From Caprella mutica (Eukaryota; Arthropoda; Malacostraca; Amphipoda; Caprellidae): a stretch of 64,000 nucleotides of DNA. The DNA lies in assembly GCA_947561585.1 (NCBI GenBank), contig CANNZV010001599.1:62001-126000 (forward strand). Direction: 5' to 3'. The notes beneath the pieces were generated by a model. The model was not told the DNA's origin. It saw only the letters and a list, made by a program, of their open reading frames with translations, and searched no databases. Both the position numbers and the translations under genes were made by a program. This document shows positions 1 to 64,000 of the stretch, in pieces; within the stretch, counting starts at the first letter, position 1, and the number at the start of each line of letters is the position of its first letter.

Positions 1-460
1 ATTTCCTTTTGATGTCAGTGATACAGTGATATAGTCAACCAAATAACTGAAACAGACGATATTCCATTAATAGAATTAGGTTATCTCGCCCGGAATAGGT
101 CTTTATTTATAATTATTTGCTAAAGGAAAAACAATAGGTATTTATATTACTACCCAGTAATATAATATACAAGTTAAGAATCCTGACAATATAATTAGGG
201 TTGTGACAATATATTTTTAAAATCATAAATCCTGAAAATGTTATAGACGAAGGGAATCAAATAGTTTTGAATCGTTCTAAAGAAAGGGTATAAAGTATTC
301 GATAACATAAGATTTAAAATATGTTATGTTTAAAAAGCACATTCAGAAACCGATTAATAATATTTTTTTTTATCTTATAATGTATATAATTGGTAATTAA
401 TCGTTCAAATAATATACATATTTTATCACCATTTTTAAAGTTAAGAGGTCTGATATTAAT
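1..460. other. AT-rich sequence without recognisable gene
   Basis: No coding region, RNA gene or repeat with clear ends is visible. A motif in 196-235 (a run beginning TTAGGGTTGTGACAATAT) recurs around 28310-28345 and, inverted, near 28440-28480, so part of it is probably a dispersed repeat. Confidence 0.4.
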
Positions 461-462
461 TA

Positions 463-566
463 TTTGGGTGGCAATTGTCTGGGGGTGGCAATTGTCCGGG
501 TGGCAACTGTCCGGGGGTGGCAATTATCCGCGGGTAGCAATTGTCCGCGGGTGGCAATTGTCCTAG
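463..566. repeat. 18-bp minisatellite, about 6 units
   Basis: Tandem units of the form GGGTGGCAATTGTCCGCG repeat about six times with small variations. The block is much more GC-rich than its surroundings. It is followed at 580-645 by a related inverted-type sequence (CGGACAATTCGCCGC, then GGCGAGTTGTCCTAG), which could form a hairpin. Confidence 0.75.
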
Positions 567-999
567 CACCATATTTTCTTCGGTTCTAGGCCGCGGACAA
601 TTCGCCGCTAGGACAACTCGCCGCCAGGCGAGTTGTCCTAGTTGTTGACTAATTTAGTCAACAACATCTATACCCTGTTTTATCATCTATTTAATAATGT
701 TTCAGAAGTTAATGTAACTCTTTCCATTGACTAGAAAAAAAAATGTAATAATAAACAACAAAAAATGTCCCAAGTAACTCCGATGGTGGGGCACACTGAG
801 ACAGGCTCAGCCAGGGCACAATGGGACGATTTACTTACCTATTATAAAATCAAAGTTATTAACAAATTTTAAATTGGAGTTTTGCTTCCTAATGTTTCTG
901 CACCGATCGGGTTCAACAAGATCATCTTTTTGTCATTCAGCTTCACCGAAGCAATAATGTTTGATCTGATTTGAGCAGTCTACTTAAATATTATATCTC

Positions 1000-1363
1000 A
1001 TCTTCAACATCCATATCTTTTTCTTCAATGATGATTCCTACATAATAAGTTTTTTGCTACATAATAAGTTTCAACAAGGACATAGTTTTCAGTAACTGGC
1101 TCATTTTCTAGAGGCAGGAAGTCCTTATTTCTTCGTCCAGGTAAAGTATCATCATCGATTTGATCAGATGAATGATCAGACAAATCCAAAGCGTCTTCAT
1201 CGGATGATGAAGCCAAAGCAGTTTCTTCAACTCTGGCAGCGCCTAAGACCCAATTAGGCCCCAGTGAGGGGTAAGGGAAATGTATAATTGCAGTACTCCT
1301 GACCCTACCAAGGGGGTAACGGAATGGGCCGTGATTAGCCACCATGGTCACTTCTATAAGCAA
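1000..1363 (-). pseudogene. possible transposase C-terminal fragment with acidic tail
   Basis: A 112-codon open frame on the minus strand contains a serine/aspartate-rich stretch (ASSSDEDALDLSDHSSD) followed by LPLENEPVTENYVLVE. An acidic linker ending in a short 'ENxYVLVxY' beta-strand module resembles C-terminal tails of some pogo/Tigger-like transposases. After a probable frame slip the reading continues as YYVG...EEKDMDVEDEI. No catalytic domain, TIRs or start region are visible. The assignment is inference from composition and one motif; it may simply be an unrecognised gene remnant. Confidence 0.25.
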
Positions 1364-2139
1364 AATAGAGACAAGGACACCTTCAAGATCCTAGGCCTGA
1401 TGGCACCCATCCAATAGAGGTCGGGATTGAGGCAGCGGACGGCAGAGATCCACATCCGGCTACTCACTATCGAACCAAACCTAGTACCGGGTAGGAATAG
1501 AGGGAGAAAGGGAATGGACATAGAACAACGTTGATGCAATTAGTAAATATTGTCAATAATATTGATCATGTGAAGTTGCCTTTTGGGAATAAGAAGTGAG
1601 AGATAGGGAGCGTAAGTTTAATTGCTGCCCTCATAATAGCTTCTGAGGCCATTCCTCTATTTGTCCTTGTTCTGGACCGAAGAATCTTGCAACTGTAACA
1701 TATAGTTGTTTGAATAAGTAACATATAAAATATTAATATGTATTTTATTCAAAATGGAATTCATTGAAACAGACTGGGTTTCAGTGGGACACTGTCCCAG
1801 TGTTGGCAGTTTTTACGGTCCCAAAGAACCCCATTGTGCAATTTTGTGAAATATTGTGCACTTCTAATCAACTGAATGGGATTGTCCAAATAGTAGCTGG
1901 ATACAATAACTATAGATATATATCCTCATTTTGAGAGTTACACGAAACACTCATTCATACAAATCAGTCTTTAATACATTTGTAATTCCTTACAAAAGAA
2001 TTACTTGACTCATCTGGAAAATGAATTTATTCTTTTACGGGGCAACCGTCGCAACACTACCTCTATCGGTAATGCGAGTTGGTGAACTGCTAATAGCAGA
2101 ATTCTGGCTTAGAGGGTTAATTAAAATTACTTTTTATTG

Positions 2140-3360
2140 AATCCCTGATAACATTGCACCATCGGGCCAACGTCGGTAAACGTTGACAAAGTAAAGGCAC
2201 GATTGGACATTGGCACGCCAATGCTATTACACACTGGGCCAATGCAATGAAAACGACACTGGGCCAACGGTTGCCAAACAGCACTGGCCCAATGAAGGAA
2301 AACATTGGTTAACCAATCCAGTGATTTTTTGATGTACCAGTATATTTATTATACTGGTCTACTGGTTCTATTTGGCAGTTATCGCCAGACAATCAGAGAA
2401 AATAGGTGCAAACGATATCTCCTAATTTTAATCACACCAAATAGCCAATTTAATATCCTCAATTGAGTATATCTTTGAAATTGTACCGCTTCTGGCAATT
2501 TAGTATAAATAGGCCTGTTAAATCCCTTCAATTATTAATTTAACATTTTATATATTTCATTCATAAAAATGAGATTGGACGCTAGTTATTCATATATTTA
2601 GTATGACAAGTTATTTTTCCGTCTGAAATAATTATGCACATTGAAAGTTATACTTTCTATTCAATTTTAGATAGAAATATTATTTTTTGGTTAAAATAGC
2701 GTATGTAAAATTATAGAATCGAGTTTGAATTACTAAGTATTTTATATTTTTTTTTTTGCCTTTGATCTGTAAAATGTATTTGTAGGACAGCTAATAACAT
2801 TATTAGAAGTAACTGTTGTCTCTACGTGTTCTGTATAGCGTAATCTAATTAATATACCTGTTATGTGAAAATAGTACTGACCGTAGTATGCATGGCATCG
2901 GCACCGTATGTTAAGTATTGCCGGTACCAATAAGTCGTTTATACGTGGTTATACTGTTCTGGGCCATCCGTGAGGTGGGCCAACGTCGGGCCTTGCTGGC
3001 CCAATACACCGAGACCGGCATGACAGCGTTGGCCCAGAGTTTCGTTCTGAATTTGGCCAACGTTGGCCCAACATTGTGATGTTTACTGGGTAATCTAATT
3101 AATACACATCTATATGAAAATAATACTAGCGGTAGACTTGTATGACATCGGCACCTTTAAATATTGCCGTTGGAGGTACCAATAAGTCGTTTATACGTGG
3201 TTATACTGTTCTGAGCCGGTGGACATGCGTGAGGTGGGTCAACGTAGGGCCTTTGCTGATCCAATTTATACATCGAAACTGGCATGGCATCGTTGGCCCA
3301 GGGTTTCGCTCTGAATTGAGCCAACTTATGCCTAACAGTGTACTGTTTACTCCACGGGTA
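2140..3360. repeat. dispersed repeat blocks rich in TTGGCCCAACGTTGG-like motifs
   Basis: Three blocks (about 2150-2310, 2955-3090 and 3205-3350) are rich in GGGCCAACG and TTGGCCCA words. The last two are a direct duplication of each other: both contain a TAAGTCGTTTATACGTGG segment followed by a GTGAGGTGGG segment. Together they look like the ends and interior of a non-coding transposon. Open frames here are short and unremarkable. Confidence 0.5.
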
Positions 3361-3369
3361 TGGCGTAAT

Positions 3370-4348
3370 TAGATAATGCTAAATTTAATTAATTTATCTA
3401 TTTTTTTCAAAACTAATTCAATTTAGCTGTATCATACGTCACTGCTTATCGGTATTAGAGAGGATCTGGTTTCTATTTATATGATTCCAAGATGAAGATA
3501 AATATCAAGATTCCTATCGAAACTGATCTAAGATTCTAAGTTTGGTTACCTATTTATTCGACAATCGCCATTCATATGTTGGGTTTATTTCTAGAGGGAA
3601 GTATTCAGTTTTGAAAGCGTTAGATCTCCAATACCAGATGCTGTTAGCTCATACCGATAAGTTGTGACGTAAAATACAGATGAATTGAATTAATTAATTT
3701 ACTTTTTTTTGTTGTTGTAGTAGATATTATATCTTTGTTGTTACTACACAGATCATGTCTAATACCGATAGAGCTAAATTTAATTTGTTTATCTACTTCT
3801 TCTGTATATTAGGATGCCATGATTATTCATTGTGTGGTATTAAATTTAAAAAAATGAAAGACAGCAGATTCATCAATACCTCACTAGTAGTTTATTCTCT
3901 TTTTACTAACTGCGGATTCGAAAACTGAGGCAAATTATAGATAAGATAATTTTCCGAGTGTTAGTAAAATCCATACAAAATGGCTATTCCATTTTTGTTT
4001 TTTAATTCAGAAGCAGCAATTTCCTTGTCTGGATCCTGACTTTGTCTTGGTCCAGATGCCAAGATACAAACTAAGATAAAATGATTTAATGATCTGATAT
4101 GGGGTGTTATTATAAAGAGCATTACTCCAGATTACAAAATTACATCATTTTATTTGGCTTAGGTACCTACGCTACGTTATGTATTCGACAATCACCATTC
4201 CTATGTTTGGTTTCTTTCTTGAGGGAAGTTTTTAGTTCTGTTCATTTAGATAACTGGCTAGTTGTTAGGTATATGAGTTGTGTCATAAATTGTATTTATA
4301 ACCGAATAATATTATAAATAGATAGGTAGGTATCGGATATCCTCACTA
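3370..4348. other. AT-rich sequence without recognisable gene
   Basis: Only short open frames (up to 72 codons) with no recognisable motif. Similar stretches (for example TATTCGACAATC plus CATATGTT) occur near 3555 and 4180, suggesting an old internal duplication. Confidence 0.35.
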
Positions 4349-4787
4349 ATCCTGACCCAAGTAAAATAGTATGTATCATAAACTCACCATTTGTCTCTCC
4401 AGCTCTCTCCAAAATTCAACAAATTCTCTCCAAAATTATTAAATTTTCAAAAATTCTCTCCAAAATAACCAGTCTGCAGAATATGGGAGATATTTGGGAT
4501 ATTCTCTCCGAACACTTTTGAATTAATTCCTATATATACATTAATTTTGCTACGAACACTTCTGAATTAATCCCTATATTTACATTAATTTTGCTACGAA
4601 CAGAATAAGAGATCGCTACGAACAATTTATCAGTTTCTGCAGACTGGCAAAATAACATTGTAGCATAGGAGAAAAATAGATAAAACTCGCCATTTGCAAT
4701 TGAAGGGCTCAAAATAACTGTCACAAACTCGCCATTAAAATGGCGAATTTGGACATGCTTTCATTGCTTTATTACTTGGATCCTGAC
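4349..4787. mobile_element. hAT-type MITE (CCAAGTAA family), copy 1, with 8-bp TSD
   Basis: The element runs from CCAAGTAAAATAGTATG at 4357 to TTATTACTTGG ending at 4779. It is flanked by an exact 8-bp direct repeat ATCCTGAC (4349-4356 and 4780-4787). Eight-base target duplications are the hallmark of the hAT superfamily. The interior is non-coding and rich in TCTCTCCAAAA and in ACTCGCCATT/AATGGCGAGTTT, which is an internal inverted repeat. A second MITE interrupts this copy at 4469-4647. Confidence 0.88.
4461..4655. mobile_element. MITE (CCAGTCTGCAG family) nested in the CCAAGTAA MITE
   Basis: The element starts CCAGTCTGCAGAATATGG at 4469 and ends TTTCTGCAGACTGG at 4647, flanked by the exact 8-bp repeat CAAAATAA (4461-4468, 4648-4655). 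Removing it and one duplication restores the sequence seen in the other CCAAGTAA copies (CTCCAAAATAACATTG), which independently confirms the boundaries. Terminal repeats and TSD length indicate hAT-type mobilisation. Confidence 0.9.
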
Positions 4788-4962
4788 CAGACGGACCTTA
4801 AGTGACTTAATGGAATCTTTATGTTTCTAACTTTCTTACATCTGTTAAGATAGGAATCTTCAATATGGCATAAAATTTATATTCATCTTCATCATAAATT
4901 CTTAAGTTTCTAACTACCTAGTCAGTAGTGATTGTGAATTGTGATGGGGGGCGGCAGGGCCC

Positions 4963-5396
4963 CCAGTCTGCAGAAACTGGTAAAGTGTTTGTAGAGATCT
5001 CTTATTCTGTTTGTAGCAAAATTAATGTAATTATAGGGATTAATTCAGAAGTGTTCATAGCAAAATCCAACTTATCCAAGTAAAATAGTATGTCCCATAA
5101 ACTCGCTATTTGTCTCTCCAGCTCTCTCCAAAATTCAACAAATTCTCTCCAAAATGATCAAATTATCATAAATTCTCTCCAAAATAACTTTGTAGCATAG
5201 GAGAAAAATAGATAAAACTCACCATTTGCAATTGAAGGGCCCAAAATAACTGTCTCAAACTCGCTATTAAAATGGTGAGTTTGGACATGCTTTATTACTT
5301 GGAGCAAAATTAATGTAAATATAGGAATTAATTCAAAATTGTTCGGAGAGAATATCCCAATCAGGTATCTCCCATATTCTGCTGTCTGCAGACTGG
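4963..5396. mobile_element. MITE (CCAGTCTGCAG family), host of a nested CCAAGTAA element
   Basis: CCAGTCTGCAGAAACTGG at 4963 and CTGTCTGCAGACTGG ending at 5396 are the terminal inverted repeats. The interior contains the family's TAGGAATTAATTCA core. The copy is interrupted at 5067-5302 by a CCAAGTAA-family element. Flanking 8-mers are similar but not identical, so its own TSD has decayed or the copy is slightly truncated. Confidence 0.75.
5059..5310. mobile_element. hAT-type MITE (CCAAGTAA family), copy 2, with 8-bp TSD
   Basis: An element of 236 bp at 5067-5302 is flanked by the exact 8-bp direct repeat AGCAAAAT (5059-5066, 5303-5310). It starts with an extra CCAACTTAT before the usual CCAAGTAAAATAG, so its left end is slightly duplicated. 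It lies inside a CCAGTCTGCAG-family MITE. Confidence 0.88.
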
Positions 5397-5415
5397 TGCA
5401 GTGGTGATAGGCCAG

Positions 5416-5658
5416 TCTGTAGGCCAAGTAGAATAGTATGTCTCATAAACTCGCCATTTGTCTCTCCAGCTCTCTCCAAAATTCAACAATTTCTCTCCAA
5501 AATGATCAAATTTTCATAAATTCTCTCCAAAATAACATTGTATCATAGGAGAAAAATAGAAAAAACTCGCCATTTGCATTTGAAGGGCTCAAAATATCTG
5601 TCACAAACTCGCCATTAAAATGGCGAGTTTGGACATTCTTTATTGCTTGGTCTGTAGG
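5416..5658. mobile_element. hAT-type MITE (CCAAGTAA family), copy 3, with 8-bp TSD
   Basis: CCAAGTAGAATAG at 5424 to TTTATTGCTTGG at 5650 (227 bp), flanked by the exact 8-bp repeat TCTGTAGG (5416-5423, 5651-5658). The interior is nearly identical to copies 1 and 2. The element sits at the left edge of the GGGTCACGCAGG MITE. Confidence 0.88.
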
Positions 5659-5889
5659 GTCACGCAGGTAAATTGCGGCACACTGACTTACTGCGGCCTC
5701 TTACAACAGAAACATCATACATTCAAAACACACGTTAAAAAATTAAATTAATAAATTACAGCATGCAATGCGCTTCTTTTGATAGCTATTCAACATTTTA
5801 ATGGAATTCCGGTTCAGAATGTTTTAGAGACTCTCTTGAGGAGGCCGTAATTAAAAATTAAATGGCCGCAATTTGCCTGCGTGACCCTA
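5655..5889. mobile_element. MITE with TAGGGTCACGCAGG terminal inverted repeats
   Basis: TAGGGTCACGCAGGTAAATT at the left is matched in inverse at the right by AATTTGCCTGCGTGACCCTA, both followed inwards by GC-rich GCGGC/GGCCGC. The element is about 235 bp and non-coding. A second, disrupted copy lies at about 23873-24315. Confidence 0.8.
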
Positions 5890-6780
5890 TAATGTGTATT
5901 TTGTGCCATGTTTTAAAGTATGGACAAAGTCGCCAGTATATTGGCGACTTTTGAATTTTGAGTGGTCAAATTAGTTGGAAAACCTGTAAATAACAAGTAA
6001 ATCTTTCCTAAAATACCAGGTTATAGGTGTATGGCTGGGCAATCGCCATAAATGAATAATAGAAAATATAAAATCGCCACAGATAGCCAAGAAAAATCAT
6101 CCGTCAGCATAAAAATAAGGATACATTATCCATAGACCCTATTTCTATAGACTATAGGTAGGTAGGAACATGTCACTGTCAGACGTACCTAGTTAGTAGT
6201 TAGGTACTAGATTTGTATGAGATTGCAAGCCAGGTTAAGTATCTTGTACCTATCTATAGGTTTTCTACCTAATTCTCTTTTTTCCCCAGTTAGATCACAG
6301 AACATAGGTTATAGTCTATATAAATTAATATAGGAAGATGTTAAGGAATGTTTAGTTTAAATAAATAAAATAATAGATGTTTCACTGTTATTTGAACACT
6401 AGAGGGAACGTAATAATTGAGGGGGAGCATATCAGCCAATCAGAGAGAGACATACCAATGACACCAGCCAATCAGAGAGCCTGAGAGAGGCATTCCACTT
6501 GATACCAGCCAATCAGGGATAGGCATGCCGTGATGTCATACATTACAAACGTACATAAAAGATACAAACTGATATAATGTGAATATGTATTAACTGCCAT
6601 CTACCAATAACTTTAAATTAATGATGAGAACTGAATCAGATATCAAAATGAAAGTACACCATTCATAAAATCATAACACATTTCCTGTTAACCTACAAAC
6701 TATACCTAAGTAAATTAGACTAGATAGTTAGTGGCTTACATGCACAATATGAAATAATTCTATAGTTCAATATACCTAAT
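5890..6780. other. non-coding stretch with three CAGCCAATCAGAG direct repeats
   Basis: No gene is recognisable. At 6430-6515 the motif CAGCCAATCAG occurs three times at roughly 35-45-bp spacing, each followed by a purine-rich GAGAGA or a related stretch. CCAAT-box cores in such an arrangement could be promoter elements of a mobile element, but no transcript start or ORF is evident. Confidence 0.4.
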
Positions 6781-6990
6781 TTGAAATTTCCGATTCCACT
6801 GTGTAATGAACTTCACACTACCTAAATACCTAGGTACTTAAATAAATCTTTGAACCGAACATGTTTAGTTTGAATTGTTTCTGTCTCAAACATCAGAACA
6901 TGTCCAGAACATGTTCGGTTCAAAGATTTATTTAGGTAGATTATAGATATGTAGTGTGAAGTTGATTACACATTGGAATTGGAAATTAAG
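6780..6990. repeat. foldback (palindromic) repeat of about 210 bp
   Basis: The left arm (GTGTAATGAACTTCACACTA, then AAATAAATCTTTGAACCGAA) is mirrored by the right arm (TTCGGTTCAAAGATTTATTT, then TAGTGTGAAGTTGATTACAC), with a short loop near 6885. The arms are close to perfect, so the DNA or RNA could form a long hairpin. No coding capacity. Confidence 0.8.
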
Positions 6991-7067
6991 TATTTCTTTA
7001 CTTGATCGAAAATGTGGACCCATCCTATAATTCATAACTTGCCCACTAAAGCTGTGAATTATTGGAT

Positions 7068-7545
7068 TGTTCCACAATTACGATCACAGAACATTGAATA
7101 AGAAGAAGCTCAGATCGAACATGTACACATGGTGTACACAGTCGTAAAATTTCAACCAATCACGTCCATTGATCGCTGACGTCACTATGAACACTCTCTC
7201 AAAAACAGTTTGAGCGTGCATTCTACCTCAGCTCATTATCTTTGCTGGGAGTCATATCTTCCTACCAAATTATGTACACGATTATCTATATTCTATAGCC
7301 CAGCTACTAAGCAATAATAAACTAATCTTCTTTGCAACAAACACAAACTGACACCATTTCGGTTGTAATACGCATTCAAAATACGGACACAAACAGAACT
7401 GGTGAAACAAAGCCTCTGATTGGCTGAGTGGCTCTAGTTTAAGTGACGTCACTGTAAACGGCACTCAAGAGTAATATAATGGGATCTACACTTCTTCTTC
7501 TATTCAATGTTCTGTGATTATGACCACGTGTAAAAAATCATATTA
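7068..7545. mobile_element. MITE with CRE- and CCAAT-bearing inverted ends
   Basis: GATCACAGAACATTGAATAA at 7080 is mirrored by TTCAATGTTCTGTGATTATG at 7504. Just inside each end, TGACGTCAC (7179 and 7446 regions) and CCAATCA-type boxes (7156; inverted near 7417) occur in mirror orientation. The interior has only a 60-codon open frame of no recognisable family. The paired CRE-like and CCAAT-like motifs look like outward or inward promoter modules; that reading is inference. Confidence 0.65.
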
Positions 7546-7549
7546 TAAT

Positions 7550-8590
7550 TATTCACCTTTTATTTTAATTAGGTAGTATTTATAATACTTGCAGGTGAAA
7601 TAGATACCAATTAAACTAAAAGTGATCGAAAAACGGAAAAGTGAAAACTTCTTATAATTTGGATCTTACTTGCTAAACTTTGTTTCCACTAATTGTTTAG
7701 GACTGTAAGTATATGGGACAAGCATGTAATTTGCAGCTATCATTACGTCATCAAATTTAAACCAATCACAGTCAATATAACAGTAGCATTGATGATGTAA
7801 CTTAATCAAAATTTTGATTTGACAGTAGTGGGTTGTCATGTCTAATGTCGTAAATCTGGGTCCAAACTATTATGTACGTTTGACTTGTCACTTGTCATAC
7901 ATATATATCACGTGATCACTTGTTTTTAATTAACACTAAGACAAGACAACCTGTACATGTCATCTTAAGTTATTATTAATACATCGACATTGTAAGTTAA
8001 GTTATTAATGTACATCTTAAGGTAGTGATTTGTTATCATTACGTAATCAAGCCGATCGATATGATTTTAATTGTCGCTATTATGACGTCACGTGCACAAA
8101 ATACCTAAGATTGTTTGTACTATATCATTCTATGAACATTAGTATGCAACCTATAGGTATATGTACAGCCAGCTGTGTCAAAAATAAAAGCATCTTGAAA
8201 TGAAATAGATGCATTAGGTAGGAAGTACATTACAATGATGATAAAATGAAAATTACATATGATGATGAAAATCACTGTATATTTTCATTATTTTACGATC
8301 AAATAGTCCCCATTTAATTTAGAACTAGATGGCAGATTTGTGGATTATCGCCATAACAATAAATAGAATATTATTTCCAAATAGTTATCCCCATAAATAT
8401 GGTGATAAAGGCCTTTCTCTTGAACCTGGCTATAATAATCTCAAGAGACACACATGCTTCAGGCATGAAGTATAAGGATGTTTCCAAGTGTAAAATCTTC
8501 ACTAGGAAGCCAAATTTCTCCTTTAAAGCATCTTAAATGTGGCGACCTGGATCCATTTTCTCACTAAACTGGTGACTTTCCTGCCACACA
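7550..8590. other. AT-rich sequence without recognisable gene
   Basis: No open frame above 60 codons and no clear repeat ends. Several GTCATACATAT/ACGTGATC words are present but not organised as inverted repeats. Confidence 0.35.
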
Positions 8591-8596
8591 TTAAAA

Positions 8597-8834
8597 CATG
8601 GATTTTGTGGTAAATTCCACCGACATGTCGGTGGAATTTTTTCCCTTTGAAAATAATATTCAGGCAAAGTCGGTGGATTTTTAATTATTTAATCGTTAAT
8701 CCTATGTTACCATTAATTTTCGGTGGAAAAATGGGCAAAATGTTGGTGGATCAGCCAAATAACTGGATATTTATGGTGGATTTTTTAGCTTTTTGAAAAT
8801 GTCAGTGGAATTTTGTGCACCAAATACAGACTGG
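8597..8834. mobile_element. MITE (CCAGTCTGTATTT family), oriented copy with a 26-bp palindrome
   Basis: This copy carries the family's perfect internal palindrome centred on GACATGTC (8614-8639, flanked by AATTCCACC/GGTGGAATT) and ends at 8834 with CAAATACAGACTGG. Its left terminus is degenerate. Related copies are at 9491-9980, 10070-10250 and 10317-10566; a partial one is at 16945-17020. Confidence 0.65.
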
Positions 8835-8848
8835 CCTCTGCTTAGTTT

Positions 8849-9341
8849 ATAGAATCACGGAAACGGACGGAAATGGGCTGATTGATTCCAAAACAGACCG
8901 ATTGGGGACCAAAACGGACCGATTGGGGTCCAAAACGGACCGAACAGAGACTAAGCCGGATCTAATTGAGCCAAAACGGAGCTAAGTAGTTCATAAAAAA
9001 CAATAGCTACTTTGAATGCTCATATCCTATAAGCCGGAAATTATTCTATTTTTTTTTAAGAATAATTTCCGGCTTATAGGATATGAGCATTCAAAGTAGC
9101 TATTTTTTTTAACATAAGTAGGTAGCTATTATCAGTTAAATAACTCATTCTAAATATCATTATTTTTCTTCAATGTATAGTACTAACTATTTAAGTGTTT
9201 TTTATGAACTACTTAGCTCCGTTTCGGCCCGATTAGATCCGGCTTGGTCCCTGTTTGGTCCGCTTTGGACCCCAATCTGTCCATTTTGGGCCACAGTTGG
9301 TCCGTTTTGGTCCTCAATCGGTCCGATTCGGTGATTCTATG
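8849..9341. repeat. foldback repeat of about 490 bp
   Basis: The ends TAGAATCACGGAAACGGAC and GGTCCGATTCGGTGATTCTA are inverted. The inner arms are mirror images, including repeated ACCGATTGGGG / CCAAAACGGACCG units. The apex (about 9025-9105) is an almost perfect hairpin containing CATATCCTATAAGCCGG and its complement. No ORF. Arms of about 200 bp with tandem sub-units resemble small foldback transposons. Confidence 0.82.
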
Positions 9342-9357
9342 TACCCGCCTCTGCCTA

Positions 9358-11710
9358 TCCAAGTAAAATAGTATGGCTTGAATTCTCCATTTGTCTCTCC
9401 AAAAGAAACCAAGTTTCTCTCCAAAATGATAAAATTAACATAATTTCTCTCCAAACTAACTTTTTAATGATTGTAACACTAGCATAGGAACCAGTCTGTA
9501 TTTCATGGTAAATTACACCGACATGTCGGTGGAATTTTTCTCCTTTGAAAATAATATTCCAGCAAAGTCAGTGGATTTTTAGCTATTTATTCCCCAGTTT
9601 GTATTTGATACACTGAACTCCTCTGACTTTTTTTCAAAAATCTGAGAAATAGCTGCCAATATTTTTCATCAATTTGTCTAGTCCTCCAACATTTTTCCAG
9701 TTTCCCCTCCAAAAATAATGGTAATATAGGAATTAATAGCTAAATATTCTCCGACATTCAGGAATTTTTTTATTAGAGAAATTTATTATCCGCCGACATA
9801 TCATTGGAATTTACCACCAAATACAATCTGGTGTATTCCTATGTTACCATTAATTTTCAGTTGAAAAATGGAGAAAATGTTGGTGGATCTGCCAAACTAT
9901 TGGAAATTTATGGTGGATTTTTTCAGCTTTTTTAAAAAGTCAGTGGGATTTTGATTTTTGTGCACTAAATACTAAATGATAGAAATTAGGAATAAATCCT
10001 GTCAATCCAGACTGCCACAGTCAGGCCAGACTGCAGACCATGGTGGAAAAATAACTCTTCTGATTGACTAGTCCAGTTTGTATTTGATGCACTGAACTCC
10101 TCTGACTTTTTCTAAAATCTGAGAAATAGCTGCCAACATTTTTCATCAATTTATCTAGTTCTCCAACATTTTTCCAGTTTCCCCTCTACCTCCTGATATA
10201 TCATTGCAATTTAGTCAATTTACCACCAATTACCAAATACAATTTGGTGACTAGTAACTCTGTTAGAGATTCAAAATCAATTATGTGACTAATGTGAGAA
10301 CTCATCCTAAAGACAAGTCCTAGTCTGCATTTGGTGCTCAAAATTCCACTGACTTTTTGAAAAAGCTGAAAAAATCCACCATAAATTTCCACTAATTTGG
10401 CTGATCCACCTACATTTTACCCATTTTTCCACCGAAAATTAATGATAACATAGGAATTAATTAGGAATAAATAGCTAAAAATTCACAGACTTTGCCAGAA
10501 TATTATTTTCAGTGGAGAAAAATTCCACTGACAAGTTGGTGGAATTTACCATGAAATACAGTCTGGATTAGACAACTCTGCACATTTCTTTTAATTATAT
10601 AAAAATCAGTTATAAATTTCATATTTGAAAAAATTGAACTCTGCATGCTTTATGAAGCTTAGCCATCATGCCATGCTAAGCTTAGCTATACAAATATACA
10701 TGCTTTACTAATACAAAGCAGGGTTAATCATTAATGATCTCCGCGGTTGAGTATTCATCATTCATGAGTAACTCTGTCAGAATTTGAGTTTTTCACTCTG
10801 GAAGTCTGCAGAATATGCCAGATAATAAAGCATGTCTCTCAAATTTAAATCTCTGCAGGAGAAGAGACACATTATGCAGTCGGGGAAAAAATTATATATT
10901 TCTCGCCATTTGCAATTGAAGGGCTCAAAAAAAGTAAAAACTATCACAAACTCGCCTAGTCTTGCCATCAAAATGGCGAGTTTAGACATGCTTTATCACT
11001 TGGTAGCCCAGTCTGCAAAGCATGCACAATCAGTCTCCGGATATTTAATTTTTATGGCAAATTGTCTCCAAAGATTTTCCAATTTCTCTCCAAAATCACC
11101 CAAAATTTCAAAATACTCTCCAGTAATAACATATAAACATAGGAATTAAATGGGAAATTGTCGCCGGATAATTCAGGAGACTACTTTCAAGGCATCAATA
11201 GTCGCCGAATAAACTTCACAACTTCATGCATCTTTTGCAGTCTGGTTGGTAGCCTACTAGCCTATGTCTTTAGTGTCTTTATCTATCACTATCAGTGTAT
11301 CACTGTATCAGTGTATCTATCTGAGTCTGAGGATTTTGTTCTTCAAATATGGTAAATACCCAGACTGCAGAATATGGAACATTTTTCAAAGACTCTGCAA
11401 CAAATCTGACCCCAATTTTTGAAATTTTAGATCTCTGCAGGAGATCTTAAATTCATTCCTATGTTACCATTAATTTAGCTGCAGGAGATTCTGAATCTGC
11501 TGCTGCTTGCTGAGAGTAACTCTCTCAAATTAAAATCTCTGCAGAGCAAGAGACACATATGCAGAGTGGGACTAAATACCATGCAGAGTAGGACTAAATA
11601 CCCCACTAATCGGCACTTAAGCGACCCACCAGTCTGTAAAATATGGGAGATATTTGGGATATTCTCTTCGAACAATCCAGTCTGCAGAAACTGGTAAAGT
11701 TTATATAGAT
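9358..11710. mobile_element. cluster of nested MITE copies (CCAAGTAA, CCAGTCTGTATTT and CCAGTCTGCAG families)
   Basis: A CCAAGTAA-family left end starts at 9359. A CCAGTCTGTATTT element starts at 9491 and is interrupted at about 9597-9832 by a diverged relative (CCAGTTTGTATTTG to CAAATACAATCTGG). Further relatives lie at 10070-10250 and 10317-10566. A CCAAGTAA right end is at 10900-11002, and TTGTCTCC/TCGCCG-rich fragments at 11020-11200. CCAGTCTGCAG pieces lie at 11360-11400 and 11630-11710. All copies share a TAGGAATTAAT / CTATGTTACCATTAATTTT core. Open frames here are translations of MITE sequence. Individual boundaries are approximate. Confidence 0.6.
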
Positions 11711-12034
11711 ATCTGTTAACCCTATACTGGACCAATGAAGAAATGAAGTTAAATTTGTATTTTCGATTACTAATTTATATACAAAATTCGTTTCTTATAC
11801 ACTTTTATTCCTGAGCATTTTTCCATATTTGCGTATTTTTCATGGAAATTGGATATAAATTGAAGTGATCATATATGGCATACCGCCCGGTTTTCCTATT
11901 ATGACAAGTGATCATATATGATCAATTGGGCCGGATAGGGTACATGAAAAAAAATGGATTATAATGAAAAAAATATTGTAAAGTAGGTACATTTCCTTTT
12001 GGTTAGTGAAAAAAGTTCTGATATAAAATATGAC

Positions 12035-12712
12035 TACAGGGTGTCCGACACTTTTGTTGCCAAACTTTAACATAAGGTTTCATTTTTTGAAATAAACACT
12101 TTTTATTCCATGAAGGTGTGGTCTAAAATGCTTAGTTAAAAAGTTACAAGGTTAGGAAAGTAGTATCTGTACCATTTATTATTAATAGTTAACGTCATTT
12201 TTTTAATGTTGCAATAAGAAACAAAACATTTTTAACAGTAATTATTAGGAGCACAAGAAACTTAATCTTAAATTAGGTTACATGCTTACAAAATGTGTTC
12301 GAACTGCCTCCCATTTGTTGCGATGCAGCCGTTCAAACGTTTGTCCAATGATTGGCGGACGCGAGCAAAGACATCAGGAGTTTCACGAATCCTTGCGGGA
12401 AAAACGTTTGTACGTTTGCATCGCAACAAATGGGTGACAAATTGAACACAATCTGTAAGCATGTAACCTAATTTAAGATTATTTTTCTTGTGCTCCTAAT
12501 AATTACTGTTAAAAATGTTTTTTTTCTTATCGCAACATTAAAAAAAATAATGTTTACTAATAATAATGAATGGTACAGATACTACTTTCCTAACCTTGTA
12601 ACTCATTAACTAAGCATTTTAGACCATACCTTCATAGAATAAAAAGTGTTTATTTCGACGAATGGAACCCTATGTTAATGTTTGGCAACAAAAGTGTCGA
12701 ACACCCTGTGTA
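12035..12712. mobile_element. palindromic mariner-like element, copy 1
   Basis: CAGGGTGTCCGACACTTTTG at 12037 is mirrored by AAAGTGTCGAACACCCTG ending at 12708, with TA at the left flank and a decayed TA near the right flank. The two arms are near-complete inverted copies (about 330 bp each) meeting near 12380-12400. The minus-strand reading of the left arm, and in inverse that of the right arm, encodes the C-terminus of a Tc1/mariner-type transposase (RETPDVFARVRQSLDKRL, then the equivalent of GGHFEHIL). The catalytic part is absent. It lies inside the piggyBac-like element. A sister copy is at 46079-46733. Confidence 0.85.
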
Positions 12713-12835
12713 CTATAAAATAATTCTCCATTTGAGTTGAAACAATAATAATGAAAAAAAAAAATTCAAATAATCCAGTAAATGTGTCATCTTACAGCAT
12801 TAGTAGACCGTTTAGACATTTTAAATTAGTCAATC

Positions 12836-13803
12836 TTATTTCAGATAACAGAAAAATGATATAAAGTGTTGTGTATTCAAAATATTTTTAGTGAGAATTG
12901 TAGTAGTTATAGAAGCAATTTCATACTCATTCAAACATAAATGTACATTGCAGATTGAACAGGCAAAGTTTGAATGCACCTGATTTCTTAACTCGTCGTC
13001 TCTGTCTTCTCCCATCATCCTCATGCACTTCTTCGTCTATTTCTCTCTGTTCTATCATATGTTTCTCCAAAGCCTATTTCTTTCTTTCTTTATCTCCACT
13101 GTCATTCATCCTAATGTTTTCTGCTATCTCCCCGTACTTCACCTTCGCCACCTCTTATATGGATTCGATCTCTCATCTTTTCTCTGTATTTCCCCCAATC
13201 TGTTTTCTTCGCTATCTTAACCCTCTTCATCAGCTTTTTCAGTGTCACTTTTTTCTTCATCTTTCATCTCACTATGATGATCAGATGATTGATTACCTTC
13301 CATTCATACTCCTTTCCAATGTATTGCGTCCTCGTATTCATGCGTTTCGCAAATTGGGTGGTTCATGTTGAACCCTTCACAGCACTCTTTATCTATCCCC
13401 CTCTCCTTCCCTCTGGGTGATACATAGATGCTAACTGGTCTCTTCTTTCTCTTCCTGCTTGTTGGCACCATGAACAACTGTGTTATTCTGGTGATTGAAT
13501 TTTCTGCCTTGGTACTTCTTGTTCTGCTCCGTCTACTCCTCCACTCTCCACTGCAGCTCCATTTCTCGCTACTTTGATAAATTTTTACGCAGTGCATGCT
13601 TTGTGGCTCCTACCCCTCACTGTACCTCCGTTGTTTTTCTTTGTAGCACCCTGCCACACTTTGCACAACTGACCCCTTTTTCTCTCTTCACAACATACCG
13701 AGAGAGAGTTATCCTCTCTTACTTCCCCAAGTTACACGACACAAATGTAGCTTGTGCTCCTCTCAAGGATACATCCTTTTACTCGCTTCATGCCAATGAA
13801 TGA
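12836..13803 (-). pseudogene. degenerate coding region of the piggyBac-like element
   Basis: The minus strand is purine-rich and reads as broken open frames: a 97-codon piece at 13304-13597 with basic stretches (SRKRKKRPVS), an acidic continuation rich in E, K and D after a stop, and a final 62-codon piece at 12836-13024. The final piece contains FACSICNVHLCLNEYE, a CxxC...C cluster like the cysteine-rich C-terminal finger of piggyBac transposases. The DDD catalytic core is not recognisable, and stops and frame changes separate the pieces, so it cannot encode an active enzyme. The assignment rests mainly on the TTAA-flanked termini and the C-terminal finger. Confidence 0.5.
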
Positions 13804-13937
13804 TAAAGGTTAAATTGATGTTAGGGATTTTATATCAATTATATGACCAGACTAATTTTAAAAGTTGATATCATTCATGACTCAACCCTAAACTGTGTAA
13901 TTATTTGATTATATATGCAAATTTTCTTGATCTTTTA

Positions 13938-14618
13938 GGGCCCCTGCACATGAGCGTTTCTTCAACGCAATGTCAAATTAACGCAGATGCATGTCCAGGG
14001 CACACGAGCGTGTGCCGCAACAAAAAATTAACCCAGATGCATAGAGAGTGACATGCAGCATGTACCAGTCACACTATACCTAACTAGTCACACTGTAGGC
14101 TATCTAACTAGTCACACTATACCTTAACGGATGGAAATTTAAAAGTAATTGTTAATAGTACGTATATCGGTTACCAATACATATCGGTGCATATTCATTT
14201 AAAAAGTTTATATAAATTCATAAGGGCTAGATCGATAAAGAAATACCTGAATTAACTCTGTTTTCTTGTCTTATTATTTCTTTGTTATAACTCAAAGACT
14301 GTTAAAATGTAGGGACAAAAGTTTTTTTCTTTTATGTTCAATAATAATGTTTCAATCTCTACTATTTAATTACAATTATCATTGAAAGATGCGGCAACAA
14401 ACCATCCGTGTTCGCACCCACACGTGATTATATAGAATCGTCTGGTAATGCGGCAGTCACCATCCGTCAAGGGAACCGCATCACCCTGCGTTCAGAATTG
14501 TGCGTCTCTCTGCCGGACGGCAAAAAACGCTCGTGTGCCCACATACCCGAGAGTTAATGCTGTTTAAGGGTCATGCGTCAATCGCCGGAGGGCAAAGGAC
14601 GATCGTGTGCGGGGGCCC
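13938..14618. mobile_element. MITE with GGGCCCC-GCACA terminal repeats and TTAA-like flanks
   Basis: GGGCCCCTGCACATGAGCG at 13938 is inverted at the right as CGATCGTGTGCGGGGGCCC ending at 14618. Flanking tetramers are TTTA and TTAA, consistent with piggyBac-type insertion and one substitution. Inside, further copies of CACACGAGCG / CGCTCGTGTG are spaced through both halves. Non-coding, about 680 bp, GC-richer than its host. Confidence 0.75.
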
Positions 14619-15520
14619 TTAAGCAGTGTTCATTATGTGAAATATGCTATGATACTTTCATCATAGTTTTTGCATTAAACCAGGTATATAATTCAACATT
14701 TCATGCTATAATTAAATAAAATTAAAAAATATCAAAATTATAAAGTGTTCACTATTTTGACCCAAGTGATCATATATGATCAACTCAATTTTTCAATGAC
14801 TATTGATATCTCATAGGTATAGTTACTAATATATCATATATGTGGTATAAGATATGATGAAGATATTTCATAGGGTGAGAAGCACTCACATTTATTTTTG
14901 AGTTGCTACACATCAAGTGAATTAGAAAAATACACTCTACACCACCAATTTTTATGTGCTGTTACACAGTGTGAATTCAAGTCCATCCAATTCGATCCAT
15001 GTGCCATTTAAAACGAATTGTGAAGTACCACATGATAGCCCTGAATACTGTGATTGGTTTGATGTGTGTGTCTGACTTGTTAACAACATACACTGAGTGC
15101 TGTGACATTTTCTTTAGTGCAAATTAAGTGATCATATATGATCACTTGCCTAGTAAAGGGTTAATCAGTCATTCTCTTTGTAGCAATATCAATGTAAATA
15201 TAGGAATTTATTCAGAAAAGTTTGTAGCAATAGTCGCTTGATAAACTTCACAACATCATGCATCTTTTAGACTGGCTGGCTACTGTCTAAAACTAAATCC
15301 CTGTCAATATTGGAAAAAAACTTAAGAAATTTTGAGGAATATTTTAACGTCCTCAAAAATGTTCTACCTATTGTTGATTGTTTTGATAAAAAGCTTATAA
15401 ACAGAAATCCCCTAATCACTAGTAATCGTCATTTGAATTTCATTAATCAGCAGTATCAATTTGTATAATCGGCACACTCAACAGTGTACACCAATGATCG
15501 TTAAATTCCCTTTTCGGTAC

Positions 15521-16807
15521 TACAGGGTGGGGCGTAAGTTTGGAAGCAAATGAAAGTGCATAGTATAATCCAACGAAAAATATATTTAATAATTTACAGT
15601 TATGTATTATTACATAAGGGTTTTAAGAATTCAAAAATCATAAATTTATTCAAAATGTCCCCCCTTGTTTTTAATAACAGCCTCAAATCTCCTCAGAACT
15701 CCTCCTACTGCGGCACGCAACTGTTCTTGTGAAATTTCCTTCCAAGATCTCTGGAGCGAACGCTTTTAATCATCCACACTGCGATGGAATTTACCACAGG
15801 CCTTTGATTCAAGAATGGACCATACCGAAAAGTCCATAGGATTAACATCTTGGGAGCAGGGATGCCACATTTCTTTGGACCAAAACCGTGGAAGATGGTC
15901 ATGGATGATAGCACCAGTTTTGAGTGACATTTGCTGTATGTGAAATCGCGCCGTCTTGCTGAAATGTCCATAGAGTGTCATTACCGAAGTGCTCCTTAGC
16001 TGACTCCAACATTGGCATCAAAATATTCTCAATATAACATTTAGCATTGATTTTGGCGCCTTGTTTCACAAAAATTAAAGGAGATCTCCAAGTTTCTGAA
16101 ATGGCGGCCCAGACCATTAGTGAAGCAGGTTTCATGGTTCTGTGGACAGTTTTTTGGTTGTCTTTTGCACTTTTAACAATTATTCTGTCATTCATCCGGT
16201 AGTGAGCCATTTCCACTGTGAAAATGTTTTCGTCAGACCAAACAATTTCACCAGCTGTGCCAGACTTCAATTCTCTCAGAAGTGCTTTGCTTCTCTCCAA
16301 TCTCTTTTTCTATACAGCTTCTGACACAGTCTGTCTCTTTTGGAGGGAGAAAGAGGACATCTTTAGGTCTTCTTTGACAACTCTTCTCATTGCTCTGGGA
16401 CTCACATTAGCTGTTTTGGCTAACAATCGTATTGACCTTTTCGGGTTCCTCCTGATCTTCTCTCGGGCACATTTTATCAGTTGTTTGGTGCGTTGTGAGC
16501 GTGGTCTACCACTTCTTGGACGATCAGTCAAGTCTCCTCTCTCATTAAAACGCTTCACACACTTCCAAACAGTCGATCTCGCTATTGAGAGAGTCTTTGA
16601 AATGACGGAATCTGACTTCCCGGCACGGTGTAGAGCAATAATGGCTTCTCTTTTGTCTGACATTTTTGAATTGACTAAATTTTTGTAAAAAATAACACTG
16701 CCACGTCATAATGTAGTGTCTCTACTATAGTTCAAACCCTATCACCTACTTAGGAACTTATTTTTAATGTTTGAAAAATTGCTTCCAAACTTACGCCCCA
16801 CCCTGTA
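15521..16807 (-). mobile_element. Tc1/mariner element, DD41D-type, with intact TIRs and TA duplication
   Basis: The element is 1283 bp (15523-16805). Its 27-bp inverted ends begin CAGGGTGGGGCGTAAGTTTG and are flanked by TA on both sides (15521-15522, 16806-16807). The size and layout are normal for a complete mariner-like transposon with one transposase gene, here on the minus strand. The ends are essentially intact, so it might be mobilised in trans if a compatible transposase existed; its own gene is broken. Confidence 0.93.
15646..16663 (-). pseudogene. DD41D mariner-like transposase pseudogene
   Basis: The reading frame starts MSDKREAIIALHRAGKSD at 16663 with an N-terminal helix-turn-helix (SVISKTLSIARSTVWKCVKR) and a second basic HTH region ending near residue 117. 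An in-frame TAG (16310-16312) interrupts it. The catalytic domain follows in the same frame with WSDEN (first D) and TFQQDG (second D). A frameshift near 15940 moves the reading to another frame with SQDVNPMDFSVWSILE (third D in NPMD). A further in-frame TAA precedes the C-terminus, which ends FEAVIKNKGGHFE and stops at 15646. About 41 residues separate the second and third catalytic D after allowing for the shift, matching the DD41D (rosa-type) lineage. Two stops and one frameshift make it non-functional. Confidence 0.87.
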
Positions 16808-17500
16808 TATAGGGGGTACAGCTCAAGAATAACTTTCAGTTATCATCAAGAAACTGGTAATGAAACATTGTCTATCAAATTTATTTTATTCTAACCATTA
16901 TAAACAGAAATTTAACAATATAGTAAATGTTAGTCCCAGACTGCCAGTCTGTATTCGATGCACAAAATCCACCGACTTGTTCAAAAAGCTGAAAAAATCC
17001 ACCAACATATTTGGCTACCATTTCTAGAGAGATGAGAGTAGAATTTTTAATAGCCTAAAAATTTCATATTGTATGGAACTACTCGTTCTTCTTCCTGGAT
17101 TAGCTATGTAGCTAGCTTGTAATTTTTCATGATTGGGATCAGAGATTAAAGATTTGGAACAAGTGTAAGGATTGTGTGCAATTCTCGGGATATTACACTT
17201 GCTGGTACATACTAAAGTTGGTTCTTCCATCTTCAATAATGAACTGACTCGATTGAAACAAACTTCTAATGATAGCTTTTATGAACACTTCAGAGGGCAG
17301 GAAATTTTGATTTAACTGCGTGATTTTTCTGTGCCCTTGACAATTTTGCCATAGTTGCAGCTCTCATTGGGGAGAATCACCCTGGGTGTTATGTCTTGTC
17401 TTATTCAATGTTTCAATTTCCAGTTGAATATATTTGATCTATTTCATATTGATAACTTGGTATTTAATATTTATTCAACTTATTTTATCAATTAGCCCTA
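16808..17500. other. intergenic stretch upstream of the E2 gene, with a MITE fragment
   Basis: A CCAGTCTGTATTCGATG fragment of the CCAGTCTGTATTT MITE family lies at 16945-17020. The remainder, including a 70-codon open frame on minus at 17024-17236, shows no family features. The proximal promoter of the E2 gene should lie in the right part, but no clear core-promoter motif stands out. Confidence 0.4.
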
Positions 17501-17520
17501 GTCTTCCCTGGATTGGTGAG
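17500..17520 (+). other. probable end of a 5' non-coding exon of the E2 gene
   Basis: GGATTGGTGAG at 17510-17520 is followed by a canonical donor GTAAGT. A pyrimidine/AT-rich tract with acceptor TTACAG ends at 17766, 22 bases before the start codon. This fits a 5'-UTR intron of about 246 bp. The exon start is not determined. Confidence 0.45.
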
Positions 17521-17788
17521 GTAAGTTTACTCTACTCTACTCCACTCCACATTGAAGATTTTCAGCAATTATTTCAACCAATTTTTAGATGCTTATTATT
17601 TTTAGCTTTTAATTAGCAACTGGATATTTTTTAAATTTCCAATGAGTATCAATATAATCTATGATGACTTATCACTATGAAAAGTTCAAAATACATTCAT
17701 TTAGTAGATACCTTATTTTCTTGACATTTATCAAATATATTTCAAAACAGTTTCATTGAATTACAGGTGAAAAATAAGGCTGGTCAAC

Positions 17789-19250
17789 ATGGGTAAAATT
17801 TCTGCCACATCTTCTAATAGATTACGGTTAGACTATCTAAGGGTAAAAAAGGATCCAGTTCCCTACATCACTGCTGAGCCTTTACCATCAAACATTCTAG
17901 AATGGTGCGTGCAATGATTTCTGTATTTTCCTTGAAATATAGTCAAATGGTATAAAAAATCCTAGGAGTTTCTTTAGAAATATAACTTGTTCCTTCATAC
18001 CTCTCAGGCATTATGTTGTAGAGGGTCCAGAAGATTCGCCTTACGAAGGTGGCTTCTACCACGGTAAACTTAATTTTCCAATGGAATATCCCTTCAAGCC
18101 CCCCAGTATATATATGATCACTCCTTCTGGTCGCTTCAAAACCAACTCAAGACTGTGTCTCTCAATCTCCGATTTCCACCCTGACACATGGAATCCTGCT
18201 TGGTCCGTCTCCACCATCTTGACTGGATTACTCTCATTCATGGTGAGGCTTTAGCTGCTCAACCCATTTTTTTTATCTCTTAGTTAAAAATAAAGATGCA
18301 AGATTTCATGCACATCATCTAGGAATTAACTTAATATTAGTTTAATGCATGAACATTTATCTTAATAATAAAGTTTAGGGGTGTTCCAATCTGATTAGTA
18401 GTACTAACATGTCGATAACCATTAATCACCGATATTTACTCGGATACTAACACCTTAAAATGGCTGATTCAACAAGAAATAATACCCTAATTATTACTGA
18501 TACCGATACTTGGTATTGGTTATCAGCTGATACCGATACATAAAAATCACAGATACTCTTATACCAATACCTTAAAAATGGCCAATATAACTAGTACCGA
18601 TACTGATAGTATTAATTAATCGTTTTTAATAATTATTTAATTTTACAATTCCTTTATTATTTACATAGCTAATGAGAATAATTATAATTTGCTTCAAATT
18701 GTCATATAGATCTAACTCTTCTTTATTCTGTTACAGCTTGAGAAGGCACCAACATACGGCAGTTTGGAAACCTCTGATTCAGAAAAAAGGATCTGGGCAT
18801 CAAAAAGCTTGAAGTTTAACCTAGAGAACAAAATTTTCTGTGAACTTTTCCCTGAAATTGTAGAGGTAATTAGTTATTATTTAAATCTTTGAGTATTATG
18901 TTGTTTTCCATTAATTTTCTAATTAGGTATTATATTTTTTCTTGCTTTATATTTTAATATTCACACATATGAGTAAATATATTGTTGTTAAATATTCTGA
19001 TATTTGTGGCTAAATATAAAATTATTTTCTTCAGGTGACCAAAAAGAGAATAAGCAAAAGAGAAGAAGATCTGGCTAAATCCCTCGTCTCCAATCTGAAT
19101 AAGGACCCTCTAAGCCGCAGAAGCAGCAGCACCAATGGTGGAAACAGTAGCCACATGACTGTCTTTACTAACATAGGGGTAGTGACTGGATTTGCTCTCT
19201 TCGCTTGGCTTGTCAGGTTCATCATAATGGGTCTCAGTGAAGAAAATTGA
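17789..19250 (+). CDS. UBE2J2: ubiquitin-conjugating enzyme E2 J2 (Ubc6 type), ER tail-anchored
   Basis: Four coding exons, 17789-17904, 18008-18242, 18737-18865 and 19035-19250, join in frame with GT-AG introns to give 231 residues. The protein begins [16 protein letters not shown] and continues [20 protein letters not shown], a close match to UBE2J2 as known in animals. The UBC fold carries the atypical active site [19 protein letters not shown] with catalytic Cys at residue 89; like other Ubc6-type E2s it lacks the usual HPN motif. The C-terminus, [20 protein letters not shown] followed by GLSEEN, is a single membrane anchor that would leave the UBC domain in the cytosol at the ER, where the family serves ER-associated degradation. 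The linker between UBC domain and anchor is shorter than in human UBE2J2. A polyadenylation signal AATAAA lies at 19427-19432. All exons are intact. Confidence 0.96.
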
Positions 19251-19426
19251 GTCAAGATGCTGTCTGTACACGAGGAAAGCATCAAAAAGATGTTCAAGAG
19301 GTCATAGATACACAGTTTGTGTTTTTTTAAATCATCTTTTGTTGCTGGATTCCATGTGTAAATGATTAGTTAAATTTTTTTGCTGTTCTAGGTTCATCAA
19401 CTGCAAAAATTCAACATACCTAATAT

Positions 19427-19432
19427 AATAAA
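19427..19432 (+). terminator. polyadenylation signal AATAAA of the E2 gene
   Basis: The canonical hexamer lies 177 bases after the stop codon in AT-rich 3' flanking sequence. It is the first AATAAA downstream of the stop that I noticed. Confidence 0.55.
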
Positions 19433-19449
19433 ATCATATTTGCAAAATA

Positions 19450-20190
19450 GTCTCGCTTGAAAAAAAAATTAAATTCAGGTCTTAAAATTCACATTAAATC
19501 TGAATTAATTAAGAACAGGATTGCTTGGCTTACATATTATGAATGAATTCTTCATTATTACACATGGGATACGCTACAATATCATAAAATGCATGAACAA
19601 ACTGCGAGATACCTCATTTTGAAACCTCATTTACATCTATTTAAAAATAACTAAAAGATTTGTTTATGGTAGTTATTGGTAGAAGAAGCCATTAATGTTT
19701 TTATGTACCTATTCATTTCTTTTCTATCATTATTATCAGTTATAAATTTCATTTTATATTGCAATCCATTGAAGAAAGACCTCTCTTTCAATTTGAATAG
19801 CTATTAAAATTTAATTTACAATATATTTAACATTATTAGTGAGGCACATCAGAAACTGCTCGAGATTTTTCAAAAATAATTATATCATTCACTTTATATT
19901 GAAAATAGGTCTTATCAATAATCTACCGCTCAGATACAAAATTTTGATTGAATTGTTAAAATAGAAGGTTTTATTACTAATATATAAATTAGCCATTTTC
20001 AAATTAGGATTTAGTGATGTGAAGTTAGATCACTGCTTCAATTATTTAGTGTCATCTGGGTTGCAAAAAGTAAATATTTTAATTTTTGGGAAGAAATTCC
20101 ACTTTGAGTCATCTGTTCTTAACACTAATGATTAAACTTTTTATATAGCTTATACTCTAATTGATTTGCTCAGTCCTTTCTCCAAAACTT
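19450..20190. other. convergent intergenic region, left part
   Basis: AT-rich DNA between the 3' ends of the E2 and heme oxygenase genes. It probably includes 3' UTR sequence. No ORF or clear repeat. Confidence 0.4.
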
Positions 20191-20592
20191 TGAAGGGGCA
20201 GTATACTTATGTTATAATTCGGCTGAATTATAGCTGTACAAACTGTAAATTTTTTTCAACTATATGCATGTAACAGAGTTTCACCGCTTCTGAAATAGTG
20301 ATGCTGCAATCTGTTTATTTACAAAATCATATCTATTTAAGAAATTGAAACAAGAACTGAACTCTAGCCAAAATTTATATCAATAATTAAGATTAACTAA
20401 CTATCTAATGAAAGTTCAGTTTAATCCAATATTACATAAATGAAATTGTAAATAAATGCAAACAAACTATCCTCTGTGAATTTCCTCTGTGGTGAAATAA
20501 TTAAATGCATTTACTAAAACTCTTGACATTAATATGTCTATCTATTCATCAACAAGAGAATAAGTTTGTCCAAAGGTTTACTGTCCCTTTAA
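20190..20592. mobile_element. TTAA-flanked MITE with AGGGGCAGTATAC ends
   Basis: AGGGGCAGTATAC at 20194 and TACTGTCCCT ending at 20588 are inverted and flanked by TTGA and TTAA, suggesting a piggyBac-type 4-bp duplication with one substitution. The element is 395 bp and non-coding. It lies in the 3' intergenic space between two convergent genes. Its termini resemble those of the longer element at 53520-54081. Confidence 0.65.
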
Positions 20593-20842
20593 CTACTGAG
20601 CTATGTATGTACAACTCCTATTGTCAATTAAACTCTTTTCATCCCTTTGATTTCAGTTAATTTAAAATACAACAGATTATATATATTTATATAAAATATA
20701 CAGTATTTACATATCCTCTTATTATCCTGTCTGCGCTAAAATGTAATTAACTTATCTATTTCTATTAATGACTATTTCAACATACAATTTGAAATTGATT
20801 ATTTACGATTTGTCCCCTAAACTTACTAGCATTGAAAAATAG

Positions 20843-22489
20843 CTAACCTAGAAAATACTTTTTGATATATACAGATGCCAAGCCAATCGCTACAGATATA
20901 GCAGAGAATTTCAATACATTCCATATTACAACCTCTCTAGTTCCCTCAATACTTCTCACCATCTTATCATTCAAAATAAACACCATTTTGCTCTCTTCAA
21001 TTAACTTTCCACGCGTTTCATCATCTAGATCAGCTGCCAAGGAATTCATTGCTGCATTTATCTTCTCTTTGATCTGGTAGACTGTAGCGCCATTTATCTC
21101 TGTCACTGCCAAGCCCTCGTAAGAACAATGTCTGCTGAATTTCAGTTTCTGGACCATGGCATGCTTTCTTCGGAGTATTTGTCCCCCTGAGAGCAGACCC
21201 ATGTAGAGGTGGTAGATGTAGGCAGACAGTAACACTGGGTCAGAGTGCTTTAATTCTTCCAAGTGTTTAATGTAGTTGCTAACACTTTCCCGAATAGTGT
21301 AAGACTCTTTCCAGTCTTTTCCAAGATAAAATAATAGGTCCTGAAAAATATCAAACATAAGTTATATTTCTGAGTAGCTATAGCATGGCTTGATTAATAT
21401 ACATATACTAAGTAAGACATTGCTATATTTATTTTTGAGCATCTTGATATAAAAAAAAAAGTTTAGATATTTATAAAGAAATCATATAATTCAACTGTAT
21501 CCAGACTTGTTTTAAAATGAAAAAATAGAGACTTTTTAACATGTTGGATACAAAGTGACACAATCATGTAGCTATATTACTGATAGACAAAGCAATACAA
21601 ATATATTTCTGAAATAATGTAAATTGAACAATATCAATATTTTAAACCTGCTTAAATTTTGACAATGTGTTCCCCATTTAAATCACTGTTTTTATCATAC
21701 AGAAGAGATAAATAAGTACAGTAAGAGATATTCAGCTCCTCTCGCTATCGTGGCACACGTGAAACAGAAGCAATAAAAAAACTTGGATATTTTGCAATGT
21801 AAGTGAGGCAACATATTGAATGAAAAAAGGTGGCTAACTGACTTTACCTGCAATCATACTCGTAACTTCTCATATTAGGTTTCAAAATCTCATAACTTTA
21901 CCTTCTCAAATAATTCAGTCCTCCTCATTTCTGCAACATCTAGAGAATGGAGAGTTGCCTCTTCTGTGACATCGAGTGTCTCTTCTAACCATTTGAAAAT
22001 CTCATAGAACACCAGCAAACCCTCTGCCCAAACCCTGCTGCTGGTTAGTGCTGAAAAATAGATACCATTCACAACAATTCATCATTGGAAATTTTTCAAT
22101 ATTTCACCTTCTGAAATTTGCTGAACAAAATTTACAGGAAGTTTTCATAATTTTACATCTGAATAAAAACAATGTAAATTTTTTCATTATTTATAAAAAC
22201 TGAATCATTTTCAAACTTCATCTGTAGCCTAATGCGACTTTAAAAAAAAAGTTGCATAAAATTTATTGGGGATAAAAGAACTCAAAAAAAGTGAAGCAGC
22301 TTCTGAAAATAGCTATTCTTCCTGGAATTTTGTTCCAAAATTTCAAATGCTGATGTTTTTGAGCATTGCACTCAATATAACATCACACTTACCAACCCCC
22401 AGCTTTGCATTGATGAGAGCATCACTCAGTGAGTGCACTTCTCTGGTTGCAATGCGCATTTGTTTGGTGAAGGGAATTGTATCAGTCAT
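20843..22489 (-). CDS. HO: heme oxygenase with C-terminal membrane anchor
   Basis: Three exons on the minus strand, 22489-22393, 22050-21902 and 21340-20843, join in frame with canonical splice sites to give 247 residues. The start MTDTIPFTKQMRIATREVHS contains the family motif TREVH with the proximal heme-ligand His at residue 19. RVWAEGLLVFYEIFKWLEE and YHLYMGLLSGGQILRRK are the other two signature segments. The last 25-30 residues (VIWNVLKFSAISVAIGLASV, then YIKKYFLG) form one tail anchor, as in microsomal heme oxygenases. The enzyme opens heme to biliverdin, CO and iron using electrons from cytochrome P450 reductase. The residue matching human HO-1 Asp140 is Leu131 here (MGLLSGGQ rather than GDLSGGQ). 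The gene converges on the E2 gene. Intron 1 is 342 bp and intron 2 is 561 bp. Confidence 0.95.
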
Positions 22490-23080
22490 TGTGGAGATTT
22501 AAATTATAAATATATATTAATGGTAATAGCTAGGCTATTTATATACTGATGGAATCTATAAGGAAATATTTTTATCAAATAGTTAAGACACAATTCATTA
22601 ATGGATAGCTAGATATGAAGAAAAAGAATTAGAACTAATACTCATTCCTTTAATGGAATATTTTGAAAGTTTTATTATTGAATGTCTTAAGCCATAAGAA
22701 AATTAAGTTGAAATTTACTGAAAAGCTTTAGTATCAGCTCTGGTTTCTGTACAATAAAATCATAATTACATTCCTCTTGATTTATAAAAGTACTGTTCAA
22801 GTCCAATGTTAAAAATAAAACCCTAAAACAATCAAATTGAAACAAAACATGAACATTTACAAACAACATTAACAGCTAAAACACAGGTGACAGATGTTCA
22901 CAAAGTTACTTACTGCCCAGAACACATTCAGGGAATATTTGTCTATTTATAGCTAGTCTATTTTAATTAGCAATCATCAGATTTCCATCCATAAACCTCG
23001 GTTGCTATTCATTGGTACCACGCCCCATTAGTGAGACACCTTTGCAGTTTATTTCTGATTTAACATCAAATACATGTTTG
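22490..23080. other. upstream region of the heme oxygenase gene
   Basis: Sequence 5' of the minus-strand start. A CCACGCCCC box at 23018-23026 (GGGGCGTGG on the gene strand) lies about 530 bp upstream and could be part of the promoter. No stress-response or antioxidant-response element is convincingly visible. The 60-codon open frame at 22687-22869 has no features. Confidence 0.35.
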
Positions 23081-23089
23081 ATGCCAGGT

Positions 23090-24320
23090 CCTCAAATAAC
23101 TAAACTGCACTGTGCAGAATATGGAACATTTTATGATTTTTCTAAGACTCTTTGTGGGAGTTTATAGTTGAAATTTCAGAACTAAACTTATTTAATGAAT
23201 GTTCCTCACAGTTCCGGCAGGAGAAACGGTTTATTAAATTTAATTAATGAATGAATGTTCCTGCAGGACCAGACTGCAAAGAACTGGTGAAGTGCTCTCC
23301 AAGAAATCTTCCATTTTGGCTTCTGTTTTCAATAAAATACATGTAAATATAGAAGGAAATTAAGGATTGTTCGCACAGAAAATGTTCCATATTATGCAGC
23401 CTGGCTGTGGGAGAAACTGTTTATTAAACTTAATTGATTTATGCTGCTGCGGGAGAAATGGTTTATTAATTATTATTGATGGTGCGACTGTGGGAATAAA
23501 TGATTATTAAACAGAAAATGGTCATTATATGAGGAAACTGGAAAGCTTTCCAAATTCTGCAGACTGGTTCAGACAAATAATCATGAAGTGTGCAGTAGGT
23601 CAGTAGGACAACTGTAAAATTTACAAACTAGTGAATACAACAAATTACATTATTACAATAACAGTAACTGATGAAATCGAATGAATGATTGTATCATACA
23701 AAATTAATATTAGAAATAAAGTAAATTAAGAGAGGAATATAAAATTTAAAAAATAGGTAAATGAAAAAAGAAAAAAATTCTATTACCTATTTGATTTTCT
23801 AATTAGGCTAATAATTATTTTATTTTAATCAAAAAATAAAGCAAGTATTAGTAATAACAAAAAGATGTAGTTAGGGTCAAGCAGGTAATTTGTGGACCAT
23901 GGGACATTTTCTGTGCGAACAATCCTTAATTTCCTCCTATATTTACATGTATTTTACTGAGAACAGAAGCCAAAATAGAAAATTTCTTGGAGAACAGTTT
24001 ACAAGTTCTGCAGTCTGGCGGCACACTAACAAACCGTGGCCTCTAAAACAGAAACATGATACCTTCAAAACACACGTTAAAAACTTGAATTAATAAGTTA
24101 TAGCTACCTATGAAAGGGCCCTACGGCCCCTACCTATCAGACTAAAGAAAGCATGAGATTGAGACATCCATGATCCTCATAAACTTATAAGCTCTGTCTC
24201 CAAACCTTTCCAATATAACTCAGAAAGCATCAGCATCTACAGCAAACATGCACACTCAACTTTAATTTCTCTCAAAACTTGGACATATAGGTAGGGTCAC
24301 GCAGCCATTTTTTGCTGAGT
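23090..24320. mobile_element. nested MITE fragments (CCAGTCTGCAG-like and TAGGGTCACGCAGG families)
   Basis: From 23110 to about 23570 several GCAGAATATGGAACATTTT / CTGCGGGAGAAATGGTTTAT segments are fragments of CCAGTCTGCAG-type elements, closing with CTGCAGACTGG at 23558-23568. TAGGGTCAAGCAGGTAATTT at about 23873 and ATGGCTGCGTGACCCTA (inverse of 24292-24308) mark a second copy of the TAGGGTCACGCAGG MITE. That copy is split near 23900-24015 by a further insertion that ends TTCTGCAGTCTGG. Boundaries are approximate. Confidence 0.55.
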
Positions 24321-24486
24321 AGGGCCAGTAGCATCGGCACTCTTACTCGCTCAGTCTATCACCCTCATCATATCAGCTCCAAACATAACCCGTACAGCTC
24401 GATTAAAATCAAAAATACTACTTTACTTCAATAAAAATTGTTTTATTCACAAGGCAGTATCTAAAAGACGGAAATGAATTAATAAT

Positions 24487-25850
24487 CGGGGTGAGCGTGC
24501 ACGCTCACGCCACTGTCTAAAAGCCGGAAAAAAGGAATTTGCGTGAACGCCCTCGCAACTAAGTTGACTAAAACATGGAAAAGTGGAATTTTATGGAATT
24601 TCTTGGCGTGCACGCTCACACAACTGTCTAAAACGCGGAAAAATTAAAATTATTAGCGTGCACGGTCACGCAACTGTCTAAAAGCCGGAGAAAAGGAATT
24701 TGCGTGCACGCACACGCAACTAAGTTGACTAAAACATGGAAAAGTGGAATTTTATGGAATTCCTTGGCGTGCACGCTCACGCAACTGTCTAAAACGCGGA
24801 AAAATTAAAATTATTGGCGTGCACGCTCACGCAACTGTCTAAAATGCGGAAAAATAAGAATTGGCGTGCACGCTCACGCATTGTCAAAAACGCAGAAAAT
24901 TAAAAAAAATTGGCGTGCACGCTCACGCAAATGTCTAAATTAAAATAATTGGCGTGCACGCTCACGCAAATGTCTGAATTAAAATAATTGTCGTGCACGC
25001 TCACGCAACTATCTAAAATGCAGGAAAAAAGAATTGCCGTCCACGCTCACGCAACTGTCAAAAACGCAGAAAAAAAATGGCGTGCACGCTCACGCAAATG
25101 TCTAAATTAAAATAATTGGCGTGCACGCTCACGCAACTGTCTAAATTGCGGAAATAAAAAAATCGGCGTGCACGCTCACCAATGTCTAAATTAAAATAAT
25201 TGGTGTGCATGCTTACGCAACTGTGTAAAATGCGGGAAAAAAGAATTGGCGTGCACGCTCACGTAACTGTCTAAAACGCAGAAAAATTAAAAAAATTGGC
25301 GTGCACGCTCACGCAAATGTCTAATTAAAAATAATTGACATGCACGCTCACGCAACTGTCTAAAATGCGGAAAAAAAGAATTGTCGTGCACGCTCGATCA
25401 CGTAACTGTCAAAAACGCAAAAAAAAAAGAAAAATGGCGTGCACGCTCACGCAAATGACAAAATTAAAATAATTGGCGTGCACGCTCACGTGAATGTCAA
25501 AAACGCAGAAAAATTAAAAGAATTGGCGTGCACGCTCACGTAACTGTCTAAAATACGGAAAAAAAGAATTGGCGTGCACGCTCACGTAACTGTCAAAAAC
25601 GCAGAAAAATTGAAAAAATTGGCGTGCACGCTCACGCAAATGACTAAATTAAAATAATTGGCGTGCACGCTCACGCAACTGTCTAAATACGGAAAAAAAG
25701 AATTGGCGTGCACGCTCAGGCAACTGTCTAAAATGCGGAAAAAATAATTGACGTGCACGCTCACGCAACTGTCTAAAATGCGGAAAAAAAGAATTGGCGT
25801 GCATGCTCACGCAACTGCGTAAATTAAAAAAATTGGCATGACGATATCAA
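24487..25850 (+). repeat. 46-bp tandem array, left arm of the foldback
   Basis: About 30 units with consensus core TTGGCGTGCACGCTCACGCA followed by ACTGTCTAAAATGCGG and an A-rich tail. Unit length varies from about 35 to 60 bp because of the A-rich tails. The core contains the self-complementary GCGTGCACGC; at its left edge a perfect GTGAGCGTGCACGCTCAC palindrome is present. It is locally CpG-rich in an AT-rich genome. Confidence 0.92.
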
Positions 25851-26905
25851 TTGTTCAGTTTACTATTGGATGGAATTATATGTTGGCGTGATAGAAACGT
25901 GATTCACGCTAGTTACTGAAAGATAACTACAAATATGAATTAGCGTGACAATATCAATTGCATAAAGTGATTTTGAATGAAAATAAGTGTGCTACGCGTA
26001 GCACAAACGTATACTACGCATTACGTAGTAAAAATAACTGAAAATACAAATTAGCGTGACGATATTAATTGTATAATATGATTTTGAACGGAATTATGTG
26101 CTAGCGGGATAAAAACGTACGTGCTGCACGCTAGTTAGTGAAAAGATAACATAAATTGTATAGTCTAATTGTATAGTTTAGTTTGGGATGGAATTGTGTG
26201 TTGGCGTGATAGATACGAGCGGTACGCTAATAGCGAAAAGATAACTGAAAATAGGAATTAGCGTGACGATATCATAGTTTAATTTTGAATGGTATTATGT
26301 ATTGGCGTGATAGAAACGTGCGTCACACAACTTAATACAACGATAATTCGAAATGTAAATTGGCGTGACGATATCAATTGTATAGTTTGCAATCGGATGG
26401 AATTATGTGTTGGCGTGATAGAAACATGCGTCACACAACTTAGTACAACGATAACTGAAATATATATTTGGTGTGGCGATATCAATTGCATAATTTTTTA
26501 TTGAATGGGGATTATGTATTGGCGTGATAGAAACGTGCTGCACGTTAGTTAGTGAAAAAATACTGAAAATATAAATAAGCATGATTTTATCACAGTTTAA
26601 TTGTTAATGGAATTATGTGTTGGCGTGATAGAAACGTGCGTCACGCAACTTAGTACAACGATAACTGAAAATGTAATTGACGTGACGATATCAATTGTTT
26701 AGTTTGCTATCTGAAGAAATTATGTGTTGCGTGACAGAAACGTGCGTCACACAACTTAGTACAACGATAATTGAAAATATAAATTGGCGTGACGATATTA
26801 ACTGTATAGTTCAGTGTTGGATTGGAATTATGTGTTGGCCTGTTAGGATGTTCGGTGCGCTTCTTAGTGAAAAGATAACAAAATTTATAAATTAACGTAA
26901 CAATA
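25851..26905 (+). repeat. about 108-bp tandem array, left arm of the foldback
   Basis: Roughly nine diverged units. Each contains TTGGCGTGATAGAAACGTG, a CGTCACACAACTTAGTACAA type segment, ATAACTGAAAAT and TGGCGTGACGATATCAATTG. Unit sequences differ by substitutions and small indels, so the array is older than the simple arrays next to it. Short open frames across it are repeat translations. Confidence 0.88.
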
Positions 26906-27230
26906 TCAACCTTACTAACGTAATATCGTTAACCTTACTAACATAATAGTGTTAACCTTACTAACGTAATATCGTTAACCTTACTAATATAATATTGTTA
27001 ATCTTACTAACTAATATCGCTCACCTTACTAACGTAATATGGTTCACCTTACCTACTAACGTATTATCGTTAACCTTACTAACGTTATAATTTTAACCTT
27101 ACTAACATAATATCATTAACCTTACTAACATAATATCATTAACCTTACTAACATAATATCGTTAACCTTACTAACTAATATCGTTAACCTTATACTAACG
27201 TAATATCGTTAACATTACTAACTATTATCG
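26906..27230 (+). repeat. about 24-bp tandem array in the foldback spacer
   Basis: About 13 units of the type AACCTTACTAACGTAATATC (plus GTT), with variants lacking three bases or with one change. It grades into the adjacent 33-bp array, which shares TTACTAACTAATATCGTT, so the second array probably arose from the first. Confidence 0.9.
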
Positions 27231-27548
27231 TTCTCAAGAAGTTCACCTTACTAATTAATATCGTTCTCAAGAAGTTCACCTTACTAACTAATATCGTTCT
27301 CAAGAAGTTCACCTTACTAACTAATATCGTTCTCATGAAGTTCACCTTACTAACTAATATCGTTCTCATGAAGTTCACCTTACTAACTAATATCGTTCTC
27401 ATGAAGTTCACCTTACTAACTAATATCGTTCTCATGAAGTTCACCTTACTAACTAATATCGTTCTCATGAAGTTCACCTTACTAACTAATATCGTTCTCA
27501 TGAAGTTCACCTTACTAACTAATATCGTTCTCATGAAGTTCACCTTAC
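27226..27548 (+). repeat. 33-bp tandem array in the foldback spacer
   Basis: About ten units made of GTTCTCATGAAGTTCACCTT followed by ACTAACTAATATC. The left units have AAGAAG and the right units ATGAAG, so homogenisation proceeded in blocks. Because 33 is a multiple of three and no stop occurs in some frames, both strands show repetitive open frames (11-residue repeats). These are by-products of the period rather than genes. Confidence 0.95.
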
Positions 27549-27557
27549 TAAAACCCG

Positions 27558-28094
27558 TATTACACTATGACGCTCGCCATGGAGGTCCCACAGTTTTGTT
27601 ATTTTTCTCTCTAACTCCGCACCTTTTCTCTCTAATAGCGAAAAATGTCATGGCGAGCGCCATGAAATTGTGATCGCTCACTGTGCGATAGAACCAACAC
27701 CGCCACCGTTTTAGAGGTGATGAAATTGTCTCTAAAGCCTGCTAAAAAGATTTGAAGTAGTGGAAAAAGTATTTTGTTTCATTTTACAAGTTATTTAAGA
27801 CTTTGTATGGCTAATGCGTGATGCAAAAAAAAGAATGAACGCGTCTGTGTAGTGTCCAGTTTTGCCATATAATCAATGGAATTAAACTTTTTAATATATA
27901 GGCATGGAATTGCTTCACACAACTATCCATAATATAATTAACTGAATATATATTCATGATGACATCGAATTTTATTGTTACAATTCATTTCATAATAAAT
28001 TTTTCAATTTAGTGTAATAGCAATTTTGAGTATGGTGAGCGCCAAATCTGCAGAGAGAGACAACACCGCCATGGCGAGCGCCATAGTGTAATAT
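27558..28094. mobile_element. MITE with TATTACACTATG...CGCTCGCCATGG ends
   Basis: The left end TATTACACTATGACGCTCGC and the right end GCGAGCGCCATAGTGTAATA are inverted. An extra inverted GTCATGGCGAGCGCCATG lies at 27647-27664. Non-coding, 537 bp, in the spacer of the foldback, immediately after the last 33-bp unit. Confidence 0.8.
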
Positions 28095-28099
28095 TGGCT

Positions 28100-28594
28100 T
28101 TACGTATTATATCGTCCAAAGGCAGTTCACCTTATTAATGCATGCTTGAACAATGTGAAGAAAATGGCAATGATTAGTTTTTCGTAAAAACATTAATATT
28201 TAACATTAATCTGTATAAATAATTTAACTTGAAGAAGTAAGTGTATCAGTAGCGTGCAATGATCATTAGTCATTAGTGCTGCCCAAGTGGAAGAAGAGTA
28301 GATGATAATTAGGGTTGTGACAATATGCATTTAAAATCATAATAGCATAGACGAAACGAATTGTAATGGTATCGAATACCGCTGATTTAGTACAATTCAA
28401 TACTCTTTATTTCTCTCCATCTATAATATTTTCAGAATCTATATGATTTTAAACGCATATTGTAACAACCCTAATGATAACTGTGCTGTTTTTGATAAGA
28501 GAATTAACAGTATCGCAGATACAAAATAAATGTGTTATTATTTCCATGCTCTCAGCATGATCACTTTAAGGGCAAAGACCACAGTTTAAAAACC
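28100..28594. other. unique part of the foldback spacer
   Basis: AT-rich sequence without ORF. It contains an inverted pair (TTAGGGTTGTGACAATATGC near 28311 and its complement GCATATTGTAACAACCCTAA near 28457), so a small hairpin element of about 165 bp is present. The same motif is found at window position 196-235. Confidence 0.5.
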
Positions 28595-29835
28595 TCTGAA
28601 ATATACAATTGATATTGTCACACTAATTTAAAATTTCTGTTATCTTTTCACTAAAAAAAGTGCCGCATGTTTCTATCACGCCAACATATAATTCCGTTAA
28701 AAATTAAACTATGATATCGTCACGCTAATTTATAATTTCTGTTATCTTTTCACTAAGCAGCGTACGCTGCACGTTTCTATCACGCCAACACATCATTCCA
28801 TCCGATATTAAACTATACAATTGTTATCGTCTCGCTAATTTATATTTTCAGTTATCGTTGTACTAAGTTACGTGACGCACGTTTCAATCACGCAAACACA
28901 TAATTCCATCCAATAACAAACTTTACAATTGATATCGTCACGCCAATTTATATTTTCAGTTATCATTGTACCAAGTTACGTGACGCACGTTTCTATCACG
29001 CCAACACATAATTCCATCCGATAATAAACTATACAATATTGATATCGTCACGCTAATTTACAATTTCTGTTATCTTTTCACTAAGCAGCATGCCGCACGT
29101 TTCTATCACGCCAACACATAATTCCATCCAATAACAAACTATACAATTGATATCGTCACGCTAATTAACAATTTCTGTTATCTTTTCACTAAGCAGCATG
29201 CCGCACGTTTCTATCACGCCAACACATAATTCCATCCGATATTAAACTATACAATTGATATCGTCACGCTAATTAACAATTTCTGTTATCTTTTCACTAA
29301 GCAGCATGCCACACGTTTCTATCACGCCAACACATAATTCCATCCGATAACAAACTATACAATTGATATCGTCACGCCAATTTATATTTTCAGTTATCGT
29401 TGTACTAAGTTACATGCCGCACGTTTCAATCACACCAACACATAATTCCATCCGATATTAAACTATACAATTGATATCGTCACGCTAATTAACAATTTCT
29501 GTTATCTTTTCACTAAGCAGCATGCCACACGTTTCTATCACGCCAACACATAATTCCATCCGATAACAAACTATACAATTGATATCGTCACGCCAATTTA
29601 TATTTTCAGTTATCGTTGTACTAAGTTACATGCCGCACGTTTCAATCACACCAACACATAATTCCATCCGATATTAAACTATACAATTGATATCGTAACG
29701 GCAATTTACATTTACAGTTATCGTTGTACTAAGTTGCGTGACGCACGTTTCTATCACGCCAACACATAATTCCATCCGATAATAAACTATACAATATTGA
29801 TATCGTCAAGCTAATTTATAATTTCTGAATCCTTC
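28595..29835 (-). repeat. about 108-bp tandem array, right arm of the foldback (inverted)
   Basis: About 11 units in the opposite orientation to the array at 25851-26905, with words such as TATCACGCCAACACATAATT and CAATTGATATCGTCACGCCA. Successive pairs of units alternate between two subtypes (CTTTTCACTAAGCAGCATGC and CGTTGTACTAAGTTACATGC), which shows higher-order amplification in this arm only. Confidence 0.9.
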
Positions 29836-29841
29836 TTTTCC

Positions 29842-30275
29842 AAATTTTAGACAGTTGCGTGAGCGTGCACGCCAATTTTTTCTGCGTCTTAGACAGCTGC
29901 ATGAGCGTGCACGCCAAAAAAATTTCATTTTTTGTGTTTAGACAGTTGCGTGAGCGTGCACGCAAATTCCTTTTTTTCCACAAATTAGACAGTTGCATGA
30001 GCGTGCACGCCAAGAACTTCCATTTTTTTGTGTTTTGAACAGTTGCGTGAGCGTCACGCAATTTCCTTTTTTTACGCATTTTAGACAGTTGCGTGAGCGT
30101 GCATGCCATTTTTTTTATATTTTTCCGCGTTTTAAACAGTTGCGTGAGCGTGCATGCAAATTCCTTTTTTCCGCAATTTAGAAAGTTGCTGAGTTGCATG
30201 AGCGTGCAAGCCATGAAATTCCATTTTTCCGTGTTTTAGTCAATAATAAGTGACGTGTGCGTGCACGCTCACGTT
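29842..30275 (-). repeat. 46-bp tandem array, right arm of the foldback (inverted)
   Basis: About nine units of TTAGACAGTTGCGTGAGCGT followed by GCACGCCAA, the reverse complement of the array at 24487-25850. This arm is about one third as long as the left one. A 132-codon minus-strand open frame here is repeat translation. Confidence 0.9.
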
Positions 30276-30299
30276 TTTTTCGCATTTTAGTTAGTCCCT

Positions 30300-31560
30300 A
30301 TTCACAATGCAAGAAAATTTAAAAATACTGATTATAAATAAATTCTATTTAAAAAAAATTTGTATACCACCAAGCCCAAGCAAGCAGCCACCAGCCCACC
30401 ACCAATACAAGACAACCACTCCACCGCACCATAGACCAATACAATAAGACTAAAACCAAAAACAGTTCTATTCTATTCATTTCACTTTATTCTATTCCAT
30501 CTAACAGCTAAGATTTACAACAAAAACAAAACATTCCTTTTCCTTCCATTCACAATACAAAACACTATTCTCTATTATAGAGTCTATACATACTGTCTAT
30601 TACTAGACAGCAGCAAGACCAATAATACTATTCAAAGAAGAAATTGACTTTGACTCACATTAGATAGATCACACTAGGTGATCTACAGGAGTCATAATGT
30701 GTCACATCTTCCAGCTAAATCTGTAACTGATTTAAACCATAGCTGCCTAACTCTAGCTTGGAACTTTTCTCATTGAATTTGATTTATTGTTTTTAAACTC
30801 CTTTCTCTTTTCCTCCATAGCGCTACAATATATTTCTTTGCTATACATGAATCACATCCTTGAACCTTCTTTCAGACTTTCAACAACAGAACCTCAGGCA
30901 AAGATGCTCCAACCTCAACTCATCATAATGGCTACATTCAACAATAAAATGAGAGAGAGTTTCTTCTTCTTGACTTCTTCTTCTTTTCCTGTTTAGGTGG
31001 CTGTCTCCACCTTAAAGCCAATGGGAAGCTGAACAGCTATCCGTGAAGCCTGGAAACTTCTCTTCCTGTTTTGAAACAAGTTATGGGGCACAAGTAGATA
31101 TTTATAGATTACGTCTTCAACAATGTCAATCTAAAATAATATATATTTTTTTTATAATCTATGACTATTTAGCTGAATAGCACTGTTTGCACCACAATGG
31201 TAATACTATCTTGCATTTAAATCATATGTGAACAGATGGTCTATTTCTATTTACCACTCCCATCTCAACATGCTACAATCAAAATAGATAGCTAAACATT
31301 TTATCATAGGTATAAATTAATAAAATTATACATTTTATCATAGCAATACATTATACATTTTATCATGAGAGAGAGTTTCCTCTTCATTCTGATCAGTAAT
31401 TAATTAGTGATATTAATTCCTAAACCACGGAATCGTACACATTGAAGTGGTTGCACGGGAACGCTAACCGAGGGACCGTACTTCGTACCTTGAAGGAACG
31501 TTCTTCGAGTTCTTCAGCACTGGAACGCACCATATATTAAATATATATATATATATATAT
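30300..31560. other. region without recognisable gene, with a TA dinucleotide run
   Basis: An A/C-rich stretch at 30360-30560 has no open frame. A short (TA)n run lies at about 31536-31560 immediately before a TTAA-flanked element. The 69-codon open frame at 30787-30996 has no recognisable features. Confidence 0.4.
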
Positions 31561-31563
31561 TTT

Positions 31564-32152
31564 TTAAAGGTCCCCTCCAAGCAAATTCTTTTATTGCTTA
31601 AATCAATGAAGCTAATGTTTCTGATCATTTTACTGCAAACCCCATCAAATTTGGTAGCATATTCGTAATTTTATAAGCCTTTGAAGATTTTTATAATCAA
31701 AACTCTACAAAACCTATTTTACTTCCGACTCTCTAATGTTCAGTCTGAAGAAGAAGAATGTACACCATTTGTTTTGATTGTCAACTAGGTATTAGGTTTA
31801 ATAAATATTTTTAATATTCGTGTAATGGTTTAAAATTTGATAAACTTATTATAGAAACGCTTATATACTTTAGGAAACAATTTATATCTTAAATGAAGGC
31901 CAAAAACGCATTATTTGCTTTCAAATCTAAATTTGAAATCAAAACAAATAGTGTACAATCTTCTTTTTCAGTGTCAGGTTAGAGATTCGCTCAATTTTTG
32001 CTCACTGAGTATTACAAAACTTTGAATGCAAATAATAAAATAAATGCTGAATTGGATTGTATGCGGTTTGCGGAATAATGATCGTAAACCTTAGTTCTAT
32101 AATATCATGTTATAAACTCATTTTTTTCCCGGAGCCTGGAGAGGACCTTTAA
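31564..32152. mobile_element. TTAA-flanked palindromic MITE (AGGTCC ends)
   Basis: AGGTCCCCTCCAAGC at 31568 is inverted at the right as GCCTGGAGAGGACCT ending at 32148. Both sides have an exact TTAA (31564-31567, 32149-32152), the piggyBac-type duplication. The interior is itself inverted: AAGAATGTACACCATTTGTT and AACAAATAGTGTACAATCTT lie symmetrically. The element is 581 bp and non-coding. A truncated relative lies at 33793-34190. Confidence 0.87.
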
Positions 32153-33202
32153 AGAAATTGAAGAGGTATATAGTATACTGTATATATCCATATATACTCT
32201 GACCCCTGGATCTACAATACACCAGTGTTATGTTTATTATTTTTTCCAGATTATTTCTATGTTTTATATTTCGAAGATTTTTTTTAACAAGCTCTTAAAA
32301 TTAATATTCACTATCTACTATGTAAATAACCTTACATAAGTTTTAAAACCATATTCTAATTAAAATAATCATATAATCTAGATAATTAAATATCTAATCT
32401 AAACTAAAAAATTTAACCAGGGACCAGTTGCCGGGCATTCTCTTCGGAACCCACCCTAGTCCCCACTGAAGTAAACCTCAGCAGAGTTCGAGTGGGATCT
32501 ACTGGCATCATAACAAACACATAGCGAATCAAAAATCTACATAACACAATTCCTAAAAGCCAGAAATGTTACAGTTATCATACGATTTTCTTGAAATAGA
32601 AATGATCTTTATTAATTCAAATTTCAATTAATTGACGATATTTTTACGGGATATTATTGGTATTGATATAGTTCAAACATTTTATAAGTTTGAACTTCAT
32701 AGGTGCCTAAATAAAAAAAAGTTACAGGCCAAATGTACCTGTGACACCCGAATGCGGGTCATGTAACTACATATGAATGCTGTACCTTTATTGGATACTT
32801 TCATTATTTACTAATAAATACGTCTGACAGAAAGTACGTCTGACAGAAAATTGTGTCTGGTTATTTGGGTCTAAATAGGTTACGGTTACTCATGATTTAT
32901 ATACACAATGGATGCGTATTCTCACGATTTTTGTTCTGATGACTTCTGATTCTGAAGACTTCGGATGAAAAACATACTTTCCAATAAGAGTGTGTAGAGT
33001 GGCAGCGATTTAGTTGTCAGAATACTTACAAAGTCGTCAGTAGCACTTCAGCATTCAAACAAGTTTTTTTTTCTTGCGATTAGCGACTGCTCTCGGTATT
33101 TTTTTGTCATGAATAATACAGTTATTATTTGTACATAATTTAATAAAAACATTCAAATTATTTTTCTATTTAGGCTAGGTATTTTTTTTGAGTGCAGTAA
33201 AA

Positions 33203-33238
33203 ATGATAACCATTGTAGCGTCGCTTCTATTATTTCAG
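33203..33238 (+). CDS. possible first exon encoding a signal peptide start
   Basis: ATG at 33203 reads MITIVASLLLFQ and then meets a canonical donor CAG|GTAGGT. The hydrophobic run would suit the start of a signal peptide. No convincing downstream exon was found: an acceptor at about 40550 would add only 16 residues before a stop. This may be a remnant or chance. Confidence 0.2.
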
Positions 33239-33792
33239 GTAGGTGTTCAATTCCTTTCGAACTTTACTTCAATACCTCAACAAAACATAGCTTAGTATCC
33301 AATATTAATTGAGTTATTTTAAAATCCTAATATTGAAGCTGGATCGATATTTATCGACTTTTCCTTGTCTTTTCTCATTACCTTACTCAACAAATTGATC
33401 ATAGTAGGTACCTAGGTACTATTTTTGTTATAACTTATACAGACAAGTAATTCTTTTATAATTTGAACCATCATTATTTGTGGCTTTAACTAAATGAATT
33501 TATTTTTCATCGATAATATTTCTGTCTGCTCTTTGCTTTATGTTTTCATCTATGGTTTTACTTTCTTAAATTTGTATACCTACTGATGATCAGAGAATGA
33601 GTAGTTACACGGTTACTGTAGCTACAGTGTTCCTACTTGCCTGACGATATCGTTAGAATAAGCATCTACTGAAAACGTACGTACTACGTGAAAAATGGAT
33701 TGAGCCGTTATAGTTTAGCCTGCATTCACCAACTAAAAATATAATCTGACAGTCTTCTATAAGTTCTATTATTATAACCTCAATACAAGATA

Positions 33793-34190
33793 AAGGTCCT
33801 TTCCAGCTTCGTGAAAAAATGAGTTTATAACATAGGTAGGTAATATTGAAGAACTAAGGTTTCATTAATTTGAAAACCTCACACAATTTTACTACCTATG
33901 TTTGTAAAGTTTTTGATACCGGTATACAACAATTGTACGAATAACTAACCTGACGCAGAAGAAAAAGATTGTACATTTTTATTGTTTTGATCTCCAATTT
34001 AAATTTTATAAACAAATAATGCATGTTTAGTTTTCATTTCTGATTAGTTTTCTTGATAAGTTTATTCTGTTTTATTCCTTCACAGGAATATCTAATATTA
34101 AATTGATCGTATTAATTCATACCTAGGTAGCTACTTAGTTGACATTCCAAAACAAATGGTGTACATTCGTTTTCTTCAGACTGAAAATTA
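33793..34190. mobile_element. partial copy of the AGGTCC MITE
   Basis: AAGGTCCTTTCCAGC at 33793 followed by AAAAATGAGTTTATAACAT matches the right end of the element at 31568-32148 read in reverse. AAAGATTGTACATTTTTATT and GTGTACATTCGTTTTCTTC match its internal inverted motifs. The other terminus is not found. Confidence 0.55.
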
Positions 34191-34249
34191 GCAAGGCTGA
34201 AGCATATAAATAAAAATATATGCTATCAAATTTCATGGAGATGAGAAAT

Positions 34250-34530
34250 ATGCTTTTCATGTTCTAAAATATGATTTACATGCTCTAAATTCTAAAATAT
34301 GCTTTGCATGATCTAAATTCTAAAATATACTTTGCATGATCTAAATTCTAAAATATACTTTGTATTCTCTGAATTCTAAAATATACTTTGTATTCTCTAA
34401 ATTCTAAAATATACTTTGTATTCTCTAAATTCTAAAATATGCTTTACATGCTCTAAATTCTAGAATATGCTTTACATGCTCTAAATTCTAAAATATGTTT
34501 TACATGCTCTAAATTCTAAAATATACTTTT
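34250..34530. repeat. 28-bp minisatellite, about 10 units
   Basis: Tandem units such as GCTCTAAATTCTAAAATATG followed by CTTTACAT, in three subtypes (TTTGCATGAT, TTTGTATTCT and TTTACATGCT) that occur in consecutive blocks. The block structure suggests local amplification after mutation. Confidence 0.9.
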
Positions 34531-34734
34531 GAACTGAAATGAAAGTTTGACCGATAATTCATTAATCATCACCTGTAATCTTCAGAGGAAATATAGAGTA
34601 CATTTCTTTCACAGGTGAAATAAATTTATTATTCAAACCTTTATTCTTTTCAATATCGATGTCAATTGATTCAATTCATCATGATTATCTGCACCATACA
34701 TAGTATGGAGCTTTTCTTTTTAACCGTACGCGGA

Positions 34735-34830
34735 CTCTTGGCCAAAAGACAATTAGCCGAAGGACATTTGGCCGAACTGACATTTGACCAAAAGAGAATT
34801 GGCCGAAAGTAGATTTGGCGTAAATTTGAC
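34735..34830. repeat. short repeat rich in TTGGCCGAAAG-type units
   Basis: Five or six loosely repeated words (TTGGCCAAAAGACA, TAGCCGAAGGACA, TTGGCCGAACTGACA, TTGGCCGAAAGTAGA) suggest one terminus of a transposon with repeated ends. No partner terminus is recognised nearby. Confidence 0.45.
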
Positions 34831-36126
34831 AGAAAGACTTTTATTCAATGTAAAACATTACAACGTTAGTCACCTTTTCCAAATGAGTGGATCTTCCAGT
34901 AGGTCAATAGAAGCTAAACTATAATAGCCAAACGCATTTTCCACGTCAATTGCTCTACGCTCACCGCTGCTGCATGCGGTTGTACAGCTTCCGGCCGAAG
35001 TTGATGTGGACCTAACGTTTTCGGCTCATGGTTTGCCTAACTGATTAGATACAATTATCCAGAAGTAAATCTGTTAATAAGTGCAGCAAAGAGACTGTTC
35101 CTCAAAGGATTTCTTAGACTCAGCAAATTGAAGGATATATGTATCTCCTGGAATACCTCTCCCACCCCCACCTGTAGTTACCAGATGGGTATGTGGTTAG
35201 AAGCAGCACAATACTATCTATTCAGACGGTTTCTTTCTACTATATACAATTATACATAATAAAATATTCATTATATACTCTCTTCTCATATGCTAGAAAA
35301 TTTAGAGCGGTTTGATAACCCTGTAGTTGTGATCATTGTGACCTTTACTTCAATCTCTGAAAATGTGAATTTGAATTTCATGACACGTGTGTCTAATATT
35401 TTCAAGATGTTTAAGTTTTTTTTGTTTTTGAAATTATTTAACTATATTAAATGAATATTCTGGCAATAATATATTGCACACATGTACATAGGGTAAGTGT
35501 ATCAAATTCCGGCCACTTAAGAGACCCCGATCTCTAAAGATTGGATTCATTTAATTTCACTGGCTTCCAATGCGAGCATTATTTACATAGTGATTAAAAA
35601 ACTGTTAACGAACATTAATGAATCAAAATTTTATGATTTACATATACAATTAATTAGTTATTAATAAATATTGCTCGCTTATCCATTTCTTCCTTAATCC
35701 GGCCAGTACAGCCCCTAATTCCGGCCTTACAATGTTCCTAAAAACGTCCATGTATGTTTAGAGCTAGAAAATTGATTGCTAATTATAGCAATAGTTAATG
35801 TTTGCAGAACTGATAACCGTGGTAACTGGTAAGTACATGAAAAATCAAAGTTTCACAAAATAAATATATGAGATTATTAATTTCCATTTGAAACCAATTA
35901 ACACAATGGTAATCTATTTTTATTTCAGTATTTAACTTGATAAGCTCAAGCAATTTTCAAATCGGGTTATACCTATATTTTAAGAAACAATTCAAGACAA
36001 ATAAAGTTTTCATATAGAAAGAAAATAATTTAATGAATTTAAATTTTATCTAGTTTTTCAACATATGTAAGGATTTATCATAAACATTTGTACCCTTTTG
36101 AACTTTTCAAGTAGAGAATCAATTAT

Positions 36127-36222
36127 ATCCCTATAAACAACGTACGTATTTCGATTCGAATGCTGGGATATCAAATCGATGGATTGTTCCATCGAATCGA
36201 CAGACCGTTGTTTGTAGGGATA
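36127..36222. repeat. small hairpin MITE
   Basis: ATCCCTATAAACAACG and CCGTTGTTTGTAGGGAT are inverted, with TTCGATTCGAATG and ATCGAATCGACAG inside. Less than 100 bp and non-coding; the region could form a compact hairpin. Confidence 0.65.
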
Positions 36223-37227
36223 GCTATCTATTTAAACTATTTTGGTTAATGAAATAAATATGATCAATGAAATTATGTTATGGGATATTATTTATTGTTG
36301 ATCTTTATTAAACACAAACAAATACCTACTGATTAAACCATTCAAAAAATGTTAAAAAAAAAACGGAAAACAAGAGACTTTTCAGAGATGATTTTATAAA
36401 TAAATTTATCTGATTTCCTTCCCTTTCCAAATCATAAACTATTCGACCTCCTCAAAAGCAAACATGTCCGAATCGGGTTGTGTCTAATTCGTTGCGCATG
36501 GTAGCGTATGCCGGTAATAGATATGACTTAAATTAGATATCTAACTGAATGTATCTAAATATTTTGACTGTTTAGAAATCTAATTTATTTCTACCGTCAG
36601 TATCCAAAAATCATCACTCTAGTCCGCATCGTTTAATTTTTAATCAGAAATCGTTTAAAAAGAAGTAATAAGATATCTTTTATATTAATGAATTCCATTT
36701 TAGAATAGATTCCTTTAATTTCGTATCATTTATGATCAATTCCGATATCTATCTAAAATCTAAATGTATCGAAACAACACCAGTAATTAGATATATATTA
36801 TATTATTGACTTACATTCAAAATGTATTCATAATGCACCGAAAATTGCGAGATAAAATTCGTAATTTATCGAAACCTGATATACCTGAATCAACGATTCA
36901 ATTTAATATGCATCCAGGATGGCCGAGTCCCAGAAACACCACTTCCCAGTAAACAAAGTCCTGTCATTTATATTTCTAAACGGTACCACGTGCTCTACGA
37001 GTTTCCATTTTCGATGTCAAAAAAAGAAACAAAATAGATCCCTCTGTATCGTTCAGATACATTTTTAGAGTAGCGATCGATGCAACACTCAAGGAAAGAA
37101 AACAAAAGATATAAACGAAAGCCTTTTAGTAATGAAATAGACAGATACATATTTAAATTAAAGATATATTTCCGGAAGAAAGTTCAAATATCGAACTGTA
37201 TTTATTACCCACTTCCACTTTATTACT

Positions 37228-37389
37228 TATAGTGCAATGTACGTTTGGGGTGTAGTGTGTTACACATTGTTATATCCATATTAAATGGGAATAATTGAAT
37301 TAATTTATTCCCATTTAATATAATGTATGTATATAACAATGTGTAACATTAATCAAATTGATAAGCCCCCAAACGTACATTACACTATA
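37228..37389. mobile_element. MITE at the palindrome centre (TAGTG-AATGTACG ends)
   Basis: TAGTGCAATGTACGTTTGGG is mirrored by CCCAAACGTACATTACACTA, flanked by TA on both sides. The sequences to its left (CACTTTATTACT) and right (AAAGTAAAATCTAATAATA) are themselves inverse-related, so it sits at the symmetry point. About 158 bp. Confidence 0.8.
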
Positions 37390-37568
37390 AAAGTAAAATC
37401 TAATAATAAATATAGTTCGATATTATAATTTATAAAGTTCTTTTGGAGATACATATTCAATATACTAATATAGATATATATTTGACATCGTATTTGCCGT
37501 CTATTGTCAATACTAAAAAAACTCTTTCGTTTATATTGCTTTGTTTATTTATTTGAGTGTTGCATCGC

Positions 37569-37938
37569 TACACTCAGAGAAATTCTGATGCACCCATGTG
37601 TTTCGAGTTCTATGGCTTTGCCTAAAGTGAGACACTTTAGTGCACCAAACTCTAGTTTGGATGCACTTAGGCTCGAAAGTGCATCAGTTCGATGCACTTT
37701 AGTGTCTCAAATTTAACTTTGTCCTTTGCCAAAAAGATGAGAATAATGTCCTAATCATTTTAACAAAATTATTGCTGAGACACTAAATGCATCGAACTGA
37801 TGCACTTTAGTGCATCAATACTAGAGTTTGATGCACTAATTAAGTGTCACGTTATAGAGACAAAGCCATAGGGTGAAGTTGAGGTGAACTCGAAACACCT
37901 GAGTGCATCAATTGGAGTTGTTTATTTTTCTCAGTGTA
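37569..37938. mobile_element. MITE with CACTCAGAGAAA ends in the palindrome's right arm
   Basis: CACTCAGAGAAA at 37571 and TTTTTCTCAGTG ending at 37936 are inverted, with TA on both sides (37569-37570, 37937-37938). The interior contains repeated GATGCACTTTAGTG / AGTGCATCAGTTCGATGC palindromes. The left arm of the host palindrome (near 37067-37094) preserves the uninterrupted site, confirming the insertion. Length 366 bp. Confidence 0.88.
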
Positions 37939-38639
37939 ATCTAAAGATGTATCTGAATGATACACAATGATCTATTCTGTTTCTTTTTTTTCGTCATTGA
38001 AAATATAGAGCACGTGGTACCGTTTAGAAATATAATTGACAGAACTATATATGTTTGCTGGGAAGTGGTGTGTCTGGGACTCGGCCAACCTGGATGCATA
38101 TTACATTGATTCTGGTTTGATATTATAAGCGACTCTGCATGAGACACTCTAATATTTTACAGTGAATATGCAATGAAATTGATATCAGATTTTGATAAAT
38201 TATTGATTTTATCTCACAGGATTCGGAGCATTATGAATACATTTTGAACGTAATTCAGTAATATAATACATTTAGGTAGATATCGGAATTGACCATAAAT
38301 CATACGAAATTTTAGGTATAATTCTAAAACGGAATTCAATAATATAAGTTATAACAGATATCTATTTATACTGGTGTTGTTTCGATACGCATTAAACGAT
38401 TTCTGATTAGAAAATAAACGATGCTAACTACATAGAGTGAAGATTTTTGGAAACTGACAGTAGAAATTTATTAAATTTCTAAACAGTCAAATAATTTAGA
38501 TGCATTCAGTTAGATATCTAATTTAAGTGTATTTCATATCTATTACTGGCAAGCGCTACCAGCCCAACGAATTAGACACAACCTGATTTCGAATCGACCA
38601 GGAGATGTTGGCTGGGCCGGCCTGTCCGATATTCTGCCC

Positions 38640-38990
38640 CCCATAAACCGGCATGTTCATAATTTGGTCCCCCATAAACCAGCCTACTCATAATCCGGCC
38701 CCCCATAAACCAGCCTGTTAATAATCCGGCCCCCCATCAACCAGCCTGCTCATAATCCGGCCCCCCATAAACCAGCCTATCCTAATATCCGGCCCCCCAT
38801 AAACCAGCCTGTTAATAATCCGGCCCCCCATAAACCAGCCTGTTAATAATCCGGCCCCCCATCAACCAGCCTGCTCATAATCCGGCCCCCCATAAACCAG
38901 CCTATCCTAATATCCGGCCCCCCATAAACCAGCCTGTTAATAATCCGGCCCCCCATAAACCAGCCTATCCTAATATCCAGCCTCCCATTT
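38640..38990 (+). repeat. 31-bp minisatellite, about 11-12 units
   Basis: Units of ATAATCCGGCCCCCCATAAA followed by CCAGCCTGTTA, alternating with variants CTGCTCAT and CTATCCTA. A three-unit order recurs, showing higher-order duplication. CCGGCC in the unit is also found in the terminal repeats of the enclosing element. Confidence 0.93.
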
Positions 38991-39609
38991 ACCGTCCACT
39001 ACATAAATTTATTAGGTGAAGATATTTTGATATGCCGGATTTTGGTTTTATTAAAGATCATATGATGCTTGATTGGAATAAGTTCACAATATTATTATTT
39101 TACCTACTGTAACTCTATGAAATGACATATGATCTAGTCGTTAATATTCCATAATCCGGCCTAGTGGCCGGAAATGAGTTATGAGTTCCATAATCCAACA
39201 ATTCGTGTATATATGGAATATAATGATTCAATCAACTATAAAATATGTGAAATATTATTTAACGCATTGGAACATTTCATTTATACGTTTTCAATATTTC
39301 TTTTATGTTTTTGCTAAAAAAAAAACAATTAAAATAACGAGGTATCCTTCAACCTTGACTCTTACGTTTTGTCATAGTAAATTAAGACGAATTTCTCATT
39401 ATCCCTAATATGCTTTTTAAATGATAAATAAATAATTTTTGATCAACCAATTAAGCCAAATGAACATCCAATAAAGGTGGATGAAATCAGATCCCTCTCA
39501 AATTCTCCTATAAGATTCTTACAACTTTATTCTGTTCCTTATTTCAATTGTTTACATAATTACCAGGCCGGAATACGGCAATGGCCGGGATTTGATACCT
39601 TCGCCCTAG

Positions 39610-42100
39610 GTACTTACCTCATTCTATCCTTTCTGTGATAGTTACCCTTCAAATATATTTAATGAAGTATGTTAAAAATAGTATGGTAAAAGTAAATTAG
39701 AATTAAATGATCAGGTGAACTATTAACACTAAATTAACCTATTTAAATAGATACAGTATACGCATATATCCATTTAAGCATATTATTAGTAAAATCTATC
39801 TAATTGTGCTATATATTAATATCTCCATCATAAAAAGCTATTAGTATTAGCTATTTATTTACAAACTCTTTGCTGTCAGTAGTAGTTGAATTTATAGAAG
39901 AATTGAAGTGATAACAATTCCCTGGGTAATTGAGACATTGATTATATTTTTGAGGGTCGGTACAACTTTTATTTTGCAAAAGTAAGACCTAATATTCTGA
40001 TCTTGAATTCCAATCTATACTATTATTAAAGAAACCGTATCAGTCGATTCGTAAGTCATTAAGTACTTATCACAAAGTAAATATATAAGATATGGAAATT
40101 ATTTCGATGTGTTCATCAATACATATTGCAGCAATGTTCATTTTAAAGCATTATTAACGTACCTATCATAAATAGGTACGTATTCCAATAATATCCCCAT
40201 TTACACTGTTAGTAAAATTTCAATGCTATTTGCATATTTCATCTCTTATCTTTAAATGAACTCTCCACTCTAATTAAAGTTTTAATTAGTTCCTGAAGTA
40301 TATGAACATTACTATAATAAGTTTATCCAATTTGTACATTTACACGAATATTTATTTAAAATATATTAAGAAAGTAAACAGTTGAAGCAAAATGTCCTTT
40401 TGATTTTTTCGTCAATGATTTTTTGCAAAATAGAGAACGAATCGAGATGGGTATAAATCGAGAGTTACCTGTATAACAAATGAAGATGTTGTCCGGTTAC
40501 AGCTAAAAACTTTTTTTTTTTAAATTAGTTTTATTTAATGTTATCTTTAGGTGGAATCCAGATTTATGCCGTGGAATATTTCAGCGGTGGAATTTAGCTA
40601 GAACCGATTAAATCATATCATTCATTATGTCTTCACTGAAATCTTCATATGTAGCGATGCAGCTGATAACAATTTTTGCTAAAATGATACTACAAATAAG
40701 TTTATCAGATTAGTATATATAATATGTAAGATAAGGATACATGATAATGTCCTGCGAGTATAAAGAAGTAGAATAACGTTTGTGAATAACATACCAAATG
40801 AAAGTATGTTCCTGTTCCCACAAGGTATCTTCAAATAGATAAAATAAAACATTAACAGATTATTAATCATTCGGTTACATTAAAAATTTAGACTTAACGA
40901 GTTATCTGTATGCTATACAGGATGACACATAAAAAAGTGTTCCCAAATCTGAATTAATATAAATATTCTATTTATAATTAGTTAAATAAAATAGAGTTCG
41001 AGTGATTTAAAAATTATATTATTTTCATGTATCCACTTTACCACCGTAATTGCTTAAGATTGTGTGAAACACCAAAGATCACCCTTCACTTTGAATTAAA
41101 CCAATGGAATTTTTTTGAGTTTAAATTGCAAGCTCACAGATATGTATTCGCGAATAAAATTCAAAAATTTGTTGCTATACTACAGTATTGTCGGATTTTT
41201 GTTTTGTTTAAAAAGACACCCCGGTATATTCCACCCCAGTAACAATGATCATTAGGGTAACAATAAATAGCCAAAAATTATATTTTCAGATGGCCATTTG
41301 TTAAATACTTCGAATACATGAAGAAATAATAATAATAGCTCTGAGACAATTGGACAATATTTAGAGGAAGTTCAAGTTAATTTTTGAAACTTTATCCTAA
41401 TAGACAAAAATACAAATATTCATAGTTTGATCATTTATTATTAATTCTTTATTAACATGAAACTGCAGTGTATACCTTTACAAAAATGGTTGAAAGAGGT
41501 GTGGAGGGGGTAGACTGGCAGAGACAACCCATTCAATGTTTTTGCTTTTTGCTTATAAGTTACTGTTTGGATTCTAGGACAAAAAAATCCGTGGTCAAAA
41601 TCTCTTCATGTAAAAAGGCAATGATACCTCCAGTCTTAAAACACTGTGAAATAATTCCCCTCATCCCCATCAACAACTTGGTAAAAAAAAATCATGTAAA
41701 AGGTGTGGAAAAAGGTTTTCGGTCAAAAACCATTTTGCACCTCTTTTCCTCGAAGTCAAAATACCGAATTTAAAATAAAATAAAAATAACAATAAGTACT
41801 ATTCTGACATCATCTTACAATTAATATCGCTGTTGCGTTGGCTATAGGGAAGAAAATCAGCTTGTGATTGAAAATCTAAATACCTCAACTGATAAAGAGC
41901 GTTCACACAACCTTTCTTTCTTCTGTTCTATCACATGTGTAGAGAAAAATAAATATCTTGTCACTGGTCAACAAAAAGTTTGATTTGACTACAATGAAAA
42001 TGAAAGTTACCTAGTATTATTTAATTTATATAAAATAGTAATGAATGATTAATATTAATACCCAACAAACCTAATCTGTAAAGTGGGGTAGAACTTACCG
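39610..42100. other. AT-rich sequence without recognisable gene
   Basis: Open frames up to about 100 codons (for example 41468-41773) lack recognisable motifs. CACCCCGGTATATTCCACCCC at 41216-41236 is the inverse of the minisatellite at 42100-42215, so the two could bound a repeat. Confidence 0.35.
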
Positions 42101-42215
42101 GGGTGGAATATACCGAGGTGGAATATACCTAGGGTGGAATATACCGTGGTGAAATATACCGGGGTGGAATATATACCGGGGTGGAATATACCGGGGTGGA
42201 ATATACCGGGCACCA
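42095..42215 (+). repeat. 15-bp minisatellite GGGGTGGAATATACC
   Basis: About seven to eight units with variants at the first bases (GAGGTGG, TAGGGTGG, GTGGTGA). An inverted single unit lies at about 41218-41236. Confidence 0.88.
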
Positions 42216-42364
42216 TTATTGAGTTATGAGTATCTTAAATATGCGACTGGAACTGAAATAAAAAGATATGTATGCTCTTGAAATATATGCAGAGAACTTC
42301 ATTTATGCAATATGCACAATGTCACATCCCTAGAGATAACATTGACACATTTTATTCGTGTAAC

Positions 42365-42700
42365 TTTTTCGATTTTGGCTTTAGTTTTTTGAAAAAATGT
42401 AGTTTTTAAATTTTTTTTTACATATTTCAAAATACGAGAAGTGTATGAGTGTATATGCTAGAATAAAAACTATCACAGTTTTAGAATCCTTGGAACATTT
42501 AGAACAAATGTATACAGAGCTTTTTTAAATATTTCTTCATGTTTTTTTATGAGCATTTTTTGATGACTAACTAAAATTTTCAAAAAAAAATCCAAATTTT
42601 TCGATTTTGAACTGCGATAAAAAGAGAACAAGGAAGAAATTTGAGAAAGCCCTCAATATATTAGTTAGAAGTGTTCCAAGGATTTCAAAACTATCCTTGA
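42365..42700 (+). repeat. dispersed repeat, copy 1 (partner at 54335-54672)
   Basis: Shares long identical stretches such as CGAGAAGTGTATGAGTGTAT, ATGCTAGAATAAAAACTA and TTTTAGAATCCTTG with 54335-54672 in the same orientation. Both copies are non-coding. No terminal repeats are obvious. Confidence 0.75.
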
Positions 42701-42709
42701 TTTACTTGT

Positions 42710-42860
42710 ACCTTATATATTCTCTACAAACAATTTTGAATTAATTCCTATGTTTACCTTAATTTTGCCATGAACACTTCTAAATTAATCCCTATATTTA
42801 CATTAATTTTACTGTGAACAAAATAAGAGATCTCTATGAACTCTTTACCAGTTTCTACAC
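42710..42860. mobile_element. fragment of a CCAGTCTGCAG-type MITE
   Basis: Contains TTGAATTAATTCCTATGTTT, CATTAATTTT and AAATAAGAGATCTCTATGAA, the internal signature of the MITEs at 4469-4647 and 4963-5396, ending near CCAGTTTCT. Confidence 0.6.
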
Positions 42861-43194
42861 AGCACAGACTAGTATATTTAAATATTATAATGGAAAATAT
42901 TCAGAAGTAAATTTCATCTAACTAGGCTCACTTTAATCCCAATGCTATAGGGCAGAACCGGGTGAGTTCGTACATTTTTCCTTTCATGGCTTCTAGAATC
43001 TTAACTACTCGGGATACAAATTCATTCTAACTCACAATCGAATCTTTAGGTATTCAACTGGTTACAACTACAAACTAAAATATTTAAAACCTTATGGTTC
43101 TCTCTTAATATTGATTTTAATGAGATATATTCGTACAAGCAGAGTATCACTCCGTACAGTACTAAAAAAGTTAAAAAAGGAAAATTTACTTCCT

Positions 43195-43817
43195 ATACTT
43201 CGGTGGATGATGAAGTAGGTACAAGCTCGGTGGATAGTGAAGCAATAGCAGGCTTGGTATGGTGAAGTAGGAAAAGGCTCGGTGGATGGTGAAGCAGGAG
43301 CAGGCTCTGTGGATGGTGAAGTATTTGAAGGCTCGGTTGATGGTGAAGCAATAGCAGGCTCGGTGGATGGTAAAGTAGGAGTGGGCTCAATGGATGGTGA
43401 GGCAGGCTCGGTGGATGGTGAAGTAGGAGCAGGCTCTGTTGATGGCGCATTTTCTACTTGCTTGCTCTGATAATGATTTGAACTATTTTCAGCACATTTT
43501 GGAATAGCGCCGTCCTTTAATACTTCGCTGGTAAAAAATTTCCTTTCTAATCAATGCTCATCAAATTCTGAACAATTTCTTGGTCTCTTTGTGGCTTCTT
43601 ACAGCGCCATTGGAGGAGCTTTATACAATTTTGCAGCTGTATGTACTGATGTTCCATTTTTCCAGACGTTATATGTCTGTTCCACATCACAGGAAGAATA
43701 CTGTTCCATTCCCAAGCCATATATTAAAATATAAATATAGAGGTGAATTCGGACATGATGGGGTGAAACAGTACAGAGGAGGATGTGCCCATACATATTT
43801 GTACGATGACACCCCAC
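43195..43817 (-). pseudogene. degenerate ORF with possible pipsqueak-type HTH and STEP repeats
   Basis: One minus-strand frame reads from 43817 to about 43250 with two stops. The first part contains VEQTYNVWKNGTSVHTAAKL followed by YKAPPMAL, similar to the pipsqueak/pogo helix-turn-helix. It is followed by KRPRNCSEF, KDGAIPKCAENSSNHYQSKQ and then about eight repeats of the type PSTEPAPTS. The DNA at 43200-43450 is correspondingly a 27-bp tandem repeat. It may be a remnant of a pogo-like transposase or of a host gene; the HTH match is by eye and weak. Confidence 0.35.
43200..43450 (+). repeat. 27-bp minisatellite (GGCTCGGTGGATGGTGAAG units)
   Basis: About eight to nine units, length a multiple of three, open on both strands. 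On the minus strand it continues the frame of the degenerate ORF (PSTEP repeats). On the plus strand it reads as GSVDGE repeats, which is a by-product. Confidence 0.88.
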
Positions 43818-43967
43818 ACCGCTATTTAGTTTTCAAAATGGAATACATCGGATATTAATGAGTTTTACTTTTAACTAAATGTTAACGTTTACCATCGTAA
43901 AGAATATCCTAGTGAATACTAGTATTCCATATAAAGTTTTTAGATAATAAATTGTAATTGCTATGGC

Positions 43968-45660
43968 TTAGCTCAGCGCCGCTACTTCTGTTCTAATGTA
44001 GCGGTAACGGCAGCGCCGCTACTTTTTTCAGAGGCGCTAGAGGTTTATTGTGCTACAGCGCTGCCGCTTCTTTTAAAATAAAAATGTTAAAGTTATCTGA
44101 AGAATCTAGATAAAAGTCTATACAATTGCGCGACCCTAGATAGCTATTCAGTTGTAAGTCATATTCAGACGAATCCTCGCAGTGCGACTAACTGACATTC
44201 ATACAATGATTAATAGTCCGATCATAATAATGATACGAAATGTGAATATTTGACATTAAGACAAAACCGCTTAATACGATCAACTTACACATCGTCTTAC
44301 GCTTTTATGCAGATGTGTTTATTGCAATAAAATGGGTTTAACTCAATGGTTATTCTTGAAAATTTCAGGGAAATGTGCATCTACATTGCAAGTAACTTAT
44401 AAAAATTTGAAAGTAATTAAAATATTATTTCGGATGCTACAATCATTTTGCTAAAAGTTACTCATTTTCAGTGTACCTAGCATACCACTAAAAATGCGTA
44501 AATAAACGTTTTAAATTATTCTATTGTAATTTTTTTAGCGATATCGTTCATGTGCAGTTTAACTGCTAATTTTAAGTCAATATCCGGTTTGATTTCCCCT
44601 CTTTTCTACCATTTATAAAAGACGCTTATCCATCAAATCTGTCAATTTCTGTATTGTATTAGACGTTATCGTCTTACAAGAGTCTTCAGAATCCTTCCAG
44701 AGCTCATCTTTCGACGAGAACTGACGTCTTCGCACAAATACACATTCTTCTTCAGGATGGACTGAAGTTTCTCAATTGTGTTTGAATCTAGAGAGAGACT
44801 GGGCCATACCATCAACTTGTCATTGACTAACTTATTACTCCTCAAGAAATTCACAGTTGCTTTAGTAGAGTGAGAAGAGTGTTGTCATGTATTAAGATAA
44901 CTTTTTTTAACGCAGCAGGTTTCATTTTCAGCCAATGAACAAATCCACAATTCAAAAAGTTAATATAATTAGCAGAATTCATTTTAACTCCTTTTGGAAT
45001 CCTGGAAGATCCAACCATTTCATTTCCAATGGTCCCAGCCCAAATTATTACATCTCTTTTTCCATGTTGACGTCAAATTTGTTGGCGATGTGATTGTGGT
45101 GAGGCATGAGGGAGCCAAGCTTTAGCCCATCAGACGGGGCCTTCGAGAGTTTTCACGCATTTTGTCTTTCTAGAGAACTGTTTGGTAGACATTCTTAATA
45201 TACTTCTCCACCCATAGTAACCTTGTGTATTTCCTTCGAAAAATGCCTGGTAACAGGTGAAACGTAAGAGGCAATTAGTTTCAATATTCTACAATGGCGA
45301 GTTTCTCCACACAGACTCTTGAAAACTGCATCACTAGTTTCCAATGGTTTTCTCTTGAGTTCTCTCTTGATCAAGGATAGTTATGTCTCGTAGCTATTTG
45401 GAATTTGTTCCTATACTTGTGAGTAATCTTTTTTCAAGGGATCAACAATCAATTTCTACACTGTACGTGGCCGTAAATATAATAAATACAATTTTACAGC
45501 ATATATGATATTTTTTTGGAAAGTAGCGCTGTAGCGCTGCCTCTACATTCTATTGTAGCTGCAGCGCCGCTGCTTTTATGAAAATGTAGCGGTAGCGCCG
45601 CTACAATATTATGCATGTAGCGACAGCGCCGTTGCTTTTCAAAGTAGCGCTGCCCACCTC
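43968..45660. mobile_element. probable hAT-like element with GCAGCGCTAC subterminal repeats, hosting a Tc1 relic
   Basis: Both ends (43968-44080 and 45515-45660) are dense in AGCGCCGCTAC / GTAGCGGCGCT words, many per 100 bp. The right end read inwards is CAGAGGTGGGCAGCGCTACT, a typical hAT terminus. The left terminus is degenerate (GCTCAGCGCCGCTACTT). The middle is occupied by a decayed DD37E Tc1 transposase. No target duplication could be assigned. Confidence 0.5.
44587..45473 (-). pseudogene. decayed Tc1-type (DD37E) transposase
   Basis: Minus-strand pieces align collinearly with the intact transposase at 56544-57557. LVNDKLMVWPSLSLDSNTIE corresponds to SDDKLMVWPSLSPDLNPIE (third catalytic region), and the opposite end near 45460 (ACTGTACGTGGCC) matches the region encoding VKKF. 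The first 40 codons or so and the TIRs are missing, and many stops and indels are present. Confidence 0.8.
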
Positions 45661-46076
45661 TGCATCTAGGATTCTAGGAACTTAAATTCAACATTTGATA
45701 GTTGATACTAATTTACAAGAGGATTACAATAATTATTGTAAAATAAAATCATACTAGACTAGGAGTTTAGGCCTACCTAGTAGTTGGGGCCTAAATAAAT
45801 TTAGCACTCAGCACTCTTTCTTCTCTTGACAGTCAAAATTGGGTGCCTAGCTGAGTTGATAACGTTAGCTTGGTAATTTCTAAATCTTTACTAAGTTACT
45901 AGTAATTTACTAGGTACCTAGCAGGATCTATTCATAGCCAAGTTCCAACTAGAGGCTTGGCCTAGCTACTACTCACTCTACTGAGTAAACTACTAGACCA
46001 GCTTAGAGATATCTAGTTATTAAAGTTTATACTTACTTTTTGAGGTCGAATAATTGATCTTTTTTATCTATGGATA

Positions 46077-46735
46077 TACAGGGTGTCCGAAACTTTTGTT
46101 GCCAAACTTTAACATAAGGTTGCATTCGTCGAAATAAACACTTTTTATTCTATGTAGGTATGGTCTAAAATGCTTAGTTAAAAAAGTAGTATCTGTACCG
46201 TTTATTATCATTAGTTAATGACATTTTTTTAATAACGCAATAAGAAACAAAACATTTTTAACACTAATTATTAGGAGCACAAGAAACTTAATCTTAAATT
46301 AAGTTACATGTTTGCAAAATATGTTCAAACTGCCTCCCATTTGTTGCGATGCAGCCGTTCAAACGTTTGTCCAATGATTGGCGGACGCGAGCAAAGACAC
46401 CAGGAGTTTCACGAATCCTTACGGGAAAAACGTTTGAATGCTTGCATCGCAACAAATGGACGGCAAATTGAACACATTCTGTAAACATGTAACCTAATTT
46501 AAGATCATGTTTCTTGTGCTCCTAATATTTACTATTGAAAATGTTCTGTTTCTTATCGGACATTAAAAAAAATAATGTTAACTAATAATAATAAATGGTA
46601 CATAGATTACTTACATAACCTTGTAACTCATTAACTAAGCATTTTAGACCATACCTTCATAGAATATAAAGTGTTTATTTCGACGAATGCAACCTTATGT
46701 TAAAGTTTGGCAACAAAAGTGTCGGACGCCCTGTA
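46077..46735. mobile_element. palindromic mariner-like element, copy 2, with TA duplication
   Basis: CAGGGTGTCCGAAACTTTTG at 46079 is mirrored by AAAGTGTCGGACGCCCTG ending at 46733, flanked by TA both sides. The arms are inverted copies, as in the element at 12037-12708, with which it shares its whole layout including the same break point. The minus strand of the left arm encodes RVRQSLDKRLNGCIATNGRQ followed by FEHIL, the transposase C-terminus only. Confidence 0.9.
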
Positions 46736-46739
46736 TAAT

Positions 46740-49700
46740 GTGTACCTTAGAGATAAATAATAATTATTCAAATTTTGGTGTATTTTCTATAAAGTTGATC
46801 TTTAGCGTATACGCTAAAGAACCATTATTGCATCTCATTTCTAACAACTGATGAGTAATGTAAACAATAACAAATCGCAGCACCCCTTGCGGTGAACGCT
46901 GGACTTAAATCCAAATTATTAATTAATTTTTTTTTACCGGTGTTAGTTATATATAAGACGAATTAACTCTTATGTGTAAACAACTAATTACTAACAACAT
47001 TTTCATTCCAAAAAATTGCATTTTTTAAAAGTGTACTGTCCCTTTAAACAGACTATGTCTCAACAAATGTACCAGATTCTATTGCTCATTTCTTTCCCCA
47101 AAGATCTTGAATTTTACTCGTCATAAGAGATAGAAAAAATATAAATTTATTAAACGGTAAGTAATTTTTTTCGAAAAAATGAATTGAAATAAAATGTAAT
47201 TAAGTATTATAGATAATTTAATATCCGTAAATCCATCTTAAGTCGGTTACACACGGGTGGTTTTCTCATACATCTGCAAAAATAAAGCTGCATGAAGAAA
47301 ACGCCAAGACGTTCATACATGGCGTTTATTTCTAGGATACCTCATGACAGATGTGCCATAGATGCATTTCTATCCATACAAACTTAATACAGTAATTTTA
47401 AATATCTAGCGACTGTTGGCACGTTATAACATAGAAAGTGCGTGACGTTACAATCATTCTTACTACATCTCGCAATTGTATTATTTCTTATATTATTATT
47501 GGGTATTTTTATGATGTCTTCTAATGCAAAAATTATATTTTTATGAAGGTAAATATTCACATCTTTATATTGTTTCAAAATGTTTATATAAATAACCCCA
47601 TAGAACTCATTAATTATAAATTTTGGACATGTTCCATACATGGAACGGCTATTGCTTCGTTTTTGACACCAAACGTGAAACATCCCGCTGCTGAAAGTGA
47701 GAAGAAATATGTCTGTCTGTTGAATAGTACTCAAGAAATATGCTTGTAGAAAAGAAATCATTAATCTTATAGAACAGTGCATATATTACTATAAGCTATT
47801 TCAATCAAAATATATTTTTTTTAGAATATAAGCTAGATTCTTTTGACATATAACTAATATTCTAACAGGTGTATAGATGAACAAAAACAATTTAAATGTA
47901 TCATTCACTTTATAACGTAAATCTACCTCTCACTCTCTCTCTTTAGACCACTCAAATTCACCTAGCATTAGAAAATCTACATTATAGGTCTGTGCTAACT
48001 TAGTTAGCGGCATGATTTCATGCCTAATTTGAAAGACTACATTGAACATAATTGGAAGCTAAACATTCAGCATGAAGTTTATACTGCGTTTTTAGAAATC
48101 AGACGCTGGGCATCAGGTATAGAATTTATGCCCAGCTTTAAATAAAATTCTATAAAATAATGGATATTACAAATACATATTTTTTTATAGAATTTCTTTT
48201 ATTAAAAATTGTATTTACAATCAATATAATGTTATTATCCATTATTTTCAACATATGTTCCGAACCAAGCAGTGACTTCGGTGAGATAAGGGGTAGAGTG
48301 GGCAGTGTGACGTCATGTGTTTTGCGCTATATATTCGCCTGCCTTTCAGGTAACTATTGTAGTATGCAAGAAAAAATAACTCAATAACACATTGTAAGAT
48401 GAATATAATCCACTTCAGTGTTTACTCTTCCAATGCAATATATTTTACTTTGAACTTGTATAATTTCTATATGCGACCTTAATATATATTTGTACATTTA
48501 CATATTTAGGAATGAGGAATTATTCATTCGGGAATACATGGAACAATTTAAATAGGACTTTAGTAACATTTTGGTTATTTGGTTTACGAAAAAGATTTAT
48601 ATGTTAGCTTGGGTGACGAAACAAATTAAGGAACCTTATATATTTCACGAATACTATTTAGGTACGGAATAGTTCCTTAATTAAGGCAGCTAGATTTATT
48701 ACATAGATTGACAGCTAACATAACTTGGGAAACAGTTAATGTTTAGGTTGATAGATTATGAAATAGTTTAGCAAAGAACTTCATAACGCTTTCTGGGCGG
48801 GGATACGAAATATTGTTTATAGTTAGGATGAATTAGGATTGGATAGTTTGGGAAAAGAGGACACCCCCGGATTTAACGAAGTCCAATAAAATTGAAGAAT
48901 TAAGAATGGGGTTTAAGAAAGGAGGTGGAAATTTAGAATGACTGAGGAGAAAAGAAGTTAGTTCCCGACTAGAGATCAGCGAGGAAGCCTCCCTCATTCC
49001 TTGACTGTTGTATCCTGATAGTTATAGGTGATGTGATTAACTAAGTCAAAGTCTGAAGAGATGTCCTGTCCTGTGACCTGATCGAAGCCTCTGACCATTT
49101 CCTCAATGAGTAAATAAGTATTTCGGGTTCTAGCCTCTCATTAATTATTATGTGGATTAGTAATATGTCTCGGTTGAAGTTCAGTTGTATGATGACCTTC
49201 ATAAATACTTTGAGTAACCTTTCTGTGTAAATATTATGCATGAATATTATCAATAGTGGATTCAGTTAATTAGAATGAGTTGTTTCATTGTCCTCGTAGA
49301 TTGAGGAATCCCTTGCAATCATGAGAATTATTACTTATTTTCGAATAAGACGAAAGCCATGTTAGAATGGAGTTCGGCTACTTTGATGAGATAACAATTA
49401 ATTATCTAACATAAATGGAAAAAATATAATGGAAAGAATTAAATAAAGATAAACTGACTTATTTAAATGTAGAATTAAAAATATTGGACCCCCGATCATT
49501 CAAACTGAAACATAAATAAATTAATTTGGGAACAAAGAGAAAAAATTATTAAACTATTTCATAACATAATAACGTAATCTACGTTATTGAGTTACAATGA
49601 GTAGTTTTTATTGTTACGTACAATATCAATATACTCATAGTTACCAAATAAGTTGTGCAACATTTTTAGATAACCAGATCACGAATTCTGAGAAAAGAAG

Positions 49701-49800
49701 TCCTCAACATGTTCTCTTCTCACAAGTCACATGTATATAAGTTACTATAGTAGCTTTTCTCTGTACCTATAGGGCTATATTCTATTGATTACCTGTCTTA
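46740..49800. other. region without recognisable gene
   Basis: A 132-codon minus-strand open frame at 47384-47782 has cysteines but no recognisable family, and a 75-codon plus frame at 48160-48387 has a hydrophobic start. Neither can be supported as a gene. GTACTGTCCCTTTAA at 47033-47047 resembles one terminus of the AGGGGCAGT elements. The promoter of the lectin gene should lie at the right edge. Confidence 0.35.
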
Positions 49801-49810
49801 TTTAGTCAAG

Positions 49811-49874
49811 ATGGGCAATATTATTCTCGTGGTGATATGCATTTTACAGATTTTTATACTTCAAACTACGGCTG
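49811..49874 (+). CDS. lectin gene exon 1 (signal peptide)
   Basis: The ATG is preceded by GTCAAG. The peptide is strongly hydrophobic and ends TTAG/D across the donor GTAAGT, phase 1. Cleavage is likely after the final Ala/Gly. Confidence 0.85.
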
Positions 49875-52800
49875 GTAAGTTACCTTCTTACTTTTGAAGA
49901 AATTGTTTAAATGAATTTATTTTTAAAAAGTGATCGTAATTCTACAAACTGTAATGACTTTCAAGAGAAGGTGATGTTATTTGGCAGTGATTTCGATCAT
50001 TTAATTTCATTCAATTAGTTACCAATTGAACTAGCACTGTAAATGAATTACAGTAACTAAAAAAACTTTTCCAAAAACTAAAATAAAATCATAATATTGT
50101 CCACAATTAGCCGCAATAACGTACTAGCTATTCCTAGAACAACTGCCACATATCACTCTTCTTACTTTCAGAAGTAGAAATTTCAATCATTACAGACTTT
50201 ATGAGCTTGAATGTTGAAAACACGTCTTCATCTTTTTTAAAGTTTATATTCAAATACTAAGATATTAGTCAAAATTGCTGACAAGTAACAATATATTTTT
50301 GTATCAGTACCTACTTTTCAATAATTCTTTTCCATCTTATGATACAGTAAGAGCTGTACTACTATACAAATTAAATTCGATAAAGAAGAAAGCAAAGTAG
50401 AAAGCAAAGCTGAACATTGATGCAAAATTAATTAAAATGCATATAAAAATTAAATCGATTTATTGAAAAAGTGTCTCGTGGATGTTTCTAAATTTTTTTT
50501 TATTTACTTAGAATGATAGTTTAAAATATTTTCTATCATTTCAGATATAAAGTACGACACTACAACTGAATACCCAGATTGTAAGTATGGTGTACACTAC
50601 AATCAATTTTTTTTTTAAAGATTCAGGGTCTGAGTTTGTTTTAGTTTCTACAAACCTTGAAAAGTGACACTTCTAATTGAAATTTATAATAATAAAGTAT
50701 CTCAAATTGAACCACCTCTACTTCCTATAGACCTATACTATACTGAAAGAAGTAAGAGACTTGATAAATTTGATTTACAAAGATTATTTTCGTAAGCTTC
50801 ACCTCTAAAATTAGGTCAACAGAAATCATTCCATATTTAAAAATAGTTAAACATTTTGTACGGTATTCGTAAAGTGCCTATACACTATACAGGGTATCCC
50901 CCAAAAAACGGAACCCAACTTTCAATTAGTATATTTCAACATCTACTGAAGATACAATTTTCTTTCAAGTAACATTTTGTTTGTTGAACCCTTTTCCATC
51001 TACAAAAAATTTATATAAAGATTTATTCTTTTTTGTGAATGTTATAACGATTTTATTAATGGGTGGTGAAAATGGCTTTGCGCAAATGGTCAGAAAGGGA
51101 CAATGAAGTAAGTTGAAATATAAAATATAACTTTATTTGACAAGAACCCCATTAATAAAATAGATTTATTTCCAGGTTTTAAAAGCAGTCAAATAACTAT
51201 TCCTATTATAAATTATTGACTATATGGAGAAATGTGTTTAAGTACAGAAAGGAAGGCACAAGTTTAAGTTTTAACCAGGGTCGTTCAGGCCACCCTTACA
51301 AAACGAAAGTCAGAGTGATGATTTTTAATTTCCACGGTGATAAAGTCGGTCAAAGTTAAAATCAGGATGGATATTCCGTGCTGCATTTTGCCGAATATTC
51401 TGATTAATTACTTCTCCGTTCATATAAAATACAGCTTCGTCCCCAATGATAATATCTTCCACAAAACGAAAATGTCTTTGCAAGAACCAATTGACGAATT
51501 TTCTAAGGCATGAAGAATATGTTTCAAGAAGTTGATGTCTGACTTTCCTTTTTAGAGGTTGCATTGCAGGCCATGTTTAGTAATTCAATTGATTGAAAAA
51601 TTTGAGATATTTAATCCATTTCTCATATCAAAAACATATCTACTTTCTAAATGGAATAGCTGAACTAAATTGATTTTGTCTTCAAATTGTACTGTCCTCT
51701 AGCAACTTGATAGACCCTTGTTAAATTGAAACATGTGTATTCCTTCTTGTACTTAAACACATTAATCCAGATCGGCAATATTTTATAACAGGAATAGTTA
51801 TTTGATTGTTTTTAAAACATGGAAATAAATGTTTTATTGTGAGGTTGTTATCTAATAAAGATATATTTCATGTGTGACCTTACTTTATTGTCGGTTTGCT
51901 GACCATTTGCGCAAAGCCATTTTCATCAACCATTAATAAAATCGTTATAAAATTCACAAAAATGAATAAAACTTCATGAAAATTTAACTTTTGATGGACA
52001 AGGGTCTAACAAATAAATTGATGCTTGAAAGAGAACTGTACCTTCAGTAGTTCTAGAGATAAACTAATTTAATTTTTTGGGGACACCCTGTACCGCATTT
52101 GGCAATTCTATATGTGTCTTGTTATATGTATAATAATTGTATATGCAGATAGCATAGGATGGTAGCCGGCAATTTCGGTCTGGAAAATTTGGCCGCAGAA
52201 ATTTTGGTCTCGGAATTATAAATGACCTCTCAGTATTAAATGGTCATTATGTAGTTTGTTGTATCCATTTGTTTGATAAATTTCACAGTGCACACTTTAT
52301 GATTGTTTAATGATCTCAATGTTAGAACACCACAAAATTACTAATGCTACGTATCATTTTACAACGGTTAATGATGTTATCTTTTTTAAATAAGTTCACT
52401 ACACATTTTAGTATTTATAATTTCTACGTTTTCTATTATGGTTCTTAAATAAAATCATTGTAAAACTAAACCGAATTTTCTGAGACCGAATTTTCCCAGA
52501 ACCACATAGGACACCTTAAAATGAGTCAAGACTCAAGGGTTACAATACAGCTAGGTATTACACTCAGCTTGTCCGACACTAGAAGTTCAGTACTGGTTCA
52601 TTACTGGATTTCATATATATGTACTAGAAGTGTTGGGTAAACACTAAACATGCGATTTCAAACAGTGCAAGTTTATCAATGGTGGTTGCGGTTGTATGAA
52701 ATCAAAATTATGTGGTGAGTTTTATTATTTAACCTTGGATATGTAGAGATAATATATGAAATTAATAATTATATTTGACTCACATAATTTATAGATTATT

Positions 52801-55800
52801 GTAGCCATGGTTGATACATGTGGGTAAATTGTGTTATAGGAATTCTATTCGATTTCAGAAAAGTCAAATAATCAATTCTGATGTTAATCGAAATAAATAA
52901 CCACAAGCGTGACTGGTACCCTTACCTATCAACATTCGTGAAGTTATCACAAGTTTAATTGTCTTGTGAGATAAGCTGAACAGGATTCAAGATTAAATTA
53001 TTGAAAACTCTCTTATAGATCTCCTGCCTATTTTTGGCTATAGAGGCATGCACTTTGCAAGTGTACAGTAGTGTCTAAAATATAAGGGTACGCAAGAACA
53101 AGTTTTCTAAATCTTTAATTTCATAATAAGTACAAAACACACATTATTGAAATTTTGCACGTATTTTCATATAGAGCTCAATGTATTTGTATGAAATTTG
53201 AAAACATTTGGACAAATATTTTATCAATAGTTCGATATTTCACCTAAAACAATAAATTTAGCTCTGGCCAAAAGTTAAGTATAGCCATCATAAACTTTCA
53301 ATTATTCCCGGATATTGGCAATTAATTTTATACTTTGTGAATATCTCTTTCCTATATCACTTCAATACAGTTTCTGCAACAAAATTCTACTAATTTTGCA
53401 CAAAATGAAGGAGTTTTCCATCCTCTATTCATCCTCCTTTAACTGAAGTAACTCCAGGTGAGATACTTGGTGAATGTCTGAGGTGCAATATCATCTTCAA
53501 TGCACTTTCATATACTTAGAGGGGCAGTTCAGTCAAAATTAAACTATCGCCAAATTGGTCCTAAATCGATTTAGTATATTTATTTATGTAACATTAGAAT
53601 ATTTGTAAATGTTTATATAAAAAGTATATTGTAAATTAGTGGCGCCATCTGTGGACTGTGGTGGACCGACGTATTAGTCATTGTACTACATAAACAAAAT
53701 GATAACCATAGTCCAAGACTTGAATCTTGAATCTGTCATTATATGTTTGAAAATGGTGAAAAGAATTTGTGAAATTGAAAACTGTCCTTCGTGACAATTC
53801 GATTTAGTTTTGAAAAGAAAACCATTTCTTCATAAATTACCTGTTAATACTGTTGATAGAAAAATTGTTCACATGTTATCAGCTGTAAAATGTAAACAAA
53901 TAGTACAGAGTGGTGGCGCCATCTGTAGGAGGACGCAGGAACTAAATCGAATTTATAAAATATGATATATATCGCTTATTATATTTTTTTCAACCGTTTA
54001 ATTCTACAAGAATACTTTATTCTTACTAAGTGATCGTTCAACATTAATATTATGAAAACAAAAATTGACTGAACTGCCCCTTTAAACATAAAGTCTTTGA
54101 TTAGTAACTTGCATTCATCTCTCATTCCATAATGACTAACTTACGTCAACCCCAAATAGGTTCACAATGTTTAAGTGCTTTTATTGAAACAAGTATTGAC
54201 AATAATGTTTAGTTAGTTTAATATTATGAAGGGGAATCAACCCACTTTTGAAAAAACTTTTTTATTTTTGGACCGATCGTTCTAAAATTTCTATAGTATA
54301 TGTAACTTCGCAAAAAATAAAACATTTTATTTTGATGTTATTGTTTCGATTTTGGCTTTAGTTTTCGAAAAAAAATGTAGTTTTTCAATTTAAATTTTTT
54401 TTTACAAATTTCAAAAGACGAGAAGTGTATGAGTGTATATGCTAGAATAAAAACTAAGTCAGTTTTAGAATCCTTGAAATATTTCGAACAAATCTATAGA
54501 GGGGTTTTTCAAATTTCCTTTCTGTTTTTTTATTAGCATTTTTTTATGACTAACTAAAATTAAAAAAATCGACTTTGAACTGCGATAAAAAGAATGCGAG
54601 GAATGAATTTCAAAATGCCCTCTAATTAATTGTTAGGAATGTTCCAAGGATTCTAAAACTTTCTTATAGCGTGAAAACTCATTGACTTTACGTTTTTTTT
54701 AGTTGGAAAGTACACAATTTACATGAGACTCAAAAACATGGGTCGCTCCAAAAATTCTACCAGAAGATCATTAGACATATACCAATCGTTTCACCAAATG
54801 TCAGGCAATTTGTTTGAACACTATTGTGCGAATAACAAGACGATAAATAAATAATAAATAAATAAATGCAGAGTAAAATATAACTTTCCGCAAATTTGTG
54901 ATGGTAATAAAACATAAAGCCTGAGTAGAGAACTAAAACATGGACAAAATCGATTTTTTTTTCAAAATTTCTCAAAACACTTTCGACATAAGCTTCTCTT
55001 CGAATAGTATATTTTACTTATTAAACGTTTAACATTTCGTTCATGGCACAGTCTTTGCTGAGAAAATCATGAGAAGAATTACAGAAAACTAGATCCATTG
55101 AATACTGGTGTCCGATCAATTGGTTCGCGGTCATTTGGGTCGCAGTCATTTGGGTCTGTGTTTACAAAACGTATAATAAACATGCATAGTTAATATAAAT
55201 TATGTATAATTGAGTGCTTTCTCAGTAATTAGTTCATAGTATAGAAAAATGAATACCGCATATTGTGGGCAATGTTTAAAAAAAAATTATCGTCTGAATT
55301 GTATCGTTTAACAATATTTTAAAGCTTTACCGTAGCGTCTCTGTACTTCTTTTTCCCATGAAATGGCTCACCGCATTCGATGTACATTTTCTTTGTTGCA
55401 GCTAGACTTTCTTCCATCTTTCAATGTATCTATGAATTTCCATATGTTTGGATGCAAGCAAGATGCGTTACGATGCGTTATGAGTTTGAGCAGGAAACAA
55501 TGGCATTAAGTGTTTTTATATATTAAAATTTCTTTAAATATTAAAATATTTTATTAATTAACCTTAAAACTGAGAAAGCATTCAATTATACAAAAGTTAA
55601 ATTAACCAATCATGTTTATTATACTTTTTATAAACACGGACACAAATGGTCTGTGACACAAATGACATAGACCCATTCTAGACCAAGAAATAAAGGTCCT
55701 GGAACAGTTACAGGTGCAAAAAAAGGACTTCTATTGAAATGAAACTCACTATTTTGAAGAATTTCATAATGGTATGAAGAACCGTGATATTGCAAAGTTG

Positions 55801-58800
55801 TTCAATTTGTCAGTGCATATAATGCCGAGACTCTCAAACAGTGTGTGGGTTGAAGTCTAAAAACCCATGTACGTGAAATCATCCTGTGACAGGTTGAATA
55901 ATCTAAAATGTGCCATTGAATAAATCTCTCACAATTAAATCTTGTATTCAATTTATAATTCTTCTAAGTTTCTACTAATATTAAACAATTACAATTATTG
56001 AAGCCATTTTTTATGTTAAAAAACATGTGAAATTCATTTTGTTTCACATATTTAGTGTATTAAAAATACATTATATTATAATTCAAACAAAGTACATCTT
56101 GTTCTTGAATGTTCATTTCCACTCAAAATTGTTAGGTTTTTCGTCATAAAATTCTTGATAAACAAATAGAGTTATCGAATTAGCATACACTACGTGCCAC
56201 ACTTTTGTGCAGATCACACATTTTGCTGTAAAATGAGTATAACTCATCCAAATCCATTGAAATTTTCAGTAGACACTTGTCCAATACAGATGTAACATGC
56301 CAAGAAATTTCAAATGCCTGTGATACTTATTGGTGAATTGATAAGGATTTTTCCTACTAAAAAGGTATAATTTCAGAGTACCACGCTCTTGTGCAGGAGG
56401 ATAAAAGTGCTTATATAACGTTCAAATTTTTTTTTATTTAACTCAAAAAGTGTTATTTATATGCAGGAGCTACAAGAGTGAAAATTTAATTACTTCGAAA
56501 ATACAAAATTAATGAAATTATAACAAAAACTGCATTTTAATTATTAATACCCAGTAAAACCTCCCCTCTTGTCAACGACCCTCAAAAGACGTCTATCCAT
56601 GGAGCTAGTCAACTTATTTATAGTATCTGGTGTTATCTTCTCACAGATTTTCTCAATTTCCCTCCAGAGGTCCTCCTTGTTTGTGAATTGACGTCCTCCC
56701 GCATACAACTTTTGTTTTAATATGGACCAGAGGTTTTCAATTGGATTTAAATCCGGTGAGAGGCTGGGCCAGACCATCAATTTATCATCCGAGAACTTAA
56801 GAGTTTCCAGGTAACTGCGGGTGGCTGTAGCTGCATGGGACGGGGCGTTATCATGCATGAAAATGATCTTTTTCTTGAGTGCAGCTGGTTGCCTCTTCAG
56901 CCACGGAACAAAATTGTTCTTCAAAAAGCTAATATAATTAGCTGACGTGATTTTAACGCCCTCTGGCACACGGAAGGGTCCCACCAATCTGTCTCCAAGT
57001 ATTCCAGCCCACATCATAACACCTCCTCCTCCTTGTTGACGACGAGTCCTCTGAGGACGAGAAGAGCCATGGGCAGTCCATGACTTTGCCCAACCGTCAG
57101 GGCCGTCAAGAGTCGCTCGCATCTCATCAGTGAAGAGCACAGTCTGGAAGTCTGTCTTGAGATACTTCTCAGCCCAAGAAACTCTTGCTTTCTTGTGTGA
57201 CTCCTTCAAAGGAGGCCTGATAACGGGTGAAACATGAGAAGCCATACTTCTCAAGATCCTGCAACGAGTGGTTTTGGGGACTTCCTCCATACCTGCACTC
57301 TTGAAAATTTCCCCAATTGTGGCAGTGGAGTTCCTCTTGAGTTCCCTCTTGATCCTGGACAAGTTCCGCCTGGTTGCTACTTTCCATTTACCCTTATCCT
57401 TACGAGTGACCTTCCTCATGGGATCATCAATAAATTTCTTCACTGTACGTGGGTCACGACCGATTTCAGTGGAAATAGACTTTGCATCATGTCCCTCAGC
57501 CAGCATGGATACTATCTTACTCTTTTCAGAGTCAGAAAGACACAGGCGGCGACTCATTTTCGATATTTAAAAATGTGAGGACAACAAACACAAGAGCGTA
57601 GCACGGTTAAATAATGTAAAAATTGATCATACTCGGTTAATAAACAACGGATTACCTTCAAATTTTATACATAACCTCCTAGTGAGGGTTTCCATATTAA
57701 CTGCAAATTTCATTTTATTTCATTGATTTTTACTCATTTTATTCCAAAATTTGTGATCTGCACAAAAGTGTGGCACGTAGTGTAGTCACCGCTTATTTTC
57801 TAAGCAGAAAACGATGTTGGTCTAGTACGAAACTACTAGGTACAGTCAGTTTCCTACCTAGACCAAGCCAACTTGGAACGTAACTCTGGTCTGCTACGAG
57901 GTTTTGCTGTTGCCGAATTAAATATCATTATATATGTTCTGCTTAAGAGCATCATTTCAAGTAACCAAGTTCCTTGAGACGGAACTGAGTTACTCATTTT
58001 CATCACGCCTCTTGCATTATTTTGGTAGTAATATATAAAAATCTGATAGAAATTTATATGAAACCCCCTTCCCTCAAGCTAATATGGTTAAATAAAATGG
58101 AACCCAGAGTTTGAGAGTGTTATATGATACCGCCTGCATTATACTCTATATGCATTGTATGATTTTTTTTTACTATCCGACGGTAAACTTTCTTTCTAAA
58201 ACACTGCTCTCATATTCTTTAAAAAGTTTTTTTTTCTGTTTCAGCGATTTGTCCTGATAACTGGATATTGTTTGGCAAACACTGCTATTTCATATCGCAT
58301 CCCACTGGTTACTCACAGTATACAGCAACAAATTATTGTAAAGCCAATTACAACAGCACTCTTATTTCCATAAACAGTGAAGAGGAGAACAAGTTCCTTT
58401 GGGGTGAGTGAACTAATATTTTTTATTTGATTTCATTCTAAAATCCAATTATTGATTAGGATGACTATAGTGCATAGGGGTGAATTTCTAAAATTATTTA
58501 AATCGAATGGCCGTTTGTCTAATACTGCGTATCCATGAAAAATAACGCGGGCGAAATCCTATTTGGTCATTACTTAGAGATGACTCAAGTCAATTGAAAT
58601 TTTATCCGGATCTTTCCCATTTGACCACCCCCTTCAAATTTAATTTAAATTAGTTTTTTCTTTGTGTACTTTTGTCCATAGAATCCAAAAATGATAACCG
58701 TTTTTTTTAGTAAAAACTAATACTTTTGAGATATGAAGTTTTGAAGTTATTTATTCCCTTTGCATTTCTGAAGGATTGAGAACTTTAAAAAAACCACTCG

Positions 58801-61800
58801 TTTTAACGCTTTTTGGCCAATTTTGGTAAAGATAGTCGTAATGTAGTTTAATGTATCTACTAGTTTTTTTACACTGCACACTTCTTTATTGATTAATTAT
58901 TGACCTTGTAGGGGGAAATGGGGGTAGCGCACCCCCCTTTTTACACATATATCAGTATTGAAGTAATAAATGGAAAATATCACGGAAACTGGACATATTC
59001 GAAATATGCATTTCGATAGGCGTGCTGCCCCCCGAGCCATCCTGCCAGGTCATTAATCAATTATGAAGTGTGCATTCCATAAACTAGTGGATACAACAAA
59101 ATACATAACAGTTTCAGGTAAAAAATCTTAATGTTTGAGTAATTTCAAAGAAAACATGAGTTTTTTCAAAGTTCTCAATCCTTCAGTAATACATAGGAAA
59201 TAAATAACTTTAAACCCTCATATTTAGAAAAGTATTAGTTTCTACAAAAAACGGTCATGATTTTCGGATTTTATTGACAAGATACATATAGAAAATAATT
59301 TAAATTAAATGTTGTTGGGGGTCGGCAAATGGAAAAAAATCTTTTTATCCTTAAAGACATGACAAAAAAACGAATATTCATAATAAGCCAGTTTATCTTA
59401 AAATTTACATTTAGAGCAAGTTTGTTTGGAATAGGCAACCCATTCATAGTTTTTGTTATTACTATTTGCGACAATTATTACAATTTGCGATGTTATTACA
59501 ATTGGCGACAATTATTACAATTCGCGATGTTATTACAATTGGCGACAATTATTACAATTCGCGACAATTATTACAATTCGCGACAATTATTACAATTCGC
59601 GACAATTATTACAATTCGCGACAATTATTACAATTCGCGACAATTATTACAATTCGCGACAATTATTACAATTCGCGACAATTATTACAATTCGCGACAA
59701 TTATTACAATTCGCGACAATTATTACAATTCGCGACAATTATTACAATTCGCGACAATTATTACAATTCGCGACAATTATTACAATTCGCGATGTTATTA
59801 CAATTCGCGACAATTATTACAATTCGCGACAATTATTACAATTCGCGACAATTATTACAATTCGCGACAATTATTACAATTCGCGACAATTATTACAATT
59901 CGCGACAATTATTACAATTCGCGATGTTATTACAATTGGCGACAATTATTACAATTCGCGACAATTATTACAATTCGCGACAATTATTACAATTTGCGAT
60001 GTTATTACAATTGGCGACAATTATTACAATTCGCGACAATTATTACAATTCGCGACAATTATTACAATTCGCGACAATTATTACAATTCGCGACAATTAT
60101 TACAATTCGCGACAATTATTACAATTCGCGATGTTATTACAATTGGCGACAATTATTACAATTCGCGACAATTATTACAATTCGCGATGTTATTACAATT
60201 GGCGACAATTATTACAATTCGCGACAATTATTACAATTCGCGACAATTATTACAATTCGCGACAATTATTACAATTCGCGACAATTATTACAATTCGCGA
60301 CAATTATTACAATTCGCGACAATTATTACAATTCGCGACAATTATTACAATTCGCGACAATTATTACAATTCGCGACAATTATTACAATTCGCGACAATT
60401 ATTACAATTCGCGACAATTATTACAATTCGCGATGTTATTACAATTCGCGACAATTATTACAATTCGCGACAATTATTACAATTCGCGACAATTATTACA
60501 ATTCGCGACAATTATTACAATTCGCGACAATTATTACAATTCGCGACAATTATTACAATTCGCGACAATTATTACAATTCGCGACAATTATTACAATTCG
60601 CGACAATTATTACAATTCGCGATGTTATTACAATTGGCGACAATTATTACAATTCGCGACAATTATTACAATTCGCGATGTTATTACAATTGGCGACAAT
60701 TATTACAATTCGCGACAATTATTACAATTCGCGACAATTATTACAATTCGCGACAATTATTACAATTCGCGACAATTATTACAATTCGCGACAATTATTA
60801 CAATTCGCAGACTTAGAAACTGGAGACCATTTTTTGAGGCGATTATTTCACGGTAACTACAATAAACATCAAAATTATTGTTCGGATGTGGTTATTAGAA
60901 GCAATTGGTTCTGAAATTAGTCGTTATCATGAAAGAAGAAATATTAGCAGTGACTATAAGTCTTTATATAATATACATAGTCTATATATAATATACATAG
61001 TTCTCTAGCAATTTCATTCACGACTTTCAACACGGTTTATTATTTCTATCTTCTGTTCGAGAGATATTTTTCTCACTTTTGAACAATTATTTTGATCTTT
61101 ATGTGTTATTTCTTTCTTGAAGTCATAATGAAAAGCTGCAAATAAGATGATTAAAAATCTCATCAGTATAGGTAATTTAAACTTAGAGTGCTAATCAACA
61201 TGTTCAAATTTAGGGTAAGTTCCGTGTTATCACATGGTTCCATATTTTCGGCCTCGTTAAATCTATATATAATAATAATTCTTTAACTTTTATTTCAATT
61301 GGTATCATGCCTTTAGGTAACATGTTACCGGTTAGAATAGAAGTTAATTGATAATTATTATATTTTAATTTCTAAAGTGTCCGAAAATGTAGAAACAACC
61401 GAAAACTTGGAACATATACCCTACTGCCGAAAATATTCCACTGAACACAAAATTACAGTTTGTTCAGTGTACCACAATAATTATATAAATCAAAGTATCT
61501 TTTACCTATTCCCCTATATTGGGTGTGAGTTAAAGCCATATTGGAATTTTTTTTTTAATGCATTCACTACTTTGAACTTTAATCAAAGAGTATGAACTAT
61601 AATTCTGGCAACAAACACTGGAATATGTAGGCTTAGTCGAACCCTTGAAACAAGTTTCTTTTATTACATTTAATAGAAAATGAAACATTCAATTAAAGAA
61701 TAACAATTATAATAGTTATTTGTGACATACCTCGGTTATATTACTATTTGTAATAAGACTGAGTCGTGATTTCGTAATAAAAGTGATGTAGAACGGAATT

Positions 61801-63973
61801 GGAATTCGTTTTTTTGCACCTGGGTCCCACCGTCTATTCCAACACCTACTCATTAACAAAATACTCAACACACACATCCACGACTCGTTTAAAAAATGGC
61901 TTGCCAATTATCTCTCAGGCCGCTCTGGCAAAACACTCTACAACGGCAAGTCCTGCAGAACACGACACTACACTGATGGAGTACCGCAGGGCTCCGTTCT
62001 CTCACCTACTCTCTTCAATTTATACCTCCACGACCTCCCCACGCCAACAAACACCTTTGTACACACCCTTACATACGCGGATGATGTCACCATCATGTCG
62101 CAACATCCCAAACACGAGACCGCAGCCAACAATTTACAAACATACATCTACTCACTAGAAAACTGGCTAGAAACAAACAGACTAAAGGTCTCCGCAAACA
62201 AATCCTCCCTCACACTCATATCCCCCCATACTCGTGAATACAATACCCATCCAAACATAACACTTAACAACACTCCCCTTCCCATCAACAACACGCCTAA
62301 AATCCTTGGAATCACACTTGACCGCGGCATGACGTTTAAACACCACATTAACGACACCAACAACAGAGCCAAAAACAGACTGAACGTCATGCGCGCCCTC
62401 ACTCACACTACTTACGGACACTCCAAGGAAGACACAACAACACTATACAAACAGTTCATTAGACCCATCCTCACATACGCGCACACAGCTTGGTCACCTG
62501 ATACAGCCAACACACACCTACACAAACTCCAGCGTACACAAAACACTGCACTACGGATTGCCACCGGCTGCACACAAACAACACCCACAACACACCTCCA
62601 TGAGGAGACACGAGTCCTTCCGCTCGCTACACACATGGATATGAGGGGTACACACTTCTACACCTCCACACTAAGCCCCTCTCATCCATTACACTACATG
62701 CAAATTGAGCGAAGGACTCCACGAAACATTCACCTTACACCAGCCACACACTACAGAAACATCTTTAATACACTCCCAGACACCCCACCCAACACTTCAC
62801 TACAACGACATATACACACCACACTCACAGACAGAGCAATTTCCTCCTTCCCACCTAACTCTCTTCTAGGAGTTAGGCCTCCCCCTATCGACTCCAGTGA
62901 GGTTCACCTCTCGCGTCGTGACAGGGTAACCCTGTCACGTCTTCGATGTGGACATCACCCTTCTCTCCCTTCTTACAAACACAGAATTGGGAGGGCGGAC
63001 TCGGATCTGTGTGAGTACTGCTCCACGGATCCGGGGACAATCTCCCACATTCTCACACAATGTCCAACACTACAACAACATCGGACCACACACAACACAC
63101 ATTCACTGGAGCACCTATGGACCCGCCCTCAGGAAGTCATTGCCTTCCTGAGGGATATCGGGTTCACTTAGGCCCATACCCCCCACACGTGTCTCGGGTG
63201 GCTTCTCCCGAGGCGCGTTCACTCGGTCGCCCCCTGCTCCTGAGGGTCGGGGGGGGGGGGGCTAAACAACAACAACAACAACCATTATTGTAAGAGTATG
63301 CACTGCAGTTTCATATCATAAAAGGAATTAATAATTTATTTGAACTGAGTACACATAAACTTGCTCACTATATAAATTTTAAAATACATTGGCATATTAT
63401 TGATATTTGTATTTTTGTCTATAAGGATAAAATTTCCATTGATTTCAGTCATCTCTAAATATTTTCCAAATGATTCAATTGATTTTACATTTGTAATTTT
63501 TACATGGGTCATCGTAATGGACAAATGACTATTTAAAAATGAAAACTTTGCCTTCTTATTGTCACCCTATTTAGATCTAATAATCATGTGTTAAAAAAAT
63601 TAATTAATACAGAAAACATTGGATATGATACCTATAGTACGTGGATCGGCCTCTTTAAAGAGAGTGGCTATGGTGTGCCCTATGAATGGACTGACGGGTC
63701 AGAGTTGAACTACACAAATTGGTACACTAACGATAACGAACCAGACTATACTGGGAGTTCTGAGTTTTGCGTTAAGGTATTGTCAAAATCAAATAGTGTC
63801 CACTTTAGCTACAAATTAAGAGCTAAATCAGAAATAACTATTTAATATTAAAAACATTAATTATATTAATGAAACTTCTTATATCACACAGATGTATATA
63901 GAATCATCACAAGGAGAATGGTCTGACTATGAATGTACACACGGCTACAGATTTGCCTGTGAAACTGCTTATG
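49811..63973 (+). CDS. secreted C-type lectin domain protein (3' end beyond window)
   Basis: Five exons join in frame with GT-AG junctions and matching phases: 49811-49874, 50545-50580, 58245-58403, 63613-63776 and 63892-63973. The product begins MGNIILVVICILQIFILQTT, a signal peptide, then a short acidic linker (DIKYDTTTEYPD). A C-type lectin-like domain follows: SICPDNWILFGKHCYFIS, YCKANYNSTLISINSEEE, WIGLF, WYTNDNEPDYTG, SSEFCVK, GEWSDYECTHGYRFACE. The conserved disulfide cysteines and the WIGL core are present. The Ca-site tripeptide is EPD and the WND equivalent is WSD. The reading continues past a donor at 63974. Introns of 7.7 kb and 5.2 kb are packed with transposons. In insects such proteins recognise microbial or self glycans; the ligand here is unknown. 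Confidence 0.9.
50545..50580 (+). CDS. lectin gene exon 2 (short linker)
   Basis: A 36-base phase 1-1 exon with acceptor TTTCAG and donor GTAAGT, encoding DIKYDTTTEYPD. Being symmetrical, it could be skipped without frame change. Confidence 0.7.
50888..52092. mobile_element. palindromic Tc1/mariner-like element with about 400-bp arms
   Basis: CAGGGTATCCCCCAAAAAA at 50890 is mirrored by TTTTTTGGGGACACCCTG ending at 52090, flanked by TA both sides. The arms are inverse copies for about 400 bp. Both contain the start of a transposase frame (left arm MALRKWSERDNEV at 51072) followed by a GTAAG-like donor. The centre carries a minus-strand remnant with DEAVFYMNGEVINQN, similar to the first-D region of some mariner-like transposases. 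Not autonomous. It lies in lectin intron 2. Confidence 0.83.
51325..51564 (-). pseudogene. transposase fragment inside the palindromic element
   Basis: A 79-codon frame includes FVNWFLQRHFRFVEDIII, then GDEAVFYMNGEVINQNIRQN. The pattern (S/G)DEAxFxxNG-xNxQNxR is familiar from insect mariner-like transposases around the first catalytic aspartate. The remaining catalytic residues are absent. Confidence 0.6.
52150..52510. mobile_element. MITE-like repeat with TTCGGTCT/AGACCGAA ends
   Basis: AATTTCGGTCTGGAAAATTT at the left and GAGACCGAATTTTCCCAGA at the right are roughly inverted, with a second TTTTGGTCTCGG inside. Non-coding. Target duplication not identified. Confidence 0.5.
52666..52714 (+). 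other. exon-like cysteine-rich segment in lectin intron 2
   Basis: Between an acceptor AAACAG and a donor GTGAGT lie 49 bases that in one frame read CKFINGGCGCMKSKLC, which looks EGF-like. Its length and phase do not fit between lectin exons 2 and 3 without a frame change, so it is either a decayed or alternative exon or chance. Confidence 0.25.
53516..54085. mobile_element. TTAA-type MITE with AGGGGCAGTTCAGTCAA ends
   Basis: AGGGGCAGTTCAGTCAAAAT at 53520 is mirrored by ATTGACTGAACTGCCCCT ending at 54081. Flanks are TTAG and TTAA. GTGGCGCCATCTGTGGA and GTGGCGCCATCTGTAGG occur as a direct repeat inside. Length 562 bp, non-coding, in lectin intron 2. Confidence 0.75.
54335..54672 (+). repeat. 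dispersed repeat, copy 2 (partner at 42365-42700)
   Basis: Direct copy of the repeat at 42365-42700; see there for shared words. This copy lacks a few bases near the TTTCAAAA region. Confidence 0.75.
55105..55690. repeat. foldback repeat of about 0.58 kb
   Basis: GTTTACAAAACGTATAATAA, ACATGCATAGTTAATATAAA and TGAGTGCTTTCTCAG on the left are mirrored on the right by CTGAGAAAGCATTCA, TAAATTAACCAATCATGTTT and TTATAAACACGGAC. Outer words (CATTTGGGTC / GACACAAATG) are also inverted. No coding potential. Confidence 0.7.
55715..55860 (+). pseudogene. Tigger/CENP-B-type HTH fragment
   Basis: The plus strand reads KKRTSIEMKLTILKNFHNGM followed by KNRDIAKLFNLSV, a good match to the N-terminal DNA-binding helix-turn-helix of Tigger/pogo transposases (KLxII..xxxGxKxxDIAKxFxLS). 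It ends at a stop shortly afterwards. No other part of the transposase is nearby. Confidence 0.55.
56186..57784 (-). mobile_element. complete Tc1-type DD37E transposon
   Basis: The element is 1595 bp (56188-57782), flanked by TA duplications. Its ends begin CACTACGTGCCACACTTTTG and are identical for at least 29 bp on both sides, with weaker inverted similarity for about 30 bp more. One uninterrupted transposase gene lies on the minus strand. Perfect ends, intact gene and clear TA duplication indicate recent activity. It lies in antisense orientation in intron 2 of the lectin gene. Confidence 0.97.
56544..57557 (-). CDS. Tc1-type transposase, DD37E
   Basis: An uninterrupted 337-codon frame starts MSRRLCLSDSEKSKIVSMLA. 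Residues 1-110 hold two helix-turn-helix modules (LAEGHDAKSISTEIGRDPRT near 20-40; STATIGEIFKSAGMEEVPKT near 77-95) that bind the terminal repeats. The catalytic triad is D144 in FTDEM, D236 in MHDNAPSH and E274 in SPDLNPIENLW, with 37 residues between the last two, so DD37E rather than the DD34E of classical Tc1. A glycine-rich box QQGGGGVMMWAG lies at 175-185. The enzyme would cut and paste the element into TA sites. Length is normal for the superfamily, and no stop, frameshift or missing catalytic residue is seen. The degenerate relative at 44587-45473 shows older activity of the family. Confidence 0.95.
   Translation of the reverse strand: MSRRLCLSDSEKSKIVSMLAEGHDAKSISTEIGRDPRTVKKFIDDPMRKVTRKDKGKWKVATRRNLSRIKRELKRNSTATIGEIFKSAGMEEVPKTTRCRILRSMASHVSPVIRPPLKESHKKARVSWAEKYLKTDFQTVLFTDEMRATLDGPDGWAKSWTAHGSSRPQRTRRQQGGGGVMMWAGILGDRLVGPFRVPEGVKITSANYISFLKNNFVPWLKRQPAALKKKIIFMHDNAPSHAATATRSYLETLKFSDDKLMVWPSLSPDLNPIENLWSILKQKLYAGGRQFTNKEDLWREIEKICEKITPDTINKLTSSMDRRLLRVVDKRGGFTGY
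58245..58403 (+). CDS. lectin gene exon 3 (first half of CTLD)
   Basis: Acceptor TTTCAG, donor GTGAGT. Encodes SICPDNWILFGKHCYFIS through INSEEENKFLW, containing the first three conserved cysteines of a long-form C-type lectin-like domain. Confidence 0.93.
58670..59280. repeat. foldback repeat of about 0.6 kb in lectin intron 3
   Basis: Left AGTAAAAACTAATACTTTTG, GAAGTTATTTATTCCCTTTG and GAAGGATTGAGAACTTT are mirrored on the right by AAAGTTCTCAATCCTTCAG, AGGAAATAAATAACTTTAAA and AAAAGTATTAGTTTCTAC. The central part contains GC-rich GTAGCGCACCCCCC and GTGCTGCCCCCCGAG words. Non-coding. Confidence 0.75.
59456..60808 (+). repeat. 19-bp minisatellite (GACAATTATTACAATTCGC), about 70 units
   Basis: The 19-bp unit is interspersed with an 18-bp variant GATGTTATTACAATTGGC at irregular intervals. 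Because 19 is not a multiple of three, the array cycles through all frames, yet none of the three plus frames meets a stop for about 1.3 kb. The apparent 467-495-residue proteins are the same 19-residue repeat and are not evidence of genes. Its near-perfect homogeneity points to recent amplification. It lies in lectin intron 3. Confidence 0.97.
60930..61800. other. intron sequence without recognisable feature
   Basis: AT-rich, no open frame of note. A short direct repeat TATATAATATACATAGT occurs at 60964-61002. Confidence 0.4.
61807..63171 (+). pseudogene. reverse transcriptase C-terminal part of a jockey/I-like LINE ORF2
   Basis: The frame (phase of 62095) reads HRLFQHLLINKILNTHIHDS, then WLANYLSGRSGKTLYNG, the RT block DGVPQGSVLSPTLFNLYLHD and the catalytic YADDVTI (62074-62094). 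The thumb region LGITLDRGMTFKHHI follows, and then TLYKQFIRPILTYAHTAW. The C-terminal part contains RLRCGHHPSLPSYKHRIGRA and the zinc-knuckle-like CEYCSTDPGTISHILTQCP, ending WTRPQEVIAFLRDIGFT. The layout fits non-LTR elements of the jockey/I/R1 group. The endonuclease and the first RT blocks are missing, so it is dead on arrival although this part is uninterrupted. Confidence 0.9.
61807..63290 (+). mobile_element. 5'-truncated non-LTR retrotransposon
   Basis: A continuous frame begins abruptly inside the reverse transcriptase domain and runs to a stop at 63171. A short 3' untranslated region follows, then a G-run, and the element ends in CAACAACAACAACAACAA. Loss of the 5' end and a simple-repeat tail are typical of target-primed insertion. 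The coding strand is very poor in G and rich in A and C, unlike its surroundings. No target duplication was identified. Confidence 0.88.
63613..63776 (+). CDS. lectin gene exon 4 (second part of CTLD)
   Basis: Acceptor AATACAG, donor GTATTG. Encodes ENIGYDTYSTWIGLF through NDNEPDYTGSSEFCVK, including the WIGL core and the EPD Ca-site motif. A nearer acceptor at 63574 would run into a stop, which decides the exon start. Confidence 0.92.
63892..63973 (+). CDS. lectin gene exon 5 (end of CTLD)
   Basis: Acceptor CACACAG, donor GTAAGT. Encodes MYIESSQGEWSDYECTHGYR, then FACETAYG, with the last two conserved cysteines of the domain. The frame continues into an exon beyond the window. Confidence 0.92.
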
Positions 63974-64000
63974 GTAAGTAACTGAATTTAAACTGTGATG

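Follow-up and report, generated by a model that had tools for sequence, protein, structure and literature searches.

A large foldback family with mirror-ordered tandem arrays, most likely belonging to the Rehavkus group of Mutator-like elements

Within the window, the 64,000-nucleotide stretch of DNA analysed here, two different tandem arrays lie one after the other and, beyond a spacer, return as reverse complements in reverse order. What kind of structure is this, and how did its arms come to be built of repeats? A reading made from the sequence alone had offered either a new foldback family or two satellites mirrored by inversion at one locus. The evidence gives us good confidence that the window contains a single copy, older and non-autonomous, of a large Mutator-like foldback family, most likely of the Rehavkus group, a placement that rests on published descriptions of that group.

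The element and its relatives in the genome

The element in the window is flanked on both sides by a perfect 9-bp target duplication (Table 1). The sequence-only reading recognised the foldback but placed it at 24440..30290, about ten bases off the exact boundaries. Tandem Repeats Finder and self-comparison of the region agree with the mirror order that it described: the left arm passes from the outer to the inner array and the right arm, as the reverse complement, from inner to outer, so that, for example, 25360-26908 aligns with the reverse complement of 28712-30290 (1,624 columns, 76% identity). When three mismatches at most are allowed, the motif GCGTGCACGCTCACGC occurs 29 times on the plus strand and nine times on the minus strand, every match lying within the element; the mean for one strand after shuffling the element 200 times in two-base blocks is 0.015. 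The left outer array had been called about three times longer than the right, which is correct, since the two hold 28 and 8 motif matches over 1,384 and 442 bp, respectively. A two-unit repeat in the right inner array is also real, units 2 and 4 and units 3 and 5 being joined by zero-length branches in the unit tree, but its supposed absence from the left does not hold: both unit types are present on both arms, and the left array has a 318-bp period with 1.9 copies. Open frames of at least 120 residues in this copy are confined to its arrays, and frames for MULE, C48 or PHD were not seen there.

Table 1. Positions of the foldback element, its flanking duplications and its internal parts in the window
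Feature	Position	Strand	Remarks
Whole foldback element	24453..30298	+	5,846 bp, GGCAGTATCTAAAA...TTTTAGTTAGTCCC
Left 9-bp target duplication TATTCACAA	24444..24452	.	
Right 9-bp target duplication TATTCACAA	30299..30307	.	
Left subterminal palindrome	24491..24508	.	18 bp still perfect of the family's 24 bp
Left outer array	about 24489..25838	+	units about 39-65 bp, 28 motif matches
Left inner array	about 25838..26908	+	108-bp units
23-bp tandem array, spacer	26908..27222	.	Tandem Repeats Finder
33-bp tandem array, spacer	27208..27551	.	Tandem Repeats Finder
MITE, spacer	27560..28091	.	532 bp, flanked by TA on both sides; related sequence in L026 and L027
Right inner array	28602..29830	-	108-bp units
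Right outer array	about 29846..30276	-	8 motif matches

Relatives were sought in the window's own genome (903 Mb in 7,200 contigs). A DNA search with positions 24400-25100 as the query returned 146 matches from the 40 of 481 candidates that were scored, and 24 of the 30 first-listed matches start at query base 53 or 54, which is the terminus. A 35-base left-terminus pattern, allowing up to three mismatches, has 145 matches genome-wide (81 forward and 64 reverse, 73 of them exact), some of which may represent one locus assembled twice; the reversed control has none. Among the best 100 of the 145 that were listed, the terminus variant of the window copy is found in eight, itself included. Twenty distinct copies were examined, the window copy and 19 fetched loci (L numbers below), which are the strongest matches of the DNA search and not a random sample. 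L010 and L011 resemble one locus assembled twice, and L011 was omitted as a repeat. After five stretches had been extended, both ends could be placed for 12 of the 20 copies; in L015, L016, L018, L020, L022, L023, L026 and L028 the stretch or contig is too short or an end went unrecognised. Five of 18 left ends (L012, L015, L020, L024 and L025) are identical across their first 198 bases.

Mirror order recurs in these copies. Outer arrays are found on both sides of all 12 with both ends and inner arrays on both sides of ten, the inner array being missing altogether from L021 and present only on the right in L027. Recent copies have three arrays on each side: an outer array with units mostly of 39-50 bp, an array of the 15-bp unit AAATATTTTTGACTC, and the inner 108-bp array. 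The 15-bp unit has no match in the window copy or in L027; these two share the spacer MITE with L026. By motif counts, made on copies whose common descent means that they do not count as independent trials, the outer array is bigger on the left in all 12, the 15-bp array is bigger on the right in the ten that possess it (in L021 by only four matches to one), and the inner array is bigger on the right in all 11 that possess it. Right-arm span figures for L009, L017, L021 and L025 are inflated by stray matches and were excluded. Because the inequality has the same direction in every measured copy, it was inherited and not produced at the window locus.

The copies also bear the marks of transposition. 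A perfect 9-bp duplication flanks nine of the 12 (the window copy, L010, L013, L024, L019, L012, L025, L014 and L009), eight of the nine letters are kept in L021 and L027, and L017, whose right end is degenerate, has no duplication. For 11 copies, L017 being omitted, the flanks were joined with one copy of the target and compared with the window and the fetched loci. Matches spanned the joined junction in four; those of L024 fall in a short repeat, and for each of the other three insertions one match was aligned as an empty site, continuous across the junction with no gap there. The empty site of L013 is in the window itself, at about 7078-7332, with one of nine target letters different and a 6-base gap farther away; that of L019 aligns to L024 and that of L014 to L013. 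Further mirror-ordered copies, 9-bp duplications and empty sites thus bear out the proposal of a new foldback family. The family is large and partly recent and it has moved in the past; it is a new family of a transposon kind that is already known. Among the papers listed in a literature search, not of Repbase, on Rehavkus, foldback elements, MULEs and crustaceans, no title or abstract opening describes it, which does not prove absence.

Coding remnants and placement

The coding evidence comes chiefly from L019, an 11,648-bp copy with the target duplication CAGAAAATG. Between its inner arrays lie decayed open pieces which encode, from right to left, the second half only of a MULE transposase domain (PF10551, E 1.1e-6), an Ulp1-type peptidase C48 (PF02902, E 8.7e-9) and a PHD finger (PF00628, E 2.5e-6), the MULE and PHD matches falling in separate pieces of the decayed gene. 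The domain scan covered seven frames of L019, L028 and L016 at E up to 0.1. PF00628 is above the cut-off in frames of all three copies and adjoins C48 in L019 and L028, the C48 match of L028 being just under the cut-off. No THAP or P-element domain was matched among the seven frames, nor a FLYWCH domain in the frames of these copies.

With only half of the MULE domain, and with a frame that starts in the edge of the inner array, L019 is not a working source, and no uninterrupted transposase was found among the copies examined. L031, more distantly related and found in the same genome, is 34% identical to the L019 MULE piece and 28% identical (62 of 225 columns) in the C48-PHD part; it carries MULE, C48 and a below-cut-off PHD finger in order, in an interrupted frame. 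A search of the genome with the L019 MULE frame, in which 124 of 2,486 candidates were scored, recovered the frame itself, many short matches to residues up to about 33, which are inner-array sequence, and another three at 70-75% across 48-67 residues; weaker ones were mostly 25-50%. Among the candidates scored, which set a lower bound, no near-identical transposase was seen elsewhere. Protein searches gave one match to a MULE protein (37% over 53% of the query, 897 candidates) and one to a fungal C48 protein (34% over 24%, among 7,993 candidates sharing most words).

The MULE, C48 and PHD domains of L019 point to a Mutator-like element of the Rehavkus group rather than to a member of the P superfamily. 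According to the passages cited here, Rehavkus elements are characterised by 9-bp duplications, a PHD finger and a minisatellite, their hosts being given as insects and annelids in the text and as Arthropoda and Annelida in a table (PMC6446971), and Rehavkus-1_TC of Tribolium has tandem repeats in its inverted termini (PMC10218199). The present family has the same 9-bp duplication, MULE-related transposase, PHD finger and terminal minisatellite arrays, and an arthropod host is indicated by a neighbouring heme oxygenase exon (PF01126; frame at 20846-21361, minus strand). Its best match is at 65%, and the closest named proteins among the best 120 of 210 matches, at about 56%, are those of the amphipod Hyalella azteca and of decapods, which makes a malacostracan crustacean the likely host. 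There are also differences. Rehavkus-1_TC, as described, has one 164-bp terminal repeat, whereas two or three different arrays are nested here in mirror order, a long palindrome is present at most ends, and the host is crustacean-like. The descriptions of Rehavkus in the cited literature, as far as they were available, make no mention of a C48 domain.

Other explanations were also weighed. Local inversion of two satellites, followed by separate expansion, would account for the unequal arms; however, it leaves the copies at unrelated sites unexplained, and mirror order at other loci, target duplications (perfect around the window copy) and an inequality inherited in one direction (outer 12/12, inner 11/11) led us to reject it as extremely improbable. 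Equally remote is an assembly error joining two loci. Tandem arrays are error-prone, L010 and L011 seem to be a double assembly of a single locus, and array lengths in the assembly may still be wrong, but identical 9-bp duplications lie exactly at the predicted ends and independent copies stand at unrelated sites, some with empty sites, so misassembly was rejected. A Galileo-like foldback of the P superfamily was the lead suggested earlier. Galileo has similar long, internally repetitive foldback ends, and in the account cited their tandem repeats contain additional sites for transposase binding (PMC3688188), but its transposase belongs to another superfamily. Since L019 encloses decayed MULE, C48 and PHD frames, no THAP or P-element domain was matched in the seven frames, and the duplications are of 9 bp, this lead was abandoned as very improbable. 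Somewhat less remote, though still unlikely, is a MULE of the Phantom or Foldback type. Its model is Tm1, a Mutator/Foldback element of root-knot nematodes described, in the parts cited, as having unequal composite tandem-repeat ends with unit numbers that vary by end and copy, mostly 9-bp duplications and a MULE-type, Phantom-like transposase (PMC3169594). Tm1 differs in its units of about 14 bp, one to nine per end, and in its 2,593-bp transposase-bearing element (PMC3169594); moreover, the PHD finger found in L019, L028 and L016 and the minisatellite are given as Rehavkus traits (PMC6446971), and tandem repeats in inverted termini are known from Rehavkus-1_TC (PMC10218199). Tetris of Drosophila virilis, as described in the source cited, is likewise a non-autonomous foldback; it contains internal tandem repeats, has 8-10-bp duplications and was provisionally assigned to Mutator, but its repeats are of about 220 bp and seeded satellite arrays, and its authors found no transposase copy (PMC4079207).

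Construction of the arms and the subterminal palindromes

The composition of the arms bears on how they were assembled. Units were compared by best local score against 1,000 dinucleotide-preserving shuffles. The left terminus aligns with the outer unit at a score of 48 (shuffle maximum 38), the right terminus with the outer unit at 62 (48) and the two termini with each other at 64 (35), while the outer unit aligns with the 108-bp unit across two periods at 61 (41); none of 1,000 shuffles reached the terminus-outer and outer-inner scores. In these alignments the outer unit is similar to the end of the element itself, and the 108-bp unit aligns like two outer units in tandem that have diverged. 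Repetition of the terminus is therefore the best reading of the arms, with the inner array as the more diverged, and probably older, layer. In a tree of 108-bp units, restricted to those of 85-125 bases, arms and copies are intermixed and sorted by unit type. For L012, L013, L017 and L024, the first inner units from the left arms and those from the right arms form sister groups, which places the mirror order before the divergence of the copies compared; the window's first inner units lie outside these groups.

Close to each terminus there is usually a palindrome. A perfect 24-bp palindrome occupies positions 36-59 in 15 of 18 left ends, and a perfect 28-bp palindrome starts at position 35 or 36 in ten of 12 right ends, though inheritance within one family makes these many copies few independent observations. 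The palindromes are shortened in the window copy (18 bp left, 10 bp right) and in L027 (20 and 22 bp), and L022 has lost the left one. The left form, GGCG...CGCC, and the right form, GTGACG...CGTCAC, have a common 20-bp core and different outer letters, and each is perfectly self-complementary. As single DNA strands the two fold into hairpins of -12.7 and -14.3 kcal/mol, as good as in none of 200 shuffles; the array unit folds at -4.7 kcal/mol, which 22 of 200 shuffles equal.

The sequence-only reading had suggested that the self-complementary core might bind a protein dimer, an idea with which the perfect palindromes at most ends are consistent, and the terminal palindrome is a putative site for a transposase dimer. 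In the mechanism we propose, a transposase supplied in trans would bind it as a dimer and would also bind partial copies of the site along the arrays, so that enzyme is gathered at the ends. The arrays may lengthen and shorten by unequal exchange, slippage or gap repair, which would explain why arm length differs among copies, and the outermost units would stay fixed because cleavage needs them. Coding sequence in the spacer is lacking in L013, where the inner arrays abut, and in L021, which has outer arrays only; target duplications are present around both (9/9 and 8/9 letters).

It is quite possible, if short of probable, that the arrays are instead passive by-products of slippage and recombination and that transposase uses only the outermost part of each end. 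Array length is highly variable among copies, and L021, without an inner array, and L027, without the left one, nevertheless have near-perfect target duplications. Against this, at least 12 left and at least four right matches to the outer motif are kept in all 12 copies with both ends, and Galileo repeats do hold binding sites, the nearest about 70 bp from the end in the account cited (PMC3688188). A more tentative suggestion, which we think doubtful at present, is that the palindromes persist because their symmetry as such matters: what a transposase or cruciform reads would be the dyad symmetry and not the plain sequence, and the kilobase arrays would form a graded field of partial sites deciding which copies move.

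The origin and role of foldback arrays become testable in this genome, which contains a large and in part recent foldback family with complete copies, target duplications and empty sites: whether the ends are built by repetition of the terminus, whether the consistent inequality between left and right has a function, and whether the palindromes set transposase binding. The family offers unusually clear material on the origin of foldback ends.

Spacer element and an empty insertion site

The spacer of the window's foldback element holds, at 28305-28478, a second short inverted-repeat element, with ends like TTAGGGTTGTGACAATATGC. In a comparison among foldback copies, sequence matching this element, including an inverted match, was also found in L026 and L027, two other members of the family in the same genome. 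At 7078-7332 the window carries a dispersed repeat which is the empty counterpart of the site where another foldback copy, L013, inserted.

Other features of the window

For the heme oxygenase frame, amphipod and decapod crustacean proteins were closest among the named matches listed in the protein search. As a result of its repetition, the 19-bp array is open in three frames on one strand; these overlap one another and are 468-505 residues long.

Further coding frames and a tandem array in the window
Feature	Position	Strand	Details
Heme oxygenase frame	20846-21361	minus	
Tc1/mariner-type transposase	56547-57566	minus	340-residue open frame; DDE_3 domain match
19-bp tandem array	59456-60808		unit TTATTACAATTCGCGACAA; ~72 copies
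Reverse transcriptase domain	61792-63168		459-residue open frame; PF00078 match

MULE-type transposase genes elsewhere in the genome

A separate, more distant gene of the MULE-C48-PHD type, its reading frame interrupted, lies at another place in the same genome (locus L031). In L019, the foldback copy enclosing decayed transposase frames, the MULE frame (1770-2732 of that copy) starts within the edge of the 108-bp array, and the array therefore directly adjoins coding sequence.
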